Shown here one piece after another: positions 1 through 64,000 of a stretch of 64,000 nucleotides of DNA. Every line of letters begins with the position of its first letter. Positions within the stretch are counted from its first letter, which is position 1. Both the position numbers and the translations under genes were made by a program. The DNA comes from Candolleomyces eurysporus (lineage: Eukaryota > Basidiomycota > Agaricomycetes > Agaricales > Psathyrellaceae), in assembly GCA_027579435.1 (NCBI GenBank), contig JANBPK010001041.1, positions 1 through 64,000 of the forward strand, written 5' to 3'. The notes beneath the pieces were generated by a model, which saw only the letters and a program-made list of their open reading frames with translations, was not told the origin of the DNA and searched no databases.

Positions 1-798
1 CGGCGCCGCGCACACCCGACTCGGCGGGGGCTGTCTGTGGCGAGTGGCAGTACCGGAAGGAGTAGCGGGAGCGGGAGGTCAGCGACTTCTAGGTCGCCTG
101 CTTCGGGGCATATTGAAGGGCTTCATCTGACTCTACCACCCGCGGCGGATCACCACTCCCAGCCCTCCGGTGGGAGAGGCTCCAGGGGCCGCTCCTACTC
201 CACCTCGTCCTCGTCATCCGGGTCATCTTCTCCCCCAACATCGCCGTATTACCAACAGTTTGCGAGGGTACACCGACCACATCGCCCTCGGAAAGAGAGG
301 CAATTTCGGAAGATCGAGATGCCATTTCTCAGGCATCTGGAGGTGCATGCGTATAATCCTAGCGCTGCTGCGGGGGCCGGTAGGAGGGGTAGCATCGTGT
401 CGAAAGGGAGTGGCTCGGGGAGAGGAGAAGCAAGTTCGAGGGGTCATTCGGTAAACGAGGCACCAGAACATACGTCCCTTGCTCGTTTCCTCTACCTCTT
501 AGCCACACCGTCCCTGCAGACGCTTGCGATCAGTGGGTTGGGGTATGACCAGTGGACCGCGATTGCTGAGATGCTTGGCTTGCCTCGCGACTTGATTCTG
601 GTGGAGCAATCAAGGCCGCCATCCAAGATATCATCCCATAGAGGTTCTTTCAGGAGTGTTGGTGGCGGTATGAAGGAGCGTGGCTCTGACTATGCACAGA
701 GTTATGCCTCATCTAGAGATTCTGTACACCGAGGTGAAGGCTCTGGACGCAGTTTCCCATTTTTAAAGGTGCTGAAGGTAGACTTGGTTGATAGATAG
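1..798 (+). CDS. 3' end of a low-complexity protein, possibly F-box/LRR (5' partial)
   Basis: The reading frame is open from the first base of the window and ends at the TAG at 796-798, so the start and upstream exons lie outside. About 265 residues are visible. The first half is rich in Ser, Gly, Arg and Pro and is probably disordered. Two short stretches look like leucine-rich repeats of fungal F-box proteins: FLRHLEVHAYNP near residue 110 and a segment with LATPSLQTLAISGLGY further on. The end, FPFLKVLKVDLVDR, also resembles a repeat. No F-box is visible because the N-terminus is missing. A GT inside the last codons (AAG|GTAGAC, about 777) could be a splice donor, so the true end may differ. 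The functional assignment is weak; the coding frame itself is convincing. Confidence 0.5.
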   Translation, partial: RRRAHPTRRGLSVASGSTGRSSGSGRSATSRSPASGHIEGLHLTLPPAADHHSQPSGGRGSRGRSYSTSSSSSGSSSPPTSPYYQQFARVHRPHRPRKERQFRKIEMPFLRHLEVHAYNPSAAAGAGRRGSIVSKGSGSGRGEASSRGHSVNEAPEHTSLARFLYLLATPSLQTLAISGLGYDQWTAIAEMLGLPRDLILVEQSRPPSKISSHRGSFRSVGGGMKERGSDYAQSYASSRDSVHRGEGSGRSFPFLKVLKVDLVDR

Positions 799-1474
799 GT
801 GTCGGAATCGCGGAGGTTGAGGTAAAGGGTCCGGTGGGCTGGCCCATCGGACATATGGACTTTCGGACATGTAGAAACAGCCTGGTATGGATAGAAGGAC
901 ATTCAAAGTTTCTTAAAGAGCAACATTAGAAACTTCAATTTTGTATCAAATAGGATAACGTTTAGCAACACATACTATAAAGACTTTAATCGAGACTGTC
1001 CAGAGTCATTATCCATTCAAGGCGTATTATCAGCCGTCCTGGAAGGTACCGTTTATTCCCCTCTTCCTACACAAGCTTGGAGCCCTACCACTTGGGAAGC
1101 AACCCGCTCATAGAATTTGTTCCAGTTCATGGTCGTGCTCATTCTCAATCATTAGAGTTACTTAGAGTCTGTCATCCTATAGGTTTTCAATAAAACGGAT
1201 ATTTCTGCAGCAGAGATCCCTCACTCACTCTGATATTTCATGCGAAAGGATTGTGGTAGAAAGTAAGAGGTCCCAGGCCTGCCAACAGCCGGTTATACAG
1301 CGTATTTGTCTTCACCGCGAGTTCCAAACAACGCGTCTCATGGTTACGGCCCCGAGCACCGCCTCAACGCTCAGAACTTGCTCAGAACGTTCGTTCACCG
1401 GACCACATTCGATACAAGGACCATCCACCTTCCAAGCCCTCAGGGTTGGTCTCTATTCTGGTCGAAGACGCTAG
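799..1474. other. intergenic stretch
   Basis: I see no supported gene here. It probably holds the 3' region of the partial gene and the promoter of the first tandem F-box gene. Confidence 0.4.
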
Positions 1475-3214
1475 ATGCATCAACTTCCCTTTGAACTCCA
1501 GCTTTTGATCGTAGAGAAGCTCGATGTCCTCGATATCTTCCATCTACAACTGGTCTGTGGCCTCATTTTCCTTCGAGGTTTCAACACTAAAATGGATTAT
1601 ACAGACGTGTCGAAAAATGTACGCCATGATTGAAAGATCCGGAAAGACTATCTGGAAGCGCTGTCTACAACGCCAGTGCTTCGAGAATTTGGTATTCCCC
1701 CCGAGCTACAGCCACTTGTCCACAGCTTTTGAGCTCAAGAATGCTTGCACGGGTACGCGCCGCTTTGTAAAAATGCTCGAAGCCGCTTTCGCTACTGGTG
1801 GCACCCTCCCTCATACTCGTACAACACTCGAGTTTCCCTCGGCCCTTTTCAAAGCCTCCGACCTGCGAGATACCTTGCTAATTCCCGGCGGCCGATTCCT
1901 TTTGACCTTCGAGGACAAGTGGGTGTCTATCTGGGATTTACACTCTCTGGTTGAAGATGGCGTGTTTTCTCCGGCTCTTCTAATACGCCATCATCTTGAC
2001 GCTGCGATTGACTATGTCGTGGCCATCGACATGTTCAACGAGGTCAAGATCCGTCTGCTACTCAAGGTCAATGCCAGTGATACAGTACTGTGAGTGATTG
2101 CCGTCCTTTCTATATTGAGAATTATTTCTACCCTGTTATTTCATTGCAGTCAAGAAGTGCAGGTTCACAAAACGGTCGATTCATACCAAGTTCTAGAAGC
2201 AACCTATCTCGATGGTGGAGCTTTCGCCATCCAAACAATGGGTCAGATATCGATCAATGTTTTTCCGTCCGTGGACTTCAATGTCATCCTGGACGATAAC
2301 GTCCTCTTTCGTTTTGACGATCTGACTATGGTCTGGGACTTCCAGACCAACCAAGTATCTGGTTGGAGGGTGAGAGGAATCCCTTCGATTCGCGATGTAC
2401 GTCACCATTCTCTTCACTTCTCACACTGCTAATAACAATCGAACTCTAGATCTTTCCCAATCAGAACTACGTCTTTTACATCACTGGTGAAGGCGTTCAC
2501 GGAGTCAAACCATTCCCTTTCCAACCCGTGCATGACAACTGCGTCTGCCTTTCTTCCTTTTCAGGAACTTGGTCCACCTCTTCTTTCTCCGTATTCCACG
2601 AGTTTCCACACAAACTATGTTCCACCGACAGCGTCATCGGTCCAGTGTTCTGCAACTCCGTGTTGGAGACCGGGCGCTCCTTGATTTACGAACTCAGAGA
2701 AGAGACCGCCTGCACACTAAAATTCTACCGATATCGGTTCCAGTTCAACCCCACTGATCCACTAGCAAGCTCCTTAACCCTCCTGCAGTCCTCTTCGCAA
2801 TCGGTCCAGGAGGACAAGCTTAGCCCACACAAACTGGCACCGCGGTCGCACCAGACGTGTGAGGGCCGTCTGGTCACAGTCTGGTCTGAAGATACACGCT
2901 ATGTTGAAGACGACGATCAACTTACTGGGTCCATCTTTTTATCGCTATCATCGCCCTCGGTGAACGCCTCTCCAAATTCAAACCACCCTGCTTCTTCGGG
3001 CTCTGGCACGGCATTGAAAAGAAGTGTAGATGGAGAAGTGAAATTGGTGCCTTTTATAGTGGATCCGAGGAGTAGTTTACCTGTTCATTTCATTGAAGAT
3101 CTTGTCTGCGACTTTTGCTCCGCCGCAGGAAGGGCGGTGGTGCTTTGGCAGACTGACAGCGGCCATTTGGTGACATCCCACTCTTTAAAGTCGAGTAGCG
3201 TAGAATCCAAATGA
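1475..3214 (+). CDS. F-box protein, tandem copy 1 of 3
   Basis: Model: exons 1475-1552, 1605-2089, 2150-2396, 2450-3214, giving 524 residues with phase kept at each GT-AG junction. The first donor is the weak GTCTGT. The N-terminus is an F-box: LPFELQLLIVEKLDVLDIFH followed by TCRKMY and a conserved Trp in TIWKRCL. F-box proteins couple substrates to Skp1-Cullin-F-box ubiquitin ligases. Downstream are propeller-like blades such as IPGGRFLLTF ending in a WDL motif, and MVWDF, as in other basidiomycete F-box proteins. Two paralogues follow on the same strand with matching exon phases (first exon of 78 nt in each), so the gene arose by tandem duplication. The F-box call is firm; the substrate is unknown. 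Confidence 0.8.
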
Positions 3215-3407
3215 CAATTATTTAAAACTTGCACCACTCTCGATTCCATTTTCCCGACTCCTCCAAAAGGCCAGATGTTTGTCGTGTACGACAGAGACAA
3301 ACATAATAGATCATGCGTTGCAATCAGAACCAATCAAATCTCTCTTTGACACCCTGCCTTCACTCCATCTCGTGGTGCAGCCGTCCCGAATCCAGCAGAC
3401 TCGTTCA

Positions 3408-5115
3408 ATGTTGGAGCTTCCTTCAGAGCTTCAGCTATCGATTATCGAGCACCTCAATGTGTGCGACATCTATCACTTGCAGCAGGTGAGGACCGGTGAA
3501 GACACTTGCATGTCGATACTAATTCCTTTGACAAAACGATAACAGACTTGTAAAGGCCTCTATTCGTTGATTGAAGAAGAGGCAAAATCCGTATGGACCC
3601 GCTGTTTGCAACGACAGTGTGCCATGCACCGTCTATTTTGGCCGAGCTACAAGAATTTGTCGACGGCTACGGAGCTCAAGAACGCCTGCACCGGCATGGT
3701 GCGATTTCTGAGGGAGATGGATCATGCCTCAGCGCCCGGAACTGCCCTTTTACCTCGAACGACTTCTCTCGCACTCCCTCCCGGGGTTATGTCACCGCGG
3801 AGAATGTGTGATATCTACCTCATGCCTGGCGGTCGGTTTCTGCTGACCTTTGAATTCTCATGGATATTCGTCTGGGATCTACAGTCCATTAGCGACTGGA
3901 AACCACCCCCACTCTTGCTGCGTCATCCCATTGACGATGAGATCGACTGGGTTAGCACCCTGAAGGTGATCAGTAGCACCAAAGTCAGATTGCTCATGCG
4001 CATCAAGGTCATCTCAGGCAGCAACATGGGTTCACCAGTGTAAGTCTTTGTATTTTCATTATGAAGTGCAAAGGTTGATCACCGTTTTGTAGCGAGAACC
4101 TCAGGCCTGGAGAAGATCTCAGGTCTTGGAAGGTGTTCGAGCTGACTTACAACGATAACGACACTTTCTCTATCGAGACCGTCGGCCGCCTCGCGGTTGT
4201 CTGTCCTAAAGATCTGCCAGGAGATCCATGTGCCATTCTTGACTCTAATCGAGTTTTATTGCATGTCCACGAGTCCACTCTAGTATGGGACTTCTGCAAC
4301 AAGCGGATTTCCGTATGGACCCTCGAGGAATTACCCCCTGTTTGCGATGTACGTCCTCCCACCTTTAACGTCTCTTTTTCACGATATGGCTCATAGGACT
4401 CCTTTAGCTTTTTCCAAATCAAGGACACGTTTTCTATATCACGGCTGAAGGCGTTCATGGTGTTAAACCCTCTCCATTCCAACCGCTGCAAGACGGCCAA
4501 GTCTTGTCGGTTCCTCTTCAAGAATCTACCACCGCCACCTTCTGCGCATCTCATGAGCAAGTTCACAGCGTCTCTATCCTTCACGGTGTTGTCTGGGGAA
4601 ACCTATGGGGCACCGGTCTAGAAGCAGCACGATCCCTCACCTACGAATTGAAAGAAGAAGCAGACGATACAATCAAATTTTACCGATACAAATTCCAGTT
4701 CAACCACGCCGATCCTTTCAAGAGCTCATTGAAGCTCGTACATTCCTCGTCGCAACTCGTTGAGAACCTCAACATGGCCGGTTGCAATGACTTGCTTCTG
4801 CGGACAGACCAGTCGTGCGAGGATCGACGAGTAGCGCTCTGGACTGAAGGTCCTTTAAGCAGTTTTCGTGGTGCCGTGCTTCTCTCCCCTCGCGAGGCAT
4901 TTGACGATGAGGGTGCTGAATATCATCCCTCTCCATCTTCGACAAACCCTCGTGTCAGTGACCTCAAGATAATCCCCGTCCCTGTGATCGTCCCTGGTAC
5001 TGCATATTATCACTTTGATACCCTGGTCCCAGATTTCTGCTCTGCCTCGGGAAGGGTGGTAGTGCTTTGGTTGGCAAATGGCGATTTTCTGATAAGGGTA
5101 CATGATCTTTTGTAG
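3408..5115 (+). CDS. F-box protein, tandem copy 2 of 3
   Basis: Model: exons 3408-3485, 3546-4039, 4093-4348, 4408-5115, giving 511 residues. The start ATG is fixed by alignment with the other two copies. The F-box covers about residues 3-45 (LPSELQLSIIEHLNVCDIYH, then TCKGLY and SVWTRCL). The shared blade motif MPGGRFLLTF with WDL follows, and the C-terminal exon carries the family motif FCSASGRVVVLW. Only about 190 bp separate it from copy 1. Introns lie at the same codons as in copies 1 and 3 and are 53-60 nt long. It probably acts as a substrate receptor of an SCF ubiquitin ligase, inferred from the domain only. Confidence 0.82.
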
Positions 5116-5392
5116 ATTATCCTGGGTAGCGTGGAATTATAATTTTGTACTTGCTCGCCGAAGACTTGAAAGCGAAGGACTTCCAACCTGCAAAGGCCAA
5201 AGGTCTGCCAGGGTTCCACTGCTAGCCGGAATTGGATATTTGCTTTGATCGCTGGTGGCAAACAACGCGTCCGATGCGGTACTCCTCGCTGTGAACCTCT
5301 GAGCCTCTGCTCTAGGTTTAAAGCGCACCCGGCACTCAGCAATCTCCAGCGCCCGGCAGCCCAACAGCAGGCAGCGAAGGCGCAACAACAAG

Positions 5393-7137
5393 ATGTTGAA
5401 GCTCCCGTTAGAGCTTCAGCTCCTCGTCATCGAAGACCTTGGGGCCCTCGACATCTTCCACGTACAGCTGGTGAGCCGAAAGGTGATCAAAAAATACTTA
5501 CAGCCATCTTGCTAATAGAGACCTCAACAGACATGTAAACACCTCTCGAATTTAATTGAAACAGAAGCGTTGTCAGTCTGGAAGCGCTGTTTACGACTAC
5601 ATTGCCTCAAGAACCGTGCCTTTTGGCCGAGTTTCAAGGACCTTTCTACGGCTTCTGAGTTCAAGGATGCGTGCACTGGCATGCTGCGCTTTCTTCAAAC
5701 ACAGAATCGGGCGTTCTCGGCTGGCCACTCCCTGTCCCCCTCAACGACAACACTCTTATTCCCCAAAGAACTGTTGCCGCTATTAGATGTTCGCGACATC
5801 TACCTGGTTCCTGGGGGTCGGTTTGTTGGGACAATTGAGACTTCGTCTTTGGCCATTTGGGACCTTCGTTCAGTCAAAGACGACTCAAGACCCAGACTTT
5901 TGCTACGCCACCGTTTTGAAGAAGAGATTGATTGGGCTTCTGCTATTAAGATGATCGGTGCTGATAAAATCCGAGTTCTTCTTTCGCAGAATACCTCAAC
6001 TGAAGCGAATGCGCTGTAAGTTTTTGCGTTTGGCTTTATACTTCCAATTGAATGCACCGCTGACTTGCGGCTCAGCCATAATATTCAGCTTGGACAGGAA
6101 CTCAGGTCTTGGATAATGCTCGAGATAACTTGCCCAGACAACGGGGAATTCTTGATTCAAGTCCTCGGCCGCCTCTCTGTTGTTTGTCTGGAGCACCATG
6201 AGCCGGTCCCCCACCCCGTCATTGATTTGGATAGGGTTGTGGTCTCCGTCCCAAGGTTTACTTTGATGTGGGATATGAACCGCAAGGAAGTCTCTTGGTG
6301 GACCCTGCCAAGGGGTCTTCCCCGTATCTATACAGTACGTGAGCCATTGGTCCGGAGATCCCCTCGTCACTGCAATCCGCTAACTGAGTCATTTTTCAGG
6401 TCGTTCCAAATCAAGGTCATGTTTGCTATGTGACGGACGGAGGCATCCACGGGGTCGAGGTACCCCCATCCCGGCCTCTAGAAGACAACCAGGTCCTCCG
6501 ACTTCTACCACCCCCCTTCTCGGAAACGGCCATCCCCTGCAGTTTCTCCATACCTCACCAGCTTATTCACCATCGATTCAACGTCATTCCACTGGATTTG
6601 TACAATACAGGGACAGAGTCAAGACGATCCTTTTTCTACGAAGTTGCCGTCAACGAAGATGATGACAAAACACTGCGACTTTACCGATACCAGTTCATAT
6701 TAAACACAGCCAACCCAATGAAGAGTACACTAAACCTGGTAGAAACGTCGGCTTGGCCTCTTGGGGATCTCGCTCGGCCCAATCACAGATTGGTGCCATG
6801 GTCGTGTCGGCTATGTAATGGTCGAATGGCTATCGTATGGGCAGAAGACAAAGAGATTGACGATAGCGATGACGACAGCGACGACGGGATTGATTTGTCG
6901 ACATCGATGTTCGTATCGGTATCGTCTCCGGTCAGCATTTCCGACAGCCCCAGCCCACTGAGAACGCCAGGTACGGTCGGGAAAATCGGTCTCGTTCCCC
7001 TGGGACTTGATCCCGACTCCAACCCAACCTCGGTCTTTGACTTTACGCCAGAATTCTGTCCGACTTCGGGGAGGGTGGTAGTTCATTGGATGTCAGATAT
7101 TCATGGACACGCAGTGACGCTGCACGAGATTCTATAG
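5393..7137 (+). CDS. F-box protein, tandem copy 3 of 3
   Basis: Model: exons 5393-5470, 5531-6015, 6076-6334, 6400-7137, giving 519 residues. The F-box is LPLELQLLVIEDLGALDIFH then TCKHLSNLIE and SVWKRCL. The blade motif VPGGRFVGTI with WDL and the C-terminal FCPTSGRVVVHW match copies 1 and 2. An acidic stretch (DDSDDDSDDG) around residue 420 is specific to this copy. The second exon is 485 nt, as in copy 1, and the phases are the same, so this is a true tandem paralogue and not a chance ORF. A decayed relative lies near 26019. Confidence 0.82.
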
Positions 7138-7818
7138 CATTATTAAGTAGCCCATAAGTTTGATTTTATTTGACTTCTGCCTTGTATCTGTATAATTCAT
7201 ATAAGCGCCTCATGACTACCTCGTCTAAAGCCTCCGGTAGCAATATATCCAGAAGACCTCCTGCCGGCCACATAGACCGCAGGCTTGCGAAACTATGAGG
7301 CTCCCCACGAAATGAGGATGCTGACTTCCCCTATGATGTTGAAGGCCGCGAATTTTGCGTTTCTAGGAAGGTGGTAAATTCTATGGCCAGGAGATGGGTC
7401 ATCGGGAGCAAACACCAACTGGGTAACGTTGTACGAAATTTTATAGCCACATGTAATAACGACAACATTATAGAACATCGCTGCCCTCTACTAGGGCATG
7501 CTTCAGTTTCAATTCCAAGGATAGGGAGAGGTGTCGCAGAAGCCGACGGACAGGAACCAGTACACTCGCCATCCTCGATACCCAAAACAACCCAACCGAA
7601 CACCTCCTGGAAGATCATAACCGACACATGATGGGTGATTGTGGGTCGTTTAGATCCGTCTCCCATGCAAGCCTCCGCTTCGACACAGGTCCCGGGCCCG
7701 AGGGAGGCCAGAGCGGAGAGTTGCCCCCAACTTTGGCGCCAGGCTACGTGTGACAGAAGCCTTATTTACGATTAGAGAGAAAGAGACTCTCAATCGTAGG
7801 GCAGAAAGAGCGACACCC
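7138..7818. other. intergenic stretch
   Basis: This region lies between convergent genes. It shows no ORF with domain or splice support and probably contains both 3' untranslated regions. Confidence 0.4.
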
Positions 7819-8539
7819 TCAAAGCTTTTTGGCCTTCTCGCGTCTTCCCAACCGAACGCTGACCCTCCAACCCTCCCAAGCAACCCAAGCAAAACACGCC
7901 AATATCACCAACGCTGTACCCAGTTCCACGGTAGGCAAATCGGCGGTATTTCCGAGTGGTATGGATATCTCCAAAGGGTGCTGATCTGGCGTGCTGACAA
8001 GGCAGGAGGACGATGGAAGCGAGGGCAGGGAATCCAACAGAAACTTGGGAATAAGACGACTTGAGCGTGTGCAAGCAGGGAAGCCGGCTTCTGGACATCA
8101 ATGAGCACATCAAATGACTGAAAGATTTACTTTGCTTACCAGAAGATGAGCAAGCCAGAACCACGGTGGGCGCATCGAGCGGCTGCACGACATACGACGT
8201 GTTGAATGTCGGCTTTCCGTAGCGTACATGAATCGGAAGGTGGACTTGTTCCATCACTGAATTGGTCTTCAAGATGACTTCAATGCCGTCTTCGTCAGGC
8301 AGTGCGTGTACAGGCTTTTCGAGCTCCCTAGCACCCTTCCCTTTCAGCCCAACGACCGTGTACTCTTGCTGACGCATATCCAGCTCGTATGGATCCACGA
8401 AGAGTAATGGTGGCAACGAATAGTGGAGGTATAGCGAGCAAGCGGAGGATTCTGCGTCTCCAGAAAATTGAACATTGGTTACGATGGTGGGATGAGCGCC
8501 ATAGGGAGGGCTCAGAGACGAGGAAGAGGTAAGCGACAT
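7819..8539 (-). CDS. PIGX: PIG-X/Pbn1-like subunit of GPI mannosyltransferase I
   Basis: Two exons, 8539-8140 and 8090-7819, are joined across a 49-nt intron with a GTAAGC donor, giving 223 residues. The luminal part has family motifs: LYLHYSLPPLLFVDPYEL, then LPIHVRYG and a short segment with PLDAPTVVLAC. The C-terminus has one membrane helix (about residues 190-208, VELGTALVILACFAWVAWEG) and a short basic tail. This fits PIG-X, the small ER membrane partner that stabilises PIG-M/Gpi14, which adds the first mannose to the GPI anchor. The length is usual for the family. The start ATG at 8539 is the first in frame; an upstream coding exon cannot be excluded. Confidence 0.75.
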
Positions 8540-9772
8540 GGCAGGCGGGGAAAGGGTGCCTTTGATGGCGCATCAAGCGGCGCGACGCGTCGGTTGTTCT
8601 CGGTATTTGCCGGAGAAAGTTCCCATCGGCCATTCCAAGCCATACAAGGTCGTCTAATCGAAGACTCAAGCATAGCTATTATCGCTCACTACTACAGGAT
8701 AATGTCCGGGAAAAATAAGTCGGATATGAGTCACTCACTTTTTGAACTAGTACATCAACCAGCCAGAATTATCAACCGTTCTTCGGCCACCACTCTCGCA
8801 CTGCTAGCCTTATTGTTATCCTCCAGTGTCCATAAGCGGTACCGGCTTCTCCAAATGCTCCGTTGCTTCGAAAGGTAAGGTCAGCATTTACAAGTAACGT
8901 TTTTGTGATAGAAACCGAGTATCGCTCGTCCACTAATGGCGCCCATCCTCATCGCAAGGATCTACCGCGGCCGGTATCCTACCGTTGACCTCGGAGAGAT
9001 GTCTATTCTTTCGTTCCATCCTTGTTCCACCTATGCTTAAAGCTCCTTCAGACCTATCCGGGTCTAGTGGCAGCGCTGTTGTGCAAGAGGTACTGCTGGG
9101 AACTTTTATTGTGGTTGGACGTCACTTCCTTGCATCGTAACCATCCCTTCAACTATGAGTCTGACGGGCTCGTGGTGGCCGAATTGTCTCTTCGACAATC
9201 ATGAAGTCGTTGGAGGTCTGACCTACGTGCATACGCATACCATGGTACACCCCTTCTCCCGTAGAGTAGCTTCCACTAAAGCGACCCCAGATAAACGTCT
9301 TGTTAGAAAGGGAAAATGTTCCTAATCAAGTCACCCGTCAACGCGTCAACGGCGATAACAAAAGAAAGCTTCATCCGCGCATCGTCCGCAACTCCGTGCC
9401 CTATAACAGGGATGGTGATATCATCTAAAAGGAAATACCTGGCAGAACGTCAAGGGCCGTTATTGTATTGGTATCGCGTGTACGAACCCGTACGAAACTA
9501 GTTCCGCTGCTGAACTTCCGGCAGAGACAAAGGACAACATGACGTCTAATGTTCCTGGATATGATCCAAGGAAAAATCGTAATGCTTGGGTCTAGAAAGA
9601 CAATAGTTCTAATCCCCACGGTAATGCCCAGCTTCAAAGTTTAAGCAAACGTTTCCCTCAGGAACAACTCGTGCCATGCCTCGCCTGGTGATGTCGTATG
9701 GCTTCGAGAAGTTAAGCTAACACAATGATCCTGGACCCAACAATAACGGTTCCCTGGCATTGAACTCCGGGG
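8540..9772. other. intergenic stretch upstream of the pheromone gene
   Basis: I found no supported gene. ORFs of 60-136 codons occur here but lack domains and codon-use support. A pheromone-response-element-like sequence lies at 9527-9535 and the TATA box of the pheromone gene follows at 9773. Confidence 0.4.
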
Positions 9773-9779
9773 TATAAAA
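9773..9779 (+). promoter_or_regulatory. TATA box of the pheromone precursor gene
   Basis: TATAAAA stands 141 bp before the pheromone ATG at 9914, followed by a CT-rich leader. That spacing suits a transcription start about 100 bp before the start codon. Confidence 0.5.
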
Positions 9780-9913
9780 CGCTTCAGAAGTCGGTGTTTC
9801 TTCTGCAGGTTTCCCAGTTCCTTCGCCTCCAAGCTCGAGCAGTCCCCAAGCTCTCAGCCTCAACTCCAAATTCACAACCAGCGATACCTTCCTTTCGTCG
9901 CGCATCATACCAA

Positions 9914-10042
9914 ATGGATTCCTTCACCTCCATCACTGCTCTCCTTTCCAACACCGCCGCTGACGACGTTGTCGCAGTGAGCATCCCGACCGACGAGGAG
10001 AACAAGAAGCAATTCTCCGGTGGATACTGCACTATTGCCTGA
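9914..10042 (+). CDS. fungal mating pheromone precursor with CaaX motif
   Basis: A short intron-free ORF encodes 42 residues. It begins MDSF, as many agaricomycete pheromone precursors do, and ends GGYCTIA, a CaaX farnesylation box (Cys-Thr-Ile-Ala). Such precursors are prenylated, trimmed and carboxymethylated at the C-terminus and cleaved internally to a peptide of about 10-15 residues, which is exported and sensed by STE3-type receptors. An acidic/charged stretch (PTDEENKKQ) sits 9-17 residues before the Cys, where N-terminal processing usually occurs; the exact cut site cannot be read from sequence. A TATA box and a CT-rich leader precede it. No STE3 receptor is visible in the window, so membership of the mating-type B locus is unproven. 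Confidence 0.85.
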   Translation: MDSFTSITALLSNTAADDVVAVSIPTDEENKKQFSGGYCTIA

Positions 10043-10631
10043 GCAACAGGCTGTCTGGCATATTTATTTGCCTTGCCCTAGACCTACGATACCACATTCC
10101 TTGTAAGTCCTCGATCGCACACGTCGACATTAGCCAGTACTAACCAATATTTTTCGGCTTCTAGTTCATGACACACGACATCCATCACTAGCACCACATC
10201 GCATCGCACACGCACGCACACGAGCACACTGTACATCACCATCATACACATTCATTGCATTGCGCACGCGCAGTCCACGGAGAAGAGAGGAAGGGGAGAG
10301 GAGTGGCTTTCGAACTTACAACAAACACTTTCCGATTTGCTTTCGTTGATACCCTTATTACGTCGAGCAGCGAATCTCGACTACTTCGTTCTTCATCCAC
10401 CGCATTGATTTGCATTTGCATTGTTTCATTAAATCTTCTCGCAGAGATGTAGCATATTTGCCTGGGGCTCTGACGATATATCCACTAGTTAACGCTGAAT
10501 GAAATGACTTGACGATTAAGTTCCACCAACACCGGAATAGATTAAGAATGAAATGAATGATCGAATTACAGAGTGTGCAATTACAAGCGTTGGTGAGAGC
10601 GGCGCCTCACGACTCTGATAAAGTCGCCCCT
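10043..10631. other. 3' flank of pheromone gene, no gene seen
   Basis: A possible intron in the 3' untranslated region runs from a GTAAGT near 10101 to a CTAG near 10165. A CA-rich stretch follows at about 10197-10260. No coding region is supported. Confidence 0.35.
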
Positions 10632-11427
10632 TTATTTGATGAGGGTGAGGATGACGGATGAGACAGCGGTCGCGCCAAGCACGACATAGCCAGTGCTATA
10701 AGCACCCTTGACGGTCAAGACTACAAGGACGAGAATCAGGACTTGGTAAAAGACATAAAAGGGATGAGGACACTCACATTTTCCGGAATCCCAAGCCAAA
10801 TGCCTCAATCCGTTGATGGCGTGGTAGGAGAAAGGTGCAGCGAGAATGAATTTGCCTGCGTACTTGACGGATTCGGGGAGGGTCTGGACGGCCTCAATAA
10901 CGTGCGTGCTGTCGAATGTTCCAGGAGCGATGAGGTAGGCGATGGAGAAGCCGTAGAGCACTAAAGAGACAGTGGTCAGCCACACCAGTTGCCCCCGCGG
11001 ATGGTTGGAATCACATACAGACGCTGAGGCCAACACCAGTGACACGGTTAGCAATGGAGCCAATCCATGTCAGTTGAGGTTGGTAGATAGTGAAGTGGGG
11101 GCTGCTTGGTCGCTTCAGGCGTTGTTCGTTGAGGATACTGTCGGCAGCAGATGGGGGCAGGGAGTTGGTTTGCACAGATCTAATATGCACTGTTCAGTTG
11201 CACATTTCTTCCAGGCAACCGGAGTATGCGGCCTACCTTCTAGCCACAACATTTCGCATAACAGCGTTGTTGCGCACTAGCAGAACGAATTAGCTCTCGA
11301 GCTCATCGCCATCCCGCTGCCTCCAATATAGAGAGCAGCCTCGTGAGGTCATATACGCACGTGTTCGGGGTGCCAAAGCTGACTGCCTGAGGGCAGCACC
11401 AAGTCCAAGAGCTCGAGAGGCTATCAT
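10632..11427 (-). CDS. SDH3: succinate dehydrogenase cytochrome b560 subunit, mitochondrial
   Basis: Five exons: 11427-11361, 11276-11237, 11179-11019, 10960-10778 and 10720-10632, giving 179 residues with phase kept at each junction. The N-terminus is a basic mitochondrial presequence. The signature SPHFTIYQPQLTWIGSIANR is followed by three membrane helices. The heme-ligand region contains FSYHAINGLRHLAWD, and the protein ends in a helix with STGYVVLGATAVSSVILTL. The product anchors succinate dehydrogenase (complex II) in the inner membrane and takes part in ubiquinone reduction, linking the TCA cycle to respiration. Introns are 50-60 nt. Nothing suggests damage; this is an ordinary housekeeping gene. 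Confidence 0.92.
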
Positions 11428-12196
11428 TGTGCTTGCCGTCGAGAAGGGCGTCTACGTCGAGTGGAGGGAGGAGGAGGTGGAGGATAAAATGTTGCAGACG
11501 ACGGTGAGCATCGGGTCCTCCACGGAATCAAACTCCGCACCGGTGATTGGCTCTCAATATTCACGTGAGAGACCGGCTCATCTCCTGATTGCCGTGCGGG
11601 CGACTAGCTCCCGGCAGGCCGACTCCCTCCCAGTTGCCTCCAACCACCATCATCGTGCCATGGTCCCTTATCGTCCCAGCCAGCAGAAATACGGACTTCA
11701 ACCGGAATCTCTAAAGTCTGAAGCTACATTTTATTATTATATTGACCTCAAGTGTCTTAATTTGCCTTCTTCAGCATGGTTCTCCCTTCTGCTATGAACC
11801 AATAACCAACAATCGGCTGCGGTCGGACAGTCCGAAACTCTTTCATCTACTCATCTATGGCAGAGCCTGCCCACAGCTTTGGGGTTCTGCTATAGTGATT
11901 TGTCTTCTGTTCTCGAACTTGGATCTCCTAGCTCTACAACGGTTAGCTCAAGCCCAGAGATTAACAACGACCAACGCCAAATTCTCCGTCAAGGGTCAAG
12001 CTTGACTTTTTCGAGTCAAACCACTATGGTAAACGTTCCGCGAGAATTGTGCCGTCATTGAAACAGCCCATGGCGAAAACCACTCAGAGGTTCTTGTCCC
12101 GTCCGAAGTGATGCTGGCTTCAACGGCTGATATCGCTCTCTCGTCGGACATGAACGAGTTATTTTTGGTTGGTCGTATTTTCTTTGGCCAGACAGG
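11428..12196. other. intergenic stretch
   Basis: This divergent interval lies between SDH3 and the small gene at 12347. No coding region is supported. It probably holds both promoters. Confidence 0.4.
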
Positions 12197-12203
12197 TATA
12201 AAA
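12197..12203 (+). promoter_or_regulatory. TATA box of the small gene at 12347
   Basis: TATAAAA lies 150 bp before the ATG at 12347. A CT-rich leader follows. Confidence 0.4.
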
Positions 12204-12346
12204 TCTGAGAAATCGAGTGCTGTTCTCTCCAACAATCGTTCACAACCTCTTACACAAACAGTCAGTCGACAATCCCCACTATCTTTCTAACGAACTGACT
12301 GATCTTCCCCTGACCCAGCCCGTGCTCTTTCTCCGTCCAACTTAGA

Positions 12347-12599
12347 ATGCCTCCCACCAAGAAGACCACTCCCGCTGGTGCATCCCCGCACCCCCGCCTC
12401 TCAGGTCTGTCGTCGTTCAGTACCACGGCACTCGTATTACGCACTAACACTTGTCTAGGGTAAGGCGACTAAGGCCACTGGTCGTGTTACCCAAGCCGCT
12501 GCTACGGTCAACACGAGCGCAAGTAGCCCGGCCACTGGGGACACTCCTGCGAGCTCTGCAAAGACTCGCAGCAAATCCAAGAAGAATCCGGCTTTGTAG
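12347..12599 (+). CDS. small Lys/Ala/Thr-rich protein, frame broken at a C homopolymer
   Basis: Exon 1 (12347-12404) starts MPPTKKTTPAGASPHP. A 54-nt intron (12405-12458) has a GTCTGT donor, a CACTAAC branch-like site and a CTAG acceptor. Exon 2 (12459-12599) reads GKATKATGRVTQAAA and ends in a basic tail KSKKNPAL before TAG. Exon 1 is 58 nt, so the two frames do not join. One C fewer in the run of five at 12391-12395 would give exon 1 the end ASPHPASQ and a clean product of about 65 residues. The likely cause is a homopolymer error, in line with the N artefacts in this window, though real decay is possible. A TATA box upstream supports expression. I do not recognise the family; the composition suggests a nuclear or nucleic-acid-binding protein, as inference only. 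Confidence 0.5.
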
Positions 12600-12677
12600 G
12601 AGAGAAAGGGTAGATTGAGAAACCATACCCAGACGTTGTAATATTCGCGTTCGATAGTGCCGTCTAGTCTCGAGCCA

Positions 12678-12678
12678 N
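12678..12678. other. N before a T6 homopolymer (assembly artefact)
   Basis: This is one of eight N bases in the window (12678, 24248, 28528, 31067, 39201, 45430, 54936, 55201). All directly precede a homopolymer of 5-7 nt. This one is in non-coding DNA between 12600 and 12989, a stretch where I see no gene. Confidence 0.7.
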
Positions 12679-12989
12679 TTTTTTAGTCTTTTTTGGCTGA
12701 TATCTGAGCTGTAGGATGTATTACCACCATTATTGTAGCTGAGATAGATTTTATTTCGGTTCGGTGGGGATCGTGAAGTGTTAAGCGCCTTGAGGCTGTG
12801 TTCCGACCGTCCAAAATAAGACACTGACAGGTCTGCGGTTTCCACACTGTCATCGGTTATGGCGTCCACGTATAAAGCGTGAACGCTTGCTTTTTACCAT
12901 TGTTGTTGACTTCCCAATAGGCGCGGTGAGGGTTTCCCTAACGCTCTGCATGTTTTAGAACTGACGAACAAGTGCTCAATAAGCCTCTG

Positions 12990-14735
12990 ATGACTGATAT
13001 TCGTAACAAAGAGTTACACGGATCTGGTTGGGGCAACCTGCCAGAGGAGCTGGTCCTTGGCATCATATCGCAGGGACTTGGCAGAAGCGACTGTCTTTCT
13101 CTGTGCTATGTCAATCGGGCGCTGAACAGGATCGTCATCGGACATATACTGGCCGTCAATGGAATCAAAAGGCCAGCATCCTACTTCAAAGTGATCCTCG
13201 ACCCCGACCCAATTTCACCATTCGACGTTTTATCAGTATTATCGCACTCTGTTCACGTCAAAGATTTTGTCAAGCTCGTGTTCGGCTTTTCCAAAGTCAA
13301 GTCACTCTCAACTTCACTTCGCCGAGTGGCATCTTTCCTTCGTTCCTCGCATTCATTCCAGTCCATAACCTTCCTATACGCGATCGAGTACTCGCCCTTC
13401 CCTGCGCCCAACACACAGAAGGAGGTGGTGAAGGCATTTCAAGAACTGTTTGATGCAGTTTTCTCCAAGCCTATCAAGCAGATTATATTCCAGGGGACAC
13501 CGGGTCGTGTAGGGCAGTTCTATCAGTTCAGTAAGGACTTGGACGTATCCCAAACGGCAACACTGCGATCGAAACTTCTCAAAGGCATTCGAAAATATCT
13601 GGGACGCAGCGTGGCCAAGCCGAAAGAAAATACCCGAGATGCAATAATTCTCGATGACAAGCGCTACAAGCAATCTCCGCGCTTGAAGCCCCGTATTCAG
13701 CCCCTTCGTTACACACACCCGGATGTCACCAACCTCGCCTATCTGACTATTGCCGGATTGGATTTTCTATGCCCTCCATTCTCCCAGTGGATATACCCCA
13801 TGCTGAACGCGTCCAAGCTCCAGCATTTTCGACTAGTCTTCCAGTCCCGTCCTGCGGATTTGGAAGAGGTCAAGTTCATCCTTCGGCGTCTGGCTTCGGC
13901 AATGCCACACCTCCCAAAACTCCGAGTGCACGACTTCCGGTCCGACATTCAGACCCTTGGGGTCCTGATGGAAGGGATAAGCGCATTTGCCAATCTTGAA
14001 TTCTTGGTCATGCAGACCGACCCAACACCTAGCGACAAGTTGAAGCTAGAATCGGACCTCGAGCAGCTCCGGAACGACTTGAAGATTGGTTTGGAGTCAC
14101 CATCAAGCTCCGCTGGCACCAATTTGAAGTTGCCACCCACTTTCAAGTTCTCACCCGAATCTCGTTTGCGTCGAATCGTCGCGTCACCGGATGTCCTCGA
14201 ATTTCTGGTCGCCACCACCATAGGCTCCAATCCTCAGGAGACCAAATTACTCCCTTGTTTGGAATCCGTCAAAATTCTTTATACATTCGATAAAATGACA
14301 AGATTCAGCCCAAAAAACCTCGCCAAATGCCTGAAATCTATCAAAGTGTTGGCGCCCGAGACAATCAGTGTTCGCTTGGACTTCAAGAACAGGGAGTGCC
14401 TTGAATTCCCTAAGCTCATAGACAACGGTCACGGTGTGTCAGACGGGGGTCTCGACTTGGACGTGCTCAACATACGGAAGGAAATATCCCAAGTTGGAGA
14501 ATTGGATCTGCGTTTCCCGAAAACGCGAGGGGAAATATTCGCGGATCTCAAGGAGACAGGTGTGTTTCGTCGACTCTTCTTCGAATTGATTCTTGTATTT
14601 TGTGGTATCAAGTTTTTGGCGGTAGTGCCTTCTGACCGTTATATAGATTGTGACTTGCAGATGGGGTTGAACGGTCCGCAGCTTAAACCAGTGTTTGTGA
14701 ACAGTAACTCTAGAATGACTCTCATGTGGTTCTGA
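12990..14735 (+). CDS. F-box domain protein
   Basis: A single exon encodes 581 residues from the first ATG in frame. The F-box lies at about residues 14-60 (NLPEELVLGIISQGLGRSDC, then LCYVNRALNRIV). The rest shows the irregular leucine-rich pattern of agaricomycete F-box proteins, for example YLTIAGLDFLCPPFSQWIYP and LRVHDFRSDIQTLGVLMEGI. It would act as a substrate receptor of an SCF ubiquitin ligase, if active. It is not closely similar to the tandem trio at 1475-7137 or to the gene at 17974. The absence of introns is common for F-box genes in this group. Confidence 0.75.
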   Translation: MTDIRNKELHGSGWGNLPEELVLGIISQGLGRSDCLSLCYVNRALNRIVIGHILAVNGIKRPASYFKVILDPDPISPFDVLSVLSHSVHVKDFVKLVFGFSKVKSLSTSLRRVASFLRSSHSFQSITFLYAIEYSPFPAPNTQKEVVKAFQELFDAVFSKPIKQIIFQGTPGRVGQFYQFSKDLDVSQTATLRSKLLKGIRKYLGRSVAKPKENTRDAIILDDKRYKQSPRLKPRIQPLRYTHPDVTNLAYLTIAGLDFLCPPFSQWIYPMLNASKLQHFRLVFQSRPADLEEVKFILRRLASAMPHLPKLRVHDFRSDIQTLGVLMEGISAFANLEFLVMQTDPTPSDKLKLESDLEQLRNDLKIGLESPSSSAGTNLKLPPTFKFSPESRLRRIVASPDVLEFLVATTIGSNPQETKLLPCLESVKILYTFDKMTRFSPKNLAKCLKSIKVLAPETISVRLDFKNRECLEFPKLIDNGHGVSDGGLDLDVLNIRKEISQVGELDLRFPKTRGEIFADLKETGVFRRLFFELILVFCGIKFLAVVPSDRYIDCDLQMGLNGPQLKPVFVNSNSRMTLMWF

Positions 14736-15394
14736 CTTGCCTAATTATTGCACATGGATCCAGATTTACAATAAATTTACATATCTCGCGAGAGGAGGGG
14801 AAACCTCTCCCTTCATGTTTATTTTCCTGAATAAGGATGAACAGATCGATTTCTGATTCCAATTGGTGAGTTGGGCCCTATCTCGAATGTTGCGCAGAGA
14901 CGGCAGCCAGCTCGGGGCCATGCAATGCGAGAGAAAAACACTCCAATCCGATCGAAACCACAACGAAGGAAAAAGTAGAAGAAAGAGGGCACTCACGCCA
15001 CTCAGAACAAGCGAGAAACTCGAGCCCAACCTCTACCTCTCTCGATCTGTCGGATGTGCATTGCTATGACCGTGTGATTTGCGTTGGAAAAATTCGGGAG
15101 GGGATGCAGAATGCTGTCGTCCACAGTCACTCTAATTTGATCAGTCTCATTCATCACCTCGACCCCAAAGTTCGACTTCAGGCAATTTTCTAAGCGTCAA
15201 CTTTGGAAGACAGGACATATGCTACAATACTATACTCTTGAACTTTGCGGAGGCTCCCATGGGGATCAAAAGATCCGCTGCATCTGCTATCAATAAGAAT
15301 AAGAATAAGCAGCGTTTAGCGCTTGAATGTGTCTGCGATTGATGACTTCATTTCCCATATCAAGTATTCAGCCTTCGCTCGTACCATTACCATC
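14736..15394. other. intergenic stretch
   Basis: I see no gene. The stretch contains the 3' end of the F-box gene and the promoter of the BTB gene. Confidence 0.4.
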
Positions 15395-16596
15395 ATGTCT
15401 ATCGTTTTGGACGAGTCTGTCAGTGACGGGACGTCTCCCGGGCCCATCGCGGGTCCCGAACGTGTCCGATGGGGTGGCATCCTCTTCTTCAAAGTGTGTA
15501 TCAAGTCTCTGTTGCATCTTCAATCGCTCGATCTGTGTGGATGAACAATTTTTTGTTGTACCGCGTTGCAGGTCGAACAGTCCATCTTTGAAGCTCCTCG
15601 GTATAGGTTCGCCGAGTATTCCGAGGTCTTCGAAACCATGTTTCAGCTGCCTGCTGGAAACGACGGGACGGTCGAAGGACAAGACGAAGCACATCCGATT
15701 ATTTTGGAAGGCTATCAGGCAGCCCACTTCTGTGCGTTGTTGAAGATTCTCTACCCGACGTGAGTCGTAGCCGTACGCGTTCTTTCAAGTCAGGAACTGA
15801 CAGGCCAGATGACGAGGGCAGACCAGATGACTTGATCTCCGGCAGGTTCAAATTGGAAAAGGAGGAGTGGATCGGCGTGCTCAACTTATCGACGAGGTGG
15901 AGCATGAAGAAGGTATGCCTCAAATCTCATCAACTACTCTCTGATCCCGAGCGCTGAGCATCGTCTCTTCAGATCAGGAAACACGCTATCAACGAGCTCT
16001 CCGAGGTTTCCCTGAATCCGATTGAGAAGATTACTCTAGGACGAGAGCATAAAGTTGCGAAATGGTTCCGAGATGGGCTGACCGAACTTGTGTCTGAACA
16101 TCCCGTCCGGCCTTTGGCCGAGCTCAAGTCTCAGCTGGGGACGGAAATGGCGTGTACTTTGTTGTGGGTTCAGAACCACACGCAAACGTCTCCTGGAGGG
16201 CTAGTCATCACTGAGCTCACCCTCGGCATGCTCGGGTGCTTCCACTGCCAAGCTGCTATGTTCACCAGTAGAAATTGTGCCTCTTGCTCGAGAACAATAG
16301 CAGTCGACGATCACAACGCCCTCTCTCTAGCTCGTGGAACCTTTGACATGTACGTCAACCCTGGTCTTACAACCGATGGATTTGCAACGACTACTTTTTA
16401 TATCAACCTTAAATATGTGATGTGCAAGAACTGCTCGAACCGCGCGCTTCCTATCATGAGCTACACCTGTCCCAAGTGCTCCCAGGATACGACCCACTTA
16501 GGCTTACAGTTGATACGCGGTGGTGCCAGTGTTTCTCAGAAAATACTTGAAGAGTTCGGGGACGAGATAGCCCAATACGAGTCTTGGGACCAGTAG
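15395..16596 (+). CDS. BTB/POZ domain protein with C-terminal Cys pairs
   Basis: Exons 15395-15493, 15572-15759, 15804-15912 and 15973-16596 give 339 residues. Intron 2 is only 44 nt but is the only acceptor that keeps the frame open. The BTB core reads VRWGGILFFKVEQSIFEAPR, then FETMFQLPAG and a helix with FCALLKILYP, as in the agaricomycete BTB family. The second half has CFHCQAAMFTSRNCASC and, further on, CKNC and CPKC. These four CxxC pairs could form one or two zinc ribbons. BTB proteins often act as dimerising adaptors, including in Cul3 ligases. The role here is unknown, but the domain call is good. Confidence 0.75.
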
Positions 16597-17973
16597 TCGT
16601 TGACATGATCTCTTTCAAACCTTTCGATGTAGGAATAGTAGTCGCAGTCGCAGTCGCAGTAGCGTCCTTGACCAAGAGAAGTAGCCTGGCCCACCTTGAT
16701 CCCCACTTCACCTGTAATATCCAGACTCGTCTATGATAAGACCCTATGCATGCGTGAATTGATGTCACAGAGATATTCGGAGATCGAGCCTCGTGCATTC
16801 GAGCATGACAGTGGTCACTAAGATTAGAAGCGATCGCAAAGCGTCCAGTGCTCTTTCTTTCCTTCGTGTTTACCTTTTGAAGTGACTGTAGGGTGGAGGA
16901 CTCAAATAAAACGACTGGGAACCTATTGATTTCATGAAGTATTTGCGTGTGCGCCGATGACTTTGAATTCCGAGTCTAACTCCGAGGCAAACGTTTACCT
17001 GCAGATCTCGACAACAAACCAAAATGGGACGTTGAGGTGCACACTGACGACAAGGGAAAGTAAAAATGAATGCACATCAGGCAGAAATATCGGAGTAGGT
17101 AGGTCCAACCGGGGTACGAGTATGGTATCCCAAAGAGTCTAATAACGGTGATGGATGGAACTCGTTGAAGATACCCACAATCAAACTACTCAGTACACCA
17201 TCCCCGACCATCTTCCACAACTGTCAATTGCACCCAAATGGACACCACCACCCTTCCCGCATGTACCGTCTTTCGACATTTTCAACGCCCACGACGCTCG
17301 CGTCGCAGTCGGAGGCTGAGGAGGTATGAAATTAATAATGAGTACAAGTCTTGCCTCGCTTCGCTACGACTTCAGGATTCGTGACTACAACTCAAGTGTA
17401 CTCATAGAATACGAGCTTGTGAAGTATCTGGTCAATATGTTGAGTTCTGCTTGAATTTGCATGCCTGGGGACGTGCGGATTTTTGCATTTTCGCAGTTGT
17501 AATAATCTCCGACAGTTGACATGAAATATGCAAAATCTCCGTGGTTATTTCTTGTTAGGCATAGTTGCGCCGCCCCCTCTAGAGCTTGAGCTTCGGTGTG
17601 CATCCCAAATTATATGTGCCTCGTAGTTCATCTCTTGGAGACAATGCCACAAATGGCACAATAAAAAGTAGGATCAGTGACGCACGTATCCATCTTTACA
17701 ATATACCAAAGTATCTCGCAAAGGAAAGGAAAACCTCTCCTTTGATATTTACGAAGCATGGCTTAGATTTTCGCATTCTTACCCGTCACGATGGGGACGT
17801 AGTCGCCGAAAAGGACCAGTTGAGAAGAGCTGTTCTCTGCTCGCGGACTTATGCCATCCCGGAACACCTGACCGTTGATCCGGCGTCAGCGGCCGGTTGA
17901 CGAGCAGATGAAAAAATTGGAAAATCATGCTCCACTCGGAGTCCAGCTTGAACCTTCCCCCAAATACCTATCG
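16597..17973. other. intergenic stretch
   Basis: No gene is supported. A short GTCGCA hexanucleotide repeat of about 3.5 units occurs at 16641-16661. In-frame sequence upstream of the next F-box gene (from 17908) could add 22 residues to it. Confidence 0.4.
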
Positions 17974-19503
17974 ATGGACCTTGAAGCAAGTGATCTTTCT
18001 CATCTACTCATAAACAACGACCCTCCCAACGCCTTCCAGAGGACGTGCTTGAAACAGGGGGCCGAAGCTTTGATCAAGGAGATCGAGGATTTGCGTCGTT
18101 CCAATGCCCTCGACCCCGCCTTGGAAGACCTAAAATGTCGCCTTCGGCAACACAAGATATTGCTCTCCCCGTGGAGGCGAATCCCACTGGAGCTTATCTC
18201 GGAAATTCTTTCCCATGTAGAGCTTCGTCCAGTCCTCAGGTGGTTGGAAAGGAAGGAGCTGAAGTGGCTATGCCTGGTTTGCAAAAACTGGTGGCATGCT
18301 GCTAAGCTCACGCACAAATTCTGGAGTGGACTCTCGTTCTGCTTCGATCCAAAGGACAACTTGCGATGGAACCTTGTCGCCGACTGGTTCCGTCGTTCGG
18401 GCTCTGCGCCAAGGACACTGCAATTGCAGATAATGTCCCATTCCTACTCCAACTGCGACAAGGCGAAGAACTGTTTACTGGCGTCATCCGGCCTTCCAGA
18501 GCTCTTGGCACAGGGTCCAGCCTTGACCCGCTTTAGCATTAGAGCTGCCGACGCACGGTGTGTTCAAAGCCTTTTGCACGCGATCGAGGCTCGGAAACCA
18601 AAGTCCAAACGGTGCCCATGGGACTCCGTCACATCCCTGTCCATTTCCGACTCGGCCGGAAAATGGGGCGAAGATGCGTCCAAATTCCTGTCGAAAGGCA
18701 TACCACCGACTTTAACGACGCTCGCACTCTTCCTCCCTTCCTACCCATCCGACGGTGCCATTCCGACCTTCCAGGTTCCAAAAGGCCCCCTCTCAAATCT
18801 CACAACTTTCCATCTACAATGTCACAATTGGCCAAGAAGCTTCGTCATCGCTACGCTGCGCAATTGCCCCAATGTGGAGACGCTGACGCTGGATCTCGCC
18901 GGAAATTTATGGGAATGTGATGGAACGACGACCTCTCGCAACCTCTCCCGTGCAGGCATTCGGCTCTCCAATCTCAAGACGCTCCGTCTGCTTCACGTTC
19001 ATCCAGATGCAGCGACTATTCTCAGCGCTCTAAAAGTCCAAGTCGTCTCTCACTTGGAAGTCAGCTTCATGCCGTTTCAATCCTACTCCGACTTCGACTG
19101 GGAATCCGATAGTGAGGACCCGGACTTCAACTATCATTTCGTGGATCAGACCTTCTCCAAATCATTGTGGAAATTCCTCCAAGACGGGCGCCAAAATACC
19201 CTGCAGTACCTTCGTATCCACGCGTGCCTCATCCAGTGCGAGGTATTTGACAAAATATGGCGGATTGAATCACTTCGACACCTCTGCCTGGACGATGCAG
19301 TTTACGATTACGACCGCAAGGAGTTCCCGGAACTATGGAAGATGGTACCCCGGCCCGTTCCCAACCTCGAGATCCTCGAATTGAACGATTACCAGTCTGA
19401 ATTCATTGACCTCGATGGGATAGAAGAAGTCATTCGGAAGAGGCTCGACCCTCCTATCAACCTCATCTTTGGGCATAAGCGTCACGATCATTGCTGCTGT
19501 TGA
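17974..19503 (+). CDS. F-box/LRR protein
   Basis: A single exon encodes 509 residues from the ATG at 17974. That start is chosen because similarity to the decayed neighbour begins exactly there (MDLEASDLSHL against MDLDTSGLSHL). An in-frame ATG at 17908 would add 22 residues. The N-terminus has a coiled-coil-like stretch (ALIKEIEDLRR and on), followed by an F-box with RIPLELISEIL and WLCLVCKNWW. Leucine-rich repeats follow, such as NVETLTLDLAGN and LSNLKTLRLLHVHPDA. It ends with four Cys in the last eight residues (HDHCCC). It is a likely SCF ligase adaptor. The copy at 19735 is its broken duplicate. Confidence 0.8.
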   Translation: MDLEASDLSHLLINNDPPNAFQRTCLKQGAEALIKEIEDLRRSNALDPALEDLKCRLRQHKILLSPWRRIPLELISEILSHVELRPVLRWLERKELKWLCLVCKNWWHAAKLTHKFWSGLSFCFDPKDNLRWNLVADWFRRSGSAPRTLQLQIMSHSYSNCDKAKNCLLASSGLPELLAQGPALTRFSIRAADARCVQSLLHAIEARKPKSKRCPWDSVTSLSISDSAGKWGEDASKFLSKGIPPTLTTLALFLPSYPSDGAIPTFQVPKGPLSNLTTFHLQCHNWPRSFVIATLRNCPNVETLTLDLAGNLWECDGTTTSRNLSRAGIRLSNLKTLRLLHVHPDAATILSALKVQVVSHLEVSFMPFQSYSDFDWESDSEDPDFNYHFVDQTFSKSLWKFLQDGRQNTLQYLRIHACLIQCEVFDKIWRIESLRHLCLDDAVYDYDRKEFPELWKMVPRPVPNLEILELNDYQSEFIDLDGIEEVIRKRLDPPINLIFGHKRHDHCCC

Positions 19504-19734
19504 AGAGTAGGGGAGTCTTTCTTGTGAAAGGCAGTTCCTGTGTATATACATGTATATTTCTTGGCTTTCCTTACTATCTCAGAAGTTCATTGAATGTTTT
19601 TGGTGGCTACGAGAAATTGATGGCCTCGGTCGACCGGGATACTGCATGATTGATCCGAGTCGTGCGATCGGTCGGTGAGGTTATCTCAAATTTACCTTCG
19701 TATCGTTCGTTTCTGCCAGCTCACTAGCTTGGCC

Positions 19735-21002
19735 ATGGATCTCGACACAAGTGGCCTATCTCACCTCCCCAAAACCAATTATCCCCAAAACTCCTCCCAG
19801 AAAACCTGCTTGGTGCAGAACGTCGACGCTCTAAACAAGGTTATGCTTGGTTTGCAAGAGCTGGTGGACCGCGGCTCAAGTCACGCATCGACTGTGCAGC
19901 GGTCTCTCGTTAGAGCTCGGTAGCAAGGTGCCTCTACCATAGAACCTTATCGCCGACCGGTTCCGTCGCTCAGGCAATGTTCCAAGGACGCTGGATCTAA
20001 ATATGCAACGTCATAACCATTCGGGTGCAACAAGCCGGAGAAATGTCTCCTGGCATCATCCGGATTTCAGAAATTTCTGGCGCAGGGACCAGCCTTGACT
20101 TGGCTATCCATCAACTCTACCAACGTATGGTGCATGAAGAATCTTTTGCACTGTCGAAGCCGGAGTCGAGCTCATGCTCCTGGGATCCCATTTCGTCGCT
20201 GTCCATCTCATGTCCCGGAGCTTGGTATCAAGATTCGTTGTCACTTCTATCCAAAGGCCTGCCATCTGCGTCAACGACCTTCGACCTCTTCCTTCCATCC
20301 TTGCCTTCAGTCTTCGGCATTCCGACCGCCCAAATCCAACCAGGTGTCCTCGCAGGTCTAACAACCCTCCATATAAAGTGCGATTGGCCCAGAAGCTTCC
20401 TTCTTGCCACACTTCAAGATTGCACCAATCTTGAGACGTTGACTCTGGACCTTGCCGGCCATGACTGGATATGCGATGGATCGACTATCTCTCAAAATGC
20501 CCCCGGGGCAGCCGTTCGGCTCCCAAGCTCAAAACCCTTCGTCTTCGACACCTCCTACCAGAGGCAGCGGAAATTCTCAAAATATTCAAAGCTCCAGTCA
20601 TCTCCAGCCGTGACATCAGCTTTGGGCCCTGCGAGGGTGATCCGGACCCCGTGTCTTTTGATCATCCTCAAGTGGAGGACCAATTCGCCAATCCATTGGA
20701 CGTTCCTTCAGCACGGATCCCAAACCGCACTAGGATACCTTCGCATCCACGGAGCATTCCTTCAATACAAGGCGTTTGACAAGATATGGAGGATACAATC
20801 TCTCCGAAATCTGTGCCTGGACGATTCCATGTATGATTACGATCAGTTAAACTTCCCTCTAGTATGGGGTAGAGTACCTCACCCAATTCCCAACCTGGAA
20901 GTTCCCGAATGGTTCGATTTTCCAGACGAGATGGCCGACGTCGACACGATTGAAGAAATCCTTCGGGACAGAGGTATCAAGCTCATATACCCCGGATATT
21001 GA
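19735..21002 (+). pseudogene. decayed tandem duplicate of the F-box/LRR gene at 17974
   Basis: The segment aligns with the intact neighbour from its start codon (MDLDTSGLSHL) to near its end (SLRNLCLDDSMYDYD against SLRHLCLDDAVYDYD). It has lost about 200 bp covering the F-box: the text jumps from NVDALNKV to a stretch matching the LVCKNWW region of the intact gene. Stop codons follow at about 19921, and the repeats are split over at least two frames (20025-21002 and 20471-20779). No splice pattern rescues one long frame. Loss of the F-box and several frameshifts make it a pseudogene. Confidence 0.85.
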
Positions 21003-21687
21003 CGACATCTGGTGAAAGGCGAATTTGGGATGGGGCAAAGGTTTAGGGAAACGTATGTTAATCCCGTGTACATATATCGGTATCGTTCGATTCTGTTATT
21101 TCTTGCGGTTGTACATCTTTTGAACGCTTGGGCATTTAAAGTTTTAAGGATCGAGTTGTCTCGTAGATGATACTCCCGAACGGGCTCCGTCGTCTTCACA
21201 TCAATCAGAGAAGAAGCAGGCCTTCGCCTGAGCCGCGAGCACATGGGTGTGTACTGTTCTCACCCTCTTATTCACAAAATCCACCAGCTCTCGAATCTCG
21301 GCTCAACAGAACGTAAAATTGAACCCTTCGGTGAGCCCCAAGCAAAATCGAAGTTTCAAGTCGACAACTCAAATTGACTTCGAATTCAGGTCTCTTGCCC
21401 ACCGCTATGATTGTCGGCGTTATTGAGCGCTTCGACTTGTTTGGGGAACCCTAGCTTCTCGAGCAAAAGTCCCGAAAACTGTTGTGATCTGACTAAGATC
21501 TGAACATTGGTTCAATCATAACAAGGGTGGTGAGCATGTATGTGACGGCCAACCTCGTTTCTCGCCCCTTTATTGGCTCAAGGCTACGGGCTCGGCATGT
21601 TCTTTAAGTCCCAGGCCCCACAACCCGTTCGTTTTCCTCGGATCTCGCTCCTTTTCAACCCCACCGTCACCTGAGCATCCTGGGGCG
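21003..21687. other. intergenic stretch
   Basis: No gene is supported. This is the promoter region of the secreted lectin gene that follows. Confidence 0.4.
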
Positions 21688-21696
21688 TATATAAAG
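21688..21696 (+). promoter_or_regulatory. TATA box of the secreted lectin/MAG gene
   Basis: TATATAAAG lies 79 bp before the ATG at 21767, a normal spacing for a strongly expressed fungal secretory gene. Confidence 0.55.
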
Positions 21697-21766
21697 TTCA
21701 AAGATCTCCGAGCCAAGGTCGAGTTCCCCACCGTTTGAACCGTCATCGATATCAAGAGGCGCAGCT

Positions 21767-23438
21767 ATGATGTCGTCGCCGAGCCTTTGGACCGTGGGGT
21801 TGCTTGGCGTCCTTGCCGTAACGGTCAGTGCACAGGCACCCGAGTACGTTCAGCGCCATCGTCGTTCAACAATCATCTTCTGTTCTAACTTCCTCCTCAA
21901 AGGTTCATTGGAGAGCTGTTGCTTCAGCCTCAAATCAATAACCGTGAGTCGCTCCGTATCCCTCTCAAGCACATTGGTTAAGAATCGATTCTAGAGAAGT
22001 GCCTTACAGCTTCAGCCAACAGCGACGGCGCAGCGGTCATCCTGCAGACATGCTCAGGATCCGCGAACCAGAAGTGGACGTTCACCGGAGGCACCATGAG
22101 AGCATTCGGAAATAAGTGCTTGGATGTGAAAGAAGGTCTCAACCAGGATGGAACGAAGTTGCAGGTGTGGACTTGCAGTGCCAACAACGCGAACCAGCAG
22201 TGGTACTACAGCAAATGGGATAATACGGTTACCTGGACTGGCAAGGGCAAGTGCATTGATGTGGCTGAAGGGAGCCAGGCGGATGGGACTTTGGTGGGTG
22301 GGATCGTCCTAGACTCGCTTTTCCAATCGTCAAGGTTTATTGACAAGGTTCTTGACGTGTTTGTAGATTCAAGTCTGGGGTTGCTACAACAAGAACCCCA
22401 ATCAAGTCTGGAGCACTGGTTACCTGACCAGCGCGTTGCCCAACAAATCTCAGAACGGCCAATCTGGCACGAACAATTGCGGAACCGGATCGAGCCAGTC
22501 TTCGAATTGCCAAACGGCTTGGATCAAGTGAGACCAGCCCTGATGAACCCTGGAGATATCTACTGACGAATATATTGCTTTTAATAGCTCTGCGACCGAC
22601 TTCTGCTTGTGGGCTCCACCGTACCCTGGTACGGTTGGTGACACAGAAAGGGAAGCCGTTGCCTACTGCACAAAATCTGGGCGCGGCACGCGCATCATAC
22701 CGGACGGCACTTTACGAGGAGTACATTTCGTCAAGACATCTGAATACGTCCAGATCACGGGTGTCGGCGATTTCACGAAGATGAACATCCCAGCAGGCGA
22801 CGATGGTGGAGAGATGGATAACAGAGGCGCAGATGGTAAAGGCAACCCGAGTATGTTTTCGCGCTCTTATTGGAATCAATTCTGCAGCAGAACCTGACGC
22901 AATATTCTCGCTTTATTATAGTTGGAGGACTTCTCTATGGCAACACATTTGGCGCCGGCTTGCAGTATCATGAATGGACCGAATTCATTTCGGATGACGA
23001 ATTCTGCATTCGGGCTTGCATCGGTCCCCGTTCTAAACAGCTTTGCAACCACATCTATGATATCATGGGTTGCTGGTGGGTGAGTATCATTCTTCCTCAT
23101 CTTCCTCATCTTCTTCTCAAATGTCGCACGTTGGATATTAAAATCGGTTTTTTCCCCAGAACATACCAGCCAACTACGGTGCTGGAGTTTATGAAGAGTG
23201 TGTTGGAGACCCGGCAATACCTATGGGAGTCTATGGTACCTCAACATGGTCCCAGGGAATCAGCCCGACGCCTCCACCACACCCGGCTCCTGCTTCAAGC
23301 AGCTGCACGACCATGTCCACTATTAGTGTCACTCCCCTGAGACGAAGCTTGGGAGCCGAGGCTGAGGTGCCGGTTCCTCTTGCCAGGAGGTATCCTGTCC
23401 CCTCGTTCCCTGGGGCAACTGCGATGCCCGTTGCTTAG
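21767..23438 (+). CDS. secreted ricin-B-type lectin fused to a macrophage-activating-glycoprotein-like domain
   Basis: Seven exons: 21767-21843, 21903-21943, 21995-22293, 22367-22527, 22588-22850, 22922-23079 and 23160-23438, giving 425 residues. A signal peptide covers about residues 1-23 (LLGVLAVTVSAQA). A ricin-B/CBM13-type beta-trefoil follows at about 30-150, with QxW repeats NQKW, NQQW and NQVW and the motif KCLDVKEGLNQDGT. The second part matches the agaricomycete macrophage-activating glycoprotein family: TDFCLWAPPYPGTVGDTERE, YVQITGVGDFTKMNIP, GADGKGNP, YHEWTEFISDDEFC and MGVYGTSTWSQG. The tail is rich in Ser and Pro. The protein should be extracellular or wall-associated and may bind glycans through the trefoil. 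Its biological role is not established. Confidence 0.85.
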
Positions 23439-23669
23439 GTTGGATTTACGGGCAGATATTCGTTTACCTACTTGACTCTATCTCCGGATCTTCGAAAGGA
23501 CTTTTTAGGACGCTTTTTTCGTTGCTTGGACTCTTACGGTCGCTAAGGCGTATGTTACCACTTGACCCGATTCGTTTACCCTGTGAACCCGAACCTCTGG
23601 ACAATACTGTCGAGTTCTACCTTTACTGCATCGAATTAATGCATCAAACTTATTAAACAGTAAAATCAT

Positions 23670-24866
23670 TCATTCAGCTAACAACGAAGGACGTTCGTTC
23701 CAGAAATCATCCTTGATAATGTCGCAGTGAAGTAGGACTAATCGCGTTAGAGGTTTCGCTTTTGCCTTTTTGATCTTTTTCTCCTTCTTCCCGCTGTTCT
23801 TCTGCTCCTCAGCGGGAGAGCCGTTGGCTTCCCAAGTCGTAGCATTCGATCCTTCACTCGTAGCTGCCGGGTCCGGAGAGAAAGGAGCCTGGGCAAACGG
23901 TCAGCGTAAATGGATAGACTAACGGTCGGATCAACCTACCTGAGCATCGACGCCGGTGGGTTCCAGGTCTTCTTTTGTCGACAAAGGCTGGATAGAATCG
24001 TATTTAGATATGCCCCCGAAATGACGAGGGATCCAACTTACCCCCTGTTCTACCACTTCCTCCCTCACCAAAACACTCCCTTTCCGAAATCTAGCATCTA
24101 ATTGGTTGTAGTTGATCTTGAATCGCGAAAACAAAATTTCGTGTTTATCTTTTGCGAACGTCCCCTGAAACGGAGGTCAGAGCTAGTCCGAGAAACAAAG
24201 GGGAATGAACACACACGAAGGGTCGCATGCGCTTCTGTGGTCGTCTGNCCCCCCTTGCTGCACCAAAGCCCAGAAGGTCGTATTATACAGGTTGTTGATA
24301 TGCGTATCTGCCTGTCTCCAGGCAAAATAGTCGCGTATGTGCTTTTCGGCTGGGTATGGGACGATACGGCCGTCAAAAGAAGGTGGATATTGGAGAGGTT
24401 TGTCCGGAAAGTATGTCGACCAGTTGAAGACGTAGCACGACGTGAAGTAGGACGTGAGGGTTGTCACAATCTTGGCCTCTCTGCGGTTATACAGGCTCGT
24501 CGACCGCTTCAACAGAAAGCTGGATCGTAGGTGGTGCGTTAGTGGCTGGAGTAACAAACCGAAGCATTGCTACGCACCTATACTCATCCGACTCCCCGAA
24601 CGCCAACACAATATCAGGATACTCTTCCATGACAGTCTTTGCAGCATGGTCCATCAGCTGCAACGCTCGCACATCGTTGGGTTTTTCGAAATTATGAACG
24701 TCAGAGAATCTAGTCCACAATCAGGAATCTTGAATTCGATCCCCAGTGGCAGCTAGTCCCACCGATGAAAAGAGTGGCCGTCCAGACGGAAAACCATGAA
24801 TGTGTCTGGTAATATGGGGTCAGGGAGCTCGAAGGATCGCACATAGGCATATTTCGAGTTTGCCAT
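23670..24866 (-). CDS. THG1: tRNA-His guanylyltransferase
   Basis: Six exons: 24866-24763, 24709-24578, 24519-24215, 24164-24042, 23987-23940 and 23888-23670, giving 309 residues once the N at 24248 is ignored. The enzyme adds the G-1 nucleotide to the 5' end of tRNA-His, which is needed for histidylation. Family motifs are clear: [13 protein letters not shown] at the start, [19 protein letters not shown] with the metal-binding Asp, [22 protein letters not shown] with the second catalytic acidic pair, and SKIVTT-like [13 protein letters not shown]. The end ([19 protein letters not shown]) is also typical. A Lys-rich insert near residue 270 ([12 protein letters not shown]) precedes the end. 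With the N counted, exon 3 is out of frame; without it all phases agree. Confidence 0.92.
24248..24248. other. N before a C6 run inside THG1 exon 3 (artefact)
   Basis: Removing the N joins VQQGG to [11 protein letters not shown] in the family's expected frame and makes all downstream splice phases consistent. Confidence 0.85.
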
Positions 24867-25017
24867 GGCGGTGGTTGATAGAGAAAGGTCGCCGGCATCA
24901 TTCCGTTCCAAATCTAATCTTGCCCACGGCCATCATGATGACCTCAACTGCTGTTGACGACGTCAAGCTTGCAATGGCCCCCACCCAACCTTCACCCTTC
25001 TTCCCGTCTAGTCGTCT

Positions 25018-25754
25018 ATGGTTGGTTTCTTTGGCAGTATATTTGCATGCTTCAGGCCCACGTCGCAACAAGACGCTTGCGTTTTCTGTGGAATAGACAA
25101 GGGTCCCAGGACACTGTACCAGGTGAGCCGTGAAAATGAGCCACAAGGTAGTTGTAGGGCTGAAACTCCGGATTACAGGATGATACCTTTCTCGCTTTCG
25201 AAGACATAAAGCCAGCTGCAAAGCACCACTTTCTCGTCATACCGAGATCTCATGTCGGTCAGTCGCGTCGAGCCCCTTGGACCAGCAATGTCATAGTACT
25301 GATAAATATCAACGAGGCAGAGAGTATACAAACTCTCACAAAGGAGGATATTCCTTTCTGTGGGTATCCCGTTTATACAATTCTACAGTCTTCTGACGGG
25401 TCCCTGCAGTGAAGGACATGCAGAAAGTTGGAGTCACTCTCATGGACAAGTACAACGTCCCAGAAGACGAGAGACGGTGCGTTAGGACGCTCTCGTTCAA
25501 GGTCGGAGATTTTGACGAATGTTGGACCTCTGATCTTGCATAGTATGGGCTTCCATATACCCCCATTCAATTCCGTAGATCACCTGCATCTGCACGTCCA
25601 AGCCCTCCCCTATACGTCTTCCATGATTGCTAAAAAATACCGCCTCGTGAATGGGTCGGGATCCCACCACAAAGGGTTCACGTGGTTCGTGGAAGTGGGG
25701 CAGGCAATTCGGATTCTCGAGTCAGGGAGAAAAATCAGCACGCTTCCCTGTTAA
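25018..25754 (+). CDS. HIT (histidine triad) family protein, copy 1
   Basis: Five exons: 25018-25122, 25179-25257, 25321-25359, 25410-25476 and 25544-25754, giving 166 residues. Motifs: a CxxC-type start ACVFCGI, then FLAFEDIKPAAKHHFLVIPR, and the histidine triad HLHLHVQALP. HIT proteins are nucleotide hydrolases or transferases; this form resembles HINT3/aprataxin-type phosphoramidases, with a metal-binding-like CxxC near the N-terminus. Exons 2-5 have exactly the same lengths (79, 39, 67 and 211 nt) as those of the second copy at 30126. The last triad residue is Gln-Ala here where copy 2 has His-Gly; I cannot tell whether this affects activity. Confidence 0.85.
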
Positions 25755-26018
25755 CCCCAGGGCATCTTCAAGGTCTTCCCATCCCGAAGCATTGTACGAT
25801 GTAGTGCGCCGGTCGGCCTTGCCCCGAATCACATTTCTTTCCATTTTCGTTGTACCGAGCACCACCCAGCCTTGTTGCCCTGCGGGTTGCAGGGAGCCAT
25901 CAATCTCAAATGCTGATACTCCTGGAACAATGGCGCCGAAATATGGAATGAGGGATTTTCTGAAGCCATCTCATGTTTCCCTCCTCCCGCCATTCAAAGC
26001 AAGCTCGTTGACGACTCA

Positions 26019-26345
26019 ATGAAGCGAATTCCTGTCGAGCCTCAGCTGGTGGTCATTGAGCATCTGGACCTCCTCCCTCCTCAACATCCAGCAGGTGTGT
26101 TAATTGATACCCATTGCGCACCCCTTGTGGCTCACAGCTCGCCGTTGGTCAGACATGCAAGCACTTTTAGTGTGTCATCGGGGGTTCTGTTAATGTGTGG
26201 AAGCGATGCTTACTGCAACAGTGGATTCGTGATGAAGTATTCAGGCCAACATATAGCTTTATTTTCGACGGCTTCCCAGTTCAAAGACGCTTGCCTAAAT
26301 TCATTGCACCTGTGTTCAGGCTTGAGAACAATGCTCGGTAAATGG
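26019..26345 (+). pseudogene. eroded F-box gene fragment of the 1475-7137 family
   Basis: The segment begins like exon 1 of the tandem F-box trio (KRIPVEPQLVVIEHLDLL). A GT-containing interval is followed by ACATGCAAGCAC, matching the TCKH start of exon 2, but a stop follows directly. Then come VWKRCL, a shifted stretch, and TASQFKDACLN, which match the family's SVWKRCL and TASEFKDACTG. The pieces fall in different frames, and nothing of the later exons is recognisable. It is a relic of the same family about 19 kb from the intact array. Confidence 0.75.
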
Positions 26346-26849
26346 TGATCTCATGCAACCCACCGGCAAATTATCCATTCTCTCGTCCTCTGGTAGGAGG
26401 CTTTAAGCGTGTTCACCACTGGGACACTTCCCGCGCTTCGGGCAAAGAGCATTGCTCCGGCCAACAGAGCTCACCCAGAGGGTGATGAAGGGCTTGATTT
26501 CAAGGAATTTTCCCAATGCTATTTTCAACCCCTACCTTGTCGCGTAATCAAACGAGGGCGAACTGGCTTACAGTCATTTGCAAAGTAATATGGGCTGTTG
26601 TTTCCTGCGAGAGCGCGTTAGACGCTGGGCTAACGGTGGTCTCCCATAGCCGGATTGACCAACGTATGTCTATGTTTGACTTTCACTCGCGTTCAAGGTC
26701 CAAATTTACATAAAAATGGATACAAGCGTCCTCTTAATATCTCTATGGTCTCAGAATCCCTGCCTTTTACCTTTTGTCTCTCATCGGCACACTCCGGAGG
26801 CTTTAGTCAGCGCTAGCCACACACGCACACACCAGAGTCACCCTCCCCA
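26346..26849. other. intergenic stretch
   Basis: No gene is supported. Later parts of the F-box pseudogene may lie here but are too diverged to identify by eye. Confidence 0.35.
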
Positions 26850-29798
26850 ATGTTTCAACCAACGATTGCAGACAACCGCAGAATGGACGTCGACGACGAT
26901 AACAGAATGGACATCACGGACGACATCGGAATGGACGTCACGAGCGACGATGGAGTGAAGCACAGGGCCGACGTTGGTCAAGCCCTGTATCGATATGTTC
27001 TCGTGGATGCTCAACCTCAGGATCCCGGATGCTCTGCCATAAAACCCGCCAGCAGCCAAACGTGGTCAAAACTCCGGGGTTCATGGAAATCTTGGGACGA
27101 GTCCAAGATATATCGTACTTTCTTTTGGATGCTCTTACTTGGCCTCTTGCGTTTTGTACCCAACATGTTGGAGGAAGACGATGACACCGTCCACCGGCTC
27201 CTAAGCCAGTCACGCCAAGAACTTTCATTTCGCCCAATATTGGATCATCTACGTAAGCCTGGGTCTGTTAGTTCTCTCACTTCTCCTAGATCGACAAGAA
27301 ATATAGATTCAGTGGGTGCGTACAAGTGCCCCACAATACCTCCGGAATTGCCGGAGCCAGATCGTTAGTCGTTTCATCCGTTCATTTGACGGTTCTCATC
27401 ACCACAACCATGCAACCCACAGGGCGAGGTTCGTCTTTTACCTCTTCATGTATTCGCCTTTTCTCAGTCATAAATATTATAGAATCCATCGATGCATTCA
27501 GCCTGAACTATCAAGGAACGCGACACACTGATCTTCTCAGCACGCTGGATTTCTACTTCGATACCTCTTCGCGCAATTCGGACACCTATATTTTATCGAC
27601 ATCTTTCATCCAGGCCTCCGGTACAGGCAAGTCACGGACAATGGATGAAATGGCAAAGATACGCATTACTCTTCCTTTCAACGTACGAGAGAAGCTGGAC
27701 CCTTCACAAAGTTGGAGTGAGATCAATTTCATTGTGCCGCACACAGACGGATGCTCATCCATCCCACAGCTTACCCACCCCCGGACGATGAGATTCGCGA
27801 TTATTTGCTCGACATCCCGTTTAGTAACCCTGATAGCGGAACGGCTCGCTGCCGGGCATTTTTCAAGTGCTTGTTTGACGAGACGCTTCTCGTTTTAAAA
27901 AGCTTCGCCCCGACGGAGACACAGCCCCTTTCCCTGCTCCTGTACAATTATTTGGATAGGAACTCTAGTCACGGGAGGTCGAATCGTCGGCAATTCTTTG
28001 CAAGGGTGGTGGACGCTGCTATGCAGGAAGCGGTATGTAGCGAGATTCTTCCAATTTCTTTCCCCAATTTGCCCACTCGATTTCATAGACCTCGGTTGCC
28101 CAAGGCGAACCCCTGAACGCGGCTCAGAACCTGATAGACTTCATTACCAAGTCCAAGTATGCGCACCAAAGTCCAGGAAGCGTCGCGCTGGTGATCGTTT
28201 TCGATGAAGCCCACACTCTCGCTACTGTTGACAAAGTCGCTACGTCACGCTGGACACTGGTGGAGAACGCGCTAGCCTGGTTGAAGGCACTCCCCATCTT
28301 CACCGTCTCCCTGTCAACCAGTTACAACCTAGAGCCGCTCGCCCCTAGTTCACGCCGTCATCCATCGTATAGGACTTCAACAGGGCGTCCGGTTCCGGTG
28401 CTCACCGAGTTCTATTTGTTCGATGCGCACACTAGATCGATGGCCCTTCGACTCTATGTGGGTGGCATCACACTACAAAAGATGTGCTCCCCGGAATTAA
28501 TAACGAGTTTCGGGCGATATCAGTACGNTTTTTACTACTGGAATACCTGCCATTCGATCTAAATATACACCCGTAGATGGGCAGCTATGTGGCAAACATC
28601 CATGCACCTCGGCGAAGGCCAAGAAGCCTTCCGCCTTGACCGCATAGTCCAGTTTGCAAAAGCAAAGCTCAAACCGAGGATTAAATATGAAAACTCCCCT
28701 TACCTTAAGGGTGAAGAGTTCGAGTATAAATTGGCCTGCCTCGCGATTAGAATCATGCTCGATATTGACACCACGAGGCGTAAAGGCTTGAGAATGGCTT
28801 CACGACTCGTCGAATCTCACATGCGGATAGTTTGGTCGGTGCCTGAAGATCGCGAGACCATGGATACTGGTGCGCCTTCGGAACCGGTTCTAGTGGAGGC
28901 TTCCGCTCAGCTTTTACACTCGGACAACATCGACATGTTCGATACCCTGAATACCGCCCTTTCCAGGAACCTGATTGCCAAAGGAGAACGCGGTGAACTT
29001 GCTGCGCGCATTCTTTTCATCCATGCGCAAGATCGCGTCAGTCGCCATACCCTCGACTATTATTCCATGAAATACCATGGACCCATTCGCCTGTTGGAGT
29101 TTCTGAAGCAGCTTTTCACCGACGCGGCCTACGATTACATCAAAAACGCCATTCCAATCGAAGACAAGCCTGGTGCGGAGCCGCTCGAAGACGCGTTCAA
29201 GGATGCCTGGGTCAATTTCTCTCATTTTGCTCAAGCTGGAGACTATGGAGTCACCAAATTGGACAGCCTTCGCCAGTTCTTCTTCCGGGGTGTAATGCTT
29301 CAGTGCTGTGATAGCCAGCAGACTCTCGACTTCACGGCTCCAATGGTCTTCGTCCAAGATATCAACTCCCCTTTCGAAGAGGAAGATTTCTCTCAGCTCG
29401 GCGTCCAGGTGAAAAATCGCGCAACTCCTGTTCCTACGATACTGGACATGAAGGCCTTCGCCCCGACTAGCAGGCATCCAATCCTGACCATTCTCCTGGA
29501 GCTCGGCGAAGCTAATGCACCGCGAACCGTTGATGATGGTTCTGTTGTCTTTGAAACGCTGGACCGTGCTTCCACTGGGGGCGAAGAGCAACATTACCAG
29601 ATTACTGTTCACGGTTTGGACGCGTTGCGTTTGCCTCCCACAGAGAAGGCTTCACTTCAACGCGTTCTCGAGCCCGGGAAGCCTTTCGAATCTTTTTCGA
29701 GGCGGGATCGAAACATGGAAATTCTGAAGTCGAACCAGCCATATTACGAAGAAACCGGCGCGACGGTGGAGTGGTGGCCAAAGGAGGGCGATATGTAG
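26850..29798 (+). CDS. large P-loop NTPase-like protein of unknown family
   Basis: Model: exons 26850-27315, 27369-27716, 27770-28032, 28089-28522 and 28577-29798, giving 910 residues with all phases consistent. Exon 2 may hold a further in-frame 39-nt intron (27429-27467). The N-terminus has short Asp/Met-rich repeats (MDVDDDNRMD, MDITDDIGMD, MDVTSDDG). A Walker A motif, ASGTGKSRT, lies near residue 238 and a Walker B, VIVFDEAHT, near 394. The long C-terminal half is alpha-helical with no recognised motif. Similar proteins form large agaricomycete families, and some resemble Crinkler-type NTPases, but I cannot assign this one. The N at 28528 falls in the last intron and does not matter. Confidence 0.7.
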
Positions 29799-30125
29799 TA
29801 GTATCACAATGCGTTGGGTATGGGCTCCAAAGACCCGTGTAGTTTAGATTTGGCGTGAAGTTGCGCTGAATCTGATTTCGTGTCTTGATGAATGCAGCTA
29901 TGTACGCGTACAGATCCAAGTCGTCATATGTTCGGGTACATCGTTCATCAAGCCAACAAGAATGTTACTATGACTTGTATTTTCCAGACGACTTCGCCGA
30001 ACCAGTCCTGATCGTGGTCAATCCAGGTCGCCGAGATCGGCTGCATTCATAAATCCTCATAAAACCCCTGTATGCTTTCCGAAAGGTCTTCTCATCTTCT
30101 CTTCGTGCTCCTTACACTGAAAGTC
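29799..30125. other. intergenic stretch
   Basis: This is a short promoter interval before HIT copy 2. A weak ATAAA-type element occurs near 30056. No gene is seen. Confidence 0.4.
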
Positions 30126-30945
30126 ATGCCCGGCCTTTTTGACTTCTTCAGACCCTCTGACTCGTCGACGCCAGTATCTGGCACTGACGGAGAACCTAAA
30201 CCTTGCATCTTCTGTGGGATAGAAAGTAATCCTGACACAAAGGTACTCTACGAGGTCGGTAAATGTCGTTCACCCCAGCTAACCGTCAGTATGGGACGCT
30301 GATAACGAATATTTGCGGTGATAGGACGACAGATTTGTCGCGTTCCAGGACATTCGGCCTTCGGCGAAGCACCATTTCCTCGTAACGCCCAAAGCTCATA
30401 TAGGTAAGCGAACGCTAGCCCCGCTAACTGTCTTGATCAGGGCTACTTTCTCAATCAAATTCCGCAGAGAATATCAAGAGCTTGACCAAGGAAGATGTTC
30501 CTCTGCGTGCGTATATCTGAGTCTTGTCAATGTAGCGGTACCTAATTTGGTTACTCTCAGTGAAGGAAATGGAAAAGATAGCCGACGACCTCCTAGACAG
30601 ACATGAGGTATCTGCAGATGAGAGACGGTATGTACACCCTGCACCAGAACCTCCCTTCCGCCCTTCTGGAGCACTTCTGTTCTCCTGAGCGTCTGCGAAC
30701 CATGACCTTCCTTACGCTCACCCCTCGTACTCAGTTTGGGGTTCTCAATCCCCCCATTCAACACCATAAACCACCTCCACCTACACGTCCACGGGCTCCC
30801 ATACAATTCGTATCTTGCGTCCAAGATGTTCCTCGGAGCAGATGGATATGGAGACTACTTCAAAGGGTTTGGATGGTTCGTCGAAGTTGGACAGGCTGTC
30901 AAAATTTTGGAGGCTGGGAGGGAGATAAGGGTGTTCGCTTGCTAG
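30126..30945 (+). CDS. HIT (histidine triad) family protein, copy 2
   Basis: Five exons: 30126-30254, 30325-30403, 30468-30506, 30561-30627 and 30735-30945, giving 174 residues. The N-terminus carries PCIFCGI. The core reads FVAFQDIRPSAKHHFLVTPK, and the triad is HLHLHVHGLP with all histidines present. The C-terminus GFGWFVEVGQAVKILEAG matches copy 1 (GFTWFVEVGQAIRILESG). It is probably a nucleotide phosphoramidase or related hydrolase. Because the triad is complete and copy 1 differs right after it, copy 2 may be the conserved one. The two genes flank the P-loop gene and the F-box pseudogene. Confidence 0.88.
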
Positions 30946-31285
30946 GTAACAGCTTGAAAGAATCGTAGTCGATCTACGATATTGGCATTAGCATTACCAG
31001 ATAGCTAAAGGGCACGGAAAAATGTAAAAACAAAAAGCGTAGAAAACTATACAACGATAAATGTACNAAAAAAATACACGAGGAAATCAGTACTGTACAA
31101 TTAGTAGTGTTACACATGTGCTGGAATTCCTGAACGCTCTACCCAAATTATACTAGTACAATTTCCCAACATTGAACCGCAAAAAAAGAGAGAAAAGGTT
31201 GGCATATCTCGCACCAGGCATAGAAAGAGCAAACCTCTCTTCGAAACCCAAAAGTAATAGAACAAGACCAGCATGGGTAAACAGC
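30946..31285. other. intergenic stretch between convergent genes
   Basis: No gene is seen. The N at 31067 precedes an A7 run. Short A-rich tracts suit 3' ends of the two convergent genes. Confidence 0.4.
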
Positions 31286-33718
31286 TCACAAAGCCCAGCC
31301 CCCAGGAACCGGAGCCCCATCGTTGGCATCGCCAGCGTATGCACAATCCTCCTCCGACGCCAAATCCGCTCCGACAGGTGAAATCATAGTCCTGATATAA
31401 TCCCCAACTTTACACCATCCCGTAGAGCCCGACGCCTGCTGTTGATGAGTCTGCGCGGCAACGTCCTTCGACGACGAGGCATCGGTATCCTCGCTGCTGG
31501 TGAATTCAGCCAGAGCCTCCGTGAGGTCCTCAGAAACCGTCCCAAGCGACTTCGTGCGCTGCAGCCCAGGGGCACTGCCAATAGCAGAAGGCGGAGGGGC
31601 TTCTTCGCCCCTCCTCCGCCGATGTGTTGTAGGCGACCTGTTTCCCATCGCGTCCGGATCTTTCATGTACGGTGAAGGCAGAAACCTCTCCGCGGACGAC
31701 GATAACGGCCAGATGCTCCTATCCTGGGAGCTCAGGCCACCAGTGGTGAGCCACGGTGGCCCAGAGGAAGGCTCAACAAGCGACGACCGGCTCCCGTTCC
31801 TCGACTTGAACTTGGCTAGCTCGATGGACGACATCAACGAAGATAATTGCTCGTCTTCTAGAAGCGAAGGTAGACTTGGTATTATCACTTCGATCTTTGG
31901 TCGACGCACTGGTGCACTCTCCCGAGCAGCCGGTGGACTGGGTGGCACTGGGAGAGTAGAATCCTTGCCTCCTACTGCAAGGTGCTTGAGAACCACCTGC
32001 TCAGAATCGAAGTGGTAGGGGCCGTGCGCATGATATGTCGTCGACGGTGAAGCGATGAGGACGTCGTCACCATACGCCGAGGTAACAGGCGTTTCGATGA
32101 TCGTCAGCTCGGGCGAGACCGAAAGACCCAAGGAGCCACCGCTCAGGATCTGGCGGTCGCTGAAGACTTGCGATAAGGTGTAGGGAGTGTCGAAATGGGG
32201 AGATAAAGGTGGGGAGGAGTCGAGTGACCGGAGATCGGACATGAAAGCGGAGAGGCCTGCTCCGCCAGATTCTGGGGATTCTCCGTCAAGGTTCGCATGG
32301 AATTCGTATGCAGGGTCAAACTCGTGGTCCTCCGATAGGGGCGGTGGGGAAGTCGAAAGATGAAATTCGCCTCTTGGAAGCGATTTCTGCCATTTCTCGG
32401 GAGAAGGAAAGTTTACTGGGGGATAAGGATCCAGTACATTCTCCAAGTCAACCGCGGTAGGCAGACGCGTCGGATCTGGGCCAAACTAATCAGTAAAGCA
32501 ACAAAAGACACGGGATGGAATGACGCACTTTCTTCGGCTGGTATGTAGGTACCACCATCTGGACAATGTGCCCAAACCTCAAATTGGACTTCTGGCGGAC
32601 AGGGGTCGATCGCAACTTGCGGATGTTCCGGCGAAAACGATTGTCCAATGTCGAGCGGTGGAGGATCGTTTGGCAAAGTTGGGATAAGCCGAGGTGTTTC
32701 CTGCACCGCTGGATGATCATGAGCATCCAGTGCCTCATGCCCATCAACGAAATCGACATCACTGAAAATGGGGGAGTATATAGATATTTCACCCGGTTTT
32801 GCGGCCGTTGCCTCGTTAGACGGCAGTCCAAGTCCGATCAAGTCAACTTCATTCTCGACGTCCGAGTGATATGGGCTGGCAAGAGGCGAAAGGGTGCTGA
32901 GATGTGGGGAATCGAAGACGTCGTGGATCATTCTCCGGGAATCTGGGGAAAGGGTCCCATCGGAGGAATCGCTATCATCCAATTCCGATAGGGGGAGAGG
33001 GGGTAATGGCGAAAAAAGGTCGATGAGGCTCTCTGCGTCATGAGGCTTCGCATCTAGATTGGACGACACGACGGTAAAGAGAGGGAGGGATTGAACGGGA
33101 AGGGACGCCAGGGATTCGTCGTCAGAGGCGTCATCGTCCGTCATCGCATCTGACGGACTCTGATCAGGGAAAATTGGGCAGGAAGGCTTGCTGCATTCGG
33201 AAGTTGTGTTGTCGAAGGTCGACACGTTTTGCTCTTCCGAGAAGTCAAACTCGAGGTCGGACACGGGATCACAAAGATCCGGAGGCTTTTGTGGCAGCTT
33301 CGGACTGGGGGGTAGGGAGAAAATGTCTCTGACATGAGGAGACACAGGTGGGCGAAGGGATTGCTGGAAATTCGTGAGGTCATAGAGATGTGGCCCTTCT
33401 CCGTCACACAGCCTAATGAGCCATGCGGTTCAGCGATATGCTCGAATTAAATTTCGTGACAAAACACTCACCGCCCCAGATCCTTTTCGCTGAGACGAAC
33501 GAAATCGGCTCCAGTCATGTTAACAATCTCAATGAACCTCGAGAAGCGAGCATTGAAAGGGTAATCGAGGTGGACCCTCATAAATGTGGCTAGCTGCTCC
33601 GTGGAATATGTAGAGAGCTTCCTTTCTAATCAGCCAGATGATTCCATGATGAAGGGGATAAACGTACAAAAGGCCTAACAGGAAACGGGCGGCGAAGGAG
33701 CGTTCGTTTGGGAATCAT
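31286..33718 (-). CDS. SAM-like domain protein with long disordered region
   Basis: Exons 33718-33668, 33617-33472, 33412-32529 and 32475-31286 give 756 residues with consistent phases. Intron 1 uses a weak AAG acceptor (needed for the frame), and intron 3 ends at CCCAG. The N-terminal 18-65 segment (STEQLATFMRVHLDYPFNAR, then VNMTGADFVRLSEKDLG) looks like a sterile-alpha-motif (SAM/pointed-type) helix bundle. The remaining 650 residues are rich in Ser, Pro, Asp and Glu, with many SP and TP sites (for example SPLPPLPLSE), and are probably disordered and phosphorylated. It could be a scaffold or transcription-related protein. I do not recognise the family, and the SAM call is by pattern only. 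Confidence 0.65.
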
Positions 33719-34842
33719 GGTGGGCGTCCAACAGGGCTCCATTGTGAGGCCAGAGAAACGGGATGGATGGATAAGCGCAGGGCGAAGAGTGGTTTATGCG
33801 AGGAGTATGGACGAAGGAAGCATCTACTGCAAGGAAGGGCTTACGTTGGGATCTAGGGAGCTTCGACGTTGAAAGGGGACCCTAAATATCGATCCTCTGT
33901 GCACCTCGTTTATCGCTGGAACAATAACTGAGGTTCTAGCCGAGGACTTTTATCGATATAATTGCAACTCCGCAGCATAATTGTCAAGAACGTGTCATTG
34001 AGCGCCAACAAGAGATGGTGGATACTTGGTGGATACCACCGAGTTCAAGACTCTGGGTACTGCTTCTCGCCATAATATGGGGGCGCCATGCGCAGTGCGC
34101 ACGCCTTCTCCTGCATCGTGTTTGAGCACATAGCCGTCAACAGATGCTGTTTTCAGAATCTTTGACCGATTTACAGCGCATCGGAGACAAAAGTGGTTCG
34201 CCACAATTAATGGTGTCAATATCCCAGATACTGGCTCCTACGGATCGGGGCCTGTAGGTTGGTCCTGGAATTCATTACCCTCGCCTTCTTGCTGATAACC
34301 TGAACAGCATGGCGTTCCTTGCCTCGTTTACAGGACAGCCTTCGGAGAATATCAGATATTAAGGAGCTCGATCCAACAGGAGGGAACGGAAAAGCCAGAA
34401 GATGGCAGAACCGTCATCCGAAGCGCAGCTGCCTTGAGCTCCTGGCATCGGCAATCGCCGAAACGGTCAGGTGACGCCGCATCATCAGCCTCCCCTAAAC
34501 TCCAGCCGGAAAATCGAAAATTTATGCCGCTCTCCGTCCTCTTCACCTACGGCGACGATGGCCGTCTGCTCACCGCCCACTGAACCGATAACCAAGACTA
34601 GGACCTGATGACGGGATAGCCTGGTGGGTATTTCTTGCATTCTTATCGCTCGAAACGATGAAATTTTCCTATTTCGTTGAGCGTCGAGCTATACCTAAGC
34701 TTTGACGCGATGCTCTTTTTTTGTCATAGTTACACTGATCGGTTCTTCTTGCATTGCTGAGCATTAACTGACCACTGTGTACACGCAGATATCACCCTAC
34801 CATTTGGCGATTTTGCCCTCGGAAGCCGACCTCCATTCCACG
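33719..34842. other. intergenic stretch
   Basis: No ORF of support is seen. It holds the promoter of the SAM-like gene and possibly of the short gene at 34843. Confidence 0.4.
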
Positions 34843-35275
34843 ATGACCAACGGGTTAGTTGAGCCTCCTTCGCCCTCTTACGATGATCCTATCTTCAATT
34901 CAAACTAGAGTATCTGAGGACTCAGTCCGATGCTTTTATTTTTTTTTCTTCTGACCTTCCTCTATCTCCTTTCATCCAACAGAGCCCAGCTAACACTTCT
35001 ATTTTCAGGCTTGCCGCCCATGCCCTTTCCCGACTCCATATCGAAGCCAACCTGCATTGTAAGTCTCTGGTCTTGACCTTCCCCTGATGATAAAAAGGAA
35101 TTACCGCCTGTTCCATCTTTGATGGAGTTGATGACAATTCCATGGCTGTTTTTTTTAAATCCTGATCCCTCTCATTATGTGCCGTCCATTGAGTGTATCG
35201 CTTACGCTCCGCTTTCTAGTGGCCGGGGTTGCCGACCTCGGAGAATGGACTCATCCCGGATACCCGGCATTGTAG
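34843..35275 (+). CDS. candidate three-exon microprotein (38 residues)
   Basis: Exons 34843-34853 (11 nt), 35009-35058 (50 nt) and 35220-35275 (56 nt) join in phase through GT-AG introns of 155 and 161 nt with good donor and acceptor sites (GTTAGT/TTTCAG and GTAAGT/TTCTAG). The product begins MTNGLAAHALSRLHIEANLH and ends EWTHPGYPAL. The first half could form an amphipathic helix. Introns are about three times longer than elsewhere in the window. I do not recognise it. It could be a real micro-gene, the visible part of a longer gene with missed exons, or chance; phase agreement at two junctions is the main support. Confidence 0.35.
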
Positions 35276-36245
35276 GATATACGTGATCACTGCTCCACTC
35301 TGTGCGTATTGTCCTTTCTCCCTGTGCGTGATGTTTTATCACGACGGTCTTCGTACTGCCATGCACGAAAATGCCCGCCACAGCTCAATCTCTCGGGCAA
35401 CCCCATCTGATCCCTTTTACCTTTCATCTTTGACTGAACGACGCTAATCCTTCCTTCATATCAGGTCCTGTACTCCACTTGGCCCTCTGGGCTGCGGTCC
35501 GAACTCTCAAGCTATTTATATCTTGTAGAGACGGTTTTAGCCCCAGCTTCTTCTCCGCTATCATGTACATAAGACGTCTCCGAGTCGACTGTCGGCACTA
35601 GCTTCGACCCGGCGGAATATTACATATCGATGATCCAATATTTCGTGGTTTTCAAAGCCCAATTTCAGTTAAGCTACCAGAGAGGTCGACTGTCACCCAC
35701 TAACCCCCGGGCCACATGGTGATGCAATTATTCCGCTTCTGCTGGACAGCCAATCACCTCCAACCTATACGTCGAAGTTTCGTAAAACGTGAGTTCATTT
35801 GTCCCTCAGTGACAAATCGTTATTCCCGGATATAGCACTCAACCCCTCACATTCGCGGTATGACTTTCTCCTTCTTCCCCTTGGCAGTAAACGCAATGAA
35901 TTGTCCTGACATGGTGTATCACCGCCTCAGCGGCCATGTCGGTGGTGGTCTCCCATCCAGTCAAGAAGATCTCGGCCTCTGCGTCTAGACCTCTCGAGGT
36001 ATTCAATCTCTTTGGCTAAAAGGTGCGTTATAGCGGACCGCGTGCCCTGTAAGCGCTGAAATTATGAATAATCTCAGATAACACGGCCAGCAAGCACTCC
36101 GATCTCTCAGGACACTGCGTTCTATTGATCTCTGCTGCTCTGTCATCTGAATCATTGGCGTGCTGCAAGCCGTAAGAATAGCTTCTGCCTCTCTTCAGAA
36201 TTAGATTTTGTTGGCCGTGCCGCAAAAAGAGGGTTGTCACTAGAG
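35276..36245. other. intergenic stretch
   Basis: No gene is supported. This is the upstream region of the oxalate decarboxylase gene. Confidence 0.4.
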
Positions 36246-36252
36246 TATAAAA
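36246..36252 (+). promoter_or_regulatory. TATA box within an inverted repeat, oxalate decarboxylase gene
   Basis: TATAAAA lies 90 bp before the ATG at 36336. It is flanked by a perfect 7-nt inverted repeat, TAGAGTA (about 36241-36247) and TACTCTA (about 36255-36261). Confidence 0.5.
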
Positions 36253-36335
36253 TCTACTCTAGGATGGCCTATTTTCTCTCAACTCGTTCTTCCAAGAGTT
36301 GCTCACATCTCCAGAACCAGTTTTTCAAGTCCGCG

Positions 36336-38582
36336 ATGATTCGCATTTCCTCCTGCTTCGTCGCCTTGCTCCTCGCGACTTACTCGCTTGCTCTGCCTGC
36401 GGCCGACTTTTCTCGACGACGATGGATGGTCGATGATCTCGAGGCGCGCGACGGAGGGTCGTCGACTAGCTCTACGGGAACCGCTACGAGCACCGCGACT
36501 GGCACTAGTCCTCCTGCGGCCTCTGCGACAACCCCACTTATTAGTCTCGATCCCAATAACCCTGTGTGGGATTCCACCTTCAATGGTCCTTTCGACGCGA
36601 TCAGGGGAGAGCTCGGTGCAACCATTATTGGGCCTAACAATCCCAATATTGCGCAACAGAACCCGGACTTGTTCGCTCCCCCGACCACCGATGGAGGGAG
36701 TGTGTAAGTGCACCTGTCTATCCTGTCACATTTGCTTTTGGGGTGCCCACGACTTGATACTAATCATGAGGTTTTTGAACTAGACCTAACTTCAAGTGGC
36801 CGATGAGCTTGAGCCACAATCGCCTCCAGACGGGTGGTTGGGCCCGTCAACAGAACGGTGAGTTATCTTTAGTGCCTCTGGACTAGCCTCCGAAAAGAAG
36901 CTGATGGTATCTCGTAGTCGATGAAATGCCCATTGCGAAAGGTTGGTTTCGCGCGTTCCGTTCGTCCAGACCCCGTTTCTAAAAATATGATATAGCTATG
37001 GCCGGTGTAAACATGAGGCTGAAGCCAGGAGCGGTTCGTGAGCTTCATTGGCACAGTACCGCCGAGGTGAACTTCTTCTCTTGGTTTCTCGTTAGTCGGC
37101 CACTGATCGCCTTGTAAACGAAAACAGTGGGCCTACGTTATCAAAGGAAGCACGCAGGTCACCTCCGTTGATCAAGAAGGAAGGAACTTTATCTCGACTG
37201 TGGTACGTTCTTTCCTCGAAAGGATATAGACGGTGGGTTTGATAGGCGCCTTGGGATCTTCTAGGGCCCTGGCGACTTGTGGTACTTCCCTCCTGGTATC
37301 CCCCATTCCCTCCAAGCCACCGGTGATGACCCCGATGGTTCTGAGTTCTTGTTGGTCTTCAACGATGGAACTTTCAGCGAAGATAATACATTCATGGTCA
37401 GTAGTGAAAATCCTTTTCCCCGAAGGAAACGGTATTGATACCGTATGCCTCGTTTCCAGCTGACTGATTGGATGGCGCACGTTCCTGCTGAAGTCCTTGC
37501 CAAGAACTTCCAATTGGATGTCAAGGAATTCGCCAACGTCCCGGCCAAGGAGCTCTACATTTTCCCCACCGGTGAGTAGAACGCCGTCTCAGTCATACCT
37601 ACTCAGCTTAACTGGATTATCTATCATTTTGAAGATGTCCCCGCCGACGATCAGCCAGCGCCCGAAAGCCCTTTTGGGACCGTTCCCGAGCCTTTCTCCT
37701 TTGCGCTTTCCAAGGTGCCTGCTACAAAGTTCTCTGGAGGTACCGCAAAAATCGTCGATTCCACTACCTTCAAAATCTCGACCGCGATTGCTGCTGCCGA
37801 CGTTACTGTTGAGCCTGGTGCAATGAGGTGCGGGACTGTTCAAATTTACTTTGACATGGAAGGATATTGATTGTCGGTTTCCATTCATATTCATAGGGAG
37901 CTTCACGTAAGTCTTTCGCTCTTCTGAGCGGGTGGAACTACAAATCGAACGTCGAGTGCTGACTTTTCTTCTTATGATTTAGTGGCACCCCACTGAGGAC
38001 GAGTGGACGTTCTTCCTGTGAGCCAAATTTCTTCCATCCCTGTGATAATTTGTCTTCTCACTGCGCTTTGTGCACAGCGAGGGCGAAGGCCGAGTTACTC
38101 TCTTCGCTGGCGGGAACAATGCCCAAACCTTCGATTTCCAGGCTGGCGACGTTGGTATGTACACTTGTGCCTAATCTTGCACGCGTGCGCTTATATGTGT
38201 CTCAGCTTATATCCCGGCTTCTAACGGTAAGATACTGAGGGGACTCCCATAACCTTCTCCTCCCATGTTAACTTGCTAACTCGAACTCTCTCTAGGCCAT
38301 TACGTCGAGAACACCGGCAACACCACTTTGCACTTCCTCGAGATTTTCAACACCGGTGAGCATTCGTCCCGCAGAATTTTCGCCATGATAGTTCATCAGC
38401 CTAATACACCCTGTACAGACCGATTCGCCGATATCTCCCTTAACCAATGGTTGGCCCTCACTCCTCCGCCGCTCGTCAAGGCCCACCTTGGATTCTCCGA
38501 CGAAACTATCAGCAAGCTGCAGAAGGTCAAGCCGGTTGTCGTCGGCCCTGGTCTTTTCAACAACAAGACCAGCAGCGCTTGA
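36336..38582 (+). CDS. bicupin oxalate decarboxylase, secreted
   Basis: Fourteen exons: 36336-36703, 36784-36857, 36918-36941, 36996-37066, 37128-37202, 37265-37396, 37460-37571, 37635-37827, 37897-37906, 37983-38017, 38078-38154, 38206-38226, 38296-38355 and 38419-38582, giving 471 residues. The enzyme converts oxalate to formate and CO2 with Mn. The ATG at 36336 is chosen because a signal peptide starts there ([18 protein letters not shown]); the upstream in-frame ATG at 36264 lies too near the TATA box. A Ser/Thr-rich linker follows. Cupin 1 has [11 protein letters not shown] and PPGIPHSLQ; cupin 2 has [12 protein letters not shown] and [13 protein letters not shown]. Both metal sites look complete. 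Exon 9 is only 10 nt and carries part of the second metal motif. Confidence 0.92.
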
Positions 38583-39563
38583 GATTGAGAATTGTCTTGC
38601 TGTCCTGGGTCTTTGATTTCCAGATGATACATCGCTAATGTGAACTGCCGACCTTTTCAAGATGTTTTAAATCCTCTTCTTTCTTGCTTTTCCCCGATGC
38701 TAACCGGGTAATAAATACCTCTCATGTAATTTTACGAATACTTACGATCAAGTGACTAAATGTGATTCCTTTACGCGCCACAGACATTGAGATACCTTCT
38801 TACCTCAGGGGATTGAGTTCTTCGAGGGTTCGAACCCTCGCCCAGCGAGTCCTAGAGGCGTAGCATTTCAAGTTCCGACAAGCGCCCTCTTTGCTCTTGA
38901 CCACCATCACCGGCCACCGGTCTCCTTCCCATCATTATGATCGTGTCAATGAACCCCCAACAAACAAAAAATTGATGCATTCTCCAGCTTGGAGCGAACG
39001 ATCCTAGGACTCGTTGATCTACTATCAGTGCAATGCTCAGCGGCGCCAGCGCGATTGGTTTCATCTAGCCAAAAGTGGGTTAGCAGACTCGGTGTTGTTG
39101 GATCAAGCAGGCGTCGAATTTCGCTATGGGCCTTCAAGGGAAGCTCCCTGTACGAGCCCTCCGTCGATGCCCTTTGCACTCTATCTAACACGATTGTGGC
39201 NGGGGGGACGACGGGAAGATACGTCCCCGACTGTCGAGGGCAGCTCGGAGATAGTGAGAAGTCAAGATGAAACGATCGTGCGTGTGTCAAAGTTTCTCTC
39301 ATGATGCTGATATGCTGAACGTCGCCTTATGTCTCTCCACCCTTCATCGCTCTGTGGCTATCAGTGATTATCTGCCTTCATTGCTTCATTCCACCTTTCT
39401 TCCCCTTGTAACGGTACGGGCGCGGGGACAACGGGTTCAGGTATAACATTGGGCGTCATCGCTCCACGGGTCACTGTTTACACTCCTTTGTGTCTACCCG
39501 CTCAATTGTACCTGGTGTACATCCCTATCCAACCTTTTCCTTCATCGAGTCCGCAGCCAAGGA
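38583..39563. other. intergenic stretch
   Basis: No gene is supported. An N precedes a G6 run at 39201. A palindrome resembling a tRNA T-arm is at 38823-38840, but no tRNA could be folded around it. Confidence 0.4.
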
Positions 39564-41302
39564 ATGACAGCTTCGACCTCGACCCCGTCTATGTTCAGCG
39601 ACTTGGATGGCTTGGAAACTATCACACGGGAGTACATTCATGCCGACTCTGTCCAGGCAAGTGGTCATCTCTATCCCTTTTCAATGCATGCACCCTCGTC
39701 TGACGAGCAACCTTTGGCAGTATATCGTGCGTTAGTCCAAATAATGCTGGAGATCACTGCTGATACCTGATGCCGGGTCGTTCGTTTCTTTCGCAACTCA
39801 GGGCGTTGCTGGACATGTTGCAGTGGTAAGTCTCCTTGCTCTTTACGCGGTTATTCATTTGAAAGAATTCATCCCTGTCCCATCTCGCAGGTGTTTGATT
39901 TCCTCCATACGTTTCCTAGCGAGGTGCGCCCCATCATACACCAATGGCTTCCACTTCCCTCAAGTCCTGTCGGATCAGGTTCGGTTAATGTGGCCAGCGC
40001 CCATGAGTACGCCGAAATTCCTATTTATGCTAGTACGATACTACCTTCTGTTCCACCGTATACCCGCCATCTTTCGTAAGTAGGGTCCTTCGTTTTGGAT
40101 GAGCGAGCATCTCTTGATCACGTCCGCAGTTGCAATGCCGACCACTCACTCCCCGAAAACATGCAAGGCTGCGTTGATCTGGACCACCAGTAAGCCTCTA
40201 CGATTGCTCATATCAGAATTAATAATGGAACCGTTTCCAGTATCGTGCTTCATGATTGCCGCTGTATCCGAGGGTGAGTTTACCCCAATCATTCTTCCAG
40301 TGATTGATTGCAGACGAGTGCACCTTCAGCGATTCTCTTCATTCGGGTTCACGCATTCTCCGGAAGGAACAAGAAACTTGGTATATACCTCGTCCTCCAA
40401 TTTCTCGTGCGTTTTTAAGCAGGATCGCCCTTTATCACGGACTAACATTCGTTATGGTACTCTACTGTTTCTAGGCCATTCATGGCACGGGGATTGCGCT
40501 TCTCATCCCGTTCCTTCAGAGTGCAAAATGTGAGTGTTTTACCCATATCTTTGCGCCACACCTCTGACAGCCGTGACCTCGCAACGTCCAGTCGTTCCGC
40601 TCCCAATCCCAAATCTCCCCTGTACTCCAATAGCGGTGAAGGACGAATTTCTAAGTGGCACGTTTGCAACGGTCCTCGTCAGTCTAATTCGTGAGTTCTC
40701 CCTTGAGGTCACACCGATTCCGTAGTTCCCTGACTTTTGGCTGCCCAGTTGTCATGCTGATCATGGTGTACATCGCATACCGGAAGCATAAGGACCTGAA
40801 AAGTGACCTGTTCACTGTGTTCTATCGAGATGGAGTGTTTTATTTCATTTGTTTATCAGGTGCATCTTGATCCATTCCGTCATCTGTCTATGACGTTCAA
40901 CTAACTGCCAACCTATTACGCAGCTCTGGCGGTAGCCAATATCGCCGTAACACTGAGCCCCGTGGTTAGTTGTTGCGATCGCTTTCTGATGAAATCGCCT
41001 CATCATCTTTCGTTATCCAGGATGGGAGGATCCGATTCGTTCTGGGACAGTACGTCGACACTTCCCTACTTGCCTGAGCGGCGGACTTACGTCTATATCA
41101 CAGGGTAGAAATTGACCTTCACGGCATTCTCTCCACCCGGATGCTGCTTCACCTTCGTAGATGTGCGGAACGAGATGTTGGGAGGTGGAAAAATGTCGAT
41201 GCGATCGAATACTCATCGACCAATTATCCTCGGCGAGGAACAAGATCGTCTCTTTCAACTCTGAAGTTTCATTCGAAAAATGAAACGTTGCAGAGTGAGT
41301 AG
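39564..41302 (+). CDS. DUF6533-type seven-helix membrane protein, copy A
   Basis: Fourteen exons: 39564-39656, 39721-39726, 39802-39825, 39891-39923, 39979-40075, 40130-40189, 40241-40273, 40330-40406, 40475-40529, 40571-40690, 40749-40859, 40924-40964, 41021-41049 and 41104-41302, giving 325 residues. The first intron has a GC donor (GCAAGT). The DUF6533 core reads FDFLHTFPSEVRLMWPAPMS then FLFMLVRYYLL. Further helices include ILFIRVHAFSGRN, HGTGIALLIPFLQSA and FYRDGVFYFICLS. The last exon starts VEIDLHGILSTRMLLHLRR. The protein should span the membrane seven times; family function is unknown. Exon 2 is 6 nt. Copy A has one extra intron (40965-41020) absent from copies C, D and E. Confidence 0.78.
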
Positions 41303-42217
41303 CTGGTTGTAAGTCGTGATTCCTCTGCCAGTTTGGCGTGAATTGATGAGCGATTCTACTAGTGCTAGTTCACTCTCACTTGTATGGACGATCGCAATTT
41401 GACAGGATTCTGACAACATGCGCCAGGGTTTGCTCGCCCGCCCCTGAGAACGTGCTCAGGAGTCAGTGTCTAGCGCTCATTTTACTGAGCACAAACGTGT
41501 AGTTGACACCAATCCATCGGCTATCTAATCTCAAGGACCAGCCATAGCTCGTCTACCCCACAATCCTCGATGTTTGTCAATACCATGGAACACGGAATCA
41601 CTTGATTGCGGGTAAGAGGTATGTTCCGTCGCGGATAATACGGCTTAAGATCATGTTGCACGTCTCCTGCGGTTTCATCACGCAGTCAACTATCAGCGTC
41701 ACAGATATCAATCAGAGGTCAGCGCAGCAAATGATGGGGCAATTACGATCATCCGAATTGAACGGTGGAGAAATTCCTGGGGCGGGTAACCCGCCATTTC
41801 TGAATCAGAGACGGGCGATAACGATGCTCGTCATGATCGTGGCAAATGATATACAGAGAGATTGGTGTAAAGATCAAGAGTTGTGTAGCCAATCAACGCT
41901 CTAATGATGTGCAGGCCCTCCGAGCTGGCCTCATTGGTGTGTTCCGTCTCCAGCGTCTTGTAGGGACGCCCGCACCCAGGTAGCTGATGTATATAGAATA
42001 TGTGACTGGCAGAGACAAACACGGAGCACTCCCTCCCTTTCCTCCTGGCCTCTACGCTTCAAGATCAGGGTTACAGTGAATGCTGAACCCGATCAACCAC
42101 AATTTCCAGACCCTTTCGAGGCCGTGAAGAGCCCGTATTCTGCTACACCCTCTATTCAGGTAGTGGTTTTGAAGCTTCCATTGGATACGTAATTCGCTAA
42201 CCTCAAAAACATGTCAG
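41303..42217. other. intergenic stretch
   Basis: No gene is supported. The 5' part of the neighbouring pseudogene (its exon 1) could not be recognised here. Confidence 0.35.
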
Positions 42218-43330
42218 TATATGGTATGTTGCACCTCTCTTTTGACGTTGCGAATCTTGGGCGCTCAACAAACACTCACGATCTCTCCATGCCCACTCAT
42301 CGTTCACTGTGCACGTAGGGTGTTGCGATATTGGCCAGGTTCGGGACATCTACACCCAAGGTTTCGCTTTTCTTGCTCTGGTACTACCTCCTGCTTCATC
42401 GCAAACTTGTCATCTTTCGTGGTACTTTCATCAATTATCTGAGGATTTCGTATAGGTCTCTTGCCGCAGTCGGTATGCCCACTACGCACTCACCGAAGGA
42501 CTGTCACTAAGCAAACCGATTATATCCCAGGCTCATGCTTGTTTCGTCGTCGCTGCTTCTGAAGGTCTGTGCTTGAAGTTCTGTATCTGTCTGTGATTCA
42601 CGGCAAACAGCTCTTTCTAGCGATCACGTTCATTCGCGTCTACGCCTTCTTTGGTCGAAATGAGAAGCTGAGATCGTAGTGCAGTTCATTGTAAGGCGTC
42701 TAAACTGATACCCTACGTAAGGCACGCTGAAGAATACTTCTTTTGCTCCGAAGGCAACCTGGTACCGGACTCGCACTGCTCATTGTCTTTCTGGGGAGTG
42801 CAAAGCGTAATGCGGTTGCTCCTGTCTTTCGCTCCCCAAATTCACATAAATCTCACTGCCAGACATCGACTTTCCGCTCCCAACTTGAAATTTCTCGCGC
42901 ACAGCTGTCGAGGCAAATACCAATATCCTCAGCGGGTTTGACGCCCCTTTCCTCGTTATCCTCTTCTATGAACTTCGTCTTCGTCATGACCAGCGCAGCT
43001 TTCTCAACGATTACTTGGATTATCACTTACCACTCTTTCACGCCACAATTGTGATGGGATGGTGATCATGGTGTGCACCGCGTATCAAAACACCAGAGCT
43101 TCCAAGTCATGTGGAGCATCTTGATGATCGTGTCTTATCGAGGCAAAATTTTCTACTCTGTCTAGTACGTCACCCCACGACAAGGTTTCGGTCGTCAGTT
43201 CTCGCAGCCGCCGATATCATTGTGGCTCTTAGTCCTGCAGTGCGTGACTATGCATTCGTCATATACTCATTTTCTGACACGTCGTATCAGGCGGGTGGAA
43301 TTAGGCTCTTTGTCGCTCAGTAAGTAATAA
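42218..43330 (+). pseudogene. decayed DUF6533-type seven-helix gene, copy B
   Basis: Pieces of the family occur in the right order but in different frames. They are a 6-nt micro-exon-like TATATG between AG and GTATG (42218-42223), then a stretch matching the KVLFFLxRYYLLxHR helix (about 42340-42415) fused to the start of an earlier exon, CFVVAASEG-like text near 42540, ITFIRVYAFFGRNEKLRS followed by a stop (about 42625-42680), GTGLALLIVFLGSAK (about 42765-42810), and YRGKIFYSV (about 43127-43160). Exons are missing or merged and stops interrupt the rest. It lies between intact copies A and C. Confidence 0.8.
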
Positions 43331-44148
43331 CCTCTTCAATATCCAGGGAAGACATTGTTCTGTTGGAGAAGAGGGCATTGCTGTTGGGGGGGTAGATGCT
43401 TTATGGGCTGGAAAAACTTCGACAGGCGCTTCACTGTCAAGCCGATCCACCTTTCCTATCGAGTGCTCAACCAGTGGTACATCGAGTGGGGATCCAGGGT
43501 GCCCCTGCGCTATGAGAAATTTTAGCTCAAAGTTCAAATCGGTGGCTCTTGCTCCCCCATTCTCTTTCGTCATCAAGGTTGAATCGTCACCTTGGCAGTC
43601 ACCTAGGAATTTTGATTTGATTTTGATTGAACTAAGTAGCCGCTTTCGAGAAGAGTTTGTTTCAATTTAAATTCGCCTCCGTTGATCTCGGTAATATCCT
43701 ACGGATTCGAACTACTCATAGCGTTTCCTCAGGATTGGATTTTATCTTGACTCTCCTTCATTTCTCCAGTGGCTTTGGATGCCGACTGTGCTTATTATTA
43801 TCAAATTTTAATAGAAGGAATGGTCTCACTTAGGCTCAAAAATTGGAGCGGAGACCGCAGTAATCAAACCCTGAGCAGGCCCTGCGTAGGACAAAGTTCC
43901 GGATATACTCCCCAGCGCGCTCATACATATATCATATCAGATTGTGACGTGAAACCTGTGCAATATAGTAACATTGTCCGCGGCCTTTGTATGCCGTAAT
44001 TGAGATCCAGGGAATCAAATAAATCGAAGCGGACCCTTCCCCTCTCCCAACTTTCATGTAGCAGCTCACACCGATATCTTGGAACTCTTCCCCAGCGGCT
44101 TGCCACTACTTTCAATTGGCTAGCGACTCAAAAAGCGAAGTCACAGGG
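43331..44148. other. intergenic stretch with repeat fragment
   Basis: No gene is seen. A segment at about 43461-43506 is similar, in inverted orientation, to 46277-46321. Confidence 0.4.
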
Positions 44149-45902
44149 ATGGAAGGGACAGACCCGGAAACCAGGATGGCACTGCTAGTGAAGACATACA
44201 ACGCCGCTCAATTTGTCCAGGTATTGACAACGTAGCAATCTCTTGTTTTTCATTATTCAACAGGATTGTTCATTTTATTTTTACCAGTACTTCGTAAGTA
44301 ATACAGCAGCGCCTTTAGCTCACAGCTCATCACGAATCATGCTCAGGGCGGTGTTGCGCAAGTCGCTGTTGTGAGTCAGTCTGATCTCTTCCAATGACTA
44401 TGACGTCTCAATGAGCACTCACAGATAGCCGACTATTTTCATACACTTCCGGATGAGGTGAGTGCACGTCTACGCTCATCTCTATAGGAATATGCACGAC
44501 TCTGAAGCAAATATTCGCTGCCCCAGGTTCGCTTAATGTGGCCGACTCCTCTAAGTGCACCCAAGGTATTATTTTTTGCCTTACGGTACCTTCTCCTGAT
44601 ACATCATGCACCTCTCGTATATTGTGAGCGATATATCTCCGCTTTCTTCGTATCTTACGTCTGGACCCCTTGCAGTCCAATTGCTTAATCGTCTCCCACC
44701 GGAAATTTGTCAAGCTACATTTTATTGGGGACTGTGTGAGTAACCGGTGGATATAATCAACAGCGAACGGAAAGGCTCAACTTCCATGACACGATCAGCT
44801 TCGTGTTTTATGGTGGTCATTATCGCAGAAGGCTAGTACAATTTACCAGTGTTTTGCTCTTTGATCATGTTCAAAATGGACGCACATTGTTTACAGCTAT
44901 CTTGTTCATCCGGGTTTACGCTTTCTCCGGAAGGAACCGCAAGCTTCGTGTCGTTCTTGTTATCCTATTCATCGTGAGTCTTTGCTTTAAAGTCTCAGAT
45001 TGAAAGCAGCCAAACTCCATCTAGGTTATCCATGGCGCGGGACTAAGTCTTCTTGTACTGTTTCTCAAGAGCGCAGAATGTAGCTCCGTCCTCTCTCTTC
45101 CTGTTCAAACTGCACTAATTCTTCTGCACGATTCACCTCGAATGTGACCTGCAGTTTCCGGAAACCCACCAACTCTCAAACTTCCATGTACACCGTTCGT
45201 AGCAACGCAAGAATTTCTGGGCGGTGTCTATGCTACCATTCTTCTCAGCCTTGTCCGTGAGTGACTTCAATCATACTCAAAAATTTGGTGTAGATGACTC
45301 TGCTGATGTCTTTGCAATAATCGTCGCTCCCTTTAGTTGTCATGTGTATCATGGCGTATCTCGCTTACCAAAAGTATCGACATTGCGAGTCGAAAAGTGA
45401 CTTGTTCACCATGTTTTACAGAGACGGGGNTTTTTTATTTTGTGTTAATGTCCGGTGGGTGGTCCTCCGTCTCGACCTTCTGTATGGTTAATCACACTAA
45501 TGTGCCGACTTCCAATCACTGGCAGTTTTCGCAACAGTAAATATTATCATCGCCACAAGTCCGGTAGATGGCCCATACAGACTTGTTCTTGGCCAGTGAG
45601 TTCCTCTTTCCGCTTCAGACAGGCAAAGATTCAAGTCTGTCTTCTGATACAATTCGATCTGTAGAGTCGAAATCAACCTTCACGGGATCCTCGCCACGCG
45701 AATGATTCTACATCTTCGCCGATGGGCTGAACGAGAGGTCTTCAGGCAATGGGGAGAGTCAGAATTGAGGATGGAATATTCAACTACCAACTACGATCCC
45801 GCGAAACGGAGAAGAGACCGTGATCTCGTAACGAGCCCCATGAGGTTTGAGAAACTCGAGAAATTAGTGACTTTCAGTGTACTAGAGACAATCACTCGAT
45901 AG
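44149..45902 (+). CDS. DUF6533-type seven-helix membrane protein, copy C
   Basis: Thirteen exons: 44149-44220, 44288-44293, 44347-44370, 44425-44457, 44527-44623, 44676-44735, 44799-44831, 44897-44973, 45025-45079, 45155-45256, 45337-45454, 45526-45595 and 45665-45902, giving 327 residues when the N at 45430 is ignored. The core motif is ADYFHTLPDEVRLMWPTPLS, followed by KVLFFALRYLLLIHH, ILFIRVYAFSGRNRKL and FYRDGVFYFVLMS. The cytoplasmic tail starts VEINLHGILATRMILHLRRW and is rich in charged residues. Intron 7 has an unusual GC donor (GCTAGT). Exon lengths match copies D and E almost exactly, and the 6-nt exon 2 encodes Tyr-Phe. Function is unknown. Confidence 0.78.
45430..45430. other. N before a T6 run inside copy C exon 11 (artefact)
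   Basis: Deleting the N gives RDGVFYFVLMS, identical in pattern to the other copies, and restores the total length to a multiple of three. Confidence 0.85.
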
Positions 45903-46014
45903 ATTATACACGCCGCCAAGTAGCATGTTGCATATCAGGCCGGTGGGGTTGGGCGTCCAATAAGATCACCGTTTCTCATGGCGCTGCATCTACATCTCAT
46001 TGACAGGGGGGCGG

Positions 46015-46083
46015 GCGTCGACCTTCACGGCGTTCTCTTTATGTGAATGCTTGCCTATCTTCGCCGCTGGGCTGAACCCGAGA
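46015..46083 (+). pseudogene. tail fragment of a DUF6533-type gene
   Basis: A short stretch matches the start of the last exon of the family (VDLHGVLF, then a stop, then MLAYLRRWAEPE against MILHLRRWAERE). No other exons are nearby. The rest of 45903-46682 shows no gene; the segment 46277-46321 is the partner of the inverted repeat fragment at 43461. Confidence 0.65.
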
Positions 46084-46682
46084 CACCCTCTTCCTTCTCA
46101 GGTCGGTCTACCAATTCTATCAACATCAAACTGCGGTCTGGAGCAGGGTTCGATCCAATCAAAGGAATTGGGTATAACTCGCTCTCAAACATAGCACCCT
46201 ATTGGATTGCGATTGAAACTTGGGAACCAAAGAAGAGGGAGCGCTGCCGATCCAAACTCATATATACCAATACCAAAGAGGCACCCTCGATCCACCACTT
46301 GATGTACCATTGGTCGAACCCCTGGAGTTACTGCGCACTGGCAGTTCTGTAATGAAGAATCAGGGAGCGTAATAGATGCGTAGGACAACGTGCCGGGTAG
46401 AATTCTTCCGATTCCGGCTTGATCGTGATCTGGAGCTATGGGAGAAGCAGCTATTGAGGGGCGTGTATCCAATGGCTATGTTCGCCGTCTCATCGTCTTT
46501 GACTTCCGTAATTGCGCAGGACCTCATATAAATTGAAGACTGGGCCACAGGAGCGAGCGCAGTCTCCGCCCACTTTGACTCAGAAGCTTGATACCTATAC
46601 CTTGACATTCCTCTTCAGCAGCCTGCCCCTGTAGCTACGTGACCTTAATTTGACGGGCGACCGCAAAAGTGACGCCACAGGT

Positions 46683-48391
46683 ATGACGGAGACACAGATC
46701 GACGTCCAGACAATGGCATACCTAGTGAAGCATCGCAACGCCGGAATTATTGTGCAGGTATAAAGAGCACAGCTCCCTCTTCTTCGTTCTACCGCATCGT
46801 TCATTTCCTCTCTCTATCAGTACTTTGTAAGTAATACAGCAATGACTTGAAGTCGCTGCTTACTACGAATCATGTTCAGAGCGCTGCTGCGCACGTCTCT
46901 ATCGTGAGTCAGCTGATGTTCTGGTTACCACAGTTCCTCAGGTGAGCCCTTACTCGCAGGTAGCCGACTATATCCATACACTTCCGGATGAGGTGAGTGC
47001 CAGTGTTTCCTGCAGACTTCCGCACGACATAGATATTTGTTGCCCTCAGGTTCGCTTAATGTGGCCAACTCCTCTGAGTGTGCCAAAGGTGCTATTTTTT
47101 GTCTTACGGTACTATCTCCTGGTACATCGTGCACCACTCATATTTCGTGAGTGATATACCTCTGCTTTATTTTATTTCTATGCCTGAAAATTTTATAGTT
47201 GGGTTACCTTACAATTTCACTCCGGAAGTTTGTGAAGCTGCGTATTATTGGGGATTGTGTGAGTACCACTTTACAACTCAACCAATTTGACAACTAACAT
47301 CCTGGCCTCATGACGGGCTCCATGACATGGTCAGTTTCGTGCTTTTTTGTGGTTATCATTGCCGAGGGTTAGTACCACATTTCTCTCCCTTACCGATGCA
47401 CAAAGAAAGATAAAACCTACTTACAGCTATCTTGTTCATTCGTGTTTACGCTTTCTCTGGAAGAAATCAAAAACTTTGCATCGTCCTTTGCGTTCTATTC
47501 ATCGTGAGTCTTCCGCTTGATTTTTTAGGTCACGAGGAGCTGAGCTCCACCCAGGTTATCCATGGCGCAGGATTAGGTCTTCTAATACTGTTTCTTAAGA
47601 GCGCAAAATGTAAACCCGTTGTCTCCCTTTTTGTTCAAACCCCACTAACTCGTCCGCGTGTTTCACCTGAAATGTGAATGGCAGTTGCCCAAAACCCACT
47701 GCCAAGCCTCAAGATTCCATGTACACTGATTGAGGCGACACAAGGTTTTCTGGGCAGTGTGTACGCTACTTTTCTTCTCAGCCTTGTCAGTGAGTAACTT
47801 TAATGCCATCTTACTACTAGTAAAATTGGTCTAGATGCCTCTGCTGACGTCTTTACAATATCTCTGACTTTAGTTGTCATGGCTATTATGGCGTATCTCG
47901 CGTACCGAAAACATCGGCATTCGAGAAGTGACTTGTTCACCGTGTTTTATAGAGACGGGGTGTTCTACTTTGTGTTGCTGTCAAGTACGTATACGTGATT
48001 CTCCGTTTCGACCTTCCATATGTTGAATCACGCTAATGTACCCTTCACTGGCAGTTTTCGCAGCAGTCAATATCGTCATTACATTCAGTCCGTTGGAAGG
48101 CCCACATAGAGTTGTTCTTGGCATGTAAGTATCTCTTTCCGCCTCATACAGGCAAGGATTGTCTTTTGATCTAATTCAATTCATAGAGTCGAAAGTGACC
48201 TTCACGGCGTCCTCGCCACGCGGATGATCCTCCATCTTCGTCGATGGGCTGAACAAGAGGTCAATAGACAACGGGGAGAGCCTGAAGATGGGATAGGATA
48301 CTCAACCACCAACTACCATCCTGCGAAATGGAGAAGATACCGTAATCTTGTTACAGACTCCATGAGGTTTGCGAAACCCAACACACCCTAG
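46683..48391 (+). CDS. DUF6533-type seven-helix membrane protein, copy D
   Basis: Thirteen exons: 46683-46757, 46821-46826, 46880-46903, 46960-46992, 47050-47146, 47199-47258, 47335-47367, 47427-47503, 47555-47609, 47685-47789, 47874-47984, 48055-48124 and 48187-48391, giving 316 residues. The core is VADYIHTLPDEVRLMWPTPL, then KVLFFVLRYYLLVHR, ILFIRVYAFSGRNQKL, GLLILFLKSAK and FYRDGVFYFVLLS. The tail begins DLHGVLATRMILHLRRWAEQ and is shorter than in copies C and E because of an earlier stop. Phases and exon lengths agree with the other copies. The protein is predicted to cross the membrane seven times, and nothing in the sequence points to a ligand or partner. Confidence 0.8.
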
Positions 48392-49526
48392 CAACTTTCA
48401 GCGTATAGTAGATGAAGTATAAATCATGTCTCAATGAGACGATTGAATCTACCAAATCCACAGGATTAGTCCAAGATGCAAAAGGGATCGCGAGGAAAGT
48501 TGTCACACAGCACGAAGTGAGAGGTGTGATCGACCCTTCACCACTGGAAATCTCCCAGGTTCTATGGATATTTACACAGACACGAGTATCACTGACATCC
48601 TCTCAATGGTCTCTAAGCTTCTTGTAGCTTTCTTGCGCGATGAAACTGTTATACGCACCGTCAGGCTCTCAAGATTCGTGGAGGTTCGAACTTGATGTGG
48701 AACGGACCTATGGGCAGTGGGCGATGCTGCGCACGGCAGTACTGGTCACCCGAGGCATGTTAACTAAGTCGACATATATTTGTCCTAATGGATAAACGTA
48801 AAATTGAATGAACATCTCCTACGACTAAGAGTACTGTTTTGAACTGTAGGAAGGCAATCGTAATGCGTAACACCACCCTTTTGGATTGCCTATTAGCTGA
48901 AATGTAAACCAATCTCAGTTAATTGCACCTAGATTTTGAATTTCGGGGCTCTCGACTCGTCCGGGTGCCCAATTAGTAAGCATGCCCGAGGCTCGGGTTG
49001 CCTATTTCCTCACCGAAGCACTTCGTAACGCCACAAAATTGGTTGCCTCCTCCAGTACAGTACCGCACCGCCGAGGTTCTCGGAACCTTCAATTCCTAAA
49101 TCACCTCGAAAAATCTAGCCGCGTTGATCGTTCACGCCACAAATGCCGTGTAACCGGACGCCTCGGAACCAGCAAGGCAAAGCGGCTGGCCTGCCTAAAC
49201 TTGGGATGATCACCGACCTCAATAGAGGGTAGTGCCGACAGCAGGGTAGCAGTACTCCGGATACACCTTCCAATTATCCGTATTACCGCACGGACAATCT
49301 CCGTCTCTCTAACGCAGTCATGAAATCTCCAGCTTTCCAATGCTGTCATGAAATCCTTCCCCGCTGGAGAACTTATATATAGATGAACATCGACTCTTAA
49401 TCCCTGGTAAGGGTCGTAGAGTCCTTCTCTTGACTGCAGAAATCCGTCCCGCTATACTCTGCTCCTGTTCCACCTTATTTCTCCAAACAGCGGTCGGCTG
49501 GTGACCACAAGGCCGAAGATACAGTG
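48392..49526. other. intergenic stretch
   Basis: No gene is supported. It separates copies D and E. Confidence 0.4.
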
Positions 49527-51254
49527 ATGACAGAGACGTTGATAGACCCAGAGATTCTAGTGAAGACATACGACGTCGCGAGATTCGTTCAGGTATCGAA
49601 AGCACGACCCTTTCTTTCTTCGATCCCATCGCTCATCCCATCCAAATTCCTTTATATTTACTAGTACTTTGTGAGTTGTGCAGCCACGATGATATCGCCT
49701 CAACACTCACGACGAATCACGTCCAGGGCACCGCTGCGCATGTTGCTGTAGTGAGTCCGCATGGAACTTCAGGAATAGGACATTCCCTCACCGAGCCCTT
49801 CCTTCGCAATTAATAGATTGCCGATTACTTTCATACACTTCCAGATGAGGTGAGTGCGACTCCGGTTATTCGTGAAGCTGGAGCCCGCGAGCTATAGCTC
49901 TTTATCACCTCCAGATTCGCCTAATGTGGCCGGCTCCTCTCAGTGGACCAAAAGTGTTATTCTTTGTCTTACGGTATTATCTTCTAATACATCGTGCGCC
50001 TCTCATATTTCGTGAGTGAAATCTGCCAAGCTTTCTTCCATTCTATGTCTAACTTTCCCGTCGCAGTGGAAATGCCTAATCATTTTCCACCGGAAATTTG
50101 TACAGTTGCAGCGCACTTGGCATTGTGTGAGTAATGCTACTGCTGGAATATACGCTTAGCAGCTAATTAGAAACCTTCATGGTGTAACCGCTGCTAGATT
50201 CGTGTTTCTTTGTGGCCCTGCTTGCGGAGGGTTAGTCCCATATTTCTAGACTCTGCTTGCGCGAAATAAACGAGCACGACAACTTTTTAAGCTATCTTAT
50301 TTTTCCGGGTTTACGCGTTCTCTGGAAGAAATCGGACGCTTGGTGTCGTTCTTATCATTCTATTCGTTGTAGGTCTCTCCCCTCAAACGTGTTTCGGGTA
50401 GTATCGCAAAGAGCTTACCTACATCCAGATTATCCACAGCACAGGACTAGGACTTCTCATACTGTATGTCAAGAGCATGAAATGTAAGCCTATCCTTGTT
50501 CTTTATCATGGCAATGCGAACAACTCAAAACTCCAATTACCGCAGTTATCCAGAACCCACCAAGTCTGTACATTCCGTGTACAGCGGTTTTTCTTAAGGG
50601 GAGATTGTTGAGTGGCGTGTTTGCAGCCGTTCTTCTCAGCTTGGTCCGTGAGTGCCTTCAATCTCTCGTTAAAACCTCGGTGTTGTCTTAAGTTTGCGAG
50701 GGACCTTCGCAGTTGTTATGAGTGTCATGGCGTACCTCGCGTACCAGAAGCATAGGTATTCCAGGAGCGGCTTGTTCACTGTTTTCTGTAGAGATGGGGT
50801 ATTTTACTTTGTTGTACTAGCCAGTACGGAATTACCCCTTTCAACTCCGTTAACGAACACTAATCCAACATTTCCCCGCAGTTTTCGCAGCTGCAAACAT
50901 CGTCGTTTCTTCAGGTTCAACGGTTGAACCCCCTTACACTCTCATTCTTGGACAGTGAGTACATACCTGTTTCCACGTCAGACGATCAAGATCATGTCTT
51001 CTGACTTCAGTCGTAGAGTCGACGTCGACCTCCACGGCATCCTCGCCACGCGAATGATCCTCCACCTTCGTCGATGGGTTGAAAAAGAAGCCTTCATACA
51101 ATGGGGAGAGTCAGAATTGGGAATGGTACACTCGCCTACCGATTACCATTCAGCGAAACGGAGAAGAGACCGTGGCTTTATTACGAGCCCCATAAGGTTC
51201 GAGCAACCGCAGAATCCAGAGGCGTTCAGCGTACAGGAGACAATAAATAGATAG
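49527..51254 (+). CDS. DUF6533-type seven-helix membrane protein, copy E
   Basis: Thirteen exons: 49527-49592, 49665-49670, 49727-49750, 49817-49849, 49915-50011, 50067-50126, 50198-50230, 50292-50368, 50429-50483, 50546-50647, 50713-50823, 50882-50954 and 51017-51254, giving 324 residues. The core is ADYFHTLPDEIRLMWPAPLS, then KVLFFVLRYYLLIHR, ILFFRVYAFSGRNRTL and FCRDGVFYFVVLAS. The tail starts VDVDLHGILATRMILHLRRW. Exon 2 is again 6 nt (Tyr-Phe). Exon 12 is one codon longer than in C and D. The C-terminal tail is closest to that of copy C, which suggests C and E share the fuller ancestral tail. Function is unknown. Confidence 0.8.
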
Positions 51255-51511
51255 GTAGCGATTATACATGACTCTATGTAACATACCAGTGATCAGCACA
51301 GAATTCGAAAGGAATCTTAATGGAATCTATATGGTATCAGTACACAGGACGAGGGACCAGCCCTCCTCTCTAGGGTATATATATAGCTCTATGATCTAAC
51401 GTCAGTTCGGAGCAAACCACACGAAAGCTCCCACTTGATCGGGGTCCTCAGAATGTTCTCACAGCGTTATCCGCCGGTGAAGGGGTTGCGAGCCGATGCG
51501 TCCCCACATCG

Positions 51512-53119
51512 TCAGGCGCTCGATATTAGGATACATTGAGCACTCGAGTCTGGAGCAGACCCGTCAACGCTGTCCAGCCCATATTCGTTCATATCCGCCG
51601 CCGTCAACAACTTCAACAAAGGATAGTCTTCAACGTGCGTTGCAAAGGACGACAAGACATCATCCCAGTCTTCCTTGGAAAGGTGCCGTAGGACAAGCGA
51701 CGAGAGTGAGGGGAAGGAGAATAATCGAATGAAAAGAACGAGGTCTGCGGTTGATGGTCTATGGTCCTGGATGAGGTCGATTTGGAGGGTGCGAAGGGAG
51801 GGGGAGGAAATGAGAGGAAATGCGAATTCCACACCACTGGCTTCTAAGAGGATACTATCTCTGATAATGTCCAAATCAGCGAGCGCCGTATGGGGATTGA
51901 ACTCGGAGACGACGAGCTTCTGGAGGGATCCCATGCTTCTGAACACCTGCCTCAACGATGAATAGTTGGTCCAAGTTGGTCGGACCAACTCCAACGTACT
52001 CAAGGTCTCGAGCTGTTGCGGTGCGAGACAGCGTAACGCCATCGAAATAGCGGCGTAGGATACGGCCATGGATGGGACAGGTGATGAGGTGTACCGTACG
52101 ATGTCCTTCGAATCGATGAACCCAAGTCCCGAACCCTCATGAACCACAAGGGATTGTAGATTCGGGAACTCGAAGGTGCGTATGAGCTCCACGACGTCTC
52201 CTGTCAGCCACTCCGACGTGAACACCGTAAAACTCCGCAACGCTGGTAGATGGATAGGCGCTTGACCTGGCTCGCGGTGAACGTCCTGCAAAATCAAGCC
52301 TGGCTTGACATGGAAGACCATCTCCTCCAATGTTTCCGAGCCAGACAGCAGTTCCTCTAGCGTGGAGAACCCGGGCCATGTACCATACCCCCGGACTTCG
52401 AGTTTGGTAAGATTTCTAAGGGGCATGTTCAGCCTATCCAAGCTGATGTTGCGGAGCAGGAGATGCGAAAGGCTTGGGAGAAGGCCGCCGAACGCGTGGT
52501 AGTCAAGGACGCGTCGCCGTTGGGATGAGAAATGTGAGAGGGAGACGGTGGTAAGAATAGGCGCCGAAACATCCACCAGGTAGGAAAAGATGTCGGCGTT
52601 GGGGGTGGTAATGGAAAGGTGACGCCACCGATGACTGAGGGGAAGGAATAAATCCATGAGACGTTGTGAGAGAGATTCGGGCCAGAAACAGCTGAAGTGG
52701 AGGTCTAGGGGGTATCCCTTGGATAGGTGGAGGTATCTGGGGAGGTGGTCCAGGTATTCATGGACGTTACCCTGTGTCAAGTGATACTTGCTCCAAAGCG
52801 ACGGTGTAGTGAGGGTGATTTGGCGGAAGCGGGAAGAGGTGTGTGATAGCGCCAACCTTAACTCATCGTAAGGTAGGTCCTCTGAAAAGTACGCGAACTC
52901 TACGATGTGGGCAAGGATTTCGTTTGGGAGCTCGTCTATGGGCGCGAAGGAACCGGGCCTATTGAATAATACGCCCTCTTCGGTGTCGCGATCTCTCGAC
53001 AAGAGAGTCTTGGCATGGGATTTGATACCAAAGTAATCGTGGTATTTGTTCGAGGTACCGCAGGCACTGATGAAAGAGAGTCGCAATAATGTCAATTGCA
53101 AATTCCAATTTTCAGACAT
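51512..53119 (-). CDS. F-box domain protein
   Basis: A single exon encodes 535 residues. The F-box is at about residues 62-110 (IDELPNEILAHIVEFAYFSE, then LALSHTSSRFRQITLTTPSLW). This is the agaricomycete F-box-like form, with a Trp at the end of the domain. The rest shows leucine-rich repeats such as PSLSHLLLRNISLDRLNMPL and NLTKLEVRGYGTW. The ATG at 53119 is the first in frame; about 60 residues precede the F-box. It lies tail-to-tail with the seven-helix cluster. It probably serves as an SCF ligase receptor, with unknown target. Confidence 0.78.
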   Translation of the reverse strand: MSENWNLQLTLLRLSFISACGTSNKYHDYFGIKSHAKTLLSRDRDTEEGVLFNRPGSFAPIDELPNEILAHIVEFAYFSEDLPYDELRLALSHTSSRFRQITLTTPSLWSKYHLTQGNVHEYLDHLPRYLHLSKGYPLDLHFSCFWPESLSQRLMDLFLPLSHRWRHLSITTPNADIFSYLVDVSAPILTTVSLSHFSSQRRRVLDYHAFGGLLPSLSHLLLRNISLDRLNMPLRNLTKLEVRGYGTWPGFSTLEELLSGSETLEEMVFHVKPGLILQDVHREPGQAPIHLPALRSFTVFTSEWLTGDVVELIRTFEFPNLQSLVVHEGSGLGFIDSKDIVRYTSSPVPSMAVSYAAISMALRCLAPQQLETLSTLELVRPTWTNYSSLRQVFRSMGSLQKLVVSEFNPHTALADLDIIRDSILLEASGVEFAFPLISSPSLRTLQIDLIQDHRPSTADLVLFIRLFSFPSLSSLVLRHLSKEDWDDVLSSFATHVEDYPLLKLLTAADMNEYGLDSVDGSAPDSSAQCILISSA

Positions 53120-54656
53120 GCGGAGGTGTGATTAGCCACGTGGCGACGATCATTGGAAAGCGTAAACTGACCTGGGAGTATACAGGCCCTGCAGCTGATC
53201 CAGCGAAAAAGGAGTTGTTACAGGTGAGATCTGATCCTTCATAATGCACAATGCCGCAGCAGAAAGGGATGTGGTGGACTCGAGGTAAACAGCAGAAATT
53301 CAGCGAGTCGCAACCCGGGCTTTTGATGAACATGAATTTGATCTGGGGATGTGGCTGTGTTGACGGATCAAAGCTCGGAGGCTCATGTATTGGCTCCGCA
53401 ATAGTTCCGGTAGAGGCAAATCGAATCCGTACCAATGAAGTTGCATGGAGTTGAAATAAAAAAAAATATTCCGATCAGATTTGCGTACTACAAGCGGAAA
53501 ATAAAGTTCTGGAGGCTCGGAGCCTAGTACCAACGGGTCTACGGGGTGTAGGGTTTACTTCACCCACAAACCTGTTCATTCCAAACTCTCACCGCTCTCA
53601 TATGTAGGCGCGTTTCTCACAACCTTTCAGGGCTTCAGATGAAGATGAGCCCGGTGCTGATGAATTATGACGGCCGCCCTCGGGCCCAGTTGCCTCATCT
53701 TGCAGGCCCGATTAGGAAATACCAAGGACGATCGATGACGATGTCTGGTCTTCCTCCACCATTCGATGCAATTTTACCCAGGTTCGCAAGTTCAGTGAGG
53801 TTTGCGACCCTTCATTCGACCTAACTGTGCCCCACGACCTCATCGCGTCTTTGATATAGAAATTTTCAAATGGAACTCCAGGAGCGTAATCACGAGAACG
53901 GCGAACGGTGTTCCTACTCCTGACAGCCATGAGGCCCCAGGTACCAGGGCGAGCCAGGCTGAGATTTCCTTCCCGGTGTGACCCGTTGGTAACCGTCGCC
54001 AGTGCTTGTCACTGGAAACGTGGCCCTTGGCGGGAACCTGACGGAGGAGCTCGGGCAAGCAACGGGCAAGGCTTCGCAACACCCAAGCAGGCAGAAAATG
54101 GGAACTTGGCAAGATCAATAACGTTGAAGCTTGATACCCGTCTCGAGGTACTTCGGTTCGGGTACTACATGACCAAATCCTCGAAAGATTTGAGGGGGTA
54201 CGTGACTTCAAGTTTCTCCAAAAAGAGCTTCCTCAATATTTATGCACCGACTTGACCCGTGCTCAACACGGTGCTTGGCTCTCCCCATTTGCTGGCAAGT
54301 TTTGCAGCGGTCCTTGGAAACCCAGATCGCAAAATAGAATGGGGAAAAATTGGTGGCGGATTGTCTCGCGTAGAGGCGTAGACTCTAGCCCGAGTCTGGA
54401 GCCTCCTCGACGTTCGATCTGATCGAGTCACCGTGCCTCTTCCTGCTTGGAAAGCAACGGCTACCAAGGGTGTGAAAATATGTTTCAATCCACACCTTCC
54501 ACGTCTGCGGACCCACTTAATAGATTTTCCTTTGACACTGCCCACTCACGGACGCCGTCAGACCCTAACAAGTCGTCCTCGTGCTACAAAACCCCGTCCG
54601 TCCCGTCTTCACCCCCAAGCACTTTCCCCCTTCTCTCCCCGTAGCCCCGTGACATC
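53120..54656. other. intergenic stretch
   Basis: No gene is firmly supported. A minus-strand ORF at 53112-53435 of about 107 codons has no recognisable domain. The region probably carries promoters for the divergent F-box and protoglobin genes. Confidence 0.4.
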
Positions 54657-55966
54657 ATGAGCCGTCCCAAGGCAATTAACGGTTTCCAGCACTCGTTTCG
54701 CGCGGACCCCATCCTCGAGCACAAGGCGCACGCACCTGTCGACAGTGCTCTCTCGACAACACCTGTGGCAAATAGCGGCCTTGCCGCACCGGAGCACGCA
54801 GATGTCTGCCCAGTGAGCAAAATGCGACGATCCTCATCAACTGGCTGCCCAGTCTCACATGGGGCCGCCTCTTCTCCTCCCAACCGATATTACCGCGCCG
54901 CCCCCGCGTCCTTCTCTCCACCAAACAAAAGCCTTNCCCCCCAGACCTGCCGACAACGATGATGTCTCTTCCCCGGCAACATTACCTGACGTTTCCAACG
55001 AAATGAATCCATGCTATGAAGAATACGACGAGGACCTTCTCTATAGCAATCTTCGGGAACGAGTAAAGTATCTCACCCAGTTTGTGAACTTCACGGAACA
55101 CGATGTCGAGGCTCTCAACGATTTCCAACCTATCCTCCTACCCATCGTCCCCCAACTCGTCGACAATGTCTATCATCACTTATTCAAGTTCGACGTAACG
55201 NAAAAAAGTGTTTATGCCCAGGAAGGAGGGTCATGAAGGAAGAATGTTGGTGGATCTTCATGATCTCGCTCTGGACGCGCCTCAGATTGAATTGAGGAAG
55301 CGGACATTTGCCGTGTACATGCGGAAATTGGTGACTTTGGATTACGACGACTTTGCAACATGGCAATATTTCGGTGCGTCACCTCGTCATCCCAGACTTG
55401 CGCTTGTACTCACATTTCTCCTTTAGACCACATCGGTATTATGCATACCGGGCAAAATGAGTTGAAGCATCGCAAACTCATGGGCAAAGCCCCGCTCTTC
55501 GTTGACCTCATGCATCTTTCACTCCTTTTGGGTACGCTATACCGGTTCTCTGGATTCGGTTGCCTTGAGACTAATGCTATGTCTTCCAGCCTGGACACTC
55601 GACGTCTTGACTCCTGTCATTCTCTCATATACAGAATACCCCCTCTCAAGACGGATCGAGATTATGCAAGCCTTCCAAAAAGTCATCTGGATCCAGAACG
55701 ACCTCTTCTCCCGTCATTACGCCGTACGTAGCACAGAGGTGGCCGGGTTGAACCAGATTCGACAAGCCCACGACCTGAGCAGCTCCGATGACCTTAACTC
55801 GATCACAAGCGGTTCGTTCCTTCCAACCTCGACGGTGAATAGTGCGAGTTCGGGGAGCTCATCAGGACATGCCCACAGCTTCGAGCAGCAGATCAAGGAT
55901 ACAAAGCCGCAGAGGAAGTTGGGACTCGGAAACGGATCGTGGTTCAGTTTTGGGAGTCAATCTTGA
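54657..55966 (+). CDS. protoglobin-domain (globin-sensor-like) protein
   Basis: Exons 54657-55373, 55427-55531 and 55590-55966 give 398 residues when the N bases at 54936 and 55201 are ignored. The first 115 residues are low-complexity. The globin core covers about 130-310: RVKYLTQFVNFTEHDVEALN, QLVDNVYHHLFKFDVT, ELRKRTFAVYMRKLV, DHIGIMHTGQNELKHRKLMG, DLMHLSLLLAWTLDVLTPVI and MQAFQKVIWIQNDLFSRHY. This matches the protoglobin/globin-coupled-sensor fold. The His in DHIGIMHTG is the likely heme ligand by position, as inference. A Ser-rich tail of about 75 residues follows. It may bind O2, CO or NO. Two N artefacts break the frame as deposited, but no true damage is seen. Confidence 0.8.
54936..54936. 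other. N before a C6 run in protoglobin exon 1 (artefact)
   Basis: Without the N the frame continues from NKSL into PPRPADNDDV; with it the frame is lost. Confidence 0.85.
55201..55201. other. N before an A6 run in protoglobin exon 1 (artefact)
   Basis: Without the N the text reads FDVTKKVFMPRKEGHEGRM in one frame, as expected for the globin core. Confidence 0.85.
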
Positions 55967-56502
55967 TCCTCCTCTGCCTGTGATTCAGTGTCATGTCTCT
56001 GTTGAGGTTCTGGTCAATCCTTGGTTTTGACCGCGACCTCGGTCTCTCATCATATAATACACATGTACCACCACCCCCATTCATTCGTCTATGATCCTCC
56101 TTTGATTTAGGATTGAATATCTTTATGGCTTGATCCACTACTTTACTTTCGCTTTGCTTCGTCGGATAGCAGTATTTGTCTCGACCCTCTTCGCCATTTA
56201 CTTGTACACGGCTAATTTTTGGTAATTTTTGGAGTACCGTTGTTCCTCTTCTCCGCTCATCCTTTTCCTCTTGATGGACAAAGATTCTTTGGTGGATTCG
56301 TATGCACGTAAAAGTAAAGCAGCTAGTGTTAATTATCATGGAAATTCGGCACATTCTCCTGTAGCTAAAGCGATTGAGCTCTGCGCGTGCCAGCCTTGCG
56401 AGGCACATCAGATTTGGTGTTTGGCGCATCAATCCTTCTCGACCACCAACCACCACCATCCTCTCCCTCCATCGACGCATATTGACGCGTATTTCTTCGA
56501 AA
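55967..56502. other. intergenic stretch
   Basis: No gene is supported. The ORF of the next gene is open upstream of its ATG to about 56374, but the first plausible start is at 56503. Confidence 0.4.
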
Positions 56503-58575
56503 ATGAGTGCTAGGACTCCTTTCTTCCCTGGTGGCGCGCCTTCTAGACCTCCAACTCACACAACGGGCTCTGAATCGACGCCAAACGGACCTGGCGGCAA
56601 CGCAGCAAGCTCAGGCTTCATACCGGATCTGTCTAACCCTCTTCACGCGTTTTCTGGATCTGGACAAAAGACGGCGGCTTCTGGAAAGGCGAACGGTGCT
56701 GGTAGCAACATGTTGGGGATGGGAGACGCGTCTGCTGTGCACGACACCGGGAACGCCAACGGGAATGCGCTTGCGGTTCCCAAACTCAACTTGTCAGGGT
56801 TGAAGAAGAAAAAAGGGCCTCTGGTGGCCCCGGTCAACAATAACTCGGGTCTTACTGCAGGCGGCGGCGGGTTCAATGCAGCCGCAAACGGCGTGTCGAT
56901 GGAAGGGAATGCGGATGGGTTTGGGATCTCTAGGCCTGCTACAGCGGATCCTTACGCAAAGACCAACGCTGCTCGTCATGGCCTCATGCCGCGCGCGTCT
57001 TTGGGCTCGAATCACAATCCCGGTTCCGGTGCTACTGCGGCGAGTGGGAGGCAGGGAGCAGGAGGTGGACCCAACAAACCTTTTGGAGTCAGCAAGTCTG
57101 GCCCTGGACCTAGACGAGAGGTTCTACAGCCGCCTCAAGTGTCGGCTCCCGTCCCTCTCTCAGCAGCTGGCCCTCCGCCTCCTCTTTTCAACACGAATGC
57201 GAATGTGATCGGCGCTAATCATGCCGCTGGCACTCTTAACAGCAACCTGGACTCCTCTGGATCTGTACCGTCGTTCTCTGGATTCAAGACTCTTGGCGGC
57301 GCTTTGACTGGGCAAGGTGGTGCTAACATGGACCAGAATCGGGATTGGGCTGGTTTGGCACTAGAAAGGCCGCATACATCGATGGGAAATGACCAGAATC
57401 GTAATGTCAACGAGGTTGGACAGCAGTCCAACCAGCAGCAAGATTTTCGCACACCTGCTTTCAACCTCGGCTTCGCTCGTACTCCAGATACCTCGGCCGA
57501 GACTCTTGTCAACCAGGACGACGATTCGTTCGACCATTCTCGAGGCTCTAAGCTTGTACTCGATGGCTTTCATCGTGGCTTTGAACAGCTTTTCCCCGGA
57601 ATGGATCCTGGAGCTACTATTGCCGGAGGAGGAGGCGGTGGAGGGCACAGGCGCGTCACTCCGGATAAGGAACATCTTAATCATCGAGACTCTGGGGGCC
57701 AATATGCCGACCGAAGACAGCATGGCGTTATGCTCCCTGGCCGTGGGACCAACGAGCAAGGTCGGGTCTTCCAGCAGGCGCCTGCCTCCGGAAGGGAAGG
57801 TCGAAAGCGTCTCCGTGATCAAGTTGATCTTGAGCAGGGTGGAATGGAGTATGATATGCCGGATGCTCATCGCATGAAGATGGCGAAGACTGTTGATGAA
57901 GTCCAGGAAATGGGTCATCGTAAGGTACGTCTTCAATTTTACTGGCGAACGACGACCGCTTATGTTGACGCATTCACCTCTCGCGTCCCCACTGTCGTTA
58001 CCAACAGGAAGAATACGACGTGCCTTCACAACGCCCCACGGAGAAGGTACTCATGGTGGACACGGACGAATTCTTTGCAAATCATATGGACCTTTACGAT
58101 CAAGCAGTTCGCCGTTGGAGCAACTGCTCTATCGATGAATGGTTCTCTGGAGCCGAAGGTAAGCACATCAATCTATTCATTCATTCATTCATCCTGCAAT
58201 CTTCGCAATTATCGATGAGTTTGCTCAACAAAATGACCTCGATGACAGTGGTATCTTCCAAGCTTACCGAGTGTCTCAATTTGGTCAGTTCTTTTCCTTT
58301 CTGATGCATTTTCCGTGTCACTAATTCTATCCGTCTTGGTGGGTGTGTTTTGATCTCTAGGCGAAAGAGTATATGAGGAAAGTCCCTTTCATTTCTTGAA
58401 AACCTCGATGACGGACTGACGCCTTCGTCTTCGTTCCGACAGAAAGGAGATCAAAACCCATGAGAGCTTGCACGCGACGTTGGATAACCGCAACGCGACT
58501 TTGCAAGCTCGTGATAGGGCGATCAAGGCTGCAATGGAGAAAGCCGTGGGGAAGAGTCAGAACGTCTTGGAGTAA
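56503..58575 (+). CDS. Ecm11-like C-terminal domain protein
   Basis: Model: exons 56503-57924, 58008-58158, 58249-58283, 58361-58381 and 58447-58575, giving 585 residues. The first 480 residues are Gly-, Asn-, Ser- and Pro-rich and likely disordered. The C-terminus resembles the Ecm11 family domain: HMDLYDQAVRRWSNCSIDEW, FSGAEVVSSKLTECLNLAKE and YMRKEIKTHESLH, ending in a coiled coil. In yeast, Ecm11 is a SUMOylated synaptonemal-complex central-element protein in meiosis; the same role here is only an inference. Intron 4 uses a weak GTCCCT donor and an AAAG acceptor, so the small exon 4 (21 nt) is the least certain part. The acceptor at 58248 was chosen because it alone keeps the frame. Confidence 0.65.
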
Positions 58576-58859
58576 GTTAAAATGAAGGAAGGACTTGGCC
58601 CCCTGTTAAATCTGCTGCGAGAAAGAGTCAAGATGGTCCGTTTGTTCAATGTTTTCCGCTGTGCTTTGCTCTGTTGCTCTGTTGCTTCGCGTCTCCCGAC
58701 ATGTCGTCTCGTTCGTATCCTACCAGTGTCTGCTTTTTGCTGCTCTCGCTCTTGCTCGTGTATCCCTGTATTAATCGGTGCTCGTAACGTACATCATCGC
58801 ATGAATCATGAAAAGTAAATGTCCCTCTCGAACTCTGGTGGCATCGGGGTAGAGGCAGG

Positions 58860-61392
58860 TTACAATACGTACTTGAGTAATCAAGGATAGGTCAGATGTC
58901 GAACTTCTGGGCGGAACTCAGCAGTACTTACGATGAATTCGTCATTCTGGAGGTCCGTCAAGTCCTCGAAAGCTCGTCGTCCGATAACAGGCTGGGGCTC
59001 TTCTTTGTCTGCTACGCCAGGAGTCGTGTCTTTCACCTCGGACGTAGTCATCGAATAGTCGACGATCTTGGCGGCTAGCAAATAAATTCATAAAAACGTC
59101 ATCATGTGTACAATGAGCCACCTGGAGGACAGTCACGAACCTTTACCAGCCTCCACCCTCCTTGCTTCGTTCTTCTTGTTCAGGTAGTACAAGTAGGCGG
59201 TGGTGAAAACGGCGAGAGCGGCTGCTCCGGAATAGCAAATGATGCAAGCAAGGATGCCTATAGAGACGATCAATCATGTTGCTAGCATCAGATATCTCGA
59301 CGGCATACCTGAGTGATAGAAAGGACCATCTTTTGGCTCGAAGAGCAATGGCCCAATCTATCAAACGCTCGCTGAGCCAACGGTACCATGGGGAGAAAAA
59401 ATTGAGATCATATTTACGATGTTCCCAGTGTAAGATCCCATGATTGTCAGGGCTGTCGTCTACGAAAAGTATGAACAAAAGAGCTTATGTATCCGTTTAA
59501 AAGTAACTCACCGACGCTTTCTTTGTATGCCCAGCCGTGTTGATAGCTTGCCAACCGAGCATCGCGGGTGCCACAGCGGACGATGCCGAAAGAAGGTAGT
59601 AAGCGACGAGCAGAGCTGGTTGGTCCGCTTCAGCTCGCCCCGTGATATAGAGAATAGCTATAGAAATTCAAAAGAGGCCTCCTGTGAGTAACGTTATGAA
59701 GAAAAACGAGGCGCGATAGACGCACTCATGCCGACTATACACGGGATGAGGAACACGACGACCAGAGGAGATTTGTACTGGACCTTGGTGGAGAGCCACT
59801 GATCGTTGATATGACATAGGTACTTCGTCAGCATCCCAAAAACAACACTCGAATGGAGCGGAGCGTACATAAGACCCGACCATGCAAATGACCTGCAGCG
59901 CTCCATACGGGATAAGGAAGAGCATCACATCGTACCCGTCATATCCAAAGCCCCGAACGATGAGAGGCCCGAAAATATTGATCGCACCGGCGGGGATTGC
60001 GTGGAGGAGAAGTAGGCTCATCCAGCACCAGCTTTTGAGATCGAGCAGTGTTTCCAAGACTTGCTTCCACTTGAATATCTTGGTTTCTACGCCTTGCTGG
60101 TTGGCACGAATTCGCTGATCGTCCGAATGGGGGTCAGTCAGGTTGTAGGATTCGCTAGAAGCACACAGGAGCCTTACTCACCTCAACGGCGATGACTTTT
60201 TCGTCCCGAGTAAGGAATTTACTTTGGACGGGGTTATCTGGAAAGACGAAGAAACTGAAGACGATGATGAGCCGGTTTAGGCTGTCGAGATCAAGTGGAA
60301 GCACACTCTCACCTAGCAATCCCCCAGAGGAGAGTGAGGAGGCCAAGGACGACGAAGGCGATTTGGTACGAATGGATGGCGCCATTGGTGATATGGCCGA
60401 ATCCATACATGATCAGACTGCCGATGATATTGACCCAGCCGACGTTCGAGTACCATACTGATACTCCTTATCAGAAGACCCGATTTCGATAGAAGAGTGG
60501 TGGGATGCTTACTGGTCAGCCGAAGCCCTTGTTCATGCCGTTTGTACCACATCTGCCCGACGAGGATAAAGGCTGCTTGAGTGGAGGTTTCGAAGCCGCC
60601 GAGCTAAGACGAGACGATGAAATTATCAGGATTATCTAGGACGAGGAGTTTGCGTACGAAGAATCTGGAAACCAAAAGCCCAGGAAAATTGCGAGCGGCG
60701 GCCATACAGGCCAAGGTGGACCCCCAGCACATCACCAAAACTGGGATGTAGATTGAGAGCTTGAATTTGACGAGGAAATATGCGGATAGAGGCTGAAGAG
60801 CCATTTGTGCTATCCTAAATGAATCAATGACCGGTTGATATCGACGGGCACGAATGATTGTAACGATGATCAGACTTACGGTGCAACAGAGCCTATGACA
60901 GAGTACTCCTCGCCTTGTAAGTGGGTTGCTTGGACTATCCCAAATACTGACGACAGAGAGAGAATTTGCTTGTCCATGACTACCAAAAATCAGTGGAATG
61001 CTAACAGTTATCACAACATCACTCACATTGCAAGAAATAAGTTATGAAGAGCACAGGCATGACGCTGGGACTGGTCAGGTCGTGTATCGATAGCAAAAGA
61101 ACGTTGCTCACTGGCGGTCTATTTTTCGAAGAATCTGTCTGTTTTCCTCTGGAGTGACATATCTAATGTCGTCTGAGATGATGTTGAGAGCATCATCCCC
61201 TTGAGATCCCAGGTCGTTGGCCGCATTGGGTGGCGGGCTCAAAGACGAATTTAAACGTTCCTTCTCGAGATCAAGGCTACCTCTGCCAACAGGAGTGGTG
61301 GAGATGCTCACGGTTCTCGAGGATGCATCGTGAGGCGAAGCAGGCTCAAGAACAGTTGTAGGTGGAGTAGATGGCTCGGAGGGCGATTCCAT
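58860..61392 (-). CDS. MFS permease, allantoate-permease (Dal5) type
   Basis: Fifteen exons (minus): 61392-61112, 61064-61027, 60979-60880, 60814-60658, 60603-60513, 60457-60313, 60254-60182, 60114-59869, 59798-59726, 59657-59512, 59459-59418, 59357-59309, 59257-59141, 59074-58932 and 58871-58860, giving 570 residues. The N-terminal tail of about 95 residues is Ser/Pro-rich. The membrane domain has the family pattern VMPVLFITYFLQFMDKQILS, SVFGIVQATHL and GGFETSTQAAFILVGQMWYK, then FVFPDNPVQSKFLTRDEK in the central loop. The last helices include GSYTGNIIGP and GILACIICYSGAA. The ending DLTDLQNDEFIYVL is typical of this family. The last exon has only 12 nt including the stop. It should import an organic anion such as allantoate or a vitamin; the substrate cannot be told. 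Confidence 0.85.
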
Positions 61393-62086
61393 GGCTAGTA
61401 CAGGATTCTCAGATATCCAAGTTCGTTACCTATATTTATACGCGATGTAGACCGCCTTTAAGGGCGTTAGGAGGTCGTGATTACATGTCCCTCGGAAATG
61501 CCGCATCTAGTGACGAAACAGTGCGATCTGCGAGAAATTGTGGGCAGCTGTCTGGCTCCACAATCCGACAGACCCACAGTGGCATCATGGTATGAGGTGG
61601 ACGAGAACCATGCTGCTGCTTCTGCAGGCGAAGGAAGCATGAGCCAGAACGTCAGTTTTAGACCAAGGGGGTAAAGTGACTACCTTCCGGGACAGATATG
61701 GGGACAGACCCCAAATGGACGAAAGGGGTCCTTCCATCGCCGGCAAATGAAGCCCTGGACCACACCGACTGCTAAATGTTAACAACGTTAACCCTCCGTA
61801 TCAGGTTAGCTAACCGCTTGGTTTGTAGATTCGAGGCTTGATGCAGCAAAGTCCATCTGTAATCATAGAAGTTAATCACGTTTTTAGTTCAGCAAGTAGA
61901 AGAGGGAAGGAATGGCAGGCCTACAATCAGGAACCCGAAGATAATTGACAAACAGAGTCCAAGCCAACTGTCCAGAGTTTGTTTGTCACCAGCTCGAAAC
62001 ACAAACAGAAAATCGCGCGGCCCGGGCTCTGCAATCTCAACTTTTTGCGTCCTCACCTCAACTCTCCTCCGTTCGATTCTCTTGAG
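61393..62086. other. divergent promoter region
   Basis: This interval lies between the MFS permease (minus) and RIX7 (plus). A TATA-like TATAAATATA on the minus strand lies at about 61431-61440, roughly 40 bp before the permease ATG. No gene is seen. Confidence 0.45.

Positions 62087-64000
<1,914 letters not shown>

Follow-up and report, generated by a model that had tools for sequence, protein, structure and literature searches.

An ORF of 42 codons at positions 9914–10042 (forward strand) of the Candolleomyces eurysporus sequence analysed here is, in our judgement, very likely a genuine single-copy gene that encodes a small lipopeptide precursor of a-factor type and non-mating-type class, as judged from its own features and those of its relatives. 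It belongs to a family of at least 28 loci in the genome, none of which is located on a contig with a STE3 match. By itself it represents one more receptor-less pheromone-like precursor; the surrounding family matters more. The window, i.e. the whole stretch of 64,000 nucleotides analysed, comprises bases 1–64000 of contig C45 (183,206 bp) in an assembly of 65.85 Mb and 1296 contigs.

Structure of the precursor gene

The deduced protein, MDSFTSITALLSNTAADDVVAVSIPTDEENKKQFSGGYCTIA, has 42 aa (42 codons plus stop) and was present exactly as an earlier note on this DNA had given it, with the MDSF start and the GGYCTIA end. The following features were assigned, with their basis in brackets:

9773..9779, forward strand: TATA box-like TATAAAA (141 bases 5' of the ATG, in an ATG-free interval)
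9914..10042, forward strand: coding sequence of the 42-aa precursor, stop included (ORF, paralogue alignment, simulation and codon bias)
9914..9925, forward strand: MDSF leader motif (sequence; conserved in a relative with 81% identity)
9992..10000, forward strand: D-E-E, putative N-terminal processing motif (sequence; D27 and E29 invariant across 5 aligned members)
10001..10030, forward strand: putative mature core NKKQFSGGYC, with its exact ends inferred from the motifs
10028..10039, forward strand: CaaX box CTIA, farnesylation type (sequence; C39, I41 and A42 invariant in the aligned members)
10103..10164, forward strand: predicted 62-base 3'-UTR intron, GTAAGT...TACTAAC...CTAG (signature starting 60 bases past the stop)

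An MD[SA]F leader and the processing motifs EE/DE are named in PMC8305134. Basidiomycete a-type precursors are about 40–100 aa long and end in a CaaX box, and the window protein agrees with both in its 42 aa and its CTIA; these precursors also carry a charged motif 10–15 residues from the C-terminus, which is matched by DEE at residues 27–29 of 42, 13–15 residues ahead of the last residue. The charged stretch before the CaaX box to which the earlier note pointed is present, its informative portion being the DEE motif.

Of the 9 frames tested in the window, the closest one to give a Pfam match was an exon of succinate dehydrogenase cytochrome b (10632–11069, reverse strand). A frame with a ricin-type beta-trefoil lectin domain was found at 21982–22566 (forward strand), and several similar consecutive frames without a Pfam match (e.g. 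3543–4043 and 5519–6019), resembling a tandemly duplicated gene, occupy 3543–7137 (forward strand).

Evidence for a functional precursor

Judging from its sequence, the ORF very probably represents a gene. The entire 183,206-bp contig has 5 loose CaaX-ended ORFs of 30–120 aa, and the window ORF is the sole one with both an MDxF start and a tight CaaX box; 20 first-order Markov simulations (3.66 Mb) yielded 173 loose, 6 tight and no MDxF-plus-tight ORFs. Its codon choice exceeded that of all 2000 of 2000 synonymous recodings at the flanking base composition, the codon table used for scoring having been derived from six frames of the window, some of which are possibly not genes. A relative on a 621-base ENA contig, the only other protein returned by a single-sequence search with the window protein, is 81% identical over 42/42 residues and retains MDSF, DEE and SGGYCTIA. 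Paralogues in the same genome have weak individual E values (0.014, 0.12 and 0.17), and an alignment of 5 members including three paralogues has M1, D2, F4, I24, P25, D27, E29, S35, C39, I41 and A42 invariant. The paralogues on C464 (131,221 bp) and C64 (89,992 bp) agree in sequence with H1R20_g14333 and H1R20_g10632 of C. eurysporus, respectively.

A profile search with the family matched C. aberdarensis proteins that UniRef names Pheromone. The Pfam Pheromone model (PF08015) gave the window protein 18.1 bits (E 0.006), under the curated cut-off of 22 bits, which is no biological requirement; the relatives P0003–P0005, P0008, P0018, P0019 and P0024 carry PF08015. Together, the relatives, the invariant residues and the UniRef matches support the pheromone-type precursor that had been proposed, with the PF08015 score remaining below the cut-off. 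With a 1201-base DNA query over the gene, only the gene itself was matched in the assembly. Some other loci (one C268/C142 pair and C560/C1073) are present twice at about 94–95% identity, as expected if two haplotypes were partly separated.

The TATA box-like site and the 3'-UTR intron signature also speak for a gene. A TATA-like site at –110 to –220 has a background rate of 4.7%, and such sites occur within 260 bases upstream in 13 of the 17 genes tested, L006, one of the four genes without it, having 4 upstream bases. The 3'-UTR intron signature, with a background rate of 11% per 200 bases, was found in 5/17 genes and is weak family evidence.

Two readings that deny the ORF a signalling role were weighed against these data. 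That it is a chance or decayed ORF agrees with the commonness of short ORFs, with the 5 loose CaaX ORFs on the contig and with the broken state of several family members elsewhere (C81, C88, C963 and one on C42), but is hard to reconcile with the absence of comparable ORFs from the simulated sequence, the 81% identical relative and the codon bias, and we regard it as extremely improbable. Scarcely less improbable is a prenylated peptide that remains intracellular or membrane-bound and gives no secreted signal: a CaaX box by itself indicates likely prenylation and no more, yet the leader, the DEE motif and the relatives are all those of pheromone-type precursors.

Receptors and the B mating locus

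No STE3 (PF02076) match was found on C45 at E ≤ 0.001 in six frames over the whole 183-kb contig, so that the absence of STE3 from the window, observed in the earlier note, is confirmed and extended. The search beyond the window that the same note had recommended returned, for the whole contig, no STE3 and the 5 loose CaaX ORFs. As the window begins at contig base 1, the left flank of the gene is covered for 9.9 kb. Within the reach of the contig, the surmise of a solitary gene outside B is supported, and the gene is one of many such genes. Elsewhere in the assembly, 40 exon-level STE3 matches were located on six contigs (C215, C63, C912, C1217, C372 and C1141), and precursor-like CaaX ORFs occur within about 1 kb of such matches on C372 (...LAFGTYCVIA), C63 (...YGQYCIIS) and C1141 (...TTFCVVA). 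These receptor-adjacent ORFs differ in sequence from the window gene and were not returned by the window-protein search.

Chief among the competing explanations is that the gene encodes a genuine mating-type pheromone and either was displaced from the B (P/R) locus or lies at its edge, the peptide activating the receptor of another mating type. The anatomy of the precursor equals that of B-locus precursors, and the contig stops 9.9 kb to the left of the gene. Against it stand 183 kb without a STE3 match, the distinctness of the ORFs beside the receptors on C372, C63 and C1141, and the relatives of the window gene, which are likewise unlinked; we consider it unlikely. The edge of a B locus, one of the placements offered in the earlier note, was judged unlikely on account of the lack of a STE3 match on C45, with the left flank ending after 9.9 kb, and, as to the label "mating" given there to the pheromone, comparison with A. 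bisporus, C. cinerea, L. bicolor and Pycnoporus points to the non-mating-type class.

Around the STE3-like receptors on C215, C912 and C1217 (L001, L002, L004, L005 and L008), the matched stretches that were read and about 1.5 kb beside them contained no precursor-like CaaX ORF. These receptors are candidates for sensing unlinked peptides.

Family members in the genome

Family loci were found by means of PF08015, three family proteins, a degenerate C-terminal pattern and the reading of short stretches. According to the number of peptide units they could be divided into three groups:

Single-unit, 8 loci: C45 (the window gene), C64, C464, C1022 and four in a row on C225 (C225:37824 known from the match table alone)
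Two-unit, 5 loci: C42 (twice), C1036, C88 and C963; intact are C42:103404 and C1036, whereas C42:106012 is interrupted by an in-frame stop and the 5' frame of C88 and C963 is broken
Three-unit, 15 loci: five in a row on C268, two on C142 and one each on C560, C1073, C966, C1249, C491, C1146, C1241 and C81; 14/15 are intact, the 5' frame of C81 being shifted

Multi-unit precursors are thus encoded at 20 loci (15 three-unit and 5 two-unit), of which 16 are intact; the broken members (C88, C963, C81 and C42:106012) result from decay or from errors in the assembly. The pattern Y-C-x-[IV]-A-stop gave 30 matches, versus 7 for a reversed control, and these comprised 25 family members, 1 precursor-like ORF on C372 and 4 chance-looking matches (C1210 and 3 that were read in sequence). 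The W-C version gave 5 matches versus 0 for its control: C64 and C464, which belong to the family, and C1132, C1138 and C182.

The tandem array of five on C268 (L039, C268:1–10000) encodes three-unit precursors of 77 aa, as do L009, L011, L013, L014 and L016. Gene starts in this array are about 3.3–4.0 kb apart, and the tandem units fetched are about 78–87% identical. For a transposon as possible carrier of the array, inspection of the frame list by eye revealed no long transposon-like frame. On C225, positions 35129–39244 (L044, L045 and L046) hold four consecutive single-unit precursor genes with CVIA ends and clearly differing cores.

Multi-unit precursors

In the multi-unit precursors, the internal peptides end in C-V-[VI]-F-x-[KR] and the final peptide ends in C-[TI]-I-A. 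The layout of a three-unit precursor is MDSFTTIKPTHIPTDAEGSGPSGSGGYC-VIFAK-DVPADKEGDGSSGSGGYC-VVFNK-DIPADFEGDGSSGSGGYC-TIA; the three-unit relatives contain the core GDGSSGSGGYC, and those on C491 and C1249 have C-IIA ends. In the two-unit precursors from this genome, the internal unit reads SGGYC-VVF[AS]K-E and the terminal one SGGYC-TIA, and similar two-unit precursors were found by database search in C. aberdarensis, C. efflorescens and Ephemerocybe angulata. Among the database relatives, P0012 has C-VVS-R internally, others (e.g. P0006 and P0008) have an incomplete internal unit, and P0004, P0005, P0009 and P0011 are cut.

The 11-residue cores of 15 two-unit precursors, i.e. 11 from databases and 4 from this genome (with C88 and C963, which have a broken 5' frame, identical in sequence), were compared; P0011 (a single complete unit), all single- and three-unit proteins and the C42 copy with an in-frame stop were omitted. 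On average 9.1 residues were shared within a precursor and 6.7 between precursors, and identical cores were found in 7/15 comparisons within precursors versus 13/210 between them. None of 20,000 shuffles of the cores reached the observed sum, a statistic that ignores relatedness, and the pattern is uneven, with 5/15 precursors sharing just 6 or 7 of the 11 residues. For the three-unit copies, 45 pairs gave dN of 0–0.052 and dS of 0.019–0.534, with a ratio of about 0.17 at most; the set consisted of 10 of the 14 intact copies, some of which are probably alleles. Flanks of the three-unit loci are far less conserved than the coding sequence, and the C1241 copy aligned over the coding sequence plus a few bases, no other flank stretch of more than 100 bases being aligned.

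The internal units are thus conserved, be it through selection on the peptides, through selection on the whole precursor, or with the aid of gene conversion. Purifying selection on the three-unit copies and the matching cores inside two-unit precursors suggest that internal units yield peptides too, in the manner described in red yeasts for rhodotorucine A. We tentatively propose a broader scheme, which is quite possible and which we would stop short of calling probable: Psathyrellaceae mushrooms may run a second, receptor-unlinked lipopeptide signalling system that has been amplified to dozens of peptide units in each genome. Its two- and three-unit precursors would each release several farnesylated peptides by being cut internally near C-V-[VI]-F-x-[KR]; this would be a design like that of rhodotorucine, in mushrooms and outside mating type, with the window gene as a single-unit member.

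Proposed processing and role

In the published scheme, the CaaX cysteine is farnesylated, the last three residues are lost, methylation follows, and cuts are made past the leader and at the charged motif (PMC8305134). By the known pathway, i) the window precursor would be made in the cytoplasm, ii) C39 would be farnesylated, TIA removed and C39 methylated, iii) the N-terminal part would be cleaved near the DEE motif, leaving a product of about 10–12 residues that ends in FSGGYC, approximately NKKQFSGGYC-farnesyl, iv) this peptide would be exported via an a-factor-type transporter, and v) it would be read by a STE3-like receptor whose gene is located elsewhere and may lack a neighbouring precursor gene. 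In the multi-unit relatives, a cut near [KR] would be needed to expose C-V-[VI]-F of the internal units. Since it lacks linkage to a receptor, the window gene would not define mating type; our guess is that the peptide most likely serves in self-sensing, hyphal fusion or fruiting.

Comparison with known systems

On sequence grounds, the window gene agrees with the non-mating-type pheromone-like precursors known from Agaricus, Coprinopsis, Laccaria and Pycnoporus. Like these (PMC8305134; PMC4101180), it combines a similar length, the MD[SA]F leader, the charged motif and the CaaX end with a location unlinked to receptors, the left side being covered for 9.9 kb. In A. bisporus, four precursors are scattered away from the receptors, at least 3 are expressed with a 3'-UTR intron, which is found in three of the four transcripts and predicted in the window gene, and three resemble the non-mating-type peptides GGGSGNGAYC of C. 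cinerea and GGGSGNNAYC of L. bicolor (PMC8305134). Compared with this consensus, GGGSGN[GN]AYC, the window core NKKQFSGGYC fits in its SGGYC end but not in NKKQF and is less glycine-rich; its genome also differs from that of A. bisporus in having at least 28 family loci, some of them encoding multi-unit precursors, versus four precursors. Four of the seven P. cinnabarinus precursors are like the presumed non-mating-type class (PMC4101180), two pheromone-like peptides of P. tuoliensis are on scaffolds distinct from those of matB (PMC5755439), and for F. velutipes more receptor-distant pheromones are expected, with a mating-type role thought unlikely (PMC3140503). The B mating-type precursors of Rhizopogon and Flammulina share the leader, the charged dipeptide 10–15 residues before the end and the CaaX box (PMC5473757, PMC5100862), but they adjoin receptors, whereas the window gene has none on its contig.

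The multi-unit relatives, though not the single-unit window gene, resemble two further systems (PMC3068285). Rhodotorucine A precursors of red yeasts have tandem peptides with CaaX-like spacers between them, but belong to another branch of the phylum, contain another peptide and are mating pheromones; HPP1, the h-type pheromone precursor of Trichoderma reesei, has repeated CaaX-like cysteines and one true C-terminal CaaX, but is from an ascomycete and has Kex2 sites and another sequence. None of the literature matches listed, with subscription papers outside the scope, described mushroom lipopeptide precursors with several units, and the multi-unit family is offered as a lead with no claim to priority. 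If the internal units are processed, a cut within the precursor would occur before or along with prenylation, a step absent from the usual a-factor pathway. The Candolleomyces genome paper reports receptors and HD genes (PMC12786890), and in S. commune, receptors without precursor neighbours are called orphans and self-sensing has been proposed (PMC8161036); a set of candidate ligands that is conserved and amplified within a single genome makes the question of the orphan receptors directly testable.
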